Source of the DNA: Kangiella koreensis DSM 16069
GTDB lineage: Bacteria > Pseudomonadota > Gammaproteobacteria > Enterobacterales > Kangiellaceae
Reading direction: 5' to 3'
NCBI RefSeq assembly: GCF_000024085.1
Contig: NC_013166.1
Coordinates: forward strand, 2,356,001-2,420,000
DNA length: 64,000 nt
Part shown: one piece after another, positions 1-64,000 of the stretch
How the letters are laid out: each line of letters begins with the position of its first letter
Position numbering within the stretch: position 1 is the first letter of the stretch
The notes under the pieces: generated by a model
Databases searched by the model: none
The model's input: the letters and a program-made list of their open reading frames with translations, nothing else
Told to the model about the DNA's origin: nothing
Position numbers and translations under genes: made by a program

Positions 1-1
1 G

Positions 2-235
2 CTGGCATTGATAACTGTCAACTCAGATGGGCTGATTCTGAACCAGTTTCCCCAACAAACCGGCACCGCAACCGCAGTAATTGGCACCTTACGCTTCGGC
101 AGCGGCGCCCTTGCGGGGCCGGCTTTAGGCCTATTATTCGATGGTACACCGCTTAATTTCGCTATTTTAATGTTCACATCGGTTCTGATTGTACTAATAG
201 TGCAACTGATAAGACACCGTCTACAACTAACCTAA
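2..235 (+). CDS. MFS drug-resistance transporter, C-terminal fragment (Bcr/CflA-like)
   Basis: The reading frame is open at the left edge of the window, so only the last 77 codons are seen and the start lies outside. The visible part has a Gly/Ala-rich helix (AVIGTLRFGSGALAGPALG), then a short loop and a final hydrophobic helix ending in a basic tail (RHRLQ). This is the usual end of 12-helix major facilitator exporters, and the wording resembles the Bcr/CflA multidrug branch. It would act in the inner membrane as a proton-driven exporter. The substrate cannot be judged from this fragment. The family call is an inference from one helix pair. Confidence 0.6.
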   Translation: MALITVNSDGLILNQFPQQTGTATAVIGTLRFGSGALAGPALGLLFDGTPLNFAILMFTSVLIVLIVQLIRHRLQLT

Positions 236-402
236 CCTCTTGTTTTTAAAATAACAGCCCCCCAATTTTGTGACCAAATCACTTGCTGGCACAGGTTTTA
301 CATTTGATCAGCAAAGTTCATTTGAAATTCACGTCAGATTGATGCTTATATGGTTAAATATTAAGCGATTTTCTAACAAGGAGAAGAGATTTCCGAGAAA
401 GG

Positions 403-496
403 TGTCAAATTTTTTTACATTTATGGAGCGGAACTAGTTGTAAAAAATCCTGACAGGTATATTATAGACATCACTGAGATGTAAAAAATCCTGACA
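403..496. promoter_or_regulatory. Three copies of a 17-bp operator-like palindrome
   Basis: The motif TGTAAAAAATCCTGACA occurs at 439-455 and again, identical, at 480-496. An inverted relative (TGTCAAATTTTTTTACA) lies at 403-419. Each is an imperfect palindrome of form TGTMA-N7-TKACA. Start-to-start spacings are 36 and 41 bp, the latter close to four helical turns. A possible promoter (TTGTAA at 438-443, 16-bp spacer, TATTAT at 460-465) is overlapped by the middle copy, and the third copy would sit in the leader. This suggests control, perhaps repression, of the S41 peptidase gene starting at 552. The regulator cannot be named. The rest of the gene-free stretch 236-551 holds nothing else I recognise. 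Confidence 0.6.
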
Positions 497-551
497 GTTT
501 TGGTAAATGATACAACTTCTTCAATTAGATAGCCGACCAGGAGGGTCCAGA

Positions 552-1829
552 ATGAAGATTTTCAGCAAAAAAGCAATGTCACTACTTATAGCCCTACCCT
601 TATTTGCGGCTATTACTTCTTTCTCTGCAGCTGCGGTTAGTCAGACAGATGCCGAGAAATGGAGCCAGGACATTGATGCCTACTGGAGAACTCTTGAAGA
701 AAAGCATATCGACCTGTATCACCAGCTGACTTATAAAGATTTCGAACGTGAAATCAACTCTATCAAAAGCCAACTTCCCTCGTTATCTCATGAAGAGATC
801 GTTATTGAGCTGATGCGTCTGACCCACAAAGTCGGCGACGGCCACACCACTATTCCTTTATGGGATCAGAAGTACCAAAAATTCCCGCTGGAACTCAAAG
901 TCATCAACAATGAAGTTCTGGTAACAGGCTCATCCAATGAGTACGCTAATTTAATCGGCAACGAGTTGGTTGCTATTAATGGCACTCCCATTAAACGCAT
1001 TTATGAACTCTTTGCTGAAGTAGTCCCGTTTGCAGAAAACGACTATTCCACACCCATCCGTGTTGCCCAATATATGATGACTGCCGAGCTATTACGTGGC
1101 TTTGATATCATCAATGATGAAAAAGATGTTGAGTTCACCTTTAAAAACCTTGAACAAAATTTCAAGTATCACCTATCGGCCAGCCAAAATACGCAAATCA
1201 CTCAGCGCATAAACTTCAAACAAAAGTTGCCGTTCAAACCTTATGGTGGTGTTGATGATGATCTTTGGTACGGTGCTGCCGACAAAGGTAAAACGGTTTA
1301 CGTCAACTTCGAGAAATACAGCTCGATGACTAAAATGGATGAGATGTCAGCCGAACTATTACGCTTCGTCAATCACTACAAAACCGAAAACATCATTATT
1401 GATTTACGCGGTAATGAAGGTGGCGACTTCTTTATAGGACTTAAGCTAGCACAGGTGTTAGTACTCGCTAACAGCATTAACTGGAAGTCAGGCGTTTACG
1501 TCATGATCGATAATGAAACCTACTCAGCGGCTATGTCGAACGCTTCCCAGTATGCGCAACTGTTGAATGCAACCCTGGTTGGTCAGCCTACCGGTTCAAA
1601 GCCTACTGGCTATCAGGACATGTGGCAGTTCAGCTTGCCAAACTCAGGCCTCATCGTGACTTATTCGAAAAGAATGTACCGCTTTAAAGACGGAGACAAG
1701 GAAGCAATCTTCCCTGATGTTGCGATTGAACTGACTGCTGAAGATTATATGCGTGCCAATGATAAGAGCTTGCAATGGGTGATTAAAGATATCAACACTC
1801 GTAAAACTCATACACTTGTTCAGAAATAG
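552..1829 (+). CDS. Secreted S41-family peptidase (tail-specific protease-like)
   Basis: This 425-residue protein starts with a signal peptide (basic MKIFSKK, hydrophobic core, FSAAA before VSQTD). A helical N-terminal half leads to an S41-type core. The typical IIDLRGNEGG strand lies near residue 280, and the nucleophile region ETYSAAMSNA has a Ser near residue 324. A VGQPTGSKPTGY segment follows. S41 peptidases cut peptides with a Ser/Lys pair, usually in the periplasm. The start at 552 is chosen over an ATG 45 bp upstream because AGGAGGG at 539-545 fits it and the signal peptide then begins cleanly. It is a single gene with its own terminator and three operator-like sites upstream. Its substrate is unknown. 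Confidence 0.75.
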   Translation: MKIFSKKAMSLLIALPLFAAITSFSAAAVSQTDAEKWSQDIDAYWRTLEEKHIDLYHQLTYKDFEREINSIKSQLPSLSHEEIVIELMRLTHKVGDGHTTIPLWDQKYQKFPLELKVINNEVLVTGSSNEYANLIGNELVAINGTPIKRIYELFAEVVPFAENDYSTPIRVAQYMMTAELLRGFDIINDEKDVEFTFKNLEQNFKYHLSASQNTQITQRINFKQKLPFKPYGGVDDDLWYGAADKGKTVYVNFEKYSSMTKMDEMSAELLRFVNHYKTENIIIDLRGNEGGDFFIGLKLAQVLVLANSINWKSGVYVMIDNETYSAAMSNASQYAQLLNATLVGQPTGSKPTGYQDMWQFSLPNSGLIVTYSKRMYRFKDGDKEAIFPDVAIELTAEDYMRANDKSLQWVIKDINTRKTHTLVQK

Positions 1830-1871
1830 GTTTAGCTGCAAAACCAATTAATAAAAGAGATTATCTGCCCC

Positions 1872-1895
1872 TGATGCTCTACCACTAGATATTCC
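1872..1895 (-). pseudogene. tRNA-Gly 5' fragment (D-arm remnant)
   Basis: Read on the minus strand, these 24 bases match the 5' part of bacterial tRNA-Gly(GCC), as I remember it (GGAATAGCTCAGTGGTAGAGCATCA). One base is changed and one deleted. The match covers the acceptor end, D-stem and D-loop and stops before the anticodon arm, so no functional tRNA is encoded. It sits between the S41 gene stop and its terminator hairpin. It may be a relic of recombination at a tRNA gene, or chance. Confidence 0.4.
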
Positions 1896-1919
1896 GACTC
1901 ATACGAGTCGGTTTTTTTA
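1894..1919 (+). terminator. Rho-independent terminator after the S41 peptidase gene
   Basis: A perfect 7-bp stem (CCGACTC / GAGTCGG) with a 4-base loop ATAC is followed by seven T residues. It lies 65 bp after the stop of the S41 gene. Confidence 0.85.
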
Positions 1920-2023
1920 GTGGATAACACAATTAAAATAAAAGCGACATAACAACATAACAAACTTGCGATAAAACATAACAGCAAGAGAGCAGTAATA
2001 ACATATAGCAACGGAGAAATAGC

Positions 2024-2377
2024 ATGAAAGCTTTAGGAAGGCTTGCGCTTGTAGGAATAATAACTATAGAAATACTAATCACAGGAACAACCATAGGCTG
2101 CCAACAACAGACTATTGAGCCTCGTATTGACACCAGCAATCAACAGGTATTTAACAAAAGTCTCAATCAAGTGCGTTCACAACTAGATGCAGAATGTATC
2201 GAACAATTTGATAGAGCGATAAACTATGCTCTACACACCTACCAGCTGCAAAAGCAATACAGCTTGCTACCTACCAGCAACCCTCTCAATGGGCTTAATG
2301 CCGAAGAAGTTTTAAAGCTCCCCACCAAAAACCAAGAACATAGCCCAAGAAGAATTCGCAACTGGACTAGCATTTAG
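2024..2377 (+). CDS. Small secreted or lipoprotein-like protein, DUF6694-like
   Basis: This 117-residue protein has an N-terminal hydrophobic helix ending in TTIGC, a weak lipobox, so the Cys at residue 26 may be lipidated. The mature part has the pattern RIDTSN..F..SL..VRSQLD, then EQFDRAI and LNGLNAEEVLKL. This resembles the small DUF6694 lipoproteins of gammaproteobacteria; I make that link from memory with moderate confidence. GGAG at 2013-2016 supports the ATG. It converges on tsaD with a 25-bp gap. No catalytic motif is visible and the function is unknown. Confidence 0.6.
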   Translation: MKALGRLALVGIITIEILITGTTIGCQQQTIEPRIDTSNQQVFNKSLNQVRSQLDAECIEQFDRAINYALHTYQLQKQYSLLPTSNPLNGLNAEEVLKLPTKNQEHSPRRIRNWTSI

Positions 2378-2402
2378 AAATAAAATAGCTTAATTCAATC
2401 TT

Positions 2403-3425
2403 CTAACTCAAGTCAGCGATCGGCCAGCGTGGCTGCGCGCGAATGACCGGCTCTTCGAATTGTCCCTGCTGGTTGAGGATCGCCTGATAACGACAATACC
2501 CGGCATAAGCAATCATGGCACCATTGTCGGTACAGAACTGTGGACGAGGGTAATAGGCCTTGCCGCCTTTGCTTTCCAGCAAATCGGAAAGCTTTTGGCG
2601 CAAAGCAATGTTAGCACTCACTCCGCCCGAAACAACCAGATACTTGTGGTTAGTTTGCTCCAGAGCTCGTCGACACTTAATATAAATGGTATCAACTACT
2701 GCTTCCTGAAAGGCATACGCAATATCGGCCATATCCTGTTCCGACTTATCAGAACCACGATAGAGGTTGGCCACCGCCGTTTTTAAGCCACTGAAGCTGA
2801 AGTCCAGTCCGGGCCGGTCAGTCATAGGACGGGGCAGTTTATAAATGCCAGGGCGCCCCTTTTCCGCAAGCTTCGCCAGCGCAGGGCCGCCAGGATAACC
2901 TAAGCCCATAATCTTGGCGGTTTTATCAAACGCTTCGCCCGCTGCATCATCGATCGACTCACCTAAGATGGTGTATTGGCCCAAGGCTTGCACATCCACT
3001 AATAAGGTATGCCCACCTGACACCAGCAAGGCGACAAAGGGGAAGTCAGGTTTCTCATCTTCCAGCATCGGCGCCAATAAATGCCCTTCCATGTGATGAA
3101 TACCAATCGCCGGAACATCCCATGCATAAGCTAAACTGCGGCCAATGCCGACACCGACAAATAGCGCACCAATCAAGCCAGGACCTTTGGTATAGGCAAT
3201 CGCGTCAATATCATGCTGAGTACAGCCCGCTTCAGCCATGACCTTTTTAATCAATGGGATCGTTTTACGTACATGGTCGCGCGAAGCCAATTCCGGCACC
3301 ACACCACCATACTCGGCATGTAACTTGACCTGACTGTATAACGCATCCGCAATAATGCCCCGCTCGCTATCATAAATAGCAATGCCGGTTTCATCGCAAG
3401 AAGTTTCAATACCCAGTATTTTCAT
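2403..3425 (-). CDS. tsaD: tRNA N6-adenosine threonylcarbamoyltransferase TsaD
   Basis: TsaD transfers the threonylcarbamoyl group from TC-AMP to A37 of ANN-reading tRNAs, working in the cytoplasm with TsaB and TsaE. The 340-residue length is usual. The ASKHA fold is marked by [12 protein letters not shown] at the N-terminus, the metal-binding HMEGH motif (about residue 111), LLVSGGHT, and the SGGVSAN segment near residue 270. A TTG lies one codon upstream, but the ATG at 3425 gives the family's normal MKILGIE start. The gene is divergent from rpsU, the classic arrangement at the macromolecular synthesis locus. Confidence 0.97.
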
Positions 3426-3596
3426 CAAGTTACAACCTTATAATCAGCGTTTAGTTATGGCGCTAACGGAGCTATGAGCCAGCCCGTCATCAAGCAAGGG
3501 GCAATTTTAATGGACTTTATCAGATATAGCGAGAGTCACAATAGATTCCCGCGCTCAACTAATTCCGCTTTAAATCAATATTTAATGGCATTCTCT

Positions 3597-3625
3597 TTGC
3601 TTTTTGATCAAAAAATGATTAAAAT
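3597..3625 (+). promoter_or_regulatory. Candidate sigma-70 promoter for rpsU
   Basis: TTGCTT (3597-3602) and TAAAAT (3620-3625) are separated by 17 bp in the tsaD-rpsU gap, about 97 bp before the rpsU start. No operator was recognised. An AT-rich leader follows. Confidence 0.45.
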
Positions 3626-3721
3626 TTGCGCCCTCTTGGTGATTCTCACGTCTCGCCAATTGTAACGTACTGATTTTATTTACTTTTTAATAAACTACAT
3701 TTTAAGGTTAGGTGATTTTTA

Positions 3722-3937
3722 ATGCCAAGCGTAAGAGTAAAAGATAACGAGCCTTTTGACGTTGCATTACGTCGCTTCAAGCGCTCATGCGAAAAAGCAG
3801 GTATTTTGGCGGAAGTTCGTAAGCGTGAATACTACGAGAAGCCAACATCTGTACGCAAGCGTGAAAAAGCAGCGGCAGTAAAGCGTGCAGCGAAAAAAGT
3901 ATCTCGCGAAAACGCTCGTCGCATCCGCTTGTATTAA
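3722..3937 (+). CDS. rpsU: 30S ribosomal protein S21
   Basis: The 71-residue protein has the S21 signature: a [26 protein letters not shown] start, then a highly basic helix with [15 protein letters not shown], ending in RRIRLY. S21 sits on the 30S platform near the anti-Shine-Dalgarno end of 16S rRNA and helps initiation. It leads the macromolecular synthesis operon, with yqeY, dnaG and rpoD downstream on the same strand. AAGG about 18 bp upstream is a loose ribosome binding site. Confidence 0.98.
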
Positions 3938-4010
3938 TAGTTGTTTTAGGCTTTTTCCTGGATTTGCTCCGGGTCAAAGCCTAAATTCTATTAGCTATAA
4001 GGATTAACAC

Positions 4011-4457
4011 ATGTCTGCTCTCAATGATCGAATCAAAGAAGCCATGAAAGATGCCATGCGCGCCAAAGAAAAGGCTCGCCTGTCAACAATACGTTTAGTC
4101 CTGTCTGCTATTAAGCAAGTTGAAGTCGATACCCGTACTGAGCTAGACGACACCGCTATCCTTGCCATTTTAGATAAAATGGTTAAACAGCGTCGTGAGT
4201 CTATCAAGCAGTATGAAGATGCTGGCCGCCAAGAACTGGCCGACGTCGAACAAGCCGAAATAGAAGTTCTTCAAGAATTCCTTCCAAAGCCATTAACTGA
4301 TGACGAAATTGCCGATCTTATCGATCAGGCCATCAGCAGCACTGGCGCAGAATCTATTAAAGACATGGGCAAAGTAATGGGCATTCTAAAGCCACAATTA
4401 CAAGGCCGTGCCGACATGGGACAAGTCAGCGGAAAAATCAAAAGCCGTCTGGGATAA
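4011..4457 (+). CDS. yqeY: GatB/YqeY domain protein
   Basis: This 148-residue cytosolic protein matches YqeY from end to end: MSALNDRIKEAMKDAMRAKEKARLSTIR at the N-terminus, YEDAGRQELADVEQAEIEVL in the middle, and a GRADMGQVSGKIKSRL end. It shares the C-terminal tRNA-binding fold of GatB and is proposed to assist tRNA-dependent amidation, though its true role is not settled. It lies 73 bp after rpsU and 441 bp before dnaG. A start at 4011 is supported by AAGGA about 10 bp upstream. Confidence 0.93.
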   Translation: MSALNDRIKEAMKDAMRAKEKARLSTIRLVLSAIKQVEVDTRTELDDTAILAILDKMVKQRRESIKQYEDAGRQELADVEQAEIEVLQEFLPKPLTDDEIADLIDQAISSTGAESIKDMGKVMGILKPQLQGRADMGQVSGKIKSRLG

Positions 4458-4481
4458 TTTTTCCCTGCTTATTCTTGTTCC

Positions 4482-4519
4482 GTCATACCGTGGCTTGACC
4501 ACGGTATCCAGTGACTTTT
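4482..4519. repeat. REP-like palindrome (GTCATACCGTGG type)
   Basis: An imperfect palindrome with arms ATACCGTGG / CCACGGTAT around the loop CTTGA, flanked by GTC and CCAGTGACTTTT. It is a variant of the ATCCCGCGG / CCGCGGGAT elements at 46585-46621 and 46718-46754, with the same flanks and matched arm changes. That pattern points to a dispersed family that keeps its hairpin. It begins 25 bp after the yqeY stop. Confidence 0.75.
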
Positions 4520-4536
4520 ACCACCCCTGCAATAAT

Positions 4537-4771
4537 GTTTTCGCTACTCAGCGAGTTACTTTTCTTGCGTGGTCAAGAAAAGTAACCAAAAGAAGACCAC
4601 CCGTATATTGAGGCCACGCTTCGCGTGACTCCCTTCGCCACCCCCAAAATACTTAACGCACCAGAATTTACATCACATCCCTGTGCTGAAAATTCTTATC
4701 AAAATCATCCAAGATTTTGATTGCTATATTTTGTACATGGCTTAGCTCAATATAAAAGGGATTATTGGTGC
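4537..4771 (+). repeat. 235-bp dispersed repeat, copy A
   Basis: This segment shares its whole plan with 41937-42170. The first 65 bp are nearly identical and contain a perfect 13-bp stem (GTTACTTTTCTTG / CAAGAAAAGTAAC, loop CGTGGT). The rest is more diverged but keeps the same order: a variable CGCTTCGCG patch, ACGCAC, a weak AAATC/GATTT hairpin, CTCAATxxAAAGGG, and ATTGGTGC at the end. It fills most of the 441-bp gap between yqeY and dnaG. Short open frames within it are not genes. Similar TTACTTTTCTT palindromes are, to my knowledge, widespread in gammaproteobacterial intergenic DNA. Confidence 0.8.
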
Positions 4772-4898
4772 TATTTGCCACTATCGACTCTTTCATTAAC
4801 CCCATCAAACGAAGAACTATTCGAATTCGCAGACTATGTTAAAACCAGTAGCTCTGCTATGATTGCCCAATTAAGCCTTACCTAATTATAAGTACTCA

Positions 4899-6677
4899 AT
4901 GGGCCTGATCCCGCAACACTTTATACACGAATTATTAGCTCGGGTTGATATTGTCGACCTGATTGATTCGCGTGTGCCTTTGAAAAAAACCGGGGCTAAC
5001 TATAAAGCCTGCTGTCCTTTCCATGGCGAGAAAACCCCTTCTTTTACAGTCAGTCAGGACAAGCAGTTCTATCACTGTTTCGGTTGTGGCCTGCACGGTA
5101 ATGCGATTGGTTTCTTGATGGAATATGACCGCCTGGAATTCCCCGATGCGGTGGAAGAACTGGCTGCCATGATGGGCATGGAAGTGCCGCGCGAAGAAAC
5201 GGTGTCCAACAAACCTAAAGTCGACACATCGCTCTATGACCTGATGGAAAAAGTCGCCAATTACTACCAAAAGCAGCTAAAAAACAATAAAGCCGCGATA
5301 GACTACCTGAAAAGCCGTGGTTTAAGCGGTGAAATCGCCAAGCAGTTCGCTATTGGCTATGTGCCGGGGGAGTGGCGCAATCTGGAAACCGTGTTCCCCA
5401 AATTACAGCAGGATAAGAAGCTGCAGCAGCAATTGGTCGATTGCGGCATGCTGATCCGCAAAGATAAATCACTGTATGACCGCTTCCGCGATCGCATCAT
5501 GTTCCCCATTAAAGATAAACGAGGTCGGGTGATTGCTTTTGGTGGCCGCGTCATGGGCCAGGGCGAACCCAAGTACCTCAATTCACCTGAAACCCCAATA
5601 TTTCATAAGAGTAATGAACTCTATGGCTTGTATCAGGCACGCCAGGCCAATCGTAAGCTCAGTCGCTTGCTTATCGTCGAAGGCTATATGGATGTTGTAG
5701 CGCTTGCTCAATTCGACATTAATTATGCGGTCGCCACGCTGGGTACCGCCACCACCAGCAGTCACCTGCAACAGCTTTTCCGTGCGGCTCGCGAGCTGGT
5801 GCTGTGCTTCGATGGTGATAGAGCTGGCCGTGATGCCGCGCTACGCGCACTCGAGCATGGCCTGAGTCAAATGCGCGAAGGGCGTGAAATCCGCCTGATG
5901 TTCCTGCCCGATGGCGAAGATCCGGATTCGATGGTCCGCAAAGTAGGCAAAGAGCAATTTGAACAGATGATTGGTGAAGCTACGCCATTATTCGAGTTTA
6001 TCCTCGAACACCTGTCTTCTCAGGTCGATTTGGGCTCCGTTTCGGGACGCGGGCAGCTGGTGCATCTGGCTAAACCCTATCTCGATAAAATCACAGACCC
6101 GATATATCACGAGTTTTTCAGCAGTGCTCTGGCCGAAAAAGCCAATCTATCCGAGAGCAAACTGGCCGCCATTATTGAGGCTCCAACTCAGCCACAACAC
6201 CCGCGGAAACCGGAAAAAAGCACACCACAGAGCCCGAAAGCCAACAAAACGCTGCAACTGGCTATCACCCTGCTGCTACAACAGCCGAGCCTGGCATTAG
6301 CCATTAATAATTACGGTTGGCTGCAGACATTGCCCGATAAAGGCTCAAAACTTTTGCACCAATTACTTGAAATTATTCATAAAACCCCCAAGATCAATAC
6401 AAGTATGCTGCTTGAGCACTGGCGCGACAATACCAAGCTGTATGATCGCCTGGCCAGCTTAGCCATGAGCGAGCGCGAAGAGCGCATCCAAGGTAATGAG
6501 CAGCAGGAACTACAAGATTGTATTAATCGCCTCTTATTGCACGCCCGTAAGATTCGGGTGGACTATTTGCAACATAAAGCGGCAGAACAAGGTCTAACCA
6601 ATCAGGAAAAGTCCGAATACCGGCAATTACTATTGCTGGCCAAACAAAGCTCCAACAGTAATAGCGCCAATAAGTAG
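4899..6677 (+). CDS. dnaG: DNA primase DnaG
   Basis: DnaG makes the RNA primers for replication and binds the DnaB helicase. The 592-residue protein has the N-terminal CHC2 zinc finger (CCPFH near residue 40, CFGC near 62), then the RNA polymerase core with DRFRDRIMFPIKDKRGRVIAFGGR. The TOPRIM segment follows, with VEGYMD (about 264) and FDGDRAGRDAA (about 309). A Lys/Pro-rich linker leads to the C-terminal helicase-binding domain. The start is the ATG giving MGLIPQHFIHELLARVDIV, as in the family, although no strong ribosome binding site is seen. It is followed by rpoD after 112 bp. Confidence 0.98.
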   Translation: MGLIPQHFIHELLARVDIVDLIDSRVPLKKTGANYKACCPFHGEKTPSFTVSQDKQFYHCFGCGLHGNAIGFLMEYDRLEFPDAVEELAAMMGMEVPREETVSNKPKVDTSLYDLMEKVANYYQKQLKNNKAAIDYLKSRGLSGEIAKQFAIGYVPGEWRNLETVFPKLQQDKKLQQQLVDCGMLIRKDKSLYDRFRDRIMFPIKDKRGRVIAFGGRVMGQGEPKYLNSPETPIFHKSNELYGLYQARQANRKLSRLLIVEGYMDVVALAQFDINYAVATLGTATTSSHLQQLFRAARELVLCFDGDRAGRDAALRALEHGLSQMREGREIRLMFLPDGEDPDSMVRKVGKEQFEQMIGEATPLFEFILEHLSSQVDLGSVSGRGQLVHLAKPYLDKITDPIYHEFFSSALAEKANLSESKLAAIIEAPTQPQHPRKPEKSTPQSPKANKTLQLAITLLLQQPSLALAINNYGWLQTLPDKGSKLLHQLLEIIHKTPKINTSMLLEHWRDNTKLYDRLASLAMSEREERIQGNEQQELQDCINRLLLHARKIRVDYLQHKAAEQGLTNQEKSEYRQLLLLAKQSSNSNSANK

Positions 6678-6680
6678 CGC

Positions 6681-6710
6681 TTGCTGTAACGGGGGCAAAT
6701 TCTGTATAAT
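6681..6710 (+). promoter_or_regulatory. Sigma-70 promoter upstream of rpoD
   Basis: TTGCTG (6681-6686), an 18-bp spacer and a consensus TATAAT (6705-6710) lie just after the dnaG stop and 80 bp before rpoD. This would let rpoD be made independently of the rpsU promoter. Confidence 0.7.
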
Positions 6711-6789
6711 TCGCGGTTCGCTATGCGCAAGCCGTCGCTTGGTTTTTGACTCGCAAAATATCTTGCGGGCCCTACAAAGGTTATTCTAG

Positions 6790-8640
6790 ATGTCAGAGAA
6801 TTCGCAACAGTCACAGTTAAAGTTACTTATCGCTCGCGGTAAAGAGCAGGGTTACCTCACTTATGCCGAAGTGAATGACCACTTACCACCGGATATCGTT
6901 GATCCCGAGCAAATCGAAGACATTATTCGCATGATCAATGACATGGGCATTCAGGTTTATGAAACCACTCCTGATGCTGATGAGTTATTGATGAATGACG
7001 AATCGGTAACCGATGAAGAAGCCGCTGAAGAGGCTGCAGCTGCATTGGCCAGCGTAGACAGTGAATTCGGTCGTACCACTGACCCAGTTCGTATGTACAT
7101 GCGTGAAATGGGTAGTGTTGAGCTACTGACTCGCGAAGGCGAGATTGATATCGCAAAACGCATCGAAGAAGGCATTCGCCAGGTTCTAGGCGCTATCGCC
7201 AACTATCCTGACACCATCCGAATTCTATTAGAAGAATTCGCGCTTTACCAAGAAGAACAAGTTCGCCTGACTGAAATCGTGACTGGCTTTTCTGACGGAG
7301 AAGAAGCAGAGTTTGTTCAGGAAGAGTCAGAAGCAGCCCAGATCGCAGCCAGTGCCAGCGAGGAATTGGACAGCGATGATGATGCTGACGACGATGACGA
7401 CGACGAAGAAGAAACCGAAGTCGATACTGGCCCGGATCCAGAAGAAGCAGCTGCGCGTTTTGCCGAGTTGAAAAAGCAATACGACAAAACCGTTAAAGCA
7501 GTTGATAAGTACGGTCGCACACACAAATCAACCATCAAGCAGCTAGAAGCCATGAAAGAGTTGTTCATGCAACTTCGCCTGGCACCAAGAATGTTTGATT
7601 TTCTGGTTACTAACTTGCGCCAAAAAATGGACGGCATCCGTGAGCAAGAACGTTACATCATGATGTTGTCAGTTAACGGCGCTCGTATGCCGCGTAAAAC
7701 CTTTATCTCAACCTTCTCAGGTTCAGAGACTGATCCAAGCTGGATCGAGCAACACGTTACAAAGAAAAGCAAATACTCAGAACCTTTGGCTGAACATGCC
7801 GAAGAAATTCTCAAAGCACAGCGCAAACTTCAAATAATTGAAGAAAGCTGTAGCTTAAGTGTGATGGAAATTAAAGAAGCTAACCGCGAAATGTCGATTG
7901 GTGAAGCTAAAGCCCGTCGCGCCAAGAAAGAAATGGTCGAGGCTAACCTACGTCTGGTTATCTCCATCGCCAAAAAATACACCAACCGTGGCCTACAGTT
8001 CCTCGATTTAATTCAGGAAGGTAACATCGGCTTGATGAAAGCAGTCGACAAGTTCGAATACCGTCGTGGTTATAAGTTCTCGACTTATGCAACCTGGTGG
8101 ATTCGTCAGGCAATCACACGTTCGATTGCCGACCAGGCGCGCACCATCCGTATTCCGGTTCACATGATTGAGACCATCAATAAATTGAATCGTATTTCTC
8201 GTCAGATGCTACAGGAAATGGGCCGCGAGCCACAGCCTGAAGAATTGGCAGAACGCATGGAAATGCCAGAAGACAAAATCCGTAAAGTGCTTAAGATTGC
8301 CAAAGAGCCGATCTCAATGGAAACGCCGATTGGTGATGATGAAGATTCGCATTTAGGTGATTTTATCGAAGACAGCACTATCGACTCACCAGTAGACGCG
8401 GCAACAGGCGAAAGCTTGAAAGAAGTCACTGATGAAATTCTGGCTGGCCTAACGGCACGTGAAGCGAAAGTCTTGCGTATGCGTTTCGGTATCGACATGA
8501 ACACTGACCACACTCTGGAAGAAGTCGGCAAACAGTTCGACGTCACCCGTGAGCGTATTCGTCAGATCGAAGCCAAGGCACTGCGTAAACTACGCCACCC
8601 AAGCCGTTCGGAAAAGCTTCGTACCTATCTTGATGAATAG
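6790..8640 (+). CDS. rpoD: RNA polymerase primary sigma factor RpoD (sigma-70)
   Basis: The main sigma factor directs core RNA polymerase to housekeeping promoters. All regions are present in 616 residues: region 1.1 at the N-terminus ([21 protein letters not shown]), region 1.2 ([16 protein letters not shown]), a long non-conserved insert, then region 2 with [20 protein letters not shown] for -10 melting, region 3, and the region 4 helix-turn-helix ([19 protein letters not shown]) for the -35 box. The insert holds a very acidic run of Asp/Glu near residues 193-213. It is the last gene of the macromolecular synthesis block and is closed by a strong terminator. Confidence 0.99.
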
Positions 8641-8687
8641 GCTTGATGAATAAGCTAGACGAATAAAACCAAGCATAAATATTGCAA

Positions 8688-8726
8688 GCGCAGGAGATTT
8701 CTCGTAAACTCCTGCGCGTTCTTTCT
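8688..8726 (+). terminator. Terminator after rpoD
   Basis: A perfect 9-bp stem (GCGCAGGAG at 8688-8696, CTCCTGCGC at 8709-8717) with a 12-base loop is followed by a T-rich tail GTTCTTTCT. Confidence 0.85.
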
Positions 8727-8791
8727 CAAGAAACACATCCTAAATTTGTAGAACGATTAGGCACCGCCTGATTCACTACACATGGAAAAAT

Positions 8792-8868
8792 GGGCCTTTA
8801 GCTCAGTTGGTTAGAGCACCCGACTCATAATCGGTAGGTCCCCAGTTCAAGTCTGGGAAGGCCCACCA
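8792..8868 (+). tRNA. tRNA-Ile2 (anticodon CAU, lysidine-modified)
   Basis: This is a complete 77-base tRNA with encoded CCA. The acceptor stem GGGCCTT pairs with AAGGCCC, the D-arm is GCTC..GAGC, the anticodon CAT is at 8826-8828 in loop CTCATAA, and the T-arm is CCCAG/CTGGG with loop TTCAAGT. A CAU anticodon could mean Met, but C4-G69, C5-G68 and U12-A23 are the determinants known for TilS. The acceptor stem also resembles ileX-type tRNAs rather than elongator Met. It should therefore read AUA as Ile after lysidine modification. A tRNA-Ile2 behind rpoD also occurs in Pseudomonas. It borders the accessory patch that follows. Confidence 0.9.
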
Positions 8869-9137
8869 TTTTTCCTCAAAATTCTTTACCCCCTCTCACA
8901 CATTTACTCAATACCAGAATCAGTAAAACTTGTTTTCGTACCCGCTAAACCCTTTTACTTAAACAATATAGACGCCCCTTCTAGGTTTGTTAGCAGAACT
9001 TATTTGAGCACAGATAATTTCGAACAAGCCGTAAAAAGTCAAACCAGACATTTCTTGTCCTATTTGTTGGTTTTAGCTACACACTAAAAAAGCATTGCAA
9101 TTACAAAAGAGCTAATTACTATAAGGTCTGTAGGTCG

Positions 9138-9168
9138 TTGACCATGGTGTCTGTAAACTTAATATAAT
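9138..9168 (+). promoter_or_regulatory. Candidate promoter ahead of the cassette-like genes
   Basis: TTGACC (9138-9143) and a consensus TATAAT (9163-9168) are separated by 19 bp, slightly longer than ideal. It points into the cassette pair and could supply transcription that gene cassettes usually lack. Confidence 0.4.
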
Positions 9169-9186
9169 AAGAGATACCAGAACAGG

Positions 9187-9228
9187 AATGTCCGGTTTTA
9201 TATGGTATTAGCCGTAAAAACGGACATT
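9187..9228. repeat. Inverted repeat built on ATGTCCGG
   Basis: Arms AATGTCCGGTTTTA (9187-9200) and TAAAAACGGACATT (9215-9228) pair with one mismatch around a 14-base loop. The same core, ATGTCCGG followed by an AT-rich tail, recurs at 9265, over the proposed start codon of the next gene. It could be an operator or an RNA hairpin. No T-tract follows on the plus strand, so it is not a simple terminator. Confidence 0.6.
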
Positions 9229-9264
9229 AAAAATAAATTACTTTAAATCAATAGGTTATCGGAG

Positions 9265-9510
9265 ATGTCCGGTAATATAATGTTAAGTGTAAAAAACATG
9301 AGAGCAACGATTTGTGCATTGATAGATAATCCAGGCGAGGTGGAGCTGGCGGAATCCTGGATAGAAGAAAATCGAGATAAGCTAATGTTCATCTCTGACC
9401 AAAACGCATGTGGTTGTTGTGTTATGGGGTGGGATGTTGAAGGGCCGGACGAGGTTGTATCTACATTGCCACAACACATATCAGCGAGCAGCGAATGGGC
9501 GGACGGTTAA
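9265..9510 (+). CDS. Cassette-borne hypothetical protein (81 aa)
   Basis: I do not recognise the family. The small acidic protein has an N-terminal hydrophobic strand (ATICALIDNP), a helix (AESWIEENRDK), and a distinctive CGCCVMGWDVEGPDEV segment with three Cys in four residues. It ends in TLPQHISASSEWADG. It lacks a signal peptide and looks cytosolic. The start is uncertain: GGAG abuts the ATG at 9265, so ATGs at 9280 or 9298 are possible. Its stop lies 5 bp before an attC-like site, the normal geometry of an integron gene cassette, so it was probably acquired. Confidence 0.55.
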   Translation: MSGNIMLSVKNMRATICALIDNPGEVELAESWIEENRDKLMFISDQNACGCCVMGWDVEGPDEVVSTLPQHISASSEWADG

Positions 9511-9514
9511 TCAC

Positions 9515-9607
9515 ACTTAACAAGTTGCTGTTGTCGCCACTTCGTGGCTGGGACAGCCTACACGCCGCTACGCTCTGTTCCGGCTGCCCCAAAGCAAAGC
9601 GTTAGTC
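9515..9607 (+). mobile_element. attC-like integron recombination site 1
   Basis: The segment starts ACTTAAC (fits RYYYAAC) and ends GTTAGTC (close to GTTRRRY). Its two ends are partly complementary: TTAACAAGTTGCTG at the left pairs with AAGCAAAGCGTTAG at the right, with several mismatches. Inside, GGGACAGCC matches GGCTGCCCC. Length (93 bp), placement right after a gene stop, and imperfect symmetry all fit attC. A covariance-model search would settle it. Confidence 0.65.
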
Positions 9608-9622
9608 GCCAAGGAGAGAAAA

Positions 9623-10387
9623 GTGAATAATTTGGATTTTCATAAACAAACATTTAACAATGTCGGTTGGTTTATACCTCCATATGTCCAGCTAGAATTT
9701 CTTGGCAATATCGCCAAACAAATTAATGACAACAACGTATGTGAAAGCACGCTTGCCCCGTACCTTGCGCAAATTTATTCACCTGAAAATTTGTCAGCTA
9801 TGGTTTCTGAACGTTACCACGCTGTTCCATATATCAATGAGTATCATGAAATTATTGCCGAGTCCGTAGAGGCTCATTTTCTCGGCCTTAATCACATTGC
9901 CGTTTCAGGTCTAATGCCTGTGATTGAGGGAGCTGGAAGAAAATTAGCAGATAGTCGTTCGGTTGCAGTTACAAGTATAAAGAGTGTTTTTCAAAACTTA
10001 GCTATTGACTGTAAGGACGATGTAACAACTAATAATATCGGAGCTGTGGGTGAAATTGTTTCAATAATGGATGCCTTCATCGAGTTCACAGACAATCATC
10101 TTTATATCAACTCAAACAATTATTCACTGAGTGATAATACCAACAGGCACGGGATTCTGCATGGTGCATTCGCAGATGCTGATTATGGTGAGCCCTTGAA
10201 TTTTTATAAATCAATTGGTGCAATTGATTTTCTTTGCTTTGTTTCTGCATTAAGTGCTCCGATTTCTTGTTTTGCACCATCGCCAACCAGCGAGTCCCAA
10301 GCATTGGCAGCTTACTACCGGTTGTGCATTCAGTTAGGGCAAAAGAAACCAGCAGCGGCTAACAAGTCAAGCCAGCAGAGGCGTTAA
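9623..10387 (+). CDS. Cassette-borne HEPN-like protein (254 aa)
   Basis: The predicted protein is cytosolic and mostly helical. Near the C-terminus NRHGILHG gives an Arg175-x4-His180 motif, followed by DYGEPLNFYKSIGAIDFL. This layout (RHxxxHG, then a Tyr/Gly/Asn helix and a hydrophobic LDFL-type helix) is typical of HEPN-fold proteins. The R-x4-6-H motif there forms the RNase site in toxins and phage-defence proteins. The start is GTG, with AAGGAGAG at 9611-9618. The stop codon falls inside the right end of a second attC-like site, so the last residues (about KSSQQRR) come from recombination-site sequence. The HEPN call is from motif reading only; substrate and role are unknown. Confidence 0.6.
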   Translation: MNNLDFHKQTFNNVGWFIPPYVQLEFLGNIAKQINDNNVCESTLAPYLAQIYSPENLSAMVSERYHAVPYINEYHEIIAESVEAHFLGLNHIAVSGLMPVIEGAGRKLADSRSVAVTSIKSVFQNLAIDCKDDVTTNNIGAVGEIVSIMDAFIEFTDNHLYINSNNYSLSDNTNRHGILHGAFADADYGEPLNFYKSIGAIDFLCFVSALSAPISCFAPSPTSESQALAAYYRLCIQLGQKKPAAANKSSQQRR

Positions 10388-10389
10388 AG
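10357..10389 (+). mobile_element. Possible short or truncated attC-like site 2
   Basis: The segment begins GGCTAACAAGT, shares TAACAAGT with site 1, and ends GGCGTTAAAG. AAGCC and GGC can pair inside it. At 33 bp it is shorter than a normal attC, so it is probably an internally deleted copy. The stop codon of the HEPN-like gene overlaps its right end. Confidence 0.4.
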
Positions 10390-10462
10390 TATATTACGCT
10401 ATCAGAGTGAATTACAGATTATCCGACTAAAAATACTTACAGAAACTCAATTAGGGCTTACT

Positions 10463-10693
10463 CTAAGATTCGTCCCTAACCCATTCCCCCTCTTCCTTGT
10501 GATATTCATTTTTTACCGCGGACCAGGCGACTTTGTGGGCAACTTCTTCGCGACTGTCGTTTCCTCTTCGGTCCTCGGGATTCTTGTATTCATCCCAAGC
10601 AGAGTTAAAGGCTTTTCGGTAAATATCCTGGGCATGCTTGGGCAGGTTATTTCGGACGCTTTCAGGTAGTTCGTCATTTGATTGGTAAGGCAT
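10463..10693 (-). CDS. chaB: ChaB family protein
   Basis: The 76-residue protein shows the ChaB pattern throughout: MPYQSNDELPESVRNNLPKH, AQDIYRKAFNSAWDEY, then DSREEVAHKVAWSAVKNEY. E. coli ChaB is described as a regulator of the ChaA cation antiporter, but its mechanism is unclear, and no chaA is seen here. The start at 10693 is chosen because GGAG lies 6 bp ahead; an ATG four codons upstream overlaps that site. It is the last of a minus-strand run of three genes. Confidence 0.9.
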   Translation of the reverse strand: MPYQSNDELPESVRNNLPKHAQDIYRKAFNSAWDEYKNPEDRRGNDSREEVAHKVAWSAVKNEYHKEEGEWVRDES

Positions 10694-10733
10694 TTCAAAC
10701 TCCATTTATAATATTAGATTAACCTAACCATTA

Positions 10734-10988
10734 TTAATTACATTCTAATTTCAATGTGAGCCCATCTTTTTGAGCATAGTATTCAATACACTCTTGGCCG
10801 TTCTTTATAATGGTACGAACTGCAAAATTACTCACATAATCAATTTCTGATAATGAGACAAAACCGTCCTTATTGATATCAGTTTCTGTATAGGTTAATG
10901 GTGTCTTTGAAACCATGTAATAAATTACAGCTGAATAACTCGCAACAACTACAAGTATCAAAATCAGTATAATTGCGAGTTTTTTCAT
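10734..10988 (-). CDS. Small membrane-anchored EF-hand protein
   Basis: This 84-residue protein has one N-terminal transmembrane helix (residues 4-25). Right after it comes a canonical EF-hand loop, D37-N39-D41-G42-F43-S45-E48, with all calcium ligands present. The tail has two Cys. It would display a single Ca-binding site on the periplasmic side; EF-hands normally work in pairs, so it may dimerise or serve a partner. It starts 16 bp after the stop of the glutaminase-like gene on the same strand, so the two are probably co-transcribed. Function unknown. Confidence 0.7.
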   Translation of the reverse strand: MKKLAIILILILVVVASYSAVIYYMVSKTPLTYTETDINKDGFVSLSEIDYVSNFAVRTIIKNGQECIEYYAQKDGLTLKLECN

Positions 10989-11004
10989 TATACATTCTCA
11001 CTTA

Positions 11005-12582
11005 TTACCCTTTCTCCAGTTTAGCTAGAGTTCTGCGGGCTTCTTTAATTCGTTCTTCTTTGGACATACTCTTTACAACTATCGGGTGGAATGCGTCACG
11101 ATTGGTGATAGCAAATGAAATCATTCCCACATCTTTGGCATCTAATGACACGGGAAATCCGACACTATATACGGTATCTGGGTTAGTAATGCCCATTAAT
11201 GACAACCATTGAGCGATTGATACTGGATGATCAGCGATCATTGGATCAATGATCATTTTATCAACGTTTCCACGGCTTCCTTTAACATAGACGATAGGTG
11301 CAACATGATAAGACCAGGGATTTTTATTTATTTTACTTTTGAGGTAACCGGAAGCCCACGCCTTATCAGCAATGATTCCCTCTTTTTCAAACATATCCAC
11401 CATTAGCTCCGCACGGGCAAAAGCACCATCTTGAGTTTGTGACCAGGCCATATTTTTCATTGCCTTAGCTTTTTTTAAAAGATTTTTAGCCTTGCTTTCA
11501 GATATAGCCTTAACGGATCCCGGTTCAAATCTGGACATATCTTCCAAGGCTTCGTGCGTGAAATAGGAATTCCTATTGAGACGAATGCCGGCCGGTAGGA
11601 ATGCCTTGTTTATGTACTGGCTGGTGATCTTCCCGTTTACTTTCTCAACCAGGTGAACATACGCTATTGCAGAGCGCTCTTCATTAGTCTGAGCACCAAG
11701 GGATATGATGTCATCTTTGAAACTTGATGGGCACTGTCCAATGATGTCCTTAAGATACTCGCTAAAGTCTGGATCCTGAAAAGTGAAGTAGGTAGTGACA
11801 TTATTCTGTAGATTTTCAGGAACCTTACGAGCAGCAGTAAGACGAGAGTGCTTATACTCTTCGTTATATCGTATAAAAGTTGCATACAAGCCCCAAACCT
11901 TCATGGCTTCTGGGTCATTTTTAGTGAATTTTGCCTCTCCCTTACTGTTTCGGGTGTAGCTTATAGGCAGAAAGAGCTTTTTATTGCGATCAAATAAAAG
12001 ATAATGGTTGTCACCACAGGACATAAAAGGACAGGTGCCGGGAGTAAGTTCTTCACACTCTTGATAACCATTTCCCTTCGAGAACAAATACATGGGTTCC
12101 CTTGGACCGGCAACCTCCCCTGTAAATTTTCGAGCATTATCAACAAGCAGCTCTTGTAATGCAGTCAGTTCATTGACTATCTCAGGCTGGTATTGCTTTG
12201 CCGAAACAATATTCTTGCTGAGACTATTATCCTGCTCCATGAGGCTCTTTATTATTGTTATGGGCGTTTCATATTCGGGAACCTTAACATCCTCGTCAAT
12301 TTTCTCACTGAGCACATTGAAATAATTTGTTGTGCCATCTTCTGATAAGGGCTTAACAGAAAATGGTTTTGGAGTATTGTTACCAAGGACAATGCCTATT
12401 AGTTTACTTCTTTCATCAATCTGAATGATCGCTGTATCTTCGTCTTTTTTACAGTAAACAATAGGAACCTCTTTGGGTGTACTGCAATTGTCGAACTGCA
12501 ATTCCTCAGAGTAAATGACGGAAGTCGCGTGTGCGTAGAATGGCAAAACCAAAAGAAGAGCTAGAAGGTATTTAGTTTTCAT
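11005..12582 (-). CDS. Secreted protein-glutaminase homologue lacking the catalytic Cys
   Basis: This 525-residue protein has a clear signal peptide (MKTKYLLALLL..YAHA). A long N-terminal region precedes a C-terminal domain like bacterial protein-glutaminases, which deamidate protein-bound Gln with a Cys-His-Asp triad. His426 (WSYHVAP) and Asp446 (IIDP) are conserved with the right spacing. The position of the nucleophile, in the family motif DxCYARAH, reads DGAFARAE, so Ala387 replaces Cys (GCT codon at 11422-11424). Unless another Cys substitutes, it should be inactive and may be a binding pseudoenzyme. The start at 12582 is preferred over 12642 because AGGAC precedes it and the signal peptide begins there. 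Confidence 0.7.
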   Translation of the reverse strand: MKTKYLLALLLVLPFYAHATSVIYSEELQFDNCSTPKEVPIVYCKKDEDTAIIQIDERSKLIGIVLGNNTPKPFSVKPLSEDGTTNYFNVLSEKIDEDVKVPEYETPITIIKSLMEQDNSLSKNIVSAKQYQPEIVNELTALQELLVDNARKFTGEVAGPREPMYLFSKGNGYQECEELTPGTCPFMSCGDNHYLLFDRNKKLFLPISYTRNSKGEAKFTKNDPEAMKVWGLYATFIRYNEEYKHSRLTAARKVPENLQNNVTTYFTFQDPDFSEYLKDIIGQCPSSFKDDIISLGAQTNEERSAIAYVHLVEKVNGKITSQYINKAFLPAGIRLNRNSYFTHEALEDMSRFEPGSVKAISESKAKNLLKKAKAMKNMAWSQTQDGAFARAELMVDMFEKEGIIADKAWASGYLKSKINKNPWSYHVAPIVYVKGSRGNVDKMIIDPMIADHPVSIAQWLSLMGITNPDTVYSVGFPVSLDAKDVGMISFAITNRDAFHPIVVKSMSKEERIKEARRTLAKLEKG

Positions 12583-12736
12583 ATTGTGTCCTGAATAATT
12601 ATCCATAAAGCCTGTCAGGCTATATTTCTTCGAATTATTCAAGTCATACTAATCAGTGAATGCCACTTTTGCAAATAACCGGGCTGGCATGCTCCCAAGC
12701 TCTTCTTTCTAGAAACCGCAAATTCGTAATTTACTT

Positions 12737-13735
12737 CTACTGACACAACTCTTTATATACAGCCATGACTCCTTCGGGTGGTTCTGGTTGCCCATAAACT
12801 GATAATTCTTTCTTGAGTTGTTTTGCCCAGCGCATTAACCATGATGGGCCGTAGCGTTTGCTAGGAGCTGTTTCGATTTGATAGGCGGGAGCTTGCATAG
12901 CTTGTTCTAATGTTATGAATTCATAGCCTCTTGCTTTGAGAAGTTCCAGTTGCTGATCCATTGTTTCGGCATTGATGCTATTGGCGTGTATCAACCAGAT
13001 TTGTGGGACCTGTCTTGCGAATAATTCATCGCTCATGGTTTGAAATGCATCTAGGGCATCGCTGAGATGCTGAAGATAGTCTTGTTTGATCTGGGCAATA
13101 TCTTCTGATGCCCGTTTCTTTACAGAGAGTCTAGCTCTATCATAGGCACAGGAAAACAGGTAGTCGGTATGTTCAATGGTGAAGGGTGCAACTTCGAGTC
13201 CTTGCTTTTTTAAGAAGCTTTCAAACTCTGCTTTCTCTTCAACACTATTACCAGTCTGGGTGAAAGGATGTCTGAAATAACGGTAAGGTTTGTTATATTT
13301 TTCTGATAGCCATTCGCTGACCACTCGACCTTTTATGACGGATTCCTTCATGTCTTGCAATGAGGTTTGATGCATTCCGGAATGATCGAAAGTATGATTA
13401 CCCAGTTCCATGTCTGCTTCGAGCCATTGTTTCAGAATGGCGATATGCCCATCCGCTTCACCCTCCACTAACAGTTTTTCCTCATTCACAAATCCTACAG
13501 CTTCGATATTATGTTTCTTCAGGCTTGCCAGTAACTTTTTAGTCAACTCGGTCTTTTCTTCCAGTGACTTATTGGTGCTTGCTGTGAATGGAAGGTCATC
13601 AATAGTGACTGCTATTTTTTTGCTTTCTTGGGATAGACTCTGAGCCGAGTTGAAAGCCATGCAACAACCCAATAACAAAAGACCGATTGTTTTAGTTTTT
13701 GTTTTAACTTTAGTTCTCATTGTTTTAATCTTCAT
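12737..13735 (-). CDS. Secreted polysaccharide deacetylase (NodB/CE4 family)
   Basis: These enzymes remove N- or O-acetyl groups from glycans such as chitin oligomers or peptidoglycan, using a metal held by Asp and two His. Visible motifs are TIDDLP (motif 1, catalytic Asp and metal Asp), HTFDH (motif 2, two metal His) and RYFRHPFTQTG (motif 3). The chain is 332 residues with a Lys/Thr-rich start and a signal sequence (IGLLLLGCCMAFNSAQS). The Cys pair there might allow lipidation, but no good lipobox is seen. The gene ends 16 bp after the amidohydrolase start codon on the same strand, so they are likely an operon. Confidence 0.85.
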   Translation of the reverse strand: MKIKTMRTKVKTKTKTIGLLLLGCCMAFNSAQSLSQESKKIAVTIDDLPFTASTNKSLEEKTELTKKLLASLKKHNIEAVGFVNEEKLLVEGEADGHIAILKQWLEADMELGNHTFDHSGMHQTSLQDMKESVIKGRVVSEWLSEKYNKPYRYFRHPFTQTGNSVEEKAEFESFLKKQGLEVAPFTIEHTDYLFSCAYDRARLSVKKRASEDIAQIKQDYLQHLSDALDAFQTMSDELFARQVPQIWLIHANSINAETMDQQLELLKARGYEFITLEQAMQAPAYQIETAPSKRYGPSWLMRWAKQLKKELSVYGQPEPPEGVMAVYKELCQ

Positions 13736-13751
13736 TGCCTGCCTCTCTTCC

Positions 13752-15104
13752 TTATTCTCTTTCTACCGTTTTTCCTAACTGGCCTTCCAAACCTTTGCGT
13801 AATTCATGCGGTTGGTATGTGACGCCATTTTTAATGACTAGTTTTATATTGTTAATAGTGTGGGGAGCATTTTCTAAATCACCATCGACCAAAATCAAAT
13901 CGGCACGATAGCCTTCTTTGACATAACCTCTATCAGCAAAGCCTAACGAGGTTGCGCCATTGGCACTCATGACTTGAATAGCTTCCTGAATGGTAAAGCC
14001 ACCTTCGACAAGCAGTTTAAAATTACGTTGGTCGGCAAAACCGGGAATGCTGTGTAGCCCTGGATCAGGGCCTATAGTGAGCAGGCCTCCCCGCTGTAGA
14101 AACAATCGATCATGTTGCAGGGTTCTATCCAACCATTCGCGTTTAAAGTACCAACTGTCACCTGCTTTCTCTCTCCTTTGCAGATAGTTTTCAGCTCGCT
14201 CTAAAAGATGCGGAGCAAGGTACGTCTTAAAGGCTGGATTAATCGGTGTATTAGGTGTTTGCGCTTCAAAGATGGAAGGCGTGGAACTGATAGCCACTTT
14301 GTTCGCTATCAGTGTCTTGTGTAACTGTTCTAACTGTTTGCCCTGAATATCCAGAGAACTTCGATAGTTATTGCTGCCATCGCATTCGCCCGCTGTTTTG
14401 CCTTCGGCAAAATCATAGGCATGTATAAAGCCATGCTCAATCGCATCAATTCCCAGTTCAGCTGCCTGCTGCATGGTGATGCTACACAGATGACCAGTCA
14501 CTTTTGCCCCACGTTTATGCACAGAGTTGATGATGGCTTTCAGTTGAGGCTCGGTGGTATGGCGATAAACCTTAAACCAGCTGACGCCTCTATCCACCCA
14601 TTCTTCAATCTCCCTATCTATTGCCTGCTCATCGGTGATCCGTACCATGGCGTCGTTACCATCAGGGCCGGTAAAATAGGGGCCCGTTGTTACGATATCC
14701 GGTCCAGCAACTCTGCCCTGCTCAATGACTTGCTTCAGTTGCAACTCTTTTAAAGGCTCCGCAGCGCCAGTGGTTTGCATGGTGGTGACACCACCAGCCA
14801 GATAAAGCTTTGCCCCAGCCTTGCCGAGAAAAGTGGCGCCGGGCATGTGCAGGTGATTGTGAGTGGCTACAAAACCGGGAATCAGCGTTGAATCAGTACC
14901 ATCTATAACTAAATGAACATCTTTATCATCAATATCGCGGGCTATCTTGCGAATGGCTCCATCGACTATTAGCAGATCAACATCAGTTTGTATTGTCTGG
15001 GAATCGATTATCTTAATATTCTTGATAAGAACACTAGATGTAGGATTGGCTAGCGCAGTTGATACACTCACTATAAACAAGATGGCTGTTATAATTCTAG
15101 GCAT
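13752..15104 (-). CDS. Secreted amidohydrolase-superfamily metal hydrolase
   Basis: The 450-residue protein has a signal peptide (MPRIITAILFIVSVSTALA) and an amidohydrolase barrel. THNHLH gives the HxH metal pair, WFKVY the probable carboxylated Lys, TGHLCS and IEHGF two more His, and GPDPG the catalytic Asp. The C-terminal NGATSLGFADRGYVKEGYRADLILVDG is the usual close of imidazolonepropionase/prolidase-like members. Exported members often cut peptides or cyclic amides, and the substrate here is unknown. It heads a two-gene unit with the polysaccharide deacetylase. The upstream ribosome binding site is weak. Confidence 0.8.
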   Translation of the reverse strand: MPRIITAILFIVSVSTALANPTSSVLIKNIKIIDSQTIQTDVDLLIVDGAIRKIARDIDDKDVHLVIDGTDSTLIPGFVATHNHLHMPGATFLGKAGAKLYLAGGVTTMQTTGAAEPLKELQLKQVIEQGRVAGPDIVTTGPYFTGPDGNDAMVRITDEQAIDREIEEWVDRGVSWFKVYRHTTEPQLKAIINSVHKRGAKVTGHLCSITMQQAAELGIDAIEHGFIHAYDFAEGKTAGECDGSNNYRSSLDIQGKQLEQLHKTLIANKVAISSTPSIFEAQTPNTPINPAFKTYLAPHLLERAENYLQRREKAGDSWYFKREWLDRTLQHDRLFLQRGGLLTIGPDPGLHSIPGFADQRNFKLLVEGGFTIQEAIQVMSANGATSLGFADRGYVKEGYRADLILVDGDLENAPHTINNIKLVIKNGVTYQPHELRKGLEGQLGKTVERE

Positions 15105-15172
15105 TGCTTATGATACTGTGGCGAAGTTTTTGACATAATGTCAGCTTCCGACAGTGACATCAATAACGGGTA

Positions 15173-17428
15173 TCAGGACAATGAAGAAGTTTTTTTCTCA
15201 TGGCTTTTAATTTGGAGCCGCGAGCCGAGCAATGGTAAAACATCATTGCCTGGTACCGGTTTAGATATTAAGTAACCCTGAATACGGTCACATTCTAAGT
15301 CTGATAACACTTGGTAGGTTTCTCTATCTTCAACTCCTTCGGCTACCACTACTAATCCTAGTGCATGCGCTAACTCTATGGTTGAACTCACAATTTTGTA
15401 CGCACGATCGCTCTTATGAAGTGAAGCGATGAAACTCCGATCAAGTTTGACTTCATTAATGGATAATTCATTCAAATAGGACAAAGAAGAATATCCAGTT
15501 CCAAAGTCATCTGCAGCACAGCTAATGCCCAGCGACTCAAGCTCTAGCATGACCCACTTAGCTTTATCTTTTTCCTCTAACAATTCACTTTCTGTGACTT
15601 CGAAAATTAAACTATTAGTCTCTAAATCTTTCACAGCCTTTCTTACAAACTCTATAAAAGAGTCGTCAATCAAGTCTCTGGTAGTAATATTCACACTGAA
15701 CTTGATGTTATCTGTCTGTGGTTTGTGACCATTTATAAATCTGATGACTTCCTGAATAACCCAGCGAGTGACTTTATTAATATTGCCAGACTCTTCGAGA
15801 AGAGGAATGAACAGATAAGGAGAGACCAATCCAAGCGTGGGATGCATCCACCTAATCAGTGCTTCAACATGCGTAATGATTTCCAAATCAACATCTATTT
15901 GAGCTTGATAATGCAAAACAAACTGATCGCATCCAACCTTATAAAAATCGCTAAGTAGTTGTAGGTTTCGTCTGTCAGGCTCTATATCAGGATTATAATC
16001 AGCAACGAGTATTCGCTTTCGTTCCGCATAGTTCATCGCTGTTATAGCTTTTCTAACCAGTTCAGATGATCTCGGTAAATTTCCATCTGGGGAACCCCCA
16101 AATTCAAAGACACCTATAACTGGTACTGGATAAATTTGATTAGAATCCAAGTCAGAATGATCACCTAAAACTTGTATAATACTGTCTACGTCTGACTGGT
16201 TTTTTGTAGAGACGATAAAGACGCCATCACCAAAATGTGCAGAAAGAGCCTGATCAAACTTCGAAAGTTTTTTTGCGACACTAACAACAATATCGATAGC
16301 TTTGCGATATCCAAACACACTAATGATTGAAACCACATTGGTAATCCTGATGGCAATCACAAATAACTCATCATGATGAATAAACGAATACTTAATCTTT
16401 TCATCAAGAAGTTCAAATAGTGCCTTTCGATTTAATAACTTTGTGGTGCTGTCATGGGTTGCATTAAAAACAAATTTCTTTTGAAGGTCTCGGCTACTCT
16501 TTAGCTCTCGCTCTAACTGTTTTGTCTTATGCATAACCTTGCGTCTTAGCAGGGTGTTCAACACAAAAACAACGGTAAGAATGACCAGTAAGAAGCCCAT
16601 CAACCAGGAGAGTTGACCAAAGCTTTTCCAGAAGCTTTGTGGTTTCCATTCGATTTGAGAGTCCCATTTTTTATAAATATCACTGTAAGTTCCATCAACA
16701 ATGATTTGGGCTAACTGATTTTGAAGCTCTTCTTGAAGTTTTGTATTACCTTTTTTCACACCAAAAGCATAGGGCCTTGGCCAAAAAGGAGGGCCGGCCA
16801 ACTTCACGTTTAACTCGTATTTCTCAGTAAGCCTTTTCGTTGTAATGATCACCTCAACGCAAGCATAAACTTCCTTTGCAGAAACAAGCTCTAGGCATTC
16901 CAGCTCAGAATCAGCCAATACGAGCTCAACATCATAATTAGCATTTTCTATATTTGATTTAGCGTATGCACCTTTAACGACCGCAACCTTCTGGCCCTGC
17001 ATATCTTCAAGTGAATCTACTTCTTTGGTATTTGTATGGATAAAAAGACCATGTGCCACATAATAGAACGGCTCAGTGAAATCATAATGTTCGCTACGCT
17101 CTTTTGAGGCGATTAGAGCAACTGCATCAGCTCTGCCGTTCTGAACTTCCTGCAGAGCATCTTCCCAGCGCATAAGTTTAACTTCTACATTCGTCCCATC
17201 TGCCTTACTCATTGCATATTGTATGTCGGTGATAAAACCTTCAGGCTGTTTGTCGGCAGATAAAGATTCAAAGGGCGGGTAATATTCAGAGCCAACAAAA
17301 ATGATAGAGTCAGACATTACTGAACCATCAACTGATTCAGTAGCCTGGCTTCCTGTTGCCGTTAGGGCTAGATAGGCCAACAGCAAGAAGTGCAGTTTTT
17401 TAAAAGAGGTTCCCAATGCACAATCCAT
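15173..17428 (-). CDS. Periplasmic binding-protein sensor / degenerate GGDEF / EAL phosphodiesterase
   Basis: The order is signal peptide (to about residue 29), an amino-acid-type solute-binding domain (about 40-262), one transmembrane helix (about 275-297), a short coiled segment, a GGDEF domain (about 330-480) and an EAL domain (about 500-740). The GGDEF signature reads FGDGVF, so cyclase activity should be lost. The EAL domain keeps VEALIRW, DDFGTGYSSLSYL, KLDRSFI, VVAEGVED and QGYLISKP, so it should hydrolyse c-di-GMP. An extracytoplasmic ligand, perhaps an amino acid, would control this activity. AGGGA precedes the ATG. It is convergent with nothing and divergent from a secreted unknown. 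Confidence 0.9.
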   Translation of the reverse strand: MDCALGTSFKKLHFLLLAYLALTATGSQATESVDGSVMSDSIIFVGSEYYPPFESLSADKQPEGFITDIQYAMSKADGTNVEVKLMRWEDALQEVQNGRADAVALIASKERSEHYDFTEPFYYVAHGLFIHTNTKEVDSLEDMQGQKVAVVKGAYAKSNIENANYDVELVLADSELECLELVSAKEVYACVEVIITTKRLTEKYELNVKLAGPPFWPRPYAFGVKKGNTKLQEELQNQLAQIIVDGTYSDIYKKWDSQIEWKPQSFWKSFGQLSWLMGFLLVILTVVFVLNTLLRRKVMHKTKQLERELKSSRDLQKKFVFNATHDSTTKLLNRKALFELLDEKIKYSFIHHDELFVIAIRITNVVSIISVFGYRKAIDIVVSVAKKLSKFDQALSAHFGDGVFIVSTKNQSDVDSIIQVLGDHSDLDSNQIYPVPVIGVFEFGGSPDGNLPRSSELVRKAITAMNYAERKRILVADYNPDIEPDRRNLQLLSDFYKVGCDQFVLHYQAQIDVDLEIITHVEALIRWMHPTLGLVSPYLFIPLLEESGNINKVTRWVIQEVIRFINGHKPQTDNIKFSVNITTRDLIDDSFIEFVRKAVKDLETNSLIFEVTESELLEEKDKAKWVMLELESLGISCAADDFGTGYSSLSYLNELSINEVKLDRSFIASLHKSDRAYKIVSSTIELAHALGLVVVAEGVEDRETYQVLSDLECDRIQGYLISKPVPGNDVLPLLGSRLQIKSHEKKTSSLS

Positions 17429-17669
17429 TCATATCCCTGTTCAGTTTTTGTACCACACCAGCCACTATTTAGCAATTTCACACTGCAATAGAATGTAACT
17501 ACTTTTAACAGCTCATATCCATGCAACATAATATATACATGTACTTTTATAATTTTTTTGAAGGACAGCCAACCGTACTTAAATATTCCCCTTCTCTTAT
17601 CATCCATGCTAGCATTCCTTTGCTTTCACAATTCAGGACTAATTATTCAAATAATTGAAGGAGAAACAC

Positions 17670-18482
17670 ATGAAAGCTATTATTGCTTTTTTTATTTCAT
17701 TAGCTTTTTTTTCTACCACCACCCAAGCTGAAGATTACTACTTTGAAGTACCACACCCATCTGGAGGAGGCAGTCAATCTTATCCTGGGCTGGATCTAAG
17801 TAACGCCAAGAAAATAAAAATCAAAGCCTCTAATTCTTATTATGATCCCATGATGAAAATTGATGAGCTTGAAATTGTTTTCGAAAACGCTTCCAACTTT
17901 AAAGCTAGCAACTTTAAGTACACCAATGGTTCTTTCAGAGCAATTGTTGAGGATGTCTGGATTTATCGTAAGGTATTTGTTGAAGTCATGGCTCCTGAGC
18001 CATTAGCTTCAAACGAAGATATTTATGTGTCACTCAACGTTGTAGAGTTTGAGGGGGTATTAGATGACGTCAATATGAGTCATGGCCAACCGATTTATGA
18101 TGCTCACGGCTTTCTGGAGGATGTAACACCTGACGTGCTAGTCGATCAAGAGACTATCGTTCTTGATGGTAAGAACATGACCATTCAGTTGTTCAAACGC
18201 GCCAAATCGGGCATGGAAGGAGAAGGATTCAAACTGGTTACCAACTGGCACGGCTATGGCCAAAGAACCGTCTACTTGCCAGCTCCATTCCCAACCTCTG
18301 AGGCCCATATGTTCAATGCGATTGGAATAGAAATAGAATCTAACCAAATGCCTGATGGATTTATTGATCACCTTATTGCCATTAAATACGAAGATGCGTT
18401 CGGTGGCTACAGCCAGACGACACCAATGGAGCCTTTAGCTCCACTTATTGATCAGGCCTACGGTTACTACCCCTGGCCTTAA
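17670..18482 (+). CDS. Secreted hypothetical protein (270 aa)
   Basis: I do not recognise this family. It has a signal peptide (MKAIIAFFISLAFFSTTTQA) and a beta-rich mature region. That region holds a Gly/Ser patch (HPSGGGSQSYPGLDLS), repeated Asn/Lys strands (FKASNFKYTNG) and a YGYYPWP end. It has no Cys in the mature part, which suggests an exported, possibly surface-binding protein. The ATG at 17670 is used because GGAG lies 6 bp ahead; a TTG five codons earlier overlaps that site. It is a single gene divergent from the EAL sensor. A 9-bp hairpin (18525-18548) follows without a T-tract. Confidence 0.7.
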   Translation: MKAIIAFFISLAFFSTTTQAEDYYFEVPHPSGGGSQSYPGLDLSNAKKIKIKASNSYYDPMMKIDELEIVFENASNFKASNFKYTNGSFRAIVEDVWIYRKVFVEVMAPEPLASNEDIYVSLNVVEFEGVLDDVNMSHGQPIYDAHGFLEDVTPDVLVDQETIVLDGKNMTIQLFKRAKSGMEGEGFKLVTNWHGYGQRTVYLPAPFPTSEAHMFNAIGIEIESNQMPDGFIDHLIAIKYEDAFGGYSQTTPMEPLAPLIDQAYGYYPWP

Positions 18483-18757
18483 TTTAAACCACCTTTTTTC
18501 AACCACCTTAAATTGTGAAAGCAGGCTGAGCACTAACCGGTGCTCAGCTCCCTCCCCTAACTCGAATCTATCAATTATGTAACGCTCATTTTGTCGTTCT
18601 TGGCATAAATGTCCCTATTTTGGACTTTTTAACTTTAACGACTTTTAACAACCTGCACTAAAATCCCTATCCAAGATTGGTCCCAAGCGCAATCGATAGC
18701 GGTTAGCGTAAGCAAAATCATTCATTTGTATAAATCTTCCACTTCCATGGATTAACT

Positions 18758-19243
18758 ATGAAAACACTGCTCACTTTACTTGTGATAGCCATTTCAATTC
18801 AGGCCTATTTTATATTTGAATTAAGCCAAGAAATCAAAAATATCGACATGCATGTTCATGAGAATATCAGTCAATATGAACTGACAAACACCTCAGCAAG
18901 CAGTGCTTATAAGCACGCTGTTGGGCCCCCCCTAGTAACACGTAGTCAATCAACTACTCAAGAAACAAAAAAGGAGGATGTACAGCACCCTGTAGAGAAT
19001 ACAACAGCAGAACTGATCACAAATGAAGCGGAGGCTTTGGGAAGACTAGAACTCTCTGAAAAAGCGACCGACACGTTTAATCAATTTCTTGGTCTTTCTG
19101 AAAGCAGCTCACTTGAACAGATACAAGAAGTGAGTGGTAAATTGCGCCACCTTAGTCGCGAAGACTATCAGGCAGTTATGCGAAAGCTCATTATTGAATC
19201 TAACAAAGGCAATATCAATTTCGATATCGCATTTATCCATTAA
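18758..19243 (+). CDS. Membrane-anchored hypothetical protein (161 aa)
   Basis: It has an N-terminal hydrophobic anchor (LLTLLVIAISIQAYFIFEL), a low-complexity Thr/Ser/Glu linker (about residues 45-95), and a helical C-terminal segment with LSREDYQAVMRKLIIES. No enzyme motif is visible. It is probably bitopic, with the bulk in the periplasm. The next gene starts 17 bp later and encodes a secreted protein, so they may be made together. Function unknown. Confidence 0.6.
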   Translation: MKTLLTLLVIAISIQAYFIFELSQEIKNIDMHVHENISQYELTNTSASSAYKHAVGPPLVTRSQSTTQETKKEDVQHPVENTTAELITNEAEALGRLELSEKATDTFNQFLGLSESSSLEQIQEVSGKLRHLSREDYQAVMRKLIIESNKGNINFDIAFIH

Positions 19244-19260
19244 ATCATAGGACAAACACC

Positions 19261-19647
19261 ATGAAGAAAATTCTAATATCAATATCACTATTACTATCAT
19301 CATTTGGAGCATTTGCTAATGGTGGGGTTTATATTTATGACTATTACCTTAGCGGTACCAAATGGACCACTGCGAAAGGCTCAATAACAGATATAGCTCA
19401 GAGAAAACAAGGCGCTTACCTTACATGTAAAAGTAATTTATATGATGGTGGTATATCTTGTTATGCCAGAGACTCTTATGGAAAAAGAATCTCCTGCTAT
19501 GCTGCTCTAGATTACGCGAAAGTATCACGTATATTAGGGACTATTAACGCGGCTAGCTCTGTCAGTTTCGATGTAAGCCCAGGTGGTGCCTGTTATAACA
19601 TCACGGTAACCAATGGTTCATCCTATCTAAACGGTTTTTTCCGTTAA
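19261..19647 (+). CDS. Small secreted Cys/Tyr-rich hypothetical protein
   Basis: The 128-residue protein has a clear signal peptide (MKKILISISLLLSSFGAFA, then NGGVY). Its mature part is beta-rich with four Cys (LTCKS, ISCYA, ISCYA, GACYN), enough for two disulfides, and many Tyr and Gly. The segments GGISCYA and KRISCYA look like an internal repeat. No known domain is recognised. Periplasmic or extracellular location is inferred. Confidence 0.6.
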   Translation: MKKILISISLLLSSFGAFANGGVYIYDYYLSGTKWTTAKGSITDIAQRKQGAYLTCKSNLYDGGISCYARDSYGKRISCYAALDYAKVSRILGTINAASSVSFDVSPGGACYNITVTNGSSYLNGFFR

Positions 19648-19770
19648 TACATCTAACTTAAACTTTTGACTCTCTAAACTCGGCCTTGTTTGTTTGATCA
19701 ACGATAGGGCCGCGTTTTCCTCTACGTTTTGAAAAACTCCATAGTTTACTATTTATCCAAGGTGATGCAG

Positions 19771-20532
19771 ATGACTAAAAAATTCTTGATACTTCTTTAT
19801 GCAATAGGAGGTTACCTTGCTGGCATAGCAAGTCTTTTATATTTAATGGGATTTATTATTAATATCGGCGTTCCCAAGGGTAGTGATGATGGAGAATCCT
19901 TTTCATTATTGTGGTCGATTGTAATCAATGCCACCCTTATTACTTTATTTGGTTTACATCATTCTCTGACTGCCCGGGCCTCGTTTAAAAAATGGATTAG
20001 TACCTATATTCCAGTTCCAGCACAAAGAGCAACCTATCTTTACCTTACAGGCCTGATGACTGCTGTATTGGTTTTCTTCTGGCAGCCAATAGACTTCACC
20101 ATTTGGCAAGTTGAGAATCCAGTCATTACAAAGACTATTCTCTCTTTATATCTTTTATTTTGGGTAATCATGGTACTCAGCTCCTTTCCTATTGGTCATT
20201 TCCACTTGTTAGGTTTGGCGCAGGCCTGGGACAATTTTCTTAATAAGCGCAATGCCGAGCCACCCTTTTCACGGAAATTCCTATATGGGCTTGTCAGACA
20301 TCCTATATCAAGCTGCTGGATCTTAATTGCCTGGTGCACTCCAGTGATGACTCTTGGACACCTTATTTTCTCTTTAGGTGTTACAGCCTACATTCTTTTA
20401 GCAACACCACATGAAGAGAATGATCTGGTTAAAGCTATCGGTCCCCAGTATGTAAAATATCAGAAAGAAGTGCCACCTTTTCTACCCTCATTATCGCGTT
20501 CCGCCAAAACAAATCATCAGGATAAAAGATAA
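19771..20532 (+). CDS. NnrU/MddA-like integral membrane methyltransferase
   Basis: This 253-residue protein has about six hydrophobic segments and the features of the NnrU / methanethiol S-methyltransferase (MddA) group. These are GLHHSLTARASFKKW after the second helix, a PAQRATYLYLTG segment, and the C-terminal LYGLVRHPISSCW..TPVMTLGHL with HEENDL and YVKYQKEVP. MddA makes dimethyl sulfide from methanethiol and S-adenosylmethionine. The exact substrate here is an inference. AAGGTG at 19759-19764 supports the ATG at 19771; an upstream ATG at 19729 lacks a site. Its stop overlaps the start of the next gene (TAATG), so they are translationally coupled. Confidence 0.75.
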   Translation: MTKKFLILLYAIGGYLAGIASLLYLMGFIINIGVPKGSDDGESFSLLWSIVINATLITLFGLHHSLTARASFKKWISTYIPVPAQRATYLYLTGLMTAVLVFFWQPIDFTIWQVENPVITKTILSLYLLFWVIMVLSSFPIGHFHLLGLAQAWDNFLNKRNAEPPFSRKFLYGLVRHPISSCWILIAWCTPVMTLGHLIFSLGVTAYILLATPHEENDLVKAIGPQYVKYQKEVPPFLPSLSRSAKTNHQDKR

Positions 20533-21473
20533 TGAAAGGTTTATCTCTTACACTTATTTTTGGCATAAGTAGTTCTGTAATTAACGTTAACAATTATGCG
20601 AAAGAATTATCACTGGAAGTATCTTTTAGCTCTGAAGATGCAATCAATAAAGTCATCGATTTAGAGGTATCAGGTGTACGTCGTCAGTATCAGCTGTATA
20701 CCCCAGAAGGACTGAGCTCTCCCAAAGCACTAGTGTTTGACTTTCATGGTTCAGGAAGCAACCCACAGCAACAATTGGCTATCAGCAACTCACAACAGAT
20801 CGCCAATCATTTGCAAGCCGTGCTGGTTGCTCCCAAGGCCGTACGCCCTTTTGCTAGAGGCGGATTTACCTGGAACACCCCTTATCACAAAAACTTTGCT
20901 GATGACGTCATAATGAGCCAGACCATCATTGAACAAATACGTCTTAGATTTAAATTATCAGAACTTCCGGTGGTGGTCACTGGATTCTCAGGAGGGGCCA
21001 GAATGGCATCACTGCTTGCCTGCAAGCTTCCTGACAAAATAACAGCCGTAGCCTTGGTGGCAGGAATGCGTCAACCCGAACTGGACGGTGAGAGTTGTCC
21101 AGATACCGGTGCAACACACATCCTGTCTATTCACAGTATTAAGGACACTATTAATCCTTACAGATTTTACGACGGAGCAGCTACCTCCTCTTATTGGAAT
21201 TATGGGGTGGAAGAATCACTCAAAGCCTGGGCCGGTCGTTATCAGTGTGAAACAACACCCAACCATATAGAATTGAATGACACTGTTGACGTGTTTAGCT
21301 ACCAGCAGTGCCTTAATAATAAACGCATAATCTCATATCGATTAGCAGAAGGCGGCCATACCTGGCCTGGTAGTTCCTTTGAATTTCCTGATTATCTTGG
21401 TTCAGTTAATAAGTCCATTGATGCGAGCAAAATAATCAGTAAATTTTTTGTTGAGTCCTTGTCTGACAAATAG
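20532..21473 (+). CDS. PHB-depolymerase/feruloyl-esterase-like hydrolase
   Basis: This 313-residue alpha/beta hydrolase of the LpqC/esterase-PHB type has FDFHGSGSNPQQQ (oxyanion region), nucleophile Ser in GFSGGARMAS, an Asp in HSIKDTINPY, and His in EGGHTWPG. This GHTWPG end is typical for polyhydroxybutyrate depolymerase and feruloyl esterase relatives. The N-terminus has a hydrophobic stretch (LSLTLIFGISSSVI), so export is likely. Several Cys suggest disulfides. It is coupled to the methyltransferase gene and converges on an S41 peptidase gene with only 7 bp between stops. The natural ester is unknown. Confidence 0.8.
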   Translation: MKGLSLTLIFGISSSVINVNNYAKELSLEVSFSSEDAINKVIDLEVSGVRRQYQLYTPEGLSSPKALVFDFHGSGSNPQQQLAISNSQQIANHLQAVLVAPKAVRPFARGGFTWNTPYHKNFADDVIMSQTIIEQIRLRFKLSELPVVVTGFSGGARMASLLACKLPDKITAVALVAGMRQPELDGESCPDTGATHILSIHSIKDTINPYRFYDGAATSSYWNYGVEESLKAWAGRYQCETTPNHIELNDTVDVFSYQQCLNNKRIISYRLAEGGHTWPGSSFEFPDYLGSVNKSIDASKIISKFFVESLSDK

Positions 21474-21480
21474 ATCTCAG

Positions 21481-22944
21481 TTAACGGTCTAGCTCTATTT
21501 TTTTCTTTACAGCTCTTAACCACAAATGCTCTGGAGTTGAATCATGAATAAAGTAATCAGGCTGTATGCCAATATCATCAATAGGGAAGCCAGGTAGCCT
21601 TTCAGTTAGAGAGGTTGCATACCATAACCTGAATTGTCCATCGGGAGAGTCAACCTGGTGCACGTTTGACACATCAAGAACTCCCATAGTGGTTCGGCCA
21701 AATAACTTCACTTTATGGCTCTGTTTTGCAGCTAATAGAAACTGCTCTGCAGTACTTCCGTTAGCTTCATCAATAATAATGGCAACCTTGGCAGGTTTTG
21801 CCATGATCTTTTCTTCTTCATGCACGCTGATGGCATATTGGTTAGGTCTAATAAAACCACCAACATTCTGGATTAGCTTGTCATGAAGACTTTTAATCCA
21901 TTTTTTATCTTCGTCTGACCAATCATCACTATTTAGAATCTGCTCATACTTTGAGTTATTCAGAGGTGTTGATAGTAGCTTAGTACCAACTGTTTCAATA
22001 GGGTTTGTATAAAGCAAAGGAATCAATGAAGAATAACTGGCATCACTGCCACCGCCATTACCACGAATATCTATGATCAGGTTTTCACGAGCATTGATAA
22101 GATCTAAGTTATCCTTAACAAGTGAATCAATCTTAACTTTATTTTCATAAGCAAAAGATGGAATTCTGATATAAGCAGTGCTATCAGAGAGTATCTTAAA
22201 GTAAGGCTCGTCTTTTTCTATAAACTCAATGTATTGTTTTTCTTCCTTGGTTAACTTCACTTCTGGTTGTAGACGATACCAGGTCGAGATACCTGTCTTT
22301 AAAATGTTGTTGGAAAAAAGCTTTACAGAATCGATTGCTCTAGGACTATGATCACGCATATAAAATTGTCCTGACCAGTTAGAGTTTGACTCTTTGAAGT
22401 GCAGTTTGATTTGTCCGGGGTGCCAATACACGCCATCAGCCTCAATAATAAATCCTATGTATTCATCATCGGCTTTGGTGATTCCAATAGTATAGTTACC
22501 AGATTTCCATATTCCTTCAAAATCTTTGTTTTCTTGCTGAATTATGTTTTGCTCGAACTTCGCAATATTAATTGGATGCTTTGCATGACTCTGAAATTTA
22601 AGCTTTAATTGTTCATTACTCATTGGCTCTGTAGAAGAGCTTTTTGCCTGATAGCGAATTCCTATATGACCTGTGCGAAAATAATCTAGCAATGATTTCA
22701 TTAACTGCTCACACTCTTCAGGCTGCTCAATCAAGGAAGCATGCTCAAGGTGCTTGGTATTATGTTCATTAATTGAGTGTGTGCCCTTCTTGTCTACAAT
22801 ATGTTGATAACCTGCATCATTTTTTGAGAATGTTTCTATCAGCCATTTCATATTTTCATGACAGTTGTTACCACTTTTAGCTGTTGCAACAGAAACCCCG
22901 CTACAGATAAAACAACCCACAACACAATATAAGATAAATCGCAT
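21481..22944 (-). CDS. Secreted S41-family peptidase, second copy
   Basis: This 487-residue protein has a signal peptide (MRFILYCVVGCFICSGVSVATA), a helical front, a beta-rich middle (residues about 150-220) and an S41 core. The core shows NLIIDIRGNGGG near residue 285 and the nucleophile segment DEANGSTAEQFLLAAKQS near residue 393, then KLFGRTTMG. GGGAG precedes the ATG by 6 bp. It is of the same superfamily as the gene at 552-1829 but differs in the N-terminal half, so they are not a recent duplicate. Confidence 0.8.
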   Translation of the reverse strand: MRFILYCVVGCFICSGVSVATAKSGNNCHENMKWLIETFSKNDAGYQHIVDKKGTHSINEHNTKHLEHASLIEQPEECEQLMKSLLDYFRTGHIGIRYQAKSSSTEPMSNEQLKLKFQSHAKHPINIAKFEQNIIQQENKDFEGIWKSGNYTIGITKADDEYIGFIIEADGVYWHPGQIKLHFKESNSNWSGQFYMRDHSPRAIDSVKLFSNNILKTGISTWYRLQPEVKLTKEEKQYIEFIEKDEPYFKILSDSTAYIRIPSFAYENKVKIDSLVKDNLDLINARENLIIDIRGNGGGSDASYSSLIPLLYTNPIETVGTKLLSTPLNNSKYEQILNSDDWSDEDKKWIKSLHDKLIQNVGGFIRPNQYAISVHEEEKIMAKPAKVAIIIDEANGSTAEQFLLAAKQSHKVKLFGRTTMGVLDVSNVHQVDSPDGQFRLWYATSLTERLPGFPIDDIGIQPDYFIHDSTPEHLWLRAVKKKIELDR

Positions 22945-23045
22945 GCTAACTCCCGATATACTAAATTAGTTTATTATTCTGAGACCTTTATTAATACACA
23001 AACCGACCTGTCTTAAATAGCCAGATAATGTCCTTTTTGACTGGA

Positions 23046-24110
23046 TTACTTGAGGTGTTTTCGTAACATGGCAAATTTTTTGCGGTACTGCGCTGGAGTT
23101 ATACCAACCATCTTGTTAAATTTTCGCCCAAAGAAACTGGCGTCCTGATAGCCCACTTCATTTGCAATTGCTTCAACTGGTAGTGTCGAAGTTTCCAGCA
23201 TTTGTTTGGCTTCTTCTATTCGAAGTGTCAGTACGTATTCAATTGGGCTCATGCCAGTTGCCAGCTTGAAGCGACGCTTGAAAGTGCGCTCGGTTAGCCC
23301 ACTTCTTTTGACGGCTTCCGTGACCGGTGCAGTATGTTCGTAGTTTTGTGCCAACCACACCTGGCTATCACCTATAACAGCATCTTCAGACTGCCTTGCG
23401 CGATTCAAATAGACGTAAGGTTGCTGGCCATGCTCATGCCATTCAATGATTTGAACTTTTGCTGTCCTAATCGCTTCCTCTACTCCAACGAATCTTGAAA
23501 TCAAATAGAGCCCAAGATCCATCCAGGACGTTCCCCCGCCTGCCATGATAAGCCGTTGCCCCTCGCCCGAAGTGACTAAAGCACGATTGGGTGAAAGCTG
23601 TATCTTAGGATAGTTATTTTGAAAAAACTCACAATATGCCCAGTGTGTCGTAGCTTCCTGATCTTCAAGTAAACCCGCAGCCGCCAATAGCAAAGAGCCT
23701 GTACAGGCAGCAGCGATAGTACCACCTTTCTTCCAGTAATTTCTCAACCATTGCAACTCTCCCTTAAAGTCTTCGGTCAGCTGTGAGGGTTTGACCTTAG
23801 GGTCTACAAATACCTCCAACACACATACAGCGTCGGGATGATAGTCATCGGCCAATTTACGGTGTGGATGAATATAACCATGATTAACCGAATTAATTGG
23901 TTGGCCTGTCAGAGAGACGATGGAGGGTTTGATTAAGGAAGGGCCTAGCTCTCCGCGAGTGACAAATGGCCAGTCACGCCCTACCGAACATAAAAGATCA
24001 TTCATTCCATAAACTGTAGATGGCGTTGCCTGTGATATGGCCAGAATCGCTACTTCCATTGGGCGCTTTGATTCTTGAGAACTTTTAGAAATTGCATTCT
24101 TAGTCATCAT
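23046..24110 (-). CDS. GlxA-family AraC-type transcriptional regulator
   Basis: The protein of about 354 residues joins an N-terminal DJ-1/PfpI-like domain (about 20-190) to a C-terminal AraC double helix-turn-helix (about 250-345). The first includes AACTGSLLLAAAGLLEDQEATTHW, with the Cys at the nucleophile elbow. The second shows SGLTERTFKRRFKLATGMSPIEYV and ANEVGYQDASFFGRKFNKMVGITPAQYR. Such proteins regulate genes in response to small ligands and usually lack enzyme activity. It is divergent from the methyltransferase/thioesterase pair, its probable target. Start choice is unsure: ATGs at 24116, 24110 and 24107 compete, and AGGA best fits 24110. Confidence 0.85.
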   Translation of the reverse strand: MMTKNAISKSSQESKRPMEVAILAISQATPSTVYGMNDLLCSVGRDWPFVTRGELGPSLIKPSIVSLTGQPINSVNHGYIHPHRKLADDYHPDAVCVLEVFVDPKVKPSQLTEDFKGELQWLRNYWKKGGTIAAACTGSLLLAAAGLLEDQEATTHWAYCEFFQNNYPKIQLSPNRALVTSGEGQRLIMAGGGTSWMDLGLYLISRFVGVEEAIRTAKVQIIEWHEHGQQPYVYLNRARQSEDAVIGDSQVWLAQNYEHTAPVTEAVKRSGLTERTFKRRFKLATGMSPIEYVLTLRIEEAKQMLETSTLPVEAIANEVGYQDASFFGRKFNKMVGITPAQYRKKFAMLRKHLK

Positions 24111-24239
24111 ATCCATCCTAAAGACTCAATTTAATCTTATTATGGCACATTTGTCTGGAAATTGTACTTTTCAACTTTAATGGTTTCATTCGTACTGGAA
24201 TAAGATTACCACTCATTATTGGAACTCAAAGGATACTTT

Positions 24240-25304
24240 ATGACCATCCAAGAATCTTATACTCCTGAGATGTTCGCAGAACATCTCGTCTTAATGTTAA
24301 ACCATGCATCCACTACAGTGATGATTGCTTTAGGCCATAAGTTAGGTCTATTTGACTCTTTAGAAGAATTAGAATCTGTCTCTTCAAGGGAGCTGGCCGA
24401 ACATTCCGGATGTGACGAGCGCTATATCCGTGAGTGGCTGTCTGTAATGGTTACTGCAAAAATTATAAGTTATGAGCCAATGCATAAAACTTATATCTTA
24501 CCTAAAAACTACGCGATGTTTTTGTGTCGCAAATACTCACCAGATAATATTGCAGTGACCAGTCAGTTTATTCCACTCATGGGCCAAATGCTTCCACAAC
24601 TTGAGAAAAGCTTTAGAAGTGGTAATGGCCTGCAATATTCTGACTATCCATGCTTCCATTCTGTAATGGCTGAAGATAGTTACCAAACCGTTGTCTGTGC
24701 TCTGTTTGATCACATTCTTCCCTTAATGGATGACATGACAGAGAGATTACAATGGGGGATCCGGGTTCTTGACGCGGGATGTGGAAAAGGTCTTGCCTTA
24801 TTAAAGTTGGCACAAGAGTTCCCTAATAGTCACTTTGTTGGTTATGACCTATGTGAAGATGCGTTTGCTGAAACGCTTGAGCATGCCAAAGCACTTCGCT
24901 TAACGAATATTGAGTTTCAAGCTCGTGATTTGAGAGATTTTCATGAGCCTGAAAGTTTTGATTTTATTGCATCATTTGATGCTGTTCATGACCAGGCAGA
25001 TCCTCAAGCTTTACTGGACGGCATTTATCGTGCTTTACGTCCAAGAGGCACATATTTGATGCAGGATATTGCTGGCTCAAGCTACTTGGAAAACAACCTT
25101 GATCATCCTCTTGGACCACTTCTATACAGTATTTCTTGTGCGCATTGTACCCCGGTGTCACTTGGGCAGGGAGGCCCGGGCTTAGGTACCATGTGGGGAG
25201 AGGAACTAGCTACTGGCATGCTACAAGCTGCTGGTTTCAACAAAATCCAAAAGCATAAACTAGAACATGATCCATTTAACGTGTACTTTATAAATAGGAA
25301 GTGA
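24240..25304 (+). CDS. Class I SAM-dependent methyltransferase with N-terminal winged helix
   Basis: The 354-residue protein has an N-terminal dimerisation/winged-helix part (MIALGHKLGLFDSL, SSRELAEHSGCDERYIREWL), then a Rossmann methyltransferase core with the AdoMet loop VLDAGCGKG near residue 174. FVGYDL, ARDLRDF and FDAVHDQADP follow. The layout matches Rv2258c-like and O-methyltransferase-like enzymes of small molecules. A TTG seven codons upstream is possible, but AAGGA fits the ATG at 24240. The stop overlaps the next gene, and the divergent GlxA-type regulator suggests inducible control. The substrate is unknown. Confidence 0.85.
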   Translation: MTIQESYTPEMFAEHLVLMLNHASTTVMIALGHKLGLFDSLEELESVSSRELAEHSGCDERYIREWLSVMVTAKIISYEPMHKTYILPKNYAMFLCRKYSPDNIAVTSQFIPLMGQMLPQLEKSFRSGNGLQYSDYPCFHSVMAEDSYQTVVCALFDHILPLMDDMTERLQWGIRVLDAGCGKGLALLKLAQEFPNSHFVGYDLCEDAFAETLEHAKALRLTNIEFQARDLRDFHEPESFDFIASFDAVHDQADPQALLDGIYRALRPRGTYLMQDIAGSSYLENNLDHPLGPLLYSISCAHCTPVSLGQGGPGLGTMWGEELATGMLQAAGFNKIQKHKLEHDPFNVYFINRK

Positions 25305-25309
25305 TAGGT

Positions 25310-25792
25310 ATGCGCCCTCGTTTGCTCAAATTTTTATTAAACCTTTTCCCCCCGTACCTTGGTGCGGGGATTCGTATCAAGCATATCAGCAATGACTTTA
25401 GAACTTTTGAAGTTGAGATGAAACTTCGCTGGTACAACCGCAACATGATGGGTTCCCATTTCGGTGGCAACCTATCGAGTATGACCGACCCTTTCTTTGT
25501 TTTAATACTGATGTACAACCTGGGAAGAGGATATATTATCTGGGATCAGGCAAGCTCCACCACCTTTAAAAAGCCTGCTACAGGAAAAGTCACGGCCAGA
25601 TTTCATCTCTCCGAGCAGCAGATTCAAGAAGTAAAATCGAAGGCAGATTCAGACTCTAGTTATCGTCCGACATTTACGGTCGACATTCTGGATGAGCAAG
25701 GGACGATGGTTACACAAGTAGAAAAAATCATCTATGTTAAGAAAAGGGAACCAAAAATTGTGTTACACAATCTTAATAGCGCCAACGGTTAA
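25310..25792 (+). CDS. DUF4442 hotdog-fold putative thioesterase
   Basis: This 160-residue protein matches DUF4442: LNLFPPYLGAGIRIKHIS, KLRWYNRNMMGSHFGGNLSSMTDPFF and FKKPATGKVTARFHLSE. The hotdog fold and GSHFGG helix are shared with acyl-CoA thioesterases, so an acyl or aryl thioester is the likely substrate. A GTG at 25301 would overlap the methyltransferase stop; the ATG at 25310 with GGAAG upstream is preferred. Either way it is coupled to the methyltransferase, which suggests a short pathway on one compound. Confidence 0.8.
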   Translation: MRPRLLKFLLNLFPPYLGAGIRIKHISNDFRTFEVEMKLRWYNRNMMGSHFGGNLSSMTDPFFVLILMYNLGRGYIIWDQASSTTFKKPATGKVTARFHLSEQQIQEVKSKADSDSSYRPTFTVDILDEQGTMVTQVEKIIYVKKREPKIVLHNLNSANG

Positions 25793-25871
25793 TATAAATT
25801 GTTACATCCTGGCTCATATTTCCCAATAGCTATAGTTTAAGCTGTAACTTTAAAGCAATGAGGGCATTATT

Positions 25872-26999
25872 ATGTTCGTAAGTAAAACTAGACTCGATTA
25901 TCAATTAGGCTTATTCATAACCAGTAAACAATTTGTCCAGCTTATTCGGCTTATTATTATTACGACCTTATTTTCATTTCATTCATCGGTCCATGCCAAT
26001 ATCAATATATCAATCGATGACTCATTTCCGAGTAAGGTCATTGCGCTATTTGAAGCGGAGACTGTCACTGAGAAAGCCTTAGATGAGATTGCCGCTACCG
26101 AAGGTGCTAAAGCACTTATCAATAAAGTGACACAATACACTGAAGAATCAAACGAAGAGCTTCTGAAGCATGCTTTAAAGAGAGCTGCAAAGGGAGAAAC
26201 TTGGGAGAAGGATCCTTATTACTTCTGGTACACCAAGAAGCACAACAAGGAGTTGTCAAAATTGATTGATAGCATTTCTTCAGCGGAGTCTGCCAATAAA
26301 AACGTTGTAGAAAGGCTGTCCTCCTATCTTCCAGAGAATTTTAAACTGAGCACCAAAGTTATTCTAGTGGTTGGTGGCTCCTCTTCGGGCTGGACCAATA
26401 ACAGCGGTAATTTCCAGCTCGGCCTCGACCACCATATAAATGATCCAATAGAAGTAATCGAGAACACAATGGCCCATGAAGTTTTTCATGTTGCACAGGA
26501 ACAGTTGATGCCCGATAGTCAGGGTGATTCTGCAGTATCTGCAGATCGAGTGGATGCATTACTTGCGGCCTTGATGATGGAAGGTACGGCGAGTTTATTT
26601 GATGACTTTACAGGCATTCAGCAGGAAGGCGAGTTGTTAAAATCGACGGTTGCAAAGCAGGTTAAAAATAGGGAAAGGATTCAATCAGCCTTTCTACTAT
26701 TTGAAACATTGATTTTCAGAACTGCCCATGACGCAGACGCAGATCTTGGTCAACTTTACCAAATCGGTTTTATGAGCCAATGGGATAACTTTGCATATGA
26801 GGTTGGTAAGGTGATGTCAGAAGCCATCATTAAATATGACGGTAAGCAAGCAATAGGGAAACTTCTACAGAAAGGGCCCCGACACTTTGTTGGCCGCTAC
26901 CTTGAGCTCTGTGAAAAAGACCCACAACTCACCCAATTTACTTCAGTGTTTCAGACACTGGTAAGCACTGAGGGCGGCTCCATTAGGGAGGCTGAGTAA
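25872..26999 (+). CDS. Secreted HExxH metallopeptidase-like protein (DUF5700-like)
   Basis: The 375-residue protein has an N-terminal export signal (IRLIIITTLFSFHSSVHA) and a helical front. A HEVFH motif (His202, Glu203, His206) lies in MAHEVFHVAQEQ. A Glu near residue 237 in MMEGTASLFDD is a plausible third zinc ligand, as in gluzincins. The EGTAS after the HExxH helix resembles DUF5700/DUF2268 putative proteases. GAGGG lies before the ATG. It stands alone, and the substrate is unknown. Confidence 0.7.
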   Translation: MFVSKTRLDYQLGLFITSKQFVQLIRLIIITTLFSFHSSVHANINISIDDSFPSKVIALFEAETVTEKALDEIAATEGAKALINKVTQYTEESNEELLKHALKRAAKGETWEKDPYYFWYTKKHNKELSKLIDSISSAESANKNVVERLSSYLPENFKLSTKVILVVGGSSSGWTNNSGNFQLGLDHHINDPIEVIENTMAHEVFHVAQEQLMPDSQGDSAVSADRVDALLAALMMEGTASLFDDFTGIQQEGELLKSTVAKQVKNRERIQSAFLLFETLIFRTAHDADADLGQLYQIGFMSQWDNFAYEVGKVMSEAIIKYDGKQAIGKLLQKGPRHFVGRYLELCEKDPQLTQFTSVFQTLVSTEGGSIREAE

Positions 27000-27181
27000 G
27001 TATCTCACAAGATCTTACTGGCCGTTCTGAAGATGCAATTCGACCAGTATATTTATTAAGTTAAAATTATTTACATTATGTACGCTAGCGCACAGATAAT
27101 TGCTGTAATTAGGAACACATTATATCCATCAGTTTCAACATGGTGTTGAGCTGATAACTCATGACCTTTAAGGAGAATCCT

Positions 27182-27289
27182 ATGAGCAATAAAGCGAAGC
27201 AAGCTCCAGCTAGCAAAAGCGCCCCTAAACAAGCTGCACCAAAACAAAATGCAGCTAAAGGTGCTCCTAGCCGTAGCGGCAAGAAATAA
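27182..27289 (+). CDS. 35-residue Lys/Ala/Pro-rich basic protein
   Basis: A short frame preceded by a strong ribosome site (AAGGAGA, 27169-27175) and followed 27 bp later by a textbook terminator, so it looks like a complete small transcription unit. The product has only Lys, Ala, Pro, Gln, Ser, Asn, Gly and Arg after Met, with repeats of the type KQAPASKSAPKQAAPKQ and an end SRSGKK. It is strongly positive and probably disordered, so nucleic-acid or ribosome binding is possible. No family is recognised. A possible promoter is TTTACA (27070) with GATAAT (27095). Confidence 0.7.
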   Translation: MSNKAKQAPASKSAPKQAAPKQNAAKGAPSRSGKK

Positions 27290-27316
27290 TCCCGTCACAG
27301 CATAGTTCAAACATTC

Positions 27317-27352
27317 AACGCCTCGAATCTAATATTCGGGGCGTTTTATTTT
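27317..27352 (+). terminator. Terminator after the 35-residue gene
   Basis: The 12-bp stem AACGCCTCGAAT / ATTCGGGGCGTT has one T-G pair and a 5-base loop, and is followed by TTATTTT. Confidence 0.88.
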
Positions 27353-27361
27353 CTGGGGTGC

Positions 27362-28051
27362 TTAGTTCGTTGAATATAGATTGTGGTAGCACTCGCAACT
27401 GAGTTGCTCAAGCTGCTTTCTATTGATGATTTTGATATGTCCGCGTTTATAATCAATCACCCCTTTTAGCTGCAATTTATGCGCAGCTTCTGAAATCCCT
27501 TCCCGCCTCACCCCTAATAGTCCAGCAATATGTTCATGGGTAACATCAATGACTTTATTTTGGATCTGATCAGATAGCTCCAATAACCAAAAACATAACT
27601 GCTGCTGAATAGTGTGGAAACGGGTACAGGCGACCTTGGCCATTATATGATGCTCAATCCTGCCGCAAGCTTTGAGTAATGGCTCTCGAAACTCTCGTTC
27701 GTTATGAAACCAGTACAAGGCTTCTTTAGCCGGCATCAGCATGGCAGTACCAGCATGTAGAACTTCAGCCCTTACCAGCGACTTTCTACTTCCTGAAAAA
27801 ATGGCGCCACCACAAACATCACTCGCTCCAAGACTGGCAACCTGGACTTCATCACCCTCATCCAGTTCGTAAATTAAGTGAATCACACAGCCTATCGGAA
27901 AATAGAGGTAGCTAATAGTTTCTTGCGTTGAGAAAAGCGTTTTGCCAGCTGCTAGGTTTAGTTGCTTTACACTTGTGCACAATCTTTTTTGTAACGATAC
28001 AGAAAAGGAAGAAAAAATGTGATTGGAGACATCATCCGTGGTTTTAAACAT
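27362..28051 (-). CDS. Crp/Fnr-family transcriptional regulator
   Basis: This 229-residue protein has a cyclic-nucleotide-binding-like barrel (AAGKTLFSTQETISYLYFPIGCVIHL, VQVASLGASDVCGGAIF) and a C-terminal winged helix. Its recognition region is VTHEHIAGLLGVRREGISEAAHKLQLKGVI. The N-terminal half lacks the Cys cluster expected of Fnr, and the phosphate-binding cassette for cAMP is not obvious, so the signal is unknown. It converges on the 35-residue gene and is followed upstream by the RND efflux genes. Confidence 0.85.
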   Translation of the reverse strand: MFKTTDDVSNHIFSSFSVSLQKRLCTSVKQLNLAAGKTLFSTQETISYLYFPIGCVIHLIYELDEGDEVQVASLGASDVCGGAIFSGSRKSLVRAEVLHAGTAMLMPAKEALYWFHNEREFREPLLKACGRIEHHIMAKVACTRFHTIQQQLCFWLLELSDQIQNKVIDVTHEHIAGLLGVRREGISEAAHKLQLKGVIDYKRGHIKIINRKQLEQLSCECYHNLYSTN

Positions 28052-28121
28052 TGCTATCCAAGACCGCTAGGGAAGGAATACCTTATACTACGCCTGCTGC
28101 TTTTGCTTAGCTAGAGCCCGT

Positions 28122-28154
28122 CTAAAAATCAGGTAGCTCAAACGAGCTACCTGA
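28122..28154 (-). terminator. Terminator of the RND efflux operon
   Basis: A perfect 11-bp stem TCAGGTAGCTC (28129-28139) / GAGCTACCTGA (28144-28154) with loop AAAC, read on the minus strand, is followed by TTTTTAG just beyond the efflux permease stop. Confidence 0.88.
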
Positions 28155-28160
28155 ATTCAT

Positions 28161-31100
28161 TTATGCTAACTTACCTTTGAAATAGTGCTTCACCTGCGCC
28201 GCTTTGTAGTATAACAATGGCACTAACACTAGCGTCACCATAGTGGAAAATAAGATACCAAAGCCCAGTGAGACGCCCATTGGAATAAGGAATTGTGCCT
28301 GTGTTGATTTTTCGAAGATCAAAGGCATCAAGCCAGCAAAGGTTGTCAACGAAGTTAGCATCACCGGACGCAAACGCCTGACCCCTGCATGCAACACCGC
28401 GTCCAGCAGACTTTCTCCATGCTTACGTCGCTGCTGATTAATATAGTCGACCAGCACCAAACTATCGTTGACCACCACACCCGTCAGCGCCAACATACCC
28501 ATGATACTCATCACACTTAGCGACATACCCATAATCCAGTGGCCGACAATAGCCATACAGGCACCAAAGGGAATCACCGACATCACAATAAAGGGCTGGA
28601 TATAAGATTTGAACGGAATCGCCAATAGAATATAAATGGCAAACAGCACAAAATAGAGGCTGATGGTCAGGCGACTGGTTGATTCTTCTTGCTCACGCGC
28701 TTCACCTTCGAGCGAATACGTAACGCCAGGGTAATTCTCGAGAATCACACTGGTTTCCTGATGTATTCTTCGTTTAATTGCTTCAATATCTGCGGTTTCT
28801 TTCTCCACATCAGCCGTTATGTTTAAAGTACGTTGACGGTTAATGCGAGTAATACTTGAGGGGCTGTTGCCATAAGATAAGTCTGCGAGCTGTTCCAGCG
28901 GTACTTTTGCGCCGACCGGTGTTTCAATCAGTAAACCATTTAGACCATCTAGAGTACTCCGCTCTTCCTTGGCTAGACGCAACATCACGCGAACATCTTC
29001 ACGTCCCCGCTGAATACGCTGCACCTCAACACCAAAATAGGAACTTCTAACCTGGCGCGCGAGATCACTTAAGGTCAAACCCAGGGTTTCCGCTTGTGGC
29101 TTCAAGCGGAATTGGATCTCCTGTTTACCTTTCGAGAAGCTGTCTGAAACATCAAATACTCCCTTAATATTTCCCAATATGTCCTTCACTTCCAGCGCAG
29201 CACCACTTAATCGCTGAATGTTAGAACCACGCAACTGCACGTCAATGGGATCGCGGTTACGGCCAATTTCAGCGCGGAAAGTTAAGCTTTCGACACCCGG
29301 CAATGGTCCAATCAATTTCCGCCACTCGTTAACTAACTCTGCACTGGTTATTTCACTTTCCCGCTCTTCTGGAGCAGTAATTTCAAACATCACCAAACCA
29401 TTACTGGAGCTGACTGCTCCACCGCCACCACCATAACCACTGACTGAAAAAATATGCTCAACGATGCTATCTCCATCCTCTTCGCGATATTTTTCTTTCA
29501 ACTCAAGTGCTGCTTCTGTCATGCGCTCAACATAACTATCGGTTAGCTCAAAAGGCGTTCCTTCTGGCATCACCACCGTTGCTCGAGCAATTTCAGACTG
29601 AATGCGGGGGAAGAAAATAAAGCGCGTTAAACCACTAGAAACAGCAGCCCATACGAACAAGAAAAATGCCAGGAAGATAGCTAACGACAACTGCCAGTGA
29701 GCTAAAGCAAACTTCAATGCGGGCTTATAAAACTTCATCACAAAATCTTCGAAGCCTTTTGCGAACTTTTGTTGATACTGAACCAGCTTATTATCATTTT
29801 TTGCGTTAAGCTTTTTCATGTGACCAATGTGAGCCGGCAAGATAAGTTTGGATTCAACCAATGAAAAAATCAGGACTGGAATAACAATGAGAGGAATAGA
29901 CGAATAGAATGAACCCCAGCCACCACCAATGAAGCTCAGAGGTACGAAGGCAACCATAGTGGTAATGACGCCAAAGGTGACCGGTACCGCAACTTCCTTG
30001 GTGCCATTTATGGCTGCATCTAATGGGTTATCCCCCCGGTTTAAATGACTATAGATATTTTCACCGGTGACAATAGCATCATCAACTACAATACCGAGAA
30101 CCAAAATAAAGGCAAACAAGCTAATCAGATTAACAGTCACACCCATCTCTGGCATCAATGCCATGCCACCAGCAAAAGCAATCGGTATACCTAGGCTAAC
30201 CCACATCGCAATACTGGGACGCAAGAACAGCGCAAGCAGTAGTATAACCAATAAGCCACCTTGAATAGCGCTTGTAACCAAAGTGTTTAGGCGCGCATTA
30301 ACGCTCTTCGAGCGATCACGCCAAATCGACAAGCTGACCCCGGCTGGTAACTCAGATTGTTTAGCAGCTACATAATCTTTGACCCGTTGCGCTACATCTA
30401 TCGCACTCTGATCACCAGTTCGAAATATTTCTAACTCAACCGAAGGCTTGCCATCAAAACGGGTATTTAAACTTTCTTCCTCAAAACCATCTTTGATTAT
30501 GGCTAAATCACTGAGCATTAAAATAGTGCCATCAGGCCTTGTTAACACCGGAATTTGCTCGAAATCATCCTGAGTGTATGACTGAGCCTTAAGTCGTAAT
30601 AAAATCTCACCACGTTCTGATTTTACTTGCCCCGCAGATAAATCCAGGGAGCGACTATTGATCGCATTGCCCAACTCTTGCAATGTTAAGCCATATTCAT
30701 TCAGTAGGTTCTGATTCACCTCAATGGCGATTTCAAAAGCTCGGGCACCCGATGTTTCAATTTGGGTTAAACCGGGTAAGGAGGATAATTCTTCTTGAAT
30801 AATTTCTGAGTATTGTCGCAATTCTTTTTCAGGTAGATCACCACTAACCACAACACTGATCGTTTCTCTGCGACTTTCAATCTGTTGAACAATCGGCCTC
30901 TCCGCTTCAACAGGCAAAGTATTGATGGCGCCTACTCGACTCTTTATTTCATCCAGCAACTCTTTAACTTCAAAATCATCTTCAACTTCAATTGTGACGC
31001 GAGAAACATTTTCTGAGGAGCGAGAGGTGAGCTGTTTAATACCATCCAGATCATAGATGGCCTCTTCGATTCGAGTTGAAATAGTTTGTTCAACTTCTTC

Positions 31101-31265
31101 CGGAGTGGCTCCACGAAAAGGCACCGTCACATTAATATACTGAAGTTCAGTAGTCGGAAAAGTTTCGACTGGAACGCGTTGTGAAATAGTGAAGATACCA
31201 GCAACTAAGATCACCACCATCAATAAATTGGCAGCAACAGGATTGCGGGCAAACCATGCGATCAT
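28161..31265 (-). CDS. RND-family efflux permease
   Basis: The 1034-residue inner-membrane protein is full length for the AcrB/MexB superfamily. It has TM1 at MIAWFARNPVAANLLMVVI, the periplasmic porter domain (TPEEVEQTISTRIEEAI), and TM4 with the proton-relay Asp pair in VLGIVVDDAIVTGENIY. The second half repeats the fold, including GVVVNDSLVLVDYIN. It exports drugs or other small molecules by proton exchange as a trimer, with an adaptor and an outer-membrane channel. Its start overlaps the adaptor stop by 4 bp (ATGA). No outer-membrane channel gene lies nearby, so a TolC from elsewhere is likely used. Confidence 0.93.
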   Translation of the reverse strand: MIAWFARNPVAANLLMVVILVAGIFTISQRVPVETFPTTELQYINVTVPFRGATPEEVEQTISTRIEEAIYDLDGIKQLTSRSSENVSRVTIEVEDDFEVKELLDEIKSRVGAINTLPVEAERPIVQQIESRRETISVVVSGDLPEKELRQYSEIIQEELSSLPGLTQIETSGARAFEIAIEVNQNLLNEYGLTLQELGNAINSRSLDLSAGQVKSERGEILLRLKAQSYTQDDFEQIPVLTRPDGTILMLSDLAIIKDGFEEESLNTRFDGKPSVELEIFRTGDQSAIDVAQRVKDYVAAKQSELPAGVSLSIWRDRSKSVNARLNTLVTSAIQGGLLVILLLALFLRPSIAMWVSLGIPIAFAGGMALMPEMGVTVNLISLFAFILVLGIVVDDAIVTGENIYSHLNRGDNPLDAAINGTKEVAVPVTFGVITTMVAFVPLSFIGGGWGSFYSSIPLIVIPVLIFSLVESKLILPAHIGHMKKLNAKNDNKLVQYQQKFAKGFEDFVMKFYKPALKFALAHWQLSLAIFLAFFLFVWAAVSSGLTRFIFFPRIQSEIARATVVMPEGTPFELTDSYVERMTEAALELKEKYREEDGDSIVEHIFSVSGYGGGGGAVSSSNGLVMFEITAPEERESEITSAELVNEWRKLIGPLPGVESLTFRAEIGRNRDPIDVQLRGSNIQRLSGAALEVKDILGNIKGVFDVSDSFSKGKQEIQFRLKPQAETLGLTLSDLARQVRSSYFGVEVQRIQRGREDVRVMLRLAKEERSTLDGLNGLLIETPVGAKVPLEQLADLSYGNSPSSITRINRQRTLNITADVEKETADIEAIKRRIHQETSVILENYPGVTYSLEGEAREQEESTSRLTISLYFVLFAIYILLAIPFKSYIQPFIVMSVIPFGACMAIVGHWIMGMSLSVMSIMGMLALTGVVVNDSLVLVDYINQQRRKHGESLLDAVLHAGVRRLRPVMLTSLTTFAGLMPLIFEKSTQAQFLIPMGVSLGFGILFSTMVTLVLVPLLYYKAAQVKHYFKGKLA

Positions 31266-32488
31266 AGCTTAGCCTCCTGCTTTCCTGCTGGTGGTTTTTC
31301 ATCACCCTTTTTTACTGACTCTCCACGAACCTGAGCCTTAGCCCCATCGGCTACAAAACTCAGTAAACTGGTGACCAATAAGTTACCTTCTTTGACTAAG
31401 TCGCCCGAGTTCTCTGGGTCAACAACACTTTTATCTTCTCCCTTCCACAGAACCGCCACTTTCTGTCTCCGCAACTGACCTTCGCTAAAAATAAACACCT
31501 CATTATTTTGCGAAATCAACTTAGATGGAATGACAAATACGTCCTGCAGTAGGCGACCCTCAATTTGTGCACTAACGAATTGTCCAGCTTTCAGATACGG
31601 CTCATCTTTCAAGATTGAACCTGGTAATTTGGCGGTGACAAACCATTGACGCGTCGTATCATCGATGACACTGTCAGTCCGATCTAAGTCTGCCAACCAA
31701 ACTTTCTGCTCACCGGCGAAATCCGCAATCAAACGAATTTTAGGTTTATTCTCTTCATCACCAAACTGCAAATAACCCACTCGATTGCTTGCAACCGGTA
31801 AGCGCACTTCTAATGAATTGCTGGCGAAAATACTGGCTACAGGCATGTTGGAATTAACCAACTGCCCCAAATCAGACAGCTTTTGCACCATATAACCATC
31901 ATAGGGCGCTTGAATATTGGTACGACTTAGATTTAACTTTGCTTTAGCCAGCCGCGCCTTGGCTGCAGCGAGCTGTGCTTGCGCTGAAGCCATTTGTGGT
32001 TGGCGCAATACCAGGGCAGAGGCCTCACGGTTGGGATTAATTTTCTTCCAGTCCCTTAGCGCCTGATCGGAGCGTGCGATTTCTTCATTCAAAGCCAATT
32101 GAGCATTGGCAACTTCTGACTCTGCTATAGTCACCTCTATCTCATAATCACGACGATCAATTTTGAGTAGGATATCGCCCTTATTAAACAAACGACCACT
32201 CTCGAAATTAGGCGCGACCCAAGTGACGACGCCAGAGGCTTGTGCAACTAAGTTACCCGCAGTCGTCGGCTCAATTATGCCGTAAGAGTCAACAAATATT
32301 TGATGGTCGACAAGTTTTAATGCCTCAACATCCACCACTTCAACTTGCTCAATATTGGGCCGATTAAAGGCAACAGGCTTACTGCTAAGCATCTTATAAG
32401 TAACAAAAGAAGCAACGACTATAATCGCTAGCGGAAGTACATAGGTTAGCAGGACTTTCTTTTTACGCTGTGGGGTCTGTGTTGTCAT
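31262..32488 (-). CDS. RND efflux periplasmic adaptor (membrane fusion protein)
   Basis: The 408-residue HlyD/AcrA-type protein has an N-terminal anchor (VLLTYVLPLAIIVVASFVTYKML). It shows a biotinyl-lipoyl half (SGVVTWVAPNFESGRLFNKGDILLKID), a long Ala/Lys-rich coiled coil (AQLAAAKARLAKAKLNLSR), the return half IQAPYDGYMVQ, and beta-barrel domains. It bridges the RND permease to the outer-membrane channel. It is the first gene of the two-gene operon. The upstream ribosome site is weak and no linked regulator is evident. Confidence 0.92.
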   Translation of the reverse strand: MTTQTPQRKKKVLLTYVLPLAIIVVASFVTYKMLSSKPVAFNRPNIEQVEVVDVEALKLVDHQIFVDSYGIIEPTTAGNLVAQASGVVTWVAPNFESGRLFNKGDILLKIDRRDYEIEVTIAESEVANAQLALNEEIARSDQALRDWKKINPNREASALVLRQPQMASAQAQLAAAKARLAKAKLNLSRTNIQAPYDGYMVQKLSDLGQLVNSNMPVASIFASNSLEVRLPVASNRVGYLQFGDEENKPKIRLIADFAGEQKVWLADLDRTDSVIDDTTRQWFVTAKLPGSILKDEPYLKAGQFVSAQIEGRLLQDVFVIPSKLISQNNEVFIFSEGQLRRQKVAVLWKGEDKSVVDPENSGDLVKEGNLLVTSLLSFVADGAKAQVRGESVKKGDEKPPAGKQEAKL

Positions 32489-32839
32489 AGTGGTTTCGTG
32501 CTGAGTATGAAGATATCAATCAGCGATTACTAAACGAGTGTATAACGCCAGCAAATCGCACCTTTTGAGAATTGTGAGTCACTATAAGCCACATTTATGA
32601 ATAAAACGTGAAGTGCGGCATCTGCGCAACCCCGTAAGACATTGAATTTTACTGTAAATCCCTTATGTCATACGTAGGCTATCAGACAAGAATTGTAACA
32701 GGATATTAAGAAATCTCTCTAATTTAGCTATCTTTAGAGTATTATGCTGACAAGAGAGTCTGGCTAAACCCACAAAAAGTACCTAATAATAGTGAGTTAG
32801 CCACAAAAAACGAGGTTGATAACACTTAAGGGGATAGTA
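32489..32839. other. Divergent promoter region between RND adaptor and first M1 gene
   Basis: A 351-bp gene-free stretch. It contains TTTAGAGTATTAT at 32733-32745, which recurs at 37082-37094 at about the same distance upstream of the second M1 gene, and so may be a shared promoter element (TATTAT as -10). No other repeat or operator is seen. Confidence 0.45.
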
Positions 32840-35674
32840 ATGAGTAAATCATGTTTGGCCACTATTTATCTGTTGGCTAGTTTTTTAATATTTGGCTGCC
32901 AACCCGATGACAAACAGCAGCAAGAAGATGCTCGCAAAACTCAGGTTTCCGAACATGAAACCGTCATTAAGTCTATCGCAGAATCTGAAGCTTCAGAACA
33001 AGTCCCAGACCTGTCTGATGGCGCAGATTTTGAAAGCGATTATCCTGTCGAGATTCCAACGGGTCGCCTGCCCCAGCTGGCACGCCCGACAATGTATTGG
33101 CTTGATTTAACCATCGACCCTGACCAAGATACATTTACTGGCTCGGTTAAAATCAATGTCGAACTGGAAACCACAACTAAACATCTTTGGATACATGGTA
33201 AGGATATCAATGCTCAGTCGGTAGAGGCCAAACTCAGTAGTGGCAAGTCTATCAGCGGTACTTATCAAGAAGTCGATCCAACCGGTGTTGTTAAACTTAG
33301 TTTTAACCAGCCGCTCCCAGCGGGTAATTTTAACCTGATTATTAGCTATCAAGCGCCTTTCAACGAAGCTTTAGAAGGTTTATATCGCGTTAATGATGGA
33401 GGTCTTAATTATGCTTTCACTCAGTTCGAAGCTACTGCGGCACGTCTTGCCTTTCCAAGCTTTGATGAACCCGCGTTTAAGGTTCCTTTCAACTACACTA
33501 TTACCGCTCGTACTAACCATAAAGCCTTTACTAATACGCCCGCCGTCACAGAAACTGATCTCGACAATGGCTGGAAGAGAATTGTTTACGCTCGCTCCAA
33601 ACCACTACCAACTTACCTGATTGCTTTTGCAGTGGGTGATTTTGATGTCGTTGAATGGAAGGCCGTTCCAGTCACTAAGGTTCGTGAGCGAGAGATTCCA
33701 TTGCGAGGCATTGCAACCAAGGGCAAAGGGAAAAAACTAACCTATGCGCTGGAAAATACTAAAGATATTTTGATATCTCTGGAAGATTACTTCCAAATCC
33801 CCTACCCCTACGCCAAACTCGATATTGTCGCGGTACCAGACTTCAATGCTGGCGCCATGGAGAACGTTGGCCTAATAACTTACCGCGAACAGTTACTATT
33901 ATTCGATGACACTATTTCATTGGATCAAAAGCGTGCTTATATGAATGTTCATGCTCATGAGTTGGCACATCAATGGTTTGGCAACCTGGTCACTCCTGTG
34001 TGGTGGGATGATATCTGGCTTAACGAGGCTTTCGCGACCTGGATGGCTCACGTATCCAATAACAACATTTATCCTGAACAAAAATTTCGCCAGACACTCT
34101 TGGAGCGCTCGCTGGGCGCCATGCGTCAGGACAGCTTAATCAATGCTCGCCAGATCCGTCAGCCCATTGCCAGCAACCATGACATTCAGTCCGCGTTTGA
34201 TGGCATTACCTATTCCAAAGGTGGTGGCGTTTTAAGCATGATTGAATCATTCATGACACCGGAAGAATTCCGCGCCGGTATTCAGCATTACATGAAAAAA
34301 CATGAGTTCGGAACCGCCACTGCCAATGATTTCATTACCGCAATCGGCGAAAAATCCACCAAAGTGCCAGTCGAAACCATTCGCTCAGCTTTTAACAGTT
34401 TCCTGGAGCAACCTGGTATTCCTTATCTGCAAGTGGACGTTAGTTGTGAAAACGAACAAGCCACGGTTAATCTGACTCAGTCACGTTACCTGCCCATAGG
34501 CTCGAAAGGCTCCAGCCAACAAAGCTGGGAAGTTCCAGCCTGTATTGAATACGCTATTGATGGTAATCAACACGAATATTGCAACGTGATTGATAGTGCT
34601 GAATATAGCTTTGAGCTCCCTGAAGCGGGTTGCCCTGATTACGTTATGCCTAACTCGGAAGGTGCGGGCTATTACCGTTTCTCAATGTCTGGACAGAACT
34701 GGCAAAATTTGTTGAAGCACAAAGACATGCTGTCTACAGAAGATATGATTTCGGTTAACGACAGTTTCTCTGCTGCAATCAACGCGGGCAAGTTAAGCTT
34801 CCTCGACTTAATTGAAATTGCACCTCAAATCATTGACTCAGAATCGCCTAGAGTTGCCATGGCGCCAACGGACATGCTGAGCTTTGCCTATGAAAAAGTT
34901 GCCAGCTCAGAGGAAGAAAAATCCGTATTGGCACAATTAAACCGTGAGCTATATCTGCAGAAATTAGATCAGCTTGGCTTAGTGACTCGCAAAGAAGACT
35001 CTGTCGATGAAGTTCAAATGCGTAATGCTTTAGTGAGCTTCTTATCACAGGTAGGACAGGATAAAAATCTACGCCATTATTTAACCAAAATGGCCACAGA
35101 CTACACCGGCTATCAAAATGATAATGGGCTGCACCCAGAGAAAGCTGATAGCAATGTCATCAATACGGCCATGGTGGTTGCAGTAGAAGACCTGGGCGTC
35201 CCATTCGCTGAACATTTGCTATCGCAGCTCAATGAGTCTAACGATGGAACCGTACGTGGTCGCATGTTAGCTGGGCTAGGCTCTGTTCAAGATGCTGAGT
35301 ATGCCGCAGAAGTACGTGAGCTGATTTTGTCCGAGTCATTGCGTGATAATGAAATTTATTACATTTTGATGGGCCAAATGAACGATCCTAAGCTACAAGA
35401 TGCTATGTGGGATTGGTTTAAAGAGAACATCGAAGGTGTGAAATCACGCATTCCTCCATTTGGCCAAAATCGATTACCAGTAATTGGTAGCGGTTTCTGT
35501 TCAGAAGAGAAGAAGAAAGACTTTGTGGCTTTCTTTGAGCCAATTGTTCAAGAGCTTGCTGGCGCACCTCGCCCGTTTAAGCAGGCTGTTGAAAGCATTG
35601 AACTCTGTATTGCAAAAGTTGAGCATCACTCTGAAAGTGTTCAACAATATATCAAGCAAGAGTCTGAACAATAA
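32840..35674 (+). CDS. Exported M1-family aminopeptidase (lipoprotein)
   Basis: This 944-residue zinc aminopeptidase of the PepN/ERAP type shows the substrate motif GAMEN (Gly338) in NAGAMENVGLITYREQ, and HELAH (His373, Glu374, His377) with WLNEAFATW carrying the third ligand. It removes N-terminal residues from peptides. MSKSCLATIYLLASFLIFGC gives a convincing lipobox, so it is probably anchored on the periplasmic side of a membrane. The start at 32840 fits GGGGA; an earlier start eight codons upstream is less likely. A helical ERAP1-like C-terminal domain follows. It is the first of two paralogues separated by an MFS gene. Confidence 0.93.
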   Translation: MSKSCLATIYLLASFLIFGCQPDDKQQQEDARKTQVSEHETVIKSIAESEASEQVPDLSDGADFESDYPVEIPTGRLPQLARPTMYWLDLTIDPDQDTFTGSVKINVELETTTKHLWIHGKDINAQSVEAKLSSGKSISGTYQEVDPTGVVKLSFNQPLPAGNFNLIISYQAPFNEALEGLYRVNDGGLNYAFTQFEATAARLAFPSFDEPAFKVPFNYTITARTNHKAFTNTPAVTETDLDNGWKRIVYARSKPLPTYLIAFAVGDFDVVEWKAVPVTKVREREIPLRGIATKGKGKKLTYALENTKDILISLEDYFQIPYPYAKLDIVAVPDFNAGAMENVGLITYREQLLLFDDTISLDQKRAYMNVHAHELAHQWFGNLVTPVWWDDIWLNEAFATWMAHVSNNNIYPEQKFRQTLLERSLGAMRQDSLINARQIRQPIASNHDIQSAFDGITYSKGGGVLSMIESFMTPEEFRAGIQHYMKKHEFGTATANDFITAIGEKSTKVPVETIRSAFNSFLEQPGIPYLQVDVSCENEQATVNLTQSRYLPIGSKGSSQQSWEVPACIEYAIDGNQHEYCNVIDSAEYSFELPEAGCPDYVMPNSEGAGYYRFSMSGQNWQNLLKHKDMLSTEDMISVNDSFSAAINAGKLSFLDLIEIAPQIIDSESPRVAMAPTDMLSFAYEKVASSEEEKSVLAQLNRELYLQKLDQLGLVTRKEDSVDEVQMRNALVSFLSQVGQDKNLRHYLTKMATDYTGYQNDNGLHPEKADSNVINTAMVVAVEDLGVPFAEHLLSQLNESNDGTVRGRMLAGLGSVQDAEYAAEVRELILSESLRDNEIYYILMGQMNDPKLQDAMWDWFKENIEGVKSRIPPFGQNRLPVIGSGFCSEEKKKDFVAFFEPIVQELAGAPRPFKQAVESIELCIAKVEHHSESVQQYIKQESEQ

Positions 35675-35691
35675 CTTTCAACTCAGTCATT

Positions 35692-35720
35692 AAAAAGGCG
35701 CTCAATTGAGCGCCTTTTTT
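35692..35720. terminator. Bidirectional terminator between M1 gene and MFS gene
   Basis: A perfect 9-bp stem GGCGCTCAA / TTGAGCGCC, flanked by A5 on the left and T7 on the right, serves both converging genes. Confidence 0.92.
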
Positions 35721-36919
35721 TATGGCTTCTCAGCCAGTATTCGTTTTTGTATTAAGACAATACAAACAACACCATAAGCAAACGCAAACGCCAGGAAGTG
35801 ATTAATATCGTCAAATAACGAGAACAGATACGGCGCAATGCCCGTTGAGATAATCATAACGGCAGAGACCAATGCTCGGATGGCGCCTAAATGCGTATTA
35901 CCAAACACTTCGGCATAGAAAGAGTTAACAACGGGTCCGTTAGCCGCAACGGTCATCCCCGCTAAAATCATAAAGGCCATCAGCCACCAATCAGTTTGAC
36001 CGTACCATAAGCAGGCAACGCCCAAAATTAATGGCAACAAATACCAACGTAAAAACTTGCGTGGATGACTGGCATCAACCAAAGGCCCAGTCAACAAGGC
36101 ACCAACTACATGAATGACACCATAGATTGCCAAAGTAACGGATAGCCATTCAATCTGCCAACCCTTACTATCAACTAATAATGTCTGATGAAAAAATATC
36201 CCAGTAATTAAAAAAGCTGGGGCAATAATAGCGGGCAAAATTAACCAGAAACGCCAATCAGCCATCACCTGCTTGCGAGTCCAGTCATTATTTTCTGCTA
36301 ACTCATGTACACCCTCAGTATCACGCTTAATGGGCTCTAGCTTTGCTTTGTGTAAACAAAGCATCATCAACGGAAACATCACCAGGCTACTCACTAAGGC
36401 ATAAAGATGCCAGCTACTGGTATGCCCATAATTGAGTAATAAATGCACCGCCATAATCGGCAACACAATTTCACCGGCACCCATGCCCTGTAGCGCTAAA
36501 CTCACGGCCTTACCACGATGATTCGGCATGTAGCGCATCAAAGTAGTGACTGCAATATGGGTCATAAGCCCTTGTCCGCAGAGTCGAATGCCCAGGTAAG
36601 CAATAAATAACATCCATAAATTGGTGCTACTGGCAAAGACTACGCAGGCAGCCACCAAGCCAATCACCACCAAAGTAGTGAATTTCTTCACTGGAATATC
36701 ATCAATCTTGGCGCCGACAAAAAACAGTGTAAAACCGCTTATCAAGGTTGCAACCGAATAGACTAGGCTCAGATTATCTTTCTCTAACAATAAGTTAGCG
36801 ATCAAATCCTTATTAAACAAGGAAATAAAGAAGGTCTGCCCAAGGTTGCCTAAAAAGACACAGAGAAAACCGAATAACAGTAAATATTTGTTGGATTTAA
36901 CAAACTGAAGATAATTCAT
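35720..36919 (-). CDS. MFS transporter, unknown substrate
   Basis: This 399-residue protein has about 12 hydrophobic segments. The inter-helix loops carry FFVGAKIDDIPVKKF, the classic MFS position, and a central cytoplasmic loop with HKAKLEPIKRDTEGVHELAENN. Later segments such as GALLTGPLVDASHPRKF fit the major facilitator fold. It lies between two exported aminopeptidases, so transport of amino acids or small peptides is a possible link, though unproved. It starts with ATG at 36919. Confidence 0.8.
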   Translation of the reverse strand: MNYLQFVKSNKYLLLFGFLCVFLGNLGQTFFISLFNKDLIANLLLEKDNLSLVYSVATLISGFTLFFVGAKIDDIPVKKFTTLVVIGLVAACVVFASSTNLWMLFIAYLGIRLCGQGLMTHIAVTTLMRYMPNHRGKAVSLALQGMGAGEIVLPIMAVHLLLNYGHTSSWHLYALVSSLVMFPLMMLCLHKAKLEPIKRDTEGVHELAENNDWTRKQVMADWRFWLILPAIIAPAFLITGIFFHQTLLVDSKGWQIEWLSVTLAIYGVIHVVGALLTGPLVDASHPRKFLRWYLLPLILGVACLWYGQTDWWLMAFMILAGMTVAANGPVVNSFYAEVFGNTHLGAIRALVSAVMIISTGIAPYLFSLFDDINHFLAFAFAYGVVCIVLIQKRILAEKP

Positions 36920-37186
36920 ATAAAGCGAACACTAAGTTCTGGAATGGCTGTGGTCGCGTATTATAGTGTTTGTTGCCTAAGAACTCTAATCAACTGTGAT
37001 TTGCCACAACTGGTGAATTTGATAAATTCCCATTCTTTAAAAATTGAACCAGTATTGGATTCGCCCATTCAATCAATATAGTTTAGAGTATTATCGCACA
37101 GGGGATTTTAAAATCTCTTCGTGAAATTCGAACAATACACAATAAAAAATTAACCACCATATATTAAAAGCTGATGGAGAAATATA

Positions 37187-39928
37187 ATGAAAACCAGATA
37201 TCTAATCACTATCTGTTTATTAATGATCTTGAGTATTTATTGCTTACCGCAGGTTGTTAACGCAAATAACCAAGAGCAACATTTTGAGCCATTAAAAGCA
37301 TACCCTGAACAACCACCTCTTGGCCGTTTACCACAATCAGTCCGCCCCACTATGTATTGGCTAGACTTAACCATAGACCCAGACAAAGGCAGCTTCAATG
37401 GCATTGTTCGTATTAACCTTGATATTGATGTAGAAACACAGCATATTTGGCTTCATGGAAAAGATATAAAAGCACAATCCATCCAATTGCTGCTCTCCGA
37501 TGGAAGTACTGTTAATGGGCAATATGTGCAGGTTGATAACACAGGGGTAGTTAAACTAACTTTTGAACAAGCAATTTTTCCTGGTAGCGCCCAGCTTCAA
37601 ATCAATTATGAAACGCATTTTAACAATAATCTTGAGGGACTATACCGAATTAACGAGGCCGGGATAAACTATGTGTTTACACACTTCCAACCCATTTCTG
37701 CAAGATTAGCTTTCCCAGGATTTGACGAACCAGCATTCAAAGTTCCTTTTAATTATACAATCAAGACTAGAGTACAGAATAAAGTTTTCGGTAATTCTCG
37801 CGTCACTTCTGAAACAGCTGTTGGTGATGGTTGGAAAGAGGTTCGTTTTGCGCAGACCCAACCCTTACCAACATATCTAGTAGCTTTCGCAATTGGTGAT
37901 TTTGATGTGGTGGAGTGGCAAGATATACCAACTACCGACATCCGACACAAAACCATACCTTTACGAGGAATTGCCACAAAAGGTAAAGGAGACCAATTGA
38001 ACTATGCGCTAGAAAATACAAAAGGGGTTCTCATCAACCTCGAGCAATACTTCGAGATCCCCTTCCCCTACGAAAAACTTGATATTGTTGCAGTACCAGA
38101 AATGGCTTTTACAGCGATGGAAAATGCGGGGTTGATAACTTATCGTGAACAACTTTTACTGCTGGACAATAATGCACCGCTCCAACAAAAGCAAGCTTAC
38201 CTCTCGACACATGCTCATGAAATAGCCCATCAATGGTTTGGAAACTTAGTAACTTTGGAATGGTGGGATGATCTTTGGCTTAATGAGGCTTTCGCTACTT
38301 GGTTGTCTTATGTTTCAAACAGCCAAACTTATCCTGAATATCAGTTTGATCAGATGTTACTTAGCCGCTCTTTAGGTATCATGACCGCCGATAGTTTAAT
38401 GAATGCACGCACCATCCGCCACGACATCAATAACAATGACGAAGTTCAATCTGCTTTTACTGGGATAACCTATATAAAAGGTGGTGGGTTATTAAGTATG
38501 CTAGAGGCATTTATTGGGAAAGAGAACTTTCGTTCAGGCATAAAAAATTATCTCAAGAAACATGCGTTTAAGAATGCTAATGCTGATGACTTTATAACAG
38601 CATTAGGAGAACAATCTAGCATAAAATCTTTAACACAAATCAAACAATCTTTTTCTAGCTTTCTTAACCAGCCAGGCATCCCTCTTCTTAACCTCAAGTT
38701 TAGCTGTAAAGATACACTAAAACCAAGCATCTCTATAACACAGTCACGCTATCTTCCATTAGGGTCAAAAGGCTCCACCACACAAACATGGGATGTTCCT
38801 GCTTGTATCAAATATTCAGTTAATGGTCATCAGAAGACACTGTGCGATATAATAAAACAAGAGCAACAGGTTCTAGTATTGCCAGAAGAACATTGCCCTT
38901 CATTTATCATGCCAAATTCGAATGGTTCTGGTTACTATCGTTTTAGTCTTTCAAAAGATGGCTGGCAATCGCTATTAAAGCATAGCGCTCAGCTTAGCGC
39001 GGAAGATATGATGTCTATAACGAATAATCTTGAAGGTGCCATAAACGCTGGGAAGCTCAAATTTAACGAGCTTATTGAAATTACTCCAACTATCATTGAC
39101 AATAATTCGGCAGCTATTAGCTTGCAACCAATTTATCTACTTAGCTTTGTCTATAATAATATAGCTGAGAATAAACAGCAGAAAGCAAAGCTCGCCAAAC
39201 TTTATCGCAGCCTTTATGGCCAACGTCTCAAAGAGCTTGGTCTTGTCAATAAAGATACCGACTCCATCAACGCTATTCAGCTTCGCACTCAACTAATAAG
39301 TTTTTTGTCTAATGAAGGAGAAGATAAAGCCATTAGGAAATTCCTCTTAGATATGGCAATCGCCTATACAGGATATATGGGCGACAACAAAGTTCATCCA
39401 GAAAAAGCTGATAGCAATGTCATAAAAACTGCCATTAAAGTCGCTGTAGAGGACCTCGGAAAACCTTACGCACAACATTTAAGGAATCTTCTTGAGAAAG
39501 CAAAAGAGGGATCTTTACGTAATCAAATACTTAGCGGCTTGGCATCTATAAAAGACCCAGAGTACGCAGCTGAAGTTAGAGACTTAATATTAACCCCATC
39601 TATTCGTGATAATGAAATTGGGTTACTGATCTTTGACCAACTAAGCAGCAGTGAAACACGCGCACCTATGTGGAAATGGTTTAAAGAGAATTTTGAGCAC
39701 ATCAAATCTAGAACCCCCCCTTCCTATCATGCTGATTTGGTTATTGTAGGCCAGTCATTCTGTTCTGCTCCTGAAAAAGAAGAGTTTATTTCATTCTTTC
39801 GACCGTTAGTAAAAGGTAATGCTGCAGCAGAGCATAAATTTCAACGACAAGTTGAAGTGATTGAACTATGTATTTCACAAGTTGAATTTCATCAAAAATA
39901 CGTCGACAAATACCTCAAATTGCAGTAG
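37187..39928 (+). CDS. Exported M1-family aminopeptidase, paralogue with altered GAMEN motif
   Basis: The 913-residue protein is clearly related to the M1 enzyme at 32840-35674 over nearly its whole length. It has a signal peptide (LITICLLMILSIYCLPQVVNA) but no lipobox, so it should be soluble in the periplasm or secreted. Zinc motif HEIAH (His344, His348) and WLNEAFATW are intact. The GAMEN motif reads TAMEN (Thr309 for Gly), while Glu and Asn stay. That Gly backbone lines the substrate pocket, so specificity may differ. GGAGAAATATA precedes the ATG. The paralogues share a TTTAGAGTATTAT element upstream. Confidence 0.92.
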   Translation: MKTRYLITICLLMILSIYCLPQVVNANNQEQHFEPLKAYPEQPPLGRLPQSVRPTMYWLDLTIDPDKGSFNGIVRINLDIDVETQHIWLHGKDIKAQSIQLLLSDGSTVNGQYVQVDNTGVVKLTFEQAIFPGSAQLQINYETHFNNNLEGLYRINEAGINYVFTHFQPISARLAFPGFDEPAFKVPFNYTIKTRVQNKVFGNSRVTSETAVGDGWKEVRFAQTQPLPTYLVAFAIGDFDVVEWQDIPTTDIRHKTIPLRGIATKGKGDQLNYALENTKGVLINLEQYFEIPFPYEKLDIVAVPEMAFTAMENAGLITYREQLLLLDNNAPLQQKQAYLSTHAHEIAHQWFGNLVTLEWWDDLWLNEAFATWLSYVSNSQTYPEYQFDQMLLSRSLGIMTADSLMNARTIRHDINNNDEVQSAFTGITYIKGGGLLSMLEAFIGKENFRSGIKNYLKKHAFKNANADDFITALGEQSSIKSLTQIKQSFSSFLNQPGIPLLNLKFSCKDTLKPSISITQSRYLPLGSKGSTTQTWDVPACIKYSVNGHQKTLCDIIKQEQQVLVLPEEHCPSFIMPNSNGSGYYRFSLSKDGWQSLLKHSAQLSAEDMMSITNNLEGAINAGKLKFNELIEITPTIIDNNSAAISLQPIYLLSFVYNNIAENKQQKAKLAKLYRSLYGQRLKELGLVNKDTDSINAIQLRTQLISFLSNEGEDKAIRKFLLDMAIAYTGYMGDNKVHPEKADSNVIKTAIKVAVEDLGKPYAQHLRNLLEKAKEGSLRNQILSGLASIKDPEYAAEVRDLILTPSIRDNEIGLLIFDQLSSSETRAPMWKWFKENFEHIKSRTPPSYHADLVIVGQSFCSAPEKEEFISFFRPLVKGNAAAEHKFQRQVEVIELCISQVEFHQKYVDKYLKLQ

Positions 39929-39948
39929 TGGTGATATATTAATAAAGA

Positions 39949-39970
39949 AGGCGCCTATAGGCGCCTTTCT
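39949..39970 (+). terminator. Terminator after the second M1 gene
   Basis: A 7-bp GC stem AGGCGCC / GGCGCCT around the loop TATA is followed by TTTCT, about 20 bp after the stop. Confidence 0.8.
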
Positions 39971-39993
39971 CATAACAGATTGCCTATTAATAA

Positions 39994-40416
39994 CTAGGAT
40001 AACCAACCTCTGCTTTTACTAAAGTTTGAGAACCATAATAGGAATATACCCACAATCGACAATACCGCTGGTAATGCTGCGGCTTGCGAACCTAAAAGTT
40101 CTATACTGTTACTCATAAACAAAATGTAACTGGCTTGCACCAGAATCGCCAGTAATGAGATAAGGAAAAACAATTGAGCAACACTTTTTCTGAGTAGTAA
40201 TAAAATGCTGCCTAAAGCTCCAGAGAATACAGCCGTTGCGAAAGCACCGGTCACCCAGGCAGGAGTGGCATTATGCAGCTGCTGCATTACCTCATCCATT
40301 TGAGCAAAAGCTTCTGGTGTGATTAAACGCATACTAATGTATTGATAGACTCCAACTAGATTCCAAGCCAAAGACAATATGGCAATAACCCAGAACCACA
40401 TAGGTAACTTATTCAT
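39994..40416 (-). CDS. Small integral membrane protein, unknown function
   Basis: The 140-residue protein has four hydrophobic helices (WFWVIAILSLAWNLVGVYQYI; WVTGAFATAVFSGALGSILLLL; LFFLISLLAILVQASYILFM; AALPAVLSIVGIFLLWF). A short loop with PEAFAQMDEVMQQL lies after the first. Similar four-helix proteins are widespread but uncharacterised. The ATG at 40416 is used because GGGGGA lies before it; an ATG five codons upstream overlaps that site. It is the second of a minus-strand pair after the MFS gene, with a 79-bp gap. Confidence 0.7.
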   Translation of the reverse strand: MNKLPMWFWVIAILSLAWNLVGVYQYISMRLITPEAFAQMDEVMQQLHNATPAWVTGAFATAVFSGALGSILLLLRKSVAQLFFLISLLAILVQASYILFMSNSIELLGSQAAALPAVLSIVGIFLLWFSNFSKSRGWLS

Positions 40417-40495
40417 AGTAATTTCCCCCATTGATGTAACTTTTATTTTAATAACACTCTTGTTATACCTTAACTTTCATCGAAACATCAATTGG

Positions 40496-41839
40496 TTATT
40501 TTTCTTGCTGCACCTCTTGTAAGCCCACCGCAATCCATGATGACAACAAACACATGATGGTCATTACAATCATCACCGCCCGCAAACCAAAGTATTCTGC
40601 GATGACGCTAAACACGGCTCCGGCTAACAACAAAAGACCAATAATAGTGTTTGATAGTGCGGTATAGGCTGCACGATTGTCAGCATCAGCCATGTCCACT
40701 AAATGAGTTGAACGGCCCAATCGGACGCCATGATAAGCAATCATTAAGATGAACAGTAGTGCAGGGAGGACAATGAACTCCCGCAATACATTTTGCCAGT
40801 CGAATATGGCGGTCATAGCCAGCGCCAAGGCCGCAAAAAGCCCAGAATAAATCAAGACTCTACGACTCGATTGATCCGATAAATGACCCCACACGTAACT
40901 GCTTAATAAACTAGCCAATGCCGAGGCTAGCACCAGGGAACCTAAACCACTTAACCCGTTGGCTACCCCACTTTCACCGCCTAAGGTCACCATAAATGGC
41001 GGGGCCAACGCAGTAGCAATCAACAACCCTCGCACCGCAATAAATCGAACTAATTGCTTATCCCTGACCAGTAAAGATAAATTTTCACGTGCTACCGTTA
41101 ACGGATTGCCACCACCCTCGGTTGCGCCTTTTTCTTCAGCTAAGCTGGTAAACATCACACTGGCAAAAATCCATAAAGCGCCAGCAACTAATAAACCGCC
41201 GAGCACTAAAATTTGCCTTTCCAGCCAGCCTGAACTTAATAACAAGGCATAAGCAATCACAGCACCAGCAGCAATCGACGCAGCTAATCCTGTGGTGCGT
41301 CCGCGCATTGATTTTGAAACCGTTTTACCCAGAACATCTTTGTAAGAAACCGAACAGACACTACGCGCCACAGCCAGAACTGCCAGCAAACCTAAAATAC
41401 TCCAACCTGCGAAATCTGGCGCCAGAAATAGCGCACTTAACGCCATACCGATGGCGCAAGCTCCCTGCACAAAACTTCCCACTACCCATGCCCATTTACG
41501 CTGCGGCATGCTTCGTAACGCACCGGCAGTAAACAGTTGCGGCAACAAGGCGCCTGCTTCGCGGATTGGAACCAATAAACCAACCATAAAAGAGGAAGCC
41601 CCTAAAACCGACAGCAACCAACTCAAGATCAGTTTCGGATCAATCAAACCATCCGCTACCTTTGTGGAGGTTAGCGAAATGACATGAGTAACAACGTTTT
41701 GGGGTTGATGACGACAAGCTGCCTCGGGAATGTCTTTACAGACCCGACCATCGTCTTCTGAGGTGAGGGATTGATAAACCGCCTCCAGAGTGGAGGCGGT
41801 TTCATTTGAGTTTGATTGAGCTTTTGATGACTCAGTCAT
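40496..41839 (-). CDS. MFS transporter with N-terminal hydrophilic extension
   Basis: The 447-residue protein begins with about 70 polar residues (MTESSKAQSNSNETA..), unusual for a carrier. About 12 helices follow, including the first-loop signature REAGALLPQLF and a later helix with VWGHLSDQSSRRVL, which fits the MFS loop motif. The substrate is unknown. An N-terminal cytoplasmic arm may regulate the carrier or bind a partner; it has two Cys (VCKDIPEAACRH). It is divergent from nothing close. A 235-bp repeat lies 98 bp upstream. Confidence 0.75.
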   Translation of the reverse strand: MTESSKAQSNSNETASTLEAVYQSLTSEDDGRVCKDIPEAACRHQPQNVVTHVISLTSTKVADGLIDPKLILSWLLSVLGASSFMVGLLVPIREAGALLPQLFTAGALRSMPQRKWAWVVGSFVQGACAIGMALSALFLAPDFAGWSILGLLAVLAVARSVCSVSYKDVLGKTVSKSMRGRTTGLAASIAAGAVIAYALLLSSGWLERQILVLGGLLVAGALWIFASVMFTSLAEEKGATEGGGNPLTVARENLSLLVRDKQLVRFIAVRGLLIATALAPPFMVTLGGESGVANGLSGLGSLVLASALASLLSSYVWGHLSDQSSRRVLIYSGLFAALALAMTAIFDWQNVLREFIVLPALLFILMIAYHGVRLGRSTHLVDMADADNRAAYTALSNTIIGLLLLAGAVFSVIAEYFGLRAVMIVMTIMCLLSSWIAVGLQEVQQEK

Positions 41840-41936
41840 AAAACTCCTGTGATGGATTAATATTATAAGTTGTATTCATTCAACAACGATTATGAACTGA
41901 CCAAATACTTTGACTATATTCATTCCAGTGCTCATG

Positions 41937-42170
41937 GTTTCGCTACTCAGCGAGTTACTTTTCTTGCGTGGTCAAGAAAAGTAACCAAAAGAAGACCACC
42001 CCGTGATTGAGGTTTCGCTTCGCTCAACTACCTTCGTATCCGTCAAGCCATTTTACGCACCGCAAAATACGTTCCATCCATGGCCCGAATTTTGCTATTC
42101 AAATCATCCACGATTTGAATTGCTATGTCTTGCCTTCAACTCAGCTCAATCAAAGGGGATATATTGGTGC
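41937..42170 (+). repeat. 235-bp dispersed repeat, copy B
   Basis: This is the second copy of the element at 4537-4771, same orientation. The first 65 bp are almost identical and hold the perfect 13-bp stem at 41954-41966 / 41973-41985. The remainder is diverged but keeps the small TCAAATC/GATTTGA hairpin and the ATTGGTGC end. It occupies most of the 431-bp gap between acnA and the MFS gene. Confidence 0.8.
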
Positions 42171-42233
42171 AAACTTCAATAGCCCTACTAAACTTACATT
42201 TCTGGAGTTAAATCCACTTATTTAAGTTTATAG

Positions 42234-42262
42234 GATGGGTTAGGCGTTAGCCGTAACCCATC
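42234..42262. repeat. GATGGGTTA palindrome (REP-like)
   Basis: Arms GATGGGTTA (42234-42242) and TAACCCATC (42254-42262) enclose GGCGTTAGCCG, which itself pairs GGC/GCC. The sequence is, as far as I know, common in intergenic DNA of diverse gammaproteobacteria. It ends 8 bp after the acnA stop and may work as a transcript-end hairpin, although no T-run follows. Confidence 0.6.
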
Positions 42263-42270
42263 AAATTAGT

Positions 42271-44976
42271 TTAAGCCTGATTAATAAACTGACGTAACAC
42301 GTAATGCAAAATACCGCCATTTTTGTAGTATTCAAGCTCTACGCGAGAGTCGAGTCGCGAAACCGCTTCAAACTTGATAACTTTATCGGATTCGTCATTG
42401 GCGACAGCTTCTACCTGAACGGTTTGTCCGGTAGAGATACCTTTATCCAAGCCTAGAATATTGAAAGTTTCATCACCACGTAAGCCTAAAGTCTCGGCGT
42501 CTTCTCCTGGTTTAAACTGCAGAGGAAGCACACCCATGCCCACCAGGTTGCTTCGGTGGATACGCTCGTAGCTTTCTGCGATAACCGCTTTAATACCCAG
42601 CAGGGTTGTACCTTTTGCTGCCCAGTCACGTGATGAGCCACTACCGTATTCTTTACCGGCCAGCACCACTAATGGCGTATTCGATTCATGGTACCTTGTC
42701 GCTGCGTCATACACTGTCATCGTTTCGCCGGTTGGAATAAAGCGCGTATAACCACCTTCTTTATCCACCAACTGATTTTTGATGCGCACGTTCGCAAAAG
42801 TACCACGCACCATCACTTCATCATTACCACGGCGCGAACCGTAAGAATTGAACAGTCGTTTTTCAACGCCCTTCTCCGTGAGATATTGACCGGCAGGTGA
42901 GTTTTCAGAAAAGCCGCCCGCTGGTGAAATATGGTCAGTGGTAATTGAATCGCCCAATTTAAGCAGCACTCTTGCTCCTTCAATATTACCGGGCTGCTCA
43001 ATTTCAGGTTTTAAGCCCTGGAAGAATGGCGCCTGCTTGATGTAAGTTGATTTATCATCCCATTGATAAACCTTATCTTTTGAAACTTCCATATTGCGCC
43101 ATTGCTCGTTACCCTCGAAAATCTCGCCATAACTTTTTGCATAATCGGCGGGCGTTAATACTTCACTCATCACTGCGCCGATTTCTTCATTGGATGGCCA
43201 TAAATCCTTAAAGTAAACCGGCTTATCATCAACGGTATAAGTTACCGGTTCACTCTTGAAATCAATATCCACTCGTCCGGCTAGCGCGTAAATAACCACC
43301 AGCATGGGCGACATCAAGAAATTCATTTTGACATCAGGATGGACTCGAGCCTCGAAGTTACGGTTACCCGATAATACCGATGACACGATCAGGTCATTCT
43401 CTTTCACCGCTTTAGCAACAGGGTCTGGTAGCGGTCCTGAATTACCGATACAGGAAGTACAGCCATAACCCACCAGGAAGAAGTTAAGCGCTTCCAGATC
43501 ATCCATTAGCCCCGAATGTTCCAGATAATCTGTTACCACTTTCGAGCCAGGTGCTAATGAGGTTTTAACCCATGGCTTCACTTTCAAACCTAAGTCATTG
43601 GCTTTTTTCGCGACCAGACCGGCGCCTAACATGACGCTGGGGTTTGAGGTGTTGGTACAGGAGGTAATGGCCGCAATCGCAATCGAACCATCGTGCAACT
43701 GATAATCTTCACCCGGTACATCAACCGTTTTAATCAAACCTTTTTTGTTATCCGCAGTAGAGCGGTCTTCCAGCAATTGATACTTACGACCATAATTCAG
43801 CTCCATCAAAGACTGGAACTGAGTTTTTAAATTGGTCACTTCAATTTTATCTTGCGGACGTTTCGGACCAGACACGGTTGGCACCACAGAACTCAAATCC
43901 AACTCAACCACACTGCTGTATCGGATCTGATCTTCATCAGCACGCCATAGCATATTATTTTTGCAATAGGTTTCAACGCGCTTAATCACTGATTCATCGC
44001 GATTGGTGTCACGCATGTAATCCAAGGTGCGATTATCAATCGGGAAATAAGTCACGGTACAACCAAACTCTGGCGACATATTGGAAATGGTTGCGCGGTC
44101 AGTGACTGCCAGCCCATCCAAACCATCACCGAATACTTCTACAAACTTGCCAACCACACCATGCTTACGCAGCAATTCGGTAATGGTTAACACCAGGTCA
44201 GTAGCAGTTGTTCCCAATGGCAAATTACCAGTGAGCTTCAAGCCAACCACTTCTGGCATCAGAAAATAAATCGGCTGTCCTAGAATCGAAGCTTCAGCCT
44301 CGATACCGCCAACACCCCAGGCCAATACGCCAATCCCGTTCACCATAGGCGTGTGCGAATCAGTACCGACCAAAGTATCCGGAAATAAAGCGCCATCACG
44401 CTCAACCACGCCTTGCGCTAGATACTCAAGGTTTACCTGGTGGCAAATCCCCATGCCCGGAGGCACTACTGTAAAGTTATTAAACGCTGTTTGTGCCCAC
44501 TTGAGGAATTGATAACGCTCACGGTTTCGCTCATATTCCATATCAATATTCTGTTCGAGCGAGGTTTTGCTGCCGAAGAAGTCAACCTGAACCGAATGAT
44601 CCACTACCAGATCCACCGGAATCAGCGGATTGATTTTCTTGGCATCGACACCATGACGACTGGCTTCCTGACGTAAGGATGCCAAGTCGACTACCGCCGG
44701 CACACCAGTAAAATCTTGCATCAGCACGCGCGCAGGCTTAAAAGGAACCTCTTCCTGCTTCGGCATCGGTTCCCAGCCGAGTAAGGTTTCAATATGTTCA
44801 TCGGTAACGCCCAAACCGTCGTGATTACGTAAGGCGTTTTCTAAAAGAATTCGGATTGAGAAAGGAAGTTTTTTGATGCCATGACCTTTCTGGTCCAAAG
44901 CAGCCAAACTCCATACATCAAAGTTTTCACCACCTACTTTGAGTTGCTGCTTACTATCTTGTGCTATGTTGCTCAT
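42271..44976 (-). CDS. acnA: Aconitate hydratase AcnA
   Basis: This enzyme interconverts citrate and isocitrate in the TCA cycle using a [4Fe-4S] cluster. The 901-residue chain matches the AcnA/IRP1 type. The three cluster Cys lie in AITSCTNTSNPS (near 440) and GCTSCIGNSG (near 505-510). DSHTPMVNGIGVLAWGVGG and GKEYGSGSSRDWAAKG give the active-site Ser/Arg loop of the swivel domain. GGGAGA precedes the ATG. It is a single gene, divergent from purC across a 260-bp gap. Confidence 0.97.
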   Translation of the reverse strand: MSNIAQDSKQQLKVGGENFDVWSLAALDQKGHGIKKLPFSIRILLENALRNHDGLGVTDEHIETLLGWEPMPKQEEVPFKPARVLMQDFTGVPAVVDLASLRQEASRHGVDAKKINPLIPVDLVVDHSVQVDFFGSKTSLEQNIDMEYERNRERYQFLKWAQTAFNNFTVVPPGMGICHQVNLEYLAQGVVERDGALFPDTLVGTDSHTPMVNGIGVLAWGVGGIEAEASILGQPIYFLMPEVVGLKLTGNLPLGTTATDLVLTITELLRKHGVVGKFVEVFGDGLDGLAVTDRATISNMSPEFGCTVTYFPIDNRTLDYMRDTNRDESVIKRVETYCKNNMLWRADEDQIRYSSVVELDLSSVVPTVSGPKRPQDKIEVTNLKTQFQSLMELNYGRKYQLLEDRSTADNKKGLIKTVDVPGEDYQLHDGSIAIAAITSCTNTSNPSVMLGAGLVAKKANDLGLKVKPWVKTSLAPGSKVVTDYLEHSGLMDDLEALNFFLVGYGCTSCIGNSGPLPDPVAKAVKENDLIVSSVLSGNRNFEARVHPDVKMNFLMSPMLVVIYALAGRVDIDFKSEPVTYTVDDKPVYFKDLWPSNEEIGAVMSEVLTPADYAKSYGEIFEGNEQWRNMEVSKDKVYQWDDKSTYIKQAPFFQGLKPEIEQPGNIEGARVLLKLGDSITTDHISPAGGFSENSPAGQYLTEKGVEKRLFNSYGSRRGNDEVMVRGTFANVRIKNQLVDKEGGYTRFIPTGETMTVYDAATRYHESNTPLVVLAGKEYGSGSSRDWAAKGTTLLGIKAVIAESYERIHRSNLVGMGVLPLQFKPGEDAETLGLRGDETFNILGLDKGISTGQTVQVEAVANDESDKVIKFEAVSRLDSRVELEYYKNGGILHYVLRQFINQA

Positions 44977-45236
44977 TCGTGTCTCCCTATCCAGTAACTA
45001 ATTGTTAAATCAGACAGTTATATGCATATCACTATAGCGCAATCAGACCCTACTTTGGAAATAAACCCTTGTAAAATGTGTGCTTATTGGTGCTTTATCA
45101 TAGTTTAAATTTATCAAATGCAATGTGAGCGAAAACTAGCCTATAACAGAGATTCTGGTATCATATGCGCTCTAAATTAACCCTGTCAGCCGCAACTCGG
45201 GCTGGCTTCGTAATTTCTGGAATAGGACACCTTGGT

Positions 45237-46343
45237 ATGAGCCTTGCACAAAAAGTTTTAGCCGTTAATAACGACCTCCCCATTCGTACAAACCAACCTG
45301 TCCATAGCGGAAAAGTTCGCTCCGTTTATTGGCTCACAGAAGAAGACAGCAAGCGTCTGATTCAAGAACGTGGTTATAACGTAGCAGCTGACGCGCCATT
45401 GGCCATTATGGTAATCAGCGATCGTATCTCTGCCTTCGATGCCATCTGGCACGGTGAAGACGGTTTGAATGGCGTTCCCGGTAAAGGCGCTGCGCTAAAC
45501 GCTATCTCTAACCACTGGTTCAAATTATTCCGTGAAAACGGTTTGGCCGACAGCCATATTCTGGAAATTCCCCATCCTTTCGTCTGGATCGTACAAAAAG
45601 CCCGTCCAGTGATGATTGAAGCGATTGCCCGCCAATACATCACAGGTTCCATGTGGCGCGCCTACGCCAAAGGCGAGCGTGAATTCTGCGGAATCCGTAT
45701 CCCGGACGGCCTACAGAAAGACCAGAAACTTGATGAGTTGTTAATCACACCATCAACCAAAGGTATCTTGAAAGGTATTCCAGGCGTACCAGAAGCAGAC
45801 GACGTCAACATCACGCGTCAAAACATCGACGATAATTATCAAGCCTTTAACTTCAACAGCAAAGACGACATCGACTTGTACGAAAAATTGCTCAAAGAAG
45901 GCTTCGACGTCATCAGCAGCGAGCTGGAAAAATTAGACCAGATGTTCGTCGATACCAAATTTGAATTTGGTTATGTCACCGACAAAGACGGTAACGAAAA
46001 ATTGATCTACATGGATGAAGTCGGCACCCCAGACTCATCACGCATCTGGGACGGTAAAGCATTCCGCGAAGATGGCAAAGTGGTCGAAAACTCAAAAGAA
46101 GGCTTCCGCCAATTCTTATTGAACCACTTCGAAGACTCAGACATCCTGCTCAACAAAGATCGCATGGACGAACGCCAGGCGCTAGCCCGCGACAACGCCC
46201 TGCCAATTGACGCACTGATGGATGTTTCCAGAACCTACATCGGTATCGCAGAAAAAATTACCGGCAAGAAAATTGAATTGTCTGATAATCCAAAAGCAGA
46301 AATTATTCAGATCTTAAAAGACGAGTTTAAACTGGTTGATTAA
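45237..46343 (+). CDS. purC: Phosphoribosylaminoimidazole-succinocarboxamide synthase PurC (long form)
   Basis: PurC joins aspartate to CAIR with ATP to make SAICAR in purine synthesis. The 368-residue protein is the long type seen in Vibrio/Shewanella-like bacteria: [32 protein letters not shown] for ATP binding, [22 protein letters not shown], and [28 protein letters not shown] longer start at 45165 exists but lacks family support. The ATG at 45237 gives the expected N-terminus. A terminator follows closely. Confidence 0.95.
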
Positions 46344-46369
46344 CTCAGTTTATAAGCTATAAAGAGAAA

Positions 46370-46392
46370 GGCGGGTTATCCCGCCTTTTTTA
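46370..46392 (+). terminator. Terminator after purC
   Basis: A 6-bp GC stem GGCGGG / CCCGCC, extended by AAA/TTT pairs, with loop TTAT, is followed by TTTTTTTA. Confidence 0.88.
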
Positions 46393-46405
46393 TACTCTGT
46401 TTAAA

Positions 46406-46491
46406 GTCACTGGATCCCGCGGTAAGTGACCTAAGGAAATGCCCGTGGTACGACCGAAGGAAGTACCTTTAGGTACCGCGGATACAGTCAC
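46406..46491. repeat. Long imperfect hairpin derived from a REP-like palindrome
   Basis: Outer arms GTCACTGGATCCCGCGGTA and TACCGCGGATACAGTCAC pair with a few mismatches. The inner part carries another imperfect inverted pair (ACCTAAGG / CCTTTAGGT). It looks like a REP element split by about 45 bp. The 42 bp at 46380-46421 repeat at 46566-46607, so this stretch arose partly by duplication. Confidence 0.6.
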
Positions 46492-46584
46492 AAGGGATTA
46501 TTTTGGTATCTCAGAAAGTCGCTCCTTATCAACTGAATTCAGCCATAACAAATAACTCTCATTCCACCTTTTTTATATCTTCTT

Positions 46585-46621
46585 AAAGTCACTGGATCCC
46601 GCGGTCAAGCCGCGGGATGAC
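46585..46621. repeat. REP-like palindrome copy 1 of an inverted pair
   Basis: A perfect 9-bp stem ATCCCGCGG / CCGCGGGAT, loop TCAAG, with flanks AAAGTCACTGG and GAC. It is the exact reverse complement of the copy at 46718-46754. Confidence 0.85.
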
Positions 46622-46717
46622 TTATCGGTAGAGAGTATCGTATTAATTAGAACCGGCACTGTTTGAAGGTATAGATGTAAACTTCCTCTAAATTCAACTC
46701 AATCATAATAAATACCT

Positions 46718-46754
46718 GTCATCCCGCGGCTTGACCGCGGGATCCAGTGACTTT
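46718..46754. repeat. REP-like palindrome copy 2 of an inverted pair
   Basis: This is the reverse complement of the element at 46585-46621, about 100 bp away. The two can form separate hairpins or one long stem with a 96-base loop. It ends 17 bp before the GIY-YIG gene stop. Confidence 0.85.
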
Positions 46755-46770
46755 TCTTTTAAAAAAACTT

Positions 46771-47061
46771 TTAAGTTATTTTTGGATAAAGATCATTCCA
46801 GTAGGGATTCTTTGATTCAATTAAATCGACCTTCCATTGTCGTTTCCATTCCTTGAGTCTTTTCTCTCGATTAAGCGCAGTTTCAATAGAGTCACATTGC
46901 TCATAATAAACTAACTGATGAACCCGATACTTTTGAGTAAAACTTTCTACAACATTATTCTTATGCTGCCAAACTCGCTTAATCAAGTCTGAAGTCACTC
47001 CAACATATAAAGCGCCATTTCGTTTAGTCGTCATAATGTAAACGTAATAATTATTTTCCAT
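46771..47061 (-). CDS. GIY-YIG endonuclease-domain protein
   Basis: This small 96-residue protein is essentially one GIY-YIG domain: NYYVYIMTTKRNGALYVGVT gives the two strands, with the helix Arg in LIKRVWQHK and the metal Glu in ALNREKRLKEW. Members of this UPF0213-like group are scattered single-domain proteins of unclear function, possibly in repair. It is the last of a minus-strand run dUTPase, broken sirtuin, GIY-YIG (gaps of 22 bp). It borders a cluster of REP-like repeats. Confidence 0.9.
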   Translation of the reverse strand: MENNYYVYIMTTKRNGALYVGVTSDLIKRVWQHKNNVVESFTQKYRVHQLVYYEQCDSIETALNREKRLKEWKRQWKVDLIESKNPYWNDLYPKIT

Positions 47062-47083
47062 AACATTCCCTGTTATTTTACCT

Positions 47084-47821
47084 CTATAAAAGCTTCTCCA
47101 TTACCTCGCCCGCCTTTCCTGCTATCTGATAATCCACCACCGAACTGTTAGTGGGCTCTGGATTAATTTCTATCACTGTTGCTCCCTGACTTTTAGCGAG
47201 TGCGGCAAGGCCTGCAGCGGGATAGACTTGGCTGGATGTTCCAACGGATAGAAAGAGGTCACAAGAATAAGCGGCACTTTCTGCTTCGCTCCATGCTTGT
47301 TCAGGAAGTGCTTCGCCAAACCAGACGACTGAGGGTCTAACTTGTCCGCCACAATAAACGCACTCTGGTACTTGCTCTATTCCTTTTACGGGTTCATGGT
47401 GGGTTTTGCTGCACTGCAGGCAGTGATTGCGCCAGATATTGCCGTGTAATTCGGTGACGGGATCCGAGCCTGCTTTTTGATGTAAACCGTCGACATTTTG
47501 GGTAATCAGGCTGACGGTTTGTCTGTGGTTGCTTTTTTAATTTTCTTGCCATTGAGCAATCGCAAGGTGGGCGGGATTGGGCTCTTTATCTTTATTGACG
47601 TCGCGACGCCATTGATACCATTGCCAGACGGTTTGTGGATCTTTGAGGAAGCCGTCGATGCTGGCCAGCTGTTGCGGGTCGTACTGAGCCCAGAGTCCTT
47701 TACCTTCCTGGGCATCACGAAAGGTGGCGATACCACTTTCCGCGGAGACACCAGCGCCTGTTAAAATACAGACGCGTTTGGCGCTTTTGATATGATCGAG
47801 AACTTCCTGCTCGATGTGCAT
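47084..47821 (-). pseudogene. cobB: NAD-dependent protein deacylase (sirtuin, CobB-like) with one in-frame stop
   Basis: The frame reads as a full sirtuin of 245 codons broken by a single TAA at 47537-47539, codon 95. Before it, the NAD-binding ILTGAGVSAESGIATFRD is intact. After it, in the same frame, come ITQNVDGLHQKAG (catalytic His in ELHGN), the four zinc Cys (HCLQCSK, ECVYCGG) and SVGTSSQVYPAAGL. Sirtuins remove acyl groups from lysines with NAD. The 94-residue front piece cannot be active alone. Nothing else is damaged, so the change is recent or a sequence error. It lies 22 bp after the dUTPase gene. Confidence 0.85.
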
Positions 47822-47843
47822 TGAGCTTTTTTACTATTAAAGC

Positions 47844-48485
47844 TTATTTGCTATCAGGACGCGGATAGTTATCGGCTAATTCTTGATACAGCTGATGTCT
47901 GAAGTCTTCTTCTGAAGAATCTAGTTTATTCAGAATTTCTACCAACACTTCATTGTCTTCACGACCATCCCACTCTTTGATGTAGGTGCCTTCTTTGTAG
48001 CCTTTATCCTGACGGAAAAAGTTTAAGGTATTTTTACCGACGTAACTTTTAAATAACTCTTCGAAGGGCATCTCCATTTGCTGCATGCAACCGGCGAAAC
48101 TGGCGCCATCAAAATGTTGATACATCACTGCCTGTCCTGCCATCACTTCGAGCGTTTGTTTAAAGTCATCTTTTAGTGTTGGTTCAAGCATTTCGTTGGT
48201 AAGTTCTTCGGCGATAGCTTCGAAACTCGTCTCACCATCAATCCGTGAACTTAAACCAAAATGAAAAATATCCACTAGTTCCATCTTCACTTGTTCCGCA
48301 TCAGGCTTTTGATGCTTCCACCACTTCCAACCATAGTGTTCCAACATTTCAGCACATTCGATCCAAATCGCGCGATACCACTCGAAATTTTGGTCAAACC
48401 ATTTTTCATTAACTTTCGAATTCATGGCGTTCTGCATTTCCAGCATCACTGCAATTTGTCTAATCATTGTTTCTTTGTTTGGCAT
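47844..48485 (-). CDS. Dimeric all-alpha dUTP diphosphatase
   Basis: This 213-residue enzyme hydrolyses dUTP to dUMP and pyrophosphate, guarding DNA from uracil. The helical dUTPase_2 pattern is clear: FEWYRAIWIECAEMLEHYGWKWWK (metal-binding Glu), QVKMELVDIFHFGLS (Glu/Asp pair), and KNTLNFFRQDKGYKEGTYIKEW. It is unrelated to the usual trimeric Dut. It is the first of three minus-strand genes, and the trimeric dut gene normally between coaBC and algC is missing from this window. Confidence 0.9.
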   Translation of the reverse strand: MPNKETMIRQIAVMLEMQNAMNSKVNEKWFDQNFEWYRAIWIECAEMLEHYGWKWWKHQKPDAEQVKMELVDIFHFGLSSRIDGETSFEAIAEELTNEMLEPTLKDDFKQTLEVMAGQAVMYQHFDGASFAGCMQQMEMPFEELFKSYVGKNTLNFFRQDKGYKEGTYIKEWDGREDNEVLVEILNKLDSSEEDFRHQLYQELADNYPRPDSK

Positions 48486-48561
48486 AATGGTTCCTTAAAT
48501 ACTTTATAAACTCCCCACTATTGGGGAATGACAATACTTAACTGTTTATTATAAATTTAGA

Positions 48562-49371
48562 CTACCAACTTTTATGACGTTTAACCAATTCGTAGGCTGC
48601 TTTAATTTCCTGGGTCTTTTCGGTGGCCATTTTGATCATCTGTTCTGGCAGCCCTTTTGCTACCAGTTTATCAGGATGATGCTGTGACATCAGCCGACGG
48701 TAAGCCCTTTTTACAGTTTGCTGATCATCGCTGGCTTTGACGCCGAGTACTTGATAGGCCTGTTCTACGCTGGGACCACTGGCTGCTTGATAGCCTGGGC
48801 CACCATGCTCGCCACCCTGTTGTTGTGAATGCTGATAAAATCGTTGTTGAGCCTGCACCATTTTAATCAGCTGGTCGATCATAAAGACGGGGAAACCAAG
48901 TGATTTTCCAACGTCATGCAAAACTGCTCTTTCGCGTTCGTGGACAATGCCATCGGCCATCGCCATGCTGATCTGCACTTCCATGAACATCTGCATCAGG
49001 TTACGACGTCTATGACATTCGCGCTTAAATTGCTCAAGCACGCCGTCCAGATCAAAGTCCTGATTTTTGCCCTGATTGAATAAATCTACCGCTAATTTGC
49101 GAGCAGTTTGATCGAGGCCCATGCGACGCATAACTTCTTCTGCATGGCGAATTTCAACATCAGTCACTCGACCATCGGCTTTCGCAATATGCCCCATGAC
49201 TGAAAAGGTTGCGGTAAAAAAGGCTGCCTGCACGCGCTCTTGCGAACCCGGCTCCAGGTCTTCCCCTTTCTTATCAATTTGATGGCCAACCACACCACCT
49301 AAAATCGCACCGATTGGCCCGCCAAAGGAAAAGCCAATCACGCCGCCTAATAATTTTCCAAACCAACTCAT
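48562..49371 (-). CDS. djlA: Co-chaperone DjlA
   Basis: The 269-residue protein has the DjlA layout: an N-terminal membrane-dimer segment rich in Gly (LLGGVIGFSFGGPIGAILGGVVG), a central TerB-like helical domain (VMGHIAKADGRV, AMADGIVHERE), and a C-terminal J domain with HHPDK (YRRLMSQHHPDKL). It stimulates DnaK at the inner membrane. A Gly/Gln-rich linker joins the parts. It begins 30 bp after the murU stop and may be transcribed with amgK-murU. Confidence 0.95.
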   Translation of the reverse strand: MSWFGKLLGGVIGFSFGGPIGAILGGVVGHQIDKKGEDLEPGSQERVQAAFFTATFSVMGHIAKADGRVTDVEIRHAEEVMRRMGLDQTARKLAVDLFNQGKNQDFDLDGVLEQFKRECHRRRNLMQMFMEVQISMAMADGIVHERERAVLHDVGKSLGFPVFMIDQLIKMVQAQQRFYQHSQQQGGEHGGPGYQAASGPSVEQAYQVLGVKASDDQQTVKRAYRRLMSQHHPDKLVAKGLPEQMIKMATEKTQEIKAAYELVKRHKSW

Positions 49372-49401
49372 ACGTTTTTATCGTTCTCTAGGTTAAATTC
49401 A

Positions 49402-50091
49402 TCAGTTAAATTCAATGGTTTTCAGTTTACGCTGAAAACTCTCGTTTAGTGACTGCAAGCGCTCAGGGGTTCCAATATCGTGCCAACGCCCCTGATATAG
49501 TTCATAGGTCACGTCATCCTGCTCCATCAACTGACGCAAGATTGGGCCTAGTGGAATAGCCTCATCTTCAGGCAGATCTGCAAACACCTTGGGCTGATAG
49601 ACGCCAATACCAGAAAAAGTCAGTTTAGGCTCACCTTCTGATTTAACCTTGCCGCCTTCTGTGACACAAAAATCGCCCTCTGGATGGTGCTCAGGATTAG
49701 GTACCAACACAATGTGCGCGCTGCTCTCTGGCGCTTTAGCAATACCCGTATAGTCAATATCAGTCCACACGTCACCATTAACTACGATGAATGGTTCATT
49801 CTCGAAAAAATCCAGTGCCTTCCGGATTCCGCCAGCGGTTTCCAGCGCCTGCTCTTCGGGTGAGAAGCTCAGGTTCACGCCCCAATAGGCACCGTCGCCA
49901 AGATATTCTGGGATTAGCTCACCCAGCCATGAGGTGTTGATAATGATATCGCTAATACCGGCCTCTTTAAGCGCTTCGATATGCCATTCGATGAGCGCTT
50001 TACCATTCACTTTCAGCAATGGCTTAGGCCGCTCGTCAGTCAGCGGACGCATTCGCTCGCCACGACCAGCAGCCAGAATCATGGCTTTCAT
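49402..50091 (-). CDS. murU: N-acetylmuramate alpha-1-phosphate uridylyltransferase MurU
   Basis: MurU makes UDP-MurNAc from MurNAc-1-phosphate and UTP, the recycling shortcut that bypasses MurA and raises fosfomycin tolerance. The 229-residue nucleotidyltransferase shows LAAGRGERMRPLTDERPKPLL (UTP loop), VVNGDVWTDIDY (metal Asp), and RWHDIGTPERL at the end. Its start overlaps the amgK stop by 4 bp (ATGA), so the pair is translationally coupled. Confidence 0.95.
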   Translation of the reverse strand: MKAMILAAGRGERMRPLTDERPKPLLKVNGKALIEWHIEALKEAGISDIIINTSWLGELIPEYLGDGAYWGVNLSFSPEEQALETAGGIRKALDFFENEPFIVVNGDVWTDIDYTGIAKAPESSAHIVLVPNPEHHPEGDFCVTEGGKVKSEGEPKLTFSGIGVYQPKVFADLPEDEAIPLGPILRQLMEQDDVTYELYQGRWHDIGTPERLQSLNESFQRKLKTIEFN

Positions 50092-51122
50092 GCACCGACT
50101 CCCAGCGCATCTTCCTCAACACGCTTGCGATAGAGCGGCATGATGGTGTCTTGTAGCCATTGGTGAAAATTAGCCATTTCAGGATAGTTTTCTGATTGTT
50201 GAAGAATATAGTTGAGGGTTAACGGGATATCTTTCAAGTAACCCGACTTGCCGTCGCGGAAATTGAGTCGAGAGAAAATACCCGCGACCTTAATATGGCG
50301 CTGCAAACCCATCCAATCAAACCACCTCAGGAAAGTCTGCTTTTCAAGTGAGAAGGGCGATTGTTCAATAAAGTAGTCAACCCACTCAACGACCTTATCC
50401 TGTGGCCATTGGATATAGCAATCACGCAATAAGGACAATAAGTCATAGGTTATCGGGCCATAGACCGCATCCTGAAAATCAATAATGCCGGGGTCCTTGC
50501 CCTCGATATGCATGATATTTCGTGAATGATAGTCACGGTGTACGAATACCTGCGGTTGTTCCAATGCATTAGAGGTCAGCTGTTTGAAGGTATCATCCAA
50601 TAACTGATGCTCCTGTTCCGATAAGGGGTAGTTCAGATAGCGGCCTAGAAACCACTCTCGGAACAGCTCCATCTCGGTATTCAACAGAGTGCTGTCGTAA
50701 GGCGGCAGTGAATCCGCGTTATCAATCGACTGCATGGTGACCAGGCTATCGATGGCGCTTTGATAGAGTGCGTCGGCACTTGAAGCGGATTCAGAAGGAT
50801 TAAGTAGTAGTGGTAAGTACAACTGGTCGCCTAAGTCCGAGAGCAACATAAAGCCATCGGTAAGGTCATAAGCTAATACTTGCGGGGCATTGACTACTTT
50901 GAGCATGTTAGCGACTTTGATGAATTGTTCGGAATTTTCATGCTCGGGAGGGGCATCAACGCAGATCCAGCTGGTATCATCATCTTGCCAGCGGAAATAA
51001 CGGCGGAAACTGGCGTCACCGGACACCATGCTCCATTGCAATGCCCCAATATCGGGATTGATATGACGGATTTTGGCGTATGCCCAGTTTTTAAGAGCTT
51101 CTTGTCGGCTATCTTTTTCCAT
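50088..51122 (-). CDS. amgK: N-acetylmuramate/N-acetylglucosamine kinase AmgK
   Basis: AmgK phosphorylates the anomeric carbon of recycled MurNAc, feeding MurU. The 344-residue aminoglycoside-phosphotransferase fold shows the catalytic loop HRDYHSRNIM (Asp base) and the metal motif GIIDFQDAVYGP. The N-terminal SGDASFRRYFRW holds the glycine-type loop. It is divergent from lptD across 128 bp, as in Pseudomonas. Confidence 0.95.
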   Translation of the reverse strand: MEKDSRQEALKNWAYAKIRHINPDIGALQWSMVSGDASFRRYFRWQDDDTSWICVDAPPEHENSEQFIKVANMLKVVNAPQVLAYDLTDGFMLLSDLGDQLYLPLLLNPSESASSADALYQSAIDSLVTMQSIDNADSLPPYDSTLLNTEMELFREWFLGRYLNYPLSEQEHQLLDDTFKQLTSNALEQPQVFVHRDYHSRNIMHIEGKDPGIIDFQDAVYGPITYDLLSLLRDCYIQWPQDKVVEWVDYFIEQSPFSLEKQTFLRWFDWMGLQRHIKVAGIFSRLNFRDGKSGYLKDIPLTLNYILQQSENYPEMANFHQWLQDTIMPLYRKRVEEDALGVGA

Positions 51123-51250
51123 TATAGGTTTTCATTTGTGCAAATAAGCGTTTATCATTGTGCCATTCTATCACTTGGTCACTTTCCGCGCCTTGAAACC
51201 TATGTAACAAAGCGTTGGTGGCGAATAGCGGAAGGTAAAATAACGGATAC

Positions 51251-53611
51251 ATGGTAAGCAAGAAAACTCCTTGGGTACACCCTTTTTTAGCGACTGGCTT
51301 CCTGCTTGCGGCATCCTCTGTGCCAGCGACCGGTTTGTCTGCTGAAAACCAAACCATAAGCCAACCAGCAGCCTCTAAGGAAAGTCTTTCTGAAGAGACT
51401 GATAAAAATGAGCTTGTCAGTAAAGACATTGGTTTTAAGTTCCCCGAGTTCTACACCTGCCCCAGCGAGCCGATGGAGCCAATTCGTTATCAAGCAGTTC
51501 GTAGCGAAGAACAAGGCCCGATTAAAGTCTATTCGGATAACGCGGTACGCGAAGGCGATAGAGCTTATTTGAATGGTAATGTGGTGGTCACTCAAGATGG
51601 ACAGCAACTTACAGCCAAAAGCCTCACAGCCGATAACCAAACCCAAAGCTATCGAGCTGAAGGTGACTTATTATTTACTAACCAGAATTTTGTCGTCGGT
51701 GCTGATAGCCTGAGCTACCAAGCCCTTGAGGGCAAAACTGAAATTAGCAATACCCGCTTTCACCTATACAGCAACAATGGCAATGGTTCAGCAGAGACGA
51801 TTACCATAGATAACAACCAGGTTTTAACGCTTTCTGACTCTGAGTTTTCTACCTGCCCAACCAATCAGCGAAGCTGGGCTTTTGAGTCCGACGAGATTGT
51901 TATTGACCGGGAGAGTGGCTGGGGTAAAGCCTATAACAGTGTGGTTAAAGTAGCGGATGTGCCGGTATTCTGGCTTCCTTATTTTACTTTCCCGATTGAT
52001 GACCGTCGCAAAAGCGGCATCTTACCACCCTCTTTTAGTAACTCGGATCGTAATGGCCGTGATGTTAGTGTGCCCTATTACTTCAACTTAGCACCTAACT
52101 ATGATTTAACGCTCACTCCACGCTACATGACATCACGTGGTTCCATGTTGGGCACCGAGTTCCGCTATTTAACTGAAGCCAGTCATGGTGAGCTATTTTT
52201 TGAAGCCTTACCAAACGACAAAGACCCAAATGCTCTGGGTGATAAACGCTGGCAATACAATGTGCAACATCTGACCGAAATAAGCGATAACTGGAGCACC
52301 GGCATCAAGGCTCGCAACGTCAGCGACGATGGCTATTATCAGGATTTTGGTGGTAGCCTGGAAAACAGCAACCAAGATATCCTCTCGCAGAACCTATATG
52401 TTCAACATCGAAGCAAAGACTGGCTGTTTCGTACCGAATATCAGGACTGGCAGTTACTGAATAGTCCGGTAGAGCGCTATACCATTGCTCCACGTATACA
52501 AATGACTCGCTTTTTTGAACCCGATGAAAATGGTTTTCATGCACAAATTCACAGCGAACTGACTCGATTCGATAAAGATAACGCTATTACTTCCAATCGC
52601 TATCATTTTGAGCCATCTATTGGCTGGAGCCATGAAACCTTATACAGTTTCTTCCGCCCTCAGGTACGTTACTCGGTGACTCATTATCAACAGGAAGAAC
52701 TCGCTGGTAATGTTGAGCACCTCACTCGAACACTGCCTACAGCCTCACTTGATACAGGCCTTTATTTCGAGCGTTTCATAGACGATGAAGATGAACGCTA
52801 TACCCACACTCTGGAGCCGCGGCTTTTCTACCTTTATACACCTTACGAAGCGCAAAGTGATATTGGTATCTACGATACCAGCTTGCCCACTTTCAACTTT
52901 ACCCAGTTGTTTAACACCAACCGATTCAGCGGAATTGATCGTATTGGCGACGCCAATCAAATCAGCGGTGCATTAACCAGCCGAATTTTAGATTCTGAAG
53001 GGCGCGAGAAGGCCTCCATGTCATTGGGCCGGATTGTTTATTTATCAGATCGACAGGTGCAACTGATAGACACCGTGGGTCGAGAGACCGAAAAGCAATC
53101 AGGACTACTTGCCGAGGTCAACTGGCGATGGACCGACGCCATTGAATTCAAATCAGTTATAGAGTGGGATGATCAGACCAATGATACAACTCATGGTTTG
53201 ATCAATATGCACTATGAGCCCCAACCTAACCACATTATCAATCTAGGCCACCGCTACCGCGAGCGTCTGGATAGAAGACAGGAAGAAGCAGAGCTGGCTT
53301 TTGCCTGGCCGATCAAAGATAATTGGCGGCTTTTAGGCCGTTACAACCAAGATTTGGTAGAAAATCGAACCAATGACTCCTTTCTTGGTCTAGAGTATGA
53401 ATCATGTTGTTGGGCTGTACGCCTAGTTGCACGACGATACTTGAATATTCAGCTCGATAGCGAAGGATTCATCTTGCCGGGGCAAAGCGATGAACATAAC
53501 TCCGGCGTCTTTTTACAGTTTGTCCTAAAAGGGATTGGTAGTCTGCGCGGCAGCACCACAGAGTTTTTAGAAGACAGCATTTACGGTTACGAAGATTTAT
53601 TAGGCAAATAA
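51251..53611 (+). CDS. lptD: LPS assembly outer-membrane protein LptD
   Basis: LptD forms the beta-barrel that inserts lipopolysaccharide into the outer leaflet with LptE. The 786-residue chain has a signal peptide (FLATGFLLAASSVPATG), an OstA jelly-roll (about 90-210: EGDRAYLNGNVVVTQDGQ) and a barrel of about 26 strands ending near the C-terminus. Cys in YTCPSEP and STCPTNQ, and the CC pair in YESCCWAV, match the known interdomain disulfides. No LptE gene is in view. It starts the run lptD-surA-pdxA-rsmA. Confidence 0.95.
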   Translation: MVSKKTPWVHPFLATGFLLAASSVPATGLSAENQTISQPAASKESLSEETDKNELVSKDIGFKFPEFYTCPSEPMEPIRYQAVRSEEQGPIKVYSDNAVREGDRAYLNGNVVVTQDGQQLTAKSLTADNQTQSYRAEGDLLFTNQNFVVGADSLSYQALEGKTEISNTRFHLYSNNGNGSAETITIDNNQVLTLSDSEFSTCPTNQRSWAFESDEIVIDRESGWGKAYNSVVKVADVPVFWLPYFTFPIDDRRKSGILPPSFSNSDRNGRDVSVPYYFNLAPNYDLTLTPRYMTSRGSMLGTEFRYLTEASHGELFFEALPNDKDPNALGDKRWQYNVQHLTEISDNWSTGIKARNVSDDGYYQDFGGSLENSNQDILSQNLYVQHRSKDWLFRTEYQDWQLLNSPVERYTIAPRIQMTRFFEPDENGFHAQIHSELTRFDKDNAITSNRYHFEPSIGWSHETLYSFFRPQVRYSVTHYQQEELAGNVEHLTRTLPTASLDTGLYFERFIDDEDERYTHTLEPRLFYLYTPYEAQSDIGIYDTSLPTFNFTQLFNTNRFSGIDRIGDANQISGALTSRILDSEGREKASMSLGRIVYLSDRQVQLIDTVGRETEKQSGLLAEVNWRWTDAIEFKSVIEWDDQTNDTTHGLINMHYEPQPNHIINLGHRYRERLDRRQEEAELAFAWPIKDNWRLLGRYNQDLVENRTNDSFLGLEYESCCWAVRLVARRYLNIQLDSEGFILPGQSDEHNSGVFLQFVLKGIGSLRGSTTEFLEDSIYGYEDLLGK

Positions 53612-53614
53612 TCT

Positions 53615-54898
53615 ATGATTCTTAAAAAAGCATTAATTGGTTTTACTTTATGCCTTGCGGCGTTTTCTCTACAGGCAGAAGTCATTGATAAAGTTATTGC
53701 GCATGTTGATGAAGACGTCATTTTGCAAAGCGAGCTTGATCGCAAAGTGATTCAAGCCAAACAACAGATTCGCTCACGTGGCGGTCAATTACCACCAGAA
53801 GATGTGCTAAAAAAAGAGCTGCTTGAACAGTTAATTATTCAAAGCTTACAGTACCAGATGGCAGTTCGTTCAGGCATGCAACTACAACCGGCTGAACTTC
53901 AGCAGTATGCAGCTCAAGTCGCACAGAGTAGTGGCATGACACTTGATGAGTTTCGCTTGAGTCTAGCCCAGCAAGGTATTGCCTATGAATTATTTCTGGA
54001 TGACTTACGTAAAGAAATCTTAACCGGCCAATTACGCGATGCTTTTGTATCTCGCCGCATTAAAGTCAGCGATAAAGAGATTGAATCACTCATTCAGTCA
54101 ATGAATGCACAAAATCAGGTCGAGTATCATCTTGGACATATTTTGATTGCTGTGCAGGAAGACGCTGACGAAGAAACCCAAAAGCAAGCCAAGCAGAACG
54201 CTCTAAAGGTGATGAAGGAGCTTAAGGCTGGTGCAGATTTTGCTGAAACTGCCAAAGTTGTTTCAAGTAGCCCTGATGCAGCAGAAGGCGGTGATTTTGG
54301 CTGGCGCACAGAAAGCAATATGCCAACCCTGTTCGCTAATGTGGTGAACTTTTTAGATACCGGCGATATTTCTCAACCAATTCGCAGCCCTTCAGGATTT
54401 CATATTTTAAAGATTAAAGACAAGCGTGGCGAACAGCAGCACTTGGTTCAACAAACCAATGCCCGTCATATTCTAATCCGCCCAGATGCTATTACTACTG
54501 AGTCCAACGCTAAACAGCAACTGCAAAATATTCGCCAACGTGTACTTGCAGGCGAAGCAGACTTTGGGGATGAAGCGAAAAAACACTCTGATGACCCGGG
54601 CTCTGCGAAACTCGGTGGTAATCTTGGTTGGAACAACCTAGGTGTGTATGACCCTGTATTCGAACAAACCTTGACAGATCTTGACGTTAATGAAATCAGC
54701 GAACCATTCCAATCTAACTTTGGCTGGCATATCGTCCAACTCCTTGGCCGTCGCACCGATGATCAAACCGATGCGATGAAACGCCAACAAGCTATGCGTA
54801 TTTTACAACAGCGCAAGTTTGGTGAAGAAGTTGAAAACTGGATTCGCGAATTACGTGACGAGGCTTACGTCAAGAAGATTGTGGAAGAAGACGCTTGA
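53615..54898 (+). CDS. surA: Periplasmic chaperone / peptidyl-prolyl isomerase SurA
   Basis: SurA carries unfolded outer-membrane proteins, LptD among them, through the periplasm. The 427-residue protein has a signal peptide (LIGFTLCLAAFSLQA), an N-terminal chaperone helix bundle (VIDKVIAHVDEDVILQSEL), and two parvulin domains (about 170-270 with YHLGHILIAV; about 280-385 with ARHILIRPD). GGDFGWR and GGNLGWN are the parvulin signatures. It follows lptD by 3 bp, which fits their joint task. Confidence 0.96.
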   Translation: MILKKALIGFTLCLAAFSLQAEVIDKVIAHVDEDVILQSELDRKVIQAKQQIRSRGGQLPPEDVLKKELLEQLIIQSLQYQMAVRSGMQLQPAELQQYAAQVAQSSGMTLDEFRLSLAQQGIAYELFLDDLRKEILTGQLRDAFVSRRIKVSDKEIESLIQSMNAQNQVEYHLGHILIAVQEDADEETQKQAKQNALKVMKELKAGADFAETAKVVSSSPDAAEGGDFGWRTESNMPTLFANVVNFLDTGDISQPIRSPSGFHILKIKDKRGEQQHLVQQTNARHILIRPDAITTESNAKQQLQNIRQRVLAGEADFGDEAKKHSDDPGSAKLGGNLGWNNLGVYDPVFEQTLTDLDVNEISEPFQSNFGWHIVQLLGRRTDDQTDAMKRQQAMRILQQRKFGEEVENWIRELRDEAYVKKIVEEDA

Positions 54899-55893
54899 TC
54901 CAACCGGCAAGAATTTTGATTACGGCAGGGGAACCTGCCGGAATCGGCCCTGAAATTATAGTTAAACTGGCCCAAGAGCCTTGCAGTGATCAATTGATTG
55001 CCTGCGCCTCTCCCACACTTCTTAAAGATACCGCGCAGCAATTACACCTTCCTCTTGAACTTAGCGTGTTTAATACCAATGAAGAGGCACTAGCTCATCG
55101 CATTGGCCACCTTTGGATTGTTCCGGTAGAGTTAGAATCCCCCGTGATCGCCGGTAAACTTAACCAGACGAATGCGGCTTATGTTATTAAGACTCTTGAT
55201 ACAGCACATCAACTAGCCATTAATGGAGCTGTTAATGCCATTTTAACTGGCCCAGTTCATAAAGGGATCATTAATCAATCTGGTTTGGCGTTTACTGGGC
55301 ACACTGAGTTTTTTGCTGATAAGAGCAACGCCCATAAAGTTGTTATGATGCTGGCGACAGAAGGATTGCGAGTTGCTCTGGCGACGACACACCTACCTTT
55401 GAAAGAAGTGTCTGGCGCAGTCACGCCACAGCTACTGCAAGAAGTGATTGAGATTCTCATTCACGAGCTACAGAGCAAATTTTCCCTAAAGCGTCCGAAG
55501 GTTCTGGTCTGCGGATTAAATCCCCATGCTGGAGAAGATGGCCACTTGGGTCGTGAAGAAGTTGATACCATTATTCCGACTCTAGAAAAGATGCGTACTC
55601 AGTTTGATGCTGAATTGATTGGGCCAATTCCAGCCGATACAGCCTTTCAACCCAAGTGGTTAACGCAAGTAGATACAGTTTTGGCCATGTACCATGACCA
55701 AGGCCTGCCGACCTTAAAGTACAAGGGGTTCGGCAAAGCCATTAATTTAACTCTCGGACTGCCTTATATACGAACCTCTGTTGATCACGGTACCGGGCTG
55801 GATATTGCAGGACAAGGCCTTGCTGATATCGGCAGCATGCATTATGCGCTACAATTCACTCAGCAATTGATAAATAACAGAAAATCAAACTAA
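54895..55893 (+). CDS. pdxA: 4-hydroxythreonine-4-phosphate dehydrogenase PdxA
   Basis: PdxA oxidises 4-phosphohydroxy-threonine in vitamin B6 synthesis. The 332-residue protein shows the N-terminal ITAGEPAGIGPEI and a metal-binding region GHTEFFAD. CGLNPHAGEDGHLGREE and YHDQGLPTLKYKGF follow, and SVDHGTGLDIAG is the substrate His region. The start is a TTG that overlaps the surA stop by 4 bp; no better start is present, so coupled translation is likely. Confidence 0.95.
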   Translation: MIQPARILITAGEPAGIGPEIIVKLAQEPCSDQLIACASPTLLKDTAQQLHLPLELSVFNTNEEALAHRIGHLWIVPVELESPVIAGKLNQTNAAYVIKTLDTAHQLAINGAVNAILTGPVHKGIINQSGLAFTGHTEFFADKSNAHKVVMMLATEGLRVALATTHLPLKEVSGAVTPQLLQEVIEILIHELQSKFSLKRPKVLVCGLNPHAGEDGHLGREEVDTIIPTLEKMRTQFDAELIGPIPADTAFQPKWLTQVDTVLAMYHDQGLPTLKYKGFGKAINLTLGLPYIRTSVDHGTGLDIAGQGLADIGSMHYALQFTQQLINNRKSN

Positions 55894-55912
55894 TCACTTA
55901 AGTTACTAACTC

Positions 55913-56722
55913 ATGGCAAAATCTCGTATGGTTCAGGGTCATCAGGCCCGCAAGCGATTCGGACAGAACTTTTTATCCGATAACCACTATATTCAGCGTA
56001 TTGTTGAATCGATAGCCCCTCAGGAAAGTGATCGACTGGTTGAAATTGGCCCTGGTCTTGGTGCTATAACCGAACACCTGGTCGATAAAGTATCTGAACT
56101 GCATGTGGTTGAACTGGATCGTGATCTTATCCCGCGTCTGGAACAAAAGTTTAGCCAAAACACAAACCTTACCATCCATCAGAGCGATGCTCTTAAGTTT
56201 GATTTTCGCCAGCTGGCAAATGATAAGCCCATTCGAGTCGTCGGCAACCTGCCTTACAACATTTCAACCCCACTGATTTTCCATCTACTGAATCAGCGGG
56301 AAAGCATCAAAGACATGTACTTCATGTTGCAAAAAGAAGTGGTAGAACGAATTTGCGCCCAACCAGGTACCAGCTCATATGGCCGTTTGAGCGTAATGAC
56401 TCAGTACTACTGTCAGGCCGACTTGTTATTTCTGGTTCCGCCAGGGGCTTTCCAGCCTCCACCTAAAGTCGAGTCTGCCATTGTTCGGCTGCAACCTTAT
56501 TGCGACTTACCCTATCCAGTACAGGATGAACAACTGCTTGGACAGATTGTTACAGCAGCTTTTGGGCAACGTCGTAAGACTCTACGCAACAGCTTGAAAA
56601 AATTTATTAATGAGACTGGCTTAGAACAGCTGGGCATCAAACCAACAGAGCGTGCCGAACAACTTTCTTTATCACAGTTTGTCGATATTTGTCATCAAGT
56701 GGAATTAAACCAAGCGGATTAA
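55913..56722 (+). CDS. rsmA: 16S rRNA dimethyladenosine transferase RsmA (KsgA)
   Basis: RsmA dimethylates two adenines in helix 45 of 16S rRNA, a late 30S checkpoint. The 269-residue enzyme shows KRFGQNFLSDN, the AdoMet loop LVEIGPGLGAITEHL, the catalytic NLPYNIS motif, and a C-terminal domain ending in LSQFVDICHQV. It follows pdxA by 19 bp, the common gammaproteobacterial order. The resistance-linked name ksgA is a synonym. Confidence 0.97.
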   Translation: MAKSRMVQGHQARKRFGQNFLSDNHYIQRIVESIAPQESDRLVEIGPGLGAITEHLVDKVSELHVVELDRDLIPRLEQKFSQNTNLTIHQSDALKFDFRQLANDKPIRVVGNLPYNISTPLIFHLLNQRESIKDMYFMLQKEVVERICAQPGTSSYGRLSVMTQYYCQADLLFLVPPGAFQPPPKVESAIVRLQPYCDLPYPVQDEQLLGQIVTAAFGQRRKTLRNSLKKFINETGLEQLGIKPTERAEQLSLSQFVDICHQVELNQAD

Positions 56723-56812
56723 GTGCTTGTTTGGTCAAGAATTTTGCCCCTTTACAGCATCGATGACTTTGACTATTATGGAAATTCATGGAAATCACTC
56801 AAGGATATGAGT

Positions 56813-57106
56813 ATGAAATCTAACCCAGTACCTTATATGGAAGATGCCCGTCGTTTTTACCGAGTAACCGTTCACCTACCAGTGGCTGTTCGTCAGCATG
56901 ATTCGCAGGTATTCCTAACTGAAAGCCTCGACATTTCTGAGGGTGGCGTTCTGATTAAAAATAATCTCGGCGACCGAGTTAACTCAGGCGATGTTGTTAA
57001 AGTTCATATAGAAGGCATTCTCGGTGAGGATGAAAGCAAAATGATATTACATGCCATGCGCATTGTTCGAATTGATGACGAGAAAATTGCGCTGGAATTT
57101 GTATAA
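56813..57106 (+). CDS. PilZ-domain c-di-GMP-binding protein
   Basis: This 97-residue protein is one PilZ domain with the RxxxR motif (DARRFYRV) and DxSxxG in LDISEGGVLI. PilZ domains bind c-di-GMP and relay it to motility, envelope or adhesion targets. The ATG at 56813 is preferred because AAGGA lies 7 bp ahead; an earlier ATG at 56723 would add 30 poorly matching residues. It follows rsmA by 90 bp. Its target is unknown. Confidence 0.85.
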   Translation: MKSNPVPYMEDARRFYRVTVHLPVAVRQHDSQVFLTESLDISEGGVLIKNNLGDRVNSGDVVKVHIEGILGEDESKMILHAMRIVRIDDEKIALEFV

Positions 57107-57195
57107 CCCCATTCCACAACACCTCTTTCACCCTGTGGTTACTACACCTGTTTGTTGAGGACTGATGCTTTTTTTTTTAGCTCGTACGGGCTATC

Positions 57196-57873
57196 ATGCA
57201 CACATCAACCATTAGTCCTTTGACTCCCCTAATGCAAGACTATCAAAAGCAATTTATTGAGCTGGCACTTAGCAAAAACGTCCTTAAATTCGGCGAGTTC
57301 ACCCTTAAAAGTGGACGCTTAAGCCCTTATTTTTTCAATACAGGGTTATTCGACAGTGGCTATGACCTCGCACAACTTGGTCGTTGCTATGCACAAACCA
57401 TTGTTGATCAGAAGATCTCCTTTGATCTGTTATTTGGGCCAGCTTACAAGGGCATTCCACTGGTAAGTACCACCTCTGTTGCCCTGTCAGAGCATCATAA
57501 TATCAATACCCCATACAGCTTTAACCGCAAAGAAAAGAAAGATCATGGTGAAGGAGGCAATATTGTCGGTAGCGCACTTCACGGCAAAGTCTTAATTATT
57601 GATGATGTTATTTCAGCTGGAACGGCAATACGCGAATCTATTGATATCATTAAAAACAGTGGCGCAGAACCTTGTGGCGTTTTAATCGCTCTGGATCGAC
57701 AAGAGCGTGGTCAGGGTGAACTATCAGCCGTTCAGGAAGTCGAACGTGATTATGGCATCCCAGTCTACTCTATTATCAAGCTCGCCGACCTCGTCAACTA
57801 TTTGCAGCACAACACAGAATTTGGCAATTTCTATGATAAAGTACTTGAGTATCGTCAAACTTACGGTGTTTAG
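57196..57873 (+). CDS. pyrE: Orotate phosphoribosyltransferase PyrE
   Basis: PyrE joins orotate to PRPP to give OMP in pyrimidine synthesis. The 225-residue protein shows [48 protein letters not shown], and the PRPP loop [17 protein letters not shown]. The ATG at 57196 yields about 12 extra residues; an ATG at 57232 ([13 protein letters not shown]) is the family-typical start. Ten T residues at 57169-57178 lie just upstream and could act on transcription. No attenuator hairpin could be convincingly drawn. Confidence 0.95.
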
Positions 57874-57901
57874 TCACATCCTTTAATCCCATTGGAGTTA
57901 T

Positions 57902-58867
57902 ATGAAAAAATACCTGCTTCTTTTTCTAAGTCTGTTGCTTGTTAGCCAGGTTGCTTTGAGCAAAAATTTTTATCGCTACAAAGATAGAGATGGTCGTTTA
58001 ATCGTTAAAGACTACCTTCCTTCCGAAGCGGTAATGGTTGGTTATGAGGTTATTAACGAAGAAGGTCGGGTACTTGAGAGAGTACCAGCCGCACTGACAG
58101 CTGAAGAAAAAGAAGCGGAGCTAATCAAACAGCAGCAACTCGAAGCATTACAAAAGAAGCAAGTGGAAGAAAGACGTCGTGATATTTTATTGATGCGCCA
58201 ATATAAAACTATCGAAGATATTCAGCGTACTGAAAAAAATCAGACTGCGGCTTTGCGTGCGAACATCGATCTGCTTGATAGTCATAACTCGAGCCTTACC
58301 AAGAAGCTTGAAGAACTGCAGGGGCGTGCAGCAAACTTTGAGCGTCAAGGCAAAGCCGTTCCGAAAAACACACTCAAAGAAATTGAAGCAACCAAGTCTC
58401 AAATCAAGACCAACAAAGCATCAATAGTTCGGTATGAAAATAAAATAAAAGCGATCGAGGAGCAGTTTCAGAACGACTTGATTCGTTTCAAAGAGCTCCA
58501 AGCGCTACAGCTGATTGAGCGTAATCGTACCAATGGTAACAGCGTCAGTAATAGCTCAGTCTACAGTTGCCCTGATAAACCAGCCTGTGATAAAGCTTGG
58601 AAGTTTGCACAAATATTTGCTCATGAAAATGCATCAAACAAACTCGAAATTGTCACAGATACATTAATTGTTACCGGCAAAGCGCAAAATGAGAATCAAG
58701 TGTCTTTATCTATTACTCGCATACCAGGTGAGGCCGACAATATGCAAATTGTTATGGAAGTAGGGTGTCACACATCAGAAGCAGGAGCTAAACTTTGCAG
58801 CAGTCAGGAAGTGATAAATCTTAAGAATCAATTTATCGACTACCTGACTGAAAGAGAAAGCTTATAG
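57902..58867 (+). CDS. DUF4124-containing secreted coiled-coil protein
   Basis: This 321-residue protein has a signal peptide (YLLLFLSLLLVSQVALS), a DUF4124 segment (FYRYKDRDGRLIVKDYLPSE), a long Glu/Lys/Gln coiled coil (about 65-205), and a C-terminal domain with four Cys (YSCPDKPACDKAW, VGCHTSEAGAKLC) that may form disulfides. DUF4124 proteins are often periplasmic and of unknown role. It follows pyrE by 28 bp and converges on slmA with only 18 bp between stops. Confidence 0.85.
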   Translation: MKKYLLLFLSLLLVSQVALSKNFYRYKDRDGRLIVKDYLPSEAVMVGYEVINEEGRVLERVPAALTAEEKEAELIKQQQLEALQKKQVEERRRDILLMRQYKTIEDIQRTEKNQTAALRANIDLLDSHNSSLTKKLEELQGRAANFERQGKAVPKNTLKEIEATKSQIKTNKASIVRYENKIKAIEEQFQNDLIRFKELQALQLIERNRTNGNSVSNSSVYSCPDKPACDKAWKFAQIFAHENASNKLEIVTDTLIVTGKAQNENQVSLSITRIPGEADNMQIVMEVGCHTSEAGAKLCSSQEVINLKNQFIDYLTERESL

Positions 58868-58885
58868 CATCGTTATTTAGCCTAG

Positions 58886-59479
58886 TTAGTCCAAATAAAC
58901 TAAACCAATCACTAACGGCCATTGCTGCTCCCAACTCGCTAGTGGTGATTGTAAAAAGTCTGTTCTAACGTATTGCTGAATACGGCCTTCAACAATTGCC
59001 ATCAATAAATTTGCGCGACTAGCAACATCCGGATCAAACTTAGCACTAACCGCAACTTCATGCTGTCGCAATTGTTGTTTAAGTTGCGTTTCAATGCGAT
59101 TAAATAATTGACTAATACGTCCTCTCAAACGCTCATTCTCACCAGCCAGGGCCTCCCCGGTTAGCAATCGACATATTCCCGGATTACGACTGGCAAAGGT
59201 TAGAACCAAAGTCATAATCTGATAACATTGTTCGCGAATGTCTTCTTGCTCTTTGCTAATACGATTTACTCTCGAAAATAATGCTTCTTCAGTAAACTCA
59301 ATTAATCCTTCAAACATTCGCGCTTTACTTGGAAAGTGGCGATATAAGGCAGCCTCAGAAACACCAACCTCCTGAGCTAATTTTGCGGTGGTAATTCTTT
59401 CCCCAGGACCTTTCTCCAACATTAAAGCTAAAGCTTGCAAGATCTCTTCTTTCCGCTTGGAATTCTTTTTGGTTGTCAT
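58886..59479 (-). CDS. slmA: Nucleoid occlusion factor SlmA (TetR family)
   Basis: SlmA binds specific chromosomal sites and blocks FtsZ polymerisation over the nucleoid. The 197-residue TetR protein has the N-terminal helix-turn-helix [32 protein letters not shown] and a helical C-terminal domain ending in [16 protein letters not shown], as in SlmA. The neighbourhood (coaBC-algC-slmA) is the normal slmA context. The gap to algC is 43 bp and both read on the minus strand. Confidence 0.92.
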
Positions 59480-59522
59480 AATTCTCTCTATATCTTTTCA
59501 AACTTATATTAAGGTGTATGCA

Positions 59523-61943
59523 TTAAAAGTTGATTTTTAACTTCGGTGCTATCGCTAATAACTGCTCCCTCAGCAGCGTCTTAACTTGTTCTAGCGCATC
59601 GCTGGAATCTGCTTCGAACTTAACCACGATGCTCGGCGTCGTATTAGAAGCTCGAGCTAACAACCAGCGATCAGGATATTCGACACGAATACCGTCAATC
59701 GTTGAGATTCTTCCTTCACCGAACTGGGCCTTCTTGATTAAAACCTCAATCAGTTTAAACTTAATTTTATCAGCCACTGGCACATTGATTTCTTCAGTTT
59801 CCAGGCTTTGTGGTAATGGTTCAAAAACTTCAGCCAATGACCTCGGATCTTTTCCCAGAATTTCCAACAAACGAGCTGCCGCATATAATGCATCATCAAA
59901 CCCATACCAGCGCTCTTTGAAGTAAATATGACCACTGCCTTCCCCACCCAATTGCGCACCAGTTTCCTGCATTTTGGCTTTCATTAATGAGTGGCCTGTT
60001 TTCCAGATAATTGGATGCCCACCATGTTTCTTGATAATTTCCGGTAAATGGCGCGTGCACTTCACATCGTAAATAATTTCAGCACCATTTTTACGAGACA
60101 GCACATCCATCGCAAATAACATCATCAGGCGGTCGGTCCAAATTACATTACCCTGATTATCAATCACACCTAATCTGTCGCCATCACCATCAAATGCTAA
60201 ACCAACATCCGCTTTTTCCTGCAATACCATCGCAATCACATCTTGCAGGTTTTTCGCATGATTGGGGTCAGGATGATGATTTGGGAAGTTACCATCAATT
60301 GTGGTATGCAAGCCGATCACGTCACAACCAAGCGCCTGAAATAATCGTGGTGCAATATTACCGGTCACGCCATTGCCACTATCAATAACCAATTTCAATG
60401 GTTTATCAACCTTAACATTAGAAGCAACTTCTTCTAAATATTCTTGTTCAATTTTATGTTCAGTAACCTGACCATGACCACTTAAGAAATCTTGCTCTCT
60501 GATTCTGGTATAAAGCGATTTAACATCTTTTCCATGTAGGGTTTCTCCGGCCAGGACAACTTTAAGGCCATTATGGTTACTAGGATTATGGCTACCCGTT
60601 AGCATCACACCTGAATGGGTATCTAGTTTATGAGTGGCAAAATAAAGTAGCGGTGTTGGCACCATGCCTAGATCGATGACATTACGTCCGCTTTCAATTA
60701 AACCTAGCTTTAAAGCTTCATGCAGTTCGGGACTAGAAAGACGACCATCTCTAGCTACCACTACATTCTGCTCCCCACGCGCATACGCCTCACTACCAAT
60801 TGCTAGCCCTAACGCGTAAACGACACCCTCATCAAAATCTTTGTCGACTCGGCCGCGAACATCATATTCACGGAAAATATCTGCACTTATTTCGTGGCTG
60901 AGAGTTTCTAGGTCATAGTTTCCATTATTTAAAGGAGCTTGTTTTTTCGGTCTTGCTGACTCTTGCTTTTCCCCAGTATCATCTTCAACATTCAGCCCGC
61001 TATCAACTACTTCTTCATCATCCTGTTCCTTTTCGGCAGGCTCTTGAAGACCAGCTAATCGACGATAACTGGAAGCCATATCATTGAAAAATTTCAGGCT
61101 GAAGTGGTTTGGCATATGCTGATCGTCAATCCCCTGAATAAAGTCACGAGCATCTTTATTCAATAAGCGTTGCAGACTTAGCATAGGCATTAAAGCAGCA
61201 ATCAATAGCGCTATAACCGCACCAAGCATTAATAGAATGGGAAGTAGCCCCGCAGTAGCCAAAAAGTTACCCGAGCCCTGCCAAAAGGCGATCGTCCAAT
61301 TAGCACCAAACGCGGGGGAAACAACCAAAGGATTTCCTGCTCCAGGGTTCGTGCCCACAGCAGCTATAGTGTGATGCGATTCGGCAAAACTCTGGCGCAA
61401 TTCAAAATAGGTTCCTGGATCTGCGGCTCCCAATAGGCTCACCATCTGACTGGGTTGAACAGTGAGCATCAAAGCTCGCTGGTCATTTAATTTATGTACA
61501 AATGCAACATAATCCACCTGCCCTTTATTCAAAATCAACTCAGGAGAAACCTCTTCGCCAGCCATCGATTTTCTTAATAAGTCGACCACCACATGAGTCA
61601 CAATAGGGCGATTGTCCAAGTTAACCTGAAAATCTTCGGGAGAAAAGAATTGAACCTGATCTGCTTGTGGAATGGATGCTTTCAAGTCGCGAACTAATTG
61701 GACCTCATCAGTTTCATCACCGGTTTGGCTAGCGACAGCAATAGTGCTTTGAATTTGGTTAATCTTTTGTTCGATGAGATCAGCACGCTCTTCAATCTGT
61801 GAACCGATCAATTGCTTTGCTTGTGCTTCAAGTGGTTGCTGGATACCCAGGTAATACAGCACCGCCCCAACTACACATAACAAAGCCAAACCAATAATCA
61901 GTGGTAGTAGAAAAAAGCTAACCAGACTTTTACCTTTCCCCAT
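59523..61943 (-). CDS. algC: Phosphomannomutase/phosphoglucomutase AlgC with fused N-terminal membrane domain
   Basis: The enzyme interconverts hexose 1- and 6-phosphates for LPS core, O-antigen and alginate-like polymers. The C-terminal half (residues about 350-806) is a complete phosphohexomutase, with active Ser in LTGSHNPSNHNG and metal loop DGDGDRLGV. The N-terminal half adds two transmembrane helices (about 10-35 and 225-255) flanking a periplasmic domain, then an acidic linker (QDDEEVVDSGLNVEDD). Such a long form occurs in Pseudomonas and relatives. The Lys/Pro linker probably lets the enzyme part move freely. Confidence 0.93.
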   Translation of the reverse strand: MGKGKSLVSFFLLPLIIGLALLCVVGAVLYYLGIQQPLEAQAKQLIGSQIEERADLIEQKINQIQSTIAVASQTGDETDEVQLVRDLKASIPQADQVQFFSPEDFQVNLDNRPIVTHVVVDLLRKSMAGEEVSPELILNKGQVDYVAFVHKLNDQRALMLTVQPSQMVSLLGAADPGTYFELRQSFAESHHTIAAVGTNPGAGNPLVVSPAFGANWTIAFWQGSGNFLATAGLLPILLMLGAVIALLIAALMPMLSLQRLLNKDARDFIQGIDDQHMPNHFSLKFFNDMASSYRRLAGLQEPAEKEQDDEEVVDSGLNVEDDTGEKQESARPKKQAPLNNGNYDLETLSHEISADIFREYDVRGRVDKDFDEGVVYALGLAIGSEAYARGEQNVVVARDGRLSSPELHEALKLGLIESGRNVIDLGMVPTPLLYFATHKLDTHSGVMLTGSHNPSNHNGLKVVLAGETLHGKDVKSLYTRIREQDFLSGHGQVTEHKIEQEYLEEVASNVKVDKPLKLVIDSGNGVTGNIAPRLFQALGCDVIGLHTTIDGNFPNHHPDPNHAKNLQDVIAMVLQEKADVGLAFDGDGDRLGVIDNQGNVIWTDRLMMLFAMDVLSRKNGAEIIYDVKCTRHLPEIIKKHGGHPIIWKTGHSLMKAKMQETGAQLGGEGSGHIYFKERWYGFDDALYAAARLLEILGKDPRSLAEVFEPLPQSLETEEINVPVADKIKFKLIEVLIKKAQFGEGRISTIDGIRVEYPDRWLLARASNTTPSIVVKFEADSSDALEQVKTLLREQLLAIAPKLKINF

Positions 61944-62045
61944 GCATCCCCCTTATAGAACCTTCGCGGTCTCATTGTTTGCATTGATAAAGCAAAGAGC
62001 TGATAACAGCACTTATCGGTCACCTCTTGCGTAACGCCCGATGAA

Positions 62046-63245
62046 CTATTTTATACCAGGCAAGAAACTGACTAACTGTTGTGCTATCACTGTTTTCAGC
62101 GCAGGTCCTAACCGCTCTACCTGCATTGCTCCATTGTTTTTATAGTAAACACTCACTTCATTATTGTCACTTGAAAATCCAATATCTTTACGGCTGACGT
62201 CATTAGCACAGATAACATTGATGCCCTTTTTGGTCATCTTAGCTTCCGCATATTCTTCAATATTGTTGGTTTCAGCCGCGAAACCAACACAAAAAGCTGC
62301 ATTTTGCTCTGCGGCCCATTTCAAAATATCCGGATTTTGCATCAACTCGATGGTTAAGCCATTATCAGATTGTTTCTTCAGTTTTTGTGGGGCAGCTTCA
62401 GTTGGCCGATAGTCTGATACCGCCGCACAGGCAACAAAAGTATCAATGCTCTTAAACTCACTTTTTACGGCTTCAAACATTTGCTGTGCTGTTTGTACGT
62501 CAATACGCTTAATTGCAGAGCTGGCAAGCAAATTCACAGGCCCGGTCACCAATACTACCTCAGCACCTGCTTTAGCGGCAGCCTCAGCAATGGCAAACCC
62601 CATCTTGCCTGAACTTCGATTCGCTAAATAACGCACCGGATCAATCGGCTCTACTGTTGGGCCGGCAGTGATCAACCAGCGCTGGCCTTGCAAAGGCTTA
62701 TCATTGAAGTGATCATCAATTCGGTTTAATAAATCGGCAGGTTCCAGCATTCTACCAGGACCGACATCGCCACAGGCTTGGTCGCCCTCATCAGGCCCCC
62801 AAATCTCGATGCCTTTTTTAATAAGCTGCTGAATATTATTTTGCGTAGCAGGGTTAGCCCACATTTGCTGATTCATGGCTGGTGCTACGGCAATCGAACT
62901 ATTGGTTGCTAAGCACAGCGTCGTCAATAAATCATCTGCCATCCCAGCATTCAGACGCGCCAAAAAATCGGCAGAAGCTGGCGCAATAACAATAAAATGC
63001 GCCCATCGAGCCAACTCAATATGCCCCATCGCGGCCTCAGCAGCCGGGTCGAGTAGATCATGATGAACCGGATTGCCACTGAGTGCCTGTAGCGTCAAAG
63101 GTGTAATAAATGCTTGCGCACCTTTAGTCATAACAACTCGCACTTCAGCGCCTGCTTTTTTCAGGTTACGACACAGCTCCGCACTCTTGTACGCAGCGAT
63201 ACCACCTGTAATGCCCAGAAGGACTTTTTTCCCTTGCAACTTCAT
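62046..63245 (-). CDS. coaBC: Bifunctional phosphopantothenoylcysteine decarboxylase/synthetase CoaBC (Dfp)
   Basis: CoaBC makes 4'-phosphopantetheine in coenzyme A synthesis. The 399-residue protein has an N-terminal flavin decarboxylase (LLGITGGIAAYKSAEL, IVIAPASADFLARLNAGMADD, the PAMNQQMW motif with Asn, ACGDVGPGRMLEP) and a C-terminal CTP-dependent synthetase (ITAGPTVEPIDPVRYLANRSSGKMG). It is divergent from radC, the standard bacterial pair. The gap to algC is 102 bp and contains no dut gene. Confidence 0.96.
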   Translation of the reverse strand: MKLQGKKVLLGITGGIAAYKSAELCRNLKKAGAEVRVVMTKGAQAFITPLTLQALSGNPVHHDLLDPAAEAAMGHIELARWAHFIVIAPASADFLARLNAGMADDLLTTLCLATNSSIAVAPAMNQQMWANPATQNNIQQLIKKGIEIWGPDEGDQACGDVGPGRMLEPADLLNRIDDHFNDKPLQGQRWLITAGPTVEPIDPVRYLANRSSGKMGFAIAEAAAKAGAEVVLVTGPVNLLASSAIKRIDVQTAQQMFEAVKSEFKSIDTFVACAAVSDYRPTEAAPQKLKKQSDNGLTIELMQNPDILKWAAEQNAAFCVGFAAETNNIEEYAEAKMTKKGINVICANDVSRKDIGFSSDNNEVSVYYKNNGAMQVERLGPALKTVIAQQLVSFLPGIK

Positions 63246-63394
63246 GCTAACCGATTGATTTAACTTAACTTATAATGTTTGGCACAGTTTACGCCTTTAC
63301 GCACAAAATTTATAGCGAAAATCCTAGTTACAGTTTTGCTCTGACTATTTATCATTCCTCACCTTCTAAATTTACAACTAAAACAGGGATGACC

Positions 63395-64000
63395 ATGAAA
63401 ATAATGGAATGGCCACAGGATGAAAGGCCAAGAGAACGATTGTTACGCCAAGGCCCGCAAAGTCTTTCAGACGCTGAACTTTTAGCCATTTTCCTACGTA
63501 CCGGAACGCAAGGCCTCAATGCTGTTGATTTGGCCCGCCATCTGCTAGGAGAGTTCGGTAGCTTACGCGCACTGCTTGAAGCAGACCTGAAAAGCTTCAC
63601 CAGCCACCTGGGCCTGGGAAGTGCCAAATATTGTCAATTACAGGCTTGTTTAGAGCTTTCCAAGCGCTATTTACAGGAGAACTTGCAACACAGCCAATCG
63701 TTCAGCAATCCCAATGATGTAAAACTCTATTTAAAAAGCCTGCTCAGTCATCACAAACGTGAACAGTTTGTTGCCCTCTTTCTCAATAATCAACACCAAT
63801 TGCTAGCTTCAGAAACCCTGTTTCAGGGCACCATAAATAGCTCCGAAGTACACCCCCGGGTGGTTGTCGAGAAGGCCCTGACTTATCACGCAGCCGCGGT
63901 TATTCTCGCTCACAATCATCCCAGTGGTTCGCTTGAACCCAGCCCTTCGGATCGGCATATTACGGATAAAATCCAAGAGGCGCTTGGTTTGCTGGACATT
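63395..64000 (+). CDS. radC: RadC-like DNA repair protein, 3' end cut by the window
   Basis: The 202 visible codons start at an ATG with AGGG 6 bp upstream; an ATG two codons earlier overlaps the site. An N-terminal helix-hairpin-helix region ([39 protein letters not shown]) leads to the JAB/MPN+ domain. [14 protein letters not shown] supplies the metal His and Asp and the catalytic Ser. RadC proteins (UPF0758) were linked to repair, but that assignment is doubtful. It is divergent from coaBC. The frame is still open at the right edge. Confidence 0.95.

Follow-up and report, generated by a model that had tools for sequence, protein, structure and literature searches.

A gene cassette station with its own attI site beside a tRNA gene of Kangiella koreensis, and homologous attI sites dispersed in the genus

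Introduction

Integrons are usually described as one attI site beside one integrase gene (intI), with a single array of gene cassettes, of which mostly the first are expressed. Clusters of cassettes without a neighbouring integrase are known as CALIN; in the cited passages they are reported at recurrent loci in Xanthomonas (PMC12444791) and traced to three origins, i.e. off-target insertion, loss of intI, and rearrangement (PMC8618304). According to the cited passages on IntegronFinder, attI sites outside class 1 go undetected by the program, and two attC sites are required by default for a CALIN (PMC9024848). A literature search of open-licence papers returned no description of dispersed attI sites.

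The locus presented here lies in a 64,000-bp stretch of the K. koreensis DSM 16069 chromosome, the whole of which was analysed and is called the window in the following. A preliminary description, made from the sequence letters, had taken the locus for a stranded cluster of attC-like cassettes. The cassettes and the absence of an integrase stood, and the reading was revised in that the cluster has its own attI site and is part of a genus-wide set of dispersed attI sites. With good confidence, we regard the patch as an integron docking site without an integrase of its own that was stranded by the deletion of intI, one of many stations into which a single chromosomal IntI most likely inserted cassettes in trans.

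Layout of the tRNA-chaB patch

The patch lies between a tRNA gene and chaB, with the following features (window coordinates and strand).

8792..8868, plus strand: tRNA gene with anticodon CAT (Met according to ARAGORN, Ile2 possible), located after rpoD; left neighbour of the patch
8966..9072, minus strand: decayed 5' stub of intI, covering approximately residues 1-36 of the reading frame, with one frameshift and two stops
9095..9122, plus strand: candidate promoter TTGCAA-16-TACTAT, read by eye, of a form common to the type A copies of the attI element
9169..9285, plus strand: attI element of 117 bp, ending in the core GTTA at 9282-9285
9283..9601, plus strand: gene cassette 1, delimited by the cut points in the attI core and in its own attC (cut presumed between G and TT)
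9298..9510, plus strand: ORF1, 70 aa, for which no family was found in Pfam (run on an 81-aa form), NCBIfam or PADLOC
9515..9607, plus strand: attC of cassette 1, 93 bp, with R'' ACTTAAC at 9515-9521 and R' GTTAGTC at 9601-9607
9623..10387, plus strand: ORF2, 254 aa, GTG start, for which no family was found in Pfam, NCBIfam or PADLOC
10357..10389, plus strand: truncated attC of cassette 2, 33 bp, with R'' GGCTAAC at 10357-10363 and R' GTTAAAG at 10383-10389, middle absent
10463..10705, minus strand: chaB, right neighbour of the patch, common to the genus genomes G006, G012 and G019

An accessory patch beside a tRNA gene had been proposed from the start and holds; the intI stub and attI, which the first delimitation lacked, are now placed at 8966-9285. 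The promoter-like sequence noted upstream of the cassettes is present as a candidate, and a consensus scan listed 9138-9165 and not the candidate read by eye at 9095-9122.

In G012 (L132), a partial second tRNA 3' end (36 bases, 83%) follows directly after the tRNA gene, and the tRNA-chaB interval is filled by other genes, so that the interval accepts more than one kind of insert. Window 11005-12642, minus strand, encodes a protein of 545 aa in which a Gln_deamidase_2 domain was recognised (76.1 bits, cut-off 25); it adjoins chaB also in G006, G012 and G019. Two Rfam matches above the gathering score were obtained for TwoAYGGAY RNA, at window 4630-4748 and 42050-42125 of the minus strand (49.5 and 45.3 bits, threshold 43), one of the two being upstream of dnaG.

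The attI element in front of the cassettes

Window 8964-9289 is repeated in the genus; in a DNA search of 41 genomes many copies ended at window 9285-9289, and the alignment of 23 attI copies was conserved up to TTA and variable beyond. The homologous element adjoins intact intI in the sister genomes G006 and G012 (TIGR02249 400.2 and 399 bits, respectively, cut-off 265), where it lies between intI and the cassette array, as the attI of a complete integron does, and ends at the core, and the DNA from window 8964 onward aligns to the G006 intI-attI region at 84%. On this homology, 9169-9285 is an integron attI site, at which recombination by IntI is predicted. Position 9265, where the preliminary description began, lies inside attI, and the start of ORF1 is thus more likely 9298.

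When K. koreensis was compared with G006, 117/119 positions of attI and 94/96 of plain spacer were conserved, with rpoD at 91%. By this measure attI does not clearly surpass the spacer in conservation, and the comparison lends no support to selection on attI and speaks against its present function here.

Dispersed attI sites in the genus

A sequence model made from the 23 copies, which match it by construction, identified at least 46 attI sites (E≤1e-6, the E-values being rough) in 15 of the 20 genus genomes, a lower bound since 150 candidates were scored per genome. The set includes fragmented or incomplete genomes (G002 55%, G003 86% complete). At least nine of the sites are in K. koreensis, at genome positions 73501, 75021, 562179, 1346737, 1474009, 1538724, 1941190, 2365169 (the window copy) and 2549893. 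Intact intI adjoins three of the at least 46 sites (G006, G012:C7 and G018:C22). Of 148 genomes sampled from the order and searched with stricter filters, six match at 1e-4, and all six belong to this genus, one of the 65 genera in the sample.

The left ends of the copies are of two types, type A being like the intI-attI spacer and type B carrying TTGATTTTGCTACTATC. Among sites followed across genomes, S3 is empty in G009 (38 bp), without attI in G018, G006, G010 and G000, and has a degenerate or missing attI in G005 and G007; the exact left boundary of the station is not readable from the empty S3 because repeats beside the unit blur its edge. At S4 the element is lost in G019 and remodelled in G006, and a flank search of the copy at 1346853 gave no clear empty site. 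Short repeats (GTCATCCCGCGG... and another), present left of the L109 station, are met again in many positions of the genus genomes.

Loss of the integrase

That no integron integrase is present, as first stated for the cassettes, applies to the whole K. koreensis genome, which has no TIGR02249 match above cut-off and is not among the nine of the 20 genus genomes that have one. Its four matches are all far below cut-off and fall in two ORFs (302 and 304 aa), which we take to be XerC and XerD; below-cut-off matches were obtained also in 14/14 control genomes. In the window, the place of an intact intI beside attI is taken by the broken 5' stub only, for which tblastn with the intact G006 IntI gave two short alignments, neither of them strong by itself (E 0.24), and the patch is in this respect not a complete integron.

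A second locus at 75 kb of the K. koreensis genome (74.7-74.9 kb) has flanks that match the intI locus of G006. Of intI, residues 5-29 and 310-328 are left there, and an internal deletion thus took out the rest of the gene. The common neighbour gene suggests that this is the presumed ancestral integron locus.

Stubs of intI accompany the window copy, its ortholog in G006, the 75-kb locus, G018:C5 and one G010 copy. Such stubs speak for each station being the remnant of a whole integron (intI, attI and cassettes), duplicated or acquired, which would have gained its cassettes in cis before losing its own intI. We consider this conceivable but doubtful, since neither the short type A copies nor the type B copies show intI upstream, and since the corresponding rpoD-chaB interval of G019 holds a type B attI in the opposite orientation, which thus arrived there separately.

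It is very unlikely that the patch is an ordinary CALIN, with cassettes inserted off-target by IntI at attG-like sites and no attI. Integrase-less clusters are, in the passages cited, common at other loci (PMC9024848, PMC8618304, PMC12444791), but here the 117-bp element in front of the cassettes, homologous to the attI beside intact intI, contradicts such an origin.

The two cassettes of the patch

The docking site, the preferred reading, is followed by two unrelated ORFs, each with a site directly behind it, as had been recognised at first. Cassette 1 begins exactly at the attI core GTTA (9282-9285) and has the composition of a gene cassette, i.e. an ORF and then an attC in which the R'' and R' cores and the L arms are present. 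The R'' of its attC is the perfect reverse complement of the attI core junction (7/7). With a score based on end motifs and stem, 9515-9607 obtained 29.6, the second-best value on the plus strand of the window, where the best (30.9) was at an unrelated place (50-130), and four matches in 20 shuffled 64-kb strands scored above 29.6. The score alone is therefore no proof, and it is because of position and R'' match that the 93-bp sequence is accepted as the attC it had been described to resemble.

Independently of the score, blastn matched window about 9518-9615 to stretches annotated as catB in two Klebsiella plasmids (75% identity); ORF1 itself had no plasmid match. When folded by itself, the attC stretch had a z-score that was not significant, and no cassette site was among the Rfam matches above gathering thresholds.

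The 33-bp site of cassette 2 (10357-10389), initially described as a second, shorter attC-like site, retains both core sites; it is not a complete attC, as the L arms are not visible and the stop of ORF2 lies inside. The leading core of cassette 2 matches the R'' of this site at 6/7 bases, which points to an attC that has lost its middle. A relative of ORF2 (58% identical) in a soil proteobacterial genome (L150) is preceded by the core GTTAGCTGC and followed by a full attC, the R'' of which is GCAGCTAAC, so that the complete attC is retained there and the cores only in K. koreensis. The relatives of ORF2 come from unrelated bacteria; besides this soil proteobacterium, they were found in a Bdellovibrionales genome, in Granulicella and on three Providencia plasmids. 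ORF2 contains a conserved NRHGILHG-like stretch, which may correspond to an RX4-6H motif as in HEPN ribonucleases.

Variation of cassettes between orthologous stations

The same two genes as a fixed neighbourhood without variation, which the preliminary description had named as speaking against its reading, were not found. G006 has the same tRNA-attI-chaB frame, and homology to the window runs to +2 of the core; the frame then carries two other cassettes, i.e. a 124-aa ORF, attC, a 242-aa ORF and attC, each attC being full. In other orthologous pairs (G000/G012, G000/G003, G002/G014, G002/G001, and G006/G012 at intI), flank and attI match to the core or at most 22 bases past it, and different genes follow. 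The pairs S5, S7 and S8, where the DNA match stops before the core, are for this reason less informative.

One cassette of a G014 station is 91.5% identical over 1108 bp to a cassette of the G012 intI array, the match starting exactly at GTTA, which indicates that stations and intI arrays draw on one cassette pool. G001, G002 and G014, with different cassettes at their orthologous stations, have no intI above cut-off (G002 being 55% complete), so that an earlier integrase must be assumed in them.

Cassettes behind the attI copies

The flanks of 36 attI copies (>20 bits in the fetched stretches, three adjoining intact intI) were examined. A same-strand ORF starts at -32 to +71 of the core in 33 of these, the remaining three being two copies at contig ends and the G012 integron. 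For attC, a covariance model was set aside because MAFFT of 13 attC sites aligned the L arms badly, and our own score of end motifs and stem was used at a threshold of 28. Up to 3 kb downstream, 30 attC-like sites were located on the same strand, in 20/36 copies, and none on the opposite strand; four of the 30 were scoring seeds, to which the window did not belong, and one was counted twice (two neighbouring G019 copies). Upstream of the cores, where one neighbouring array lies, five and three sites were found on the same and opposite strand, respectively. In 16/36 copies, including three of the eight examined in K. koreensis, there was no attC match at threshold 28 within 3 kb downstream; part of the cassettes at these copies may have decayed.

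In a circular cassette the starting core pairs with the R'' of its own attC, and the two are hence expected to be reverse complements. The junction core was the exact reverse complement of R'' (7/7) in 13 of 16 first cassettes within 1400 bp, a set that includes two from intact integrons, and matched at 6, 5 and 3 of 7 bases in the other three; four first matches beyond 1400 bp (7, 5, 5 and 4 of 7) were left out of the count. At the variable positions 60/64 matched, and 0/10,000 permutations were as good. Later cassettes had a 7/7 match in 7/10 cases. At the level of sequence, filling of the stations by attI x attC recombination is strongly supported.

It is scarcely credible that the element, being short, repeated and of two left-end types, is a mobile or promoter repeat unrelated to integrons with chance neighbours behind it, as it adjoins intact intI in two genomes, downstream attC matches are on the sense strand only, the junction-R'' complementarity contradicts chance, and a search for inverted repeats of the left end gave none (≥14/16 bases, within 5 kb downstream of 12 type B copies).

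Proposed course of events

For the docking site filled in trans, we propose that attI was copied to the tRNA site with the candidate promoter and the decayed 5' stub of intI, and that two gene cassettes were then inserted at the copied attI by attI x attC recombination. A single chromosomal IntI, such as is still present in sister genomes, would have filled the stations of the genus in trans. In K. koreensis, intI was destroyed by the internal deletion at the presumed ancestral locus (74.7-74.9 kb), and its stations would thereby be stranded. The promoter may have been active and the first cassette expressed from it.

A wider view, to which we give even chances, is that of a distributed integron, where one IntI serves many attI-promoter stations in trans, many cassettes would simultaneously hold the first position and be expressed, and stations would multiply by some process. 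A genus with many attI stations would then have solved the problem of cassette expression differently.

Comparison with known systems

Dispersed docking sites suggest that an integron need not be one place in a genome. The dispersal of attI would be a further origin of integrase-less cassette clusters at recurrent loci, beside the three given in the cited passages of PMC8618304. Single-cassette stations can be missed by a tool which, as the cited description has it, is without an attI model outside class 1 and requires two attC (PMC9024848). The match of junction to R'' needs no attI model and is applicable to other genomes.

With the sedentary chromosomal integron the station has in common an attI with core GTTA, cassettes with attC, and R'' matching the leading core; it differs in that here there are many attI per chromosome, most without adjoining intI, and in that the K. 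koreensis genome has no intI above cut-off. Like a CALIN it has cassettes without a neighbouring integrase, but it has an attI of its own, whereas the definition of a CALIN rests on attC only. With their few attC, many stations would fall below the default threshold of two for a CALIN, as given in the cited passage (PMC9024848); in the window there are one full and one truncated attC.

In class 1 and 2 integrons, the delta-attI gene cassettes, as the cited part of PMC12901181 presents them, likewise have attI away from its usual place, where it takes part in recombination, as the sequence supports for the stations. Such a cassette, inside an array, ends in an attI, usually a partial one, in place of attC (PMC12901181), whereas here a whole attI starts separate small arrays. 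The parts of the station are thus those of integrons, and their arrangement differs both from the single intI-attI platform and from CALIN.
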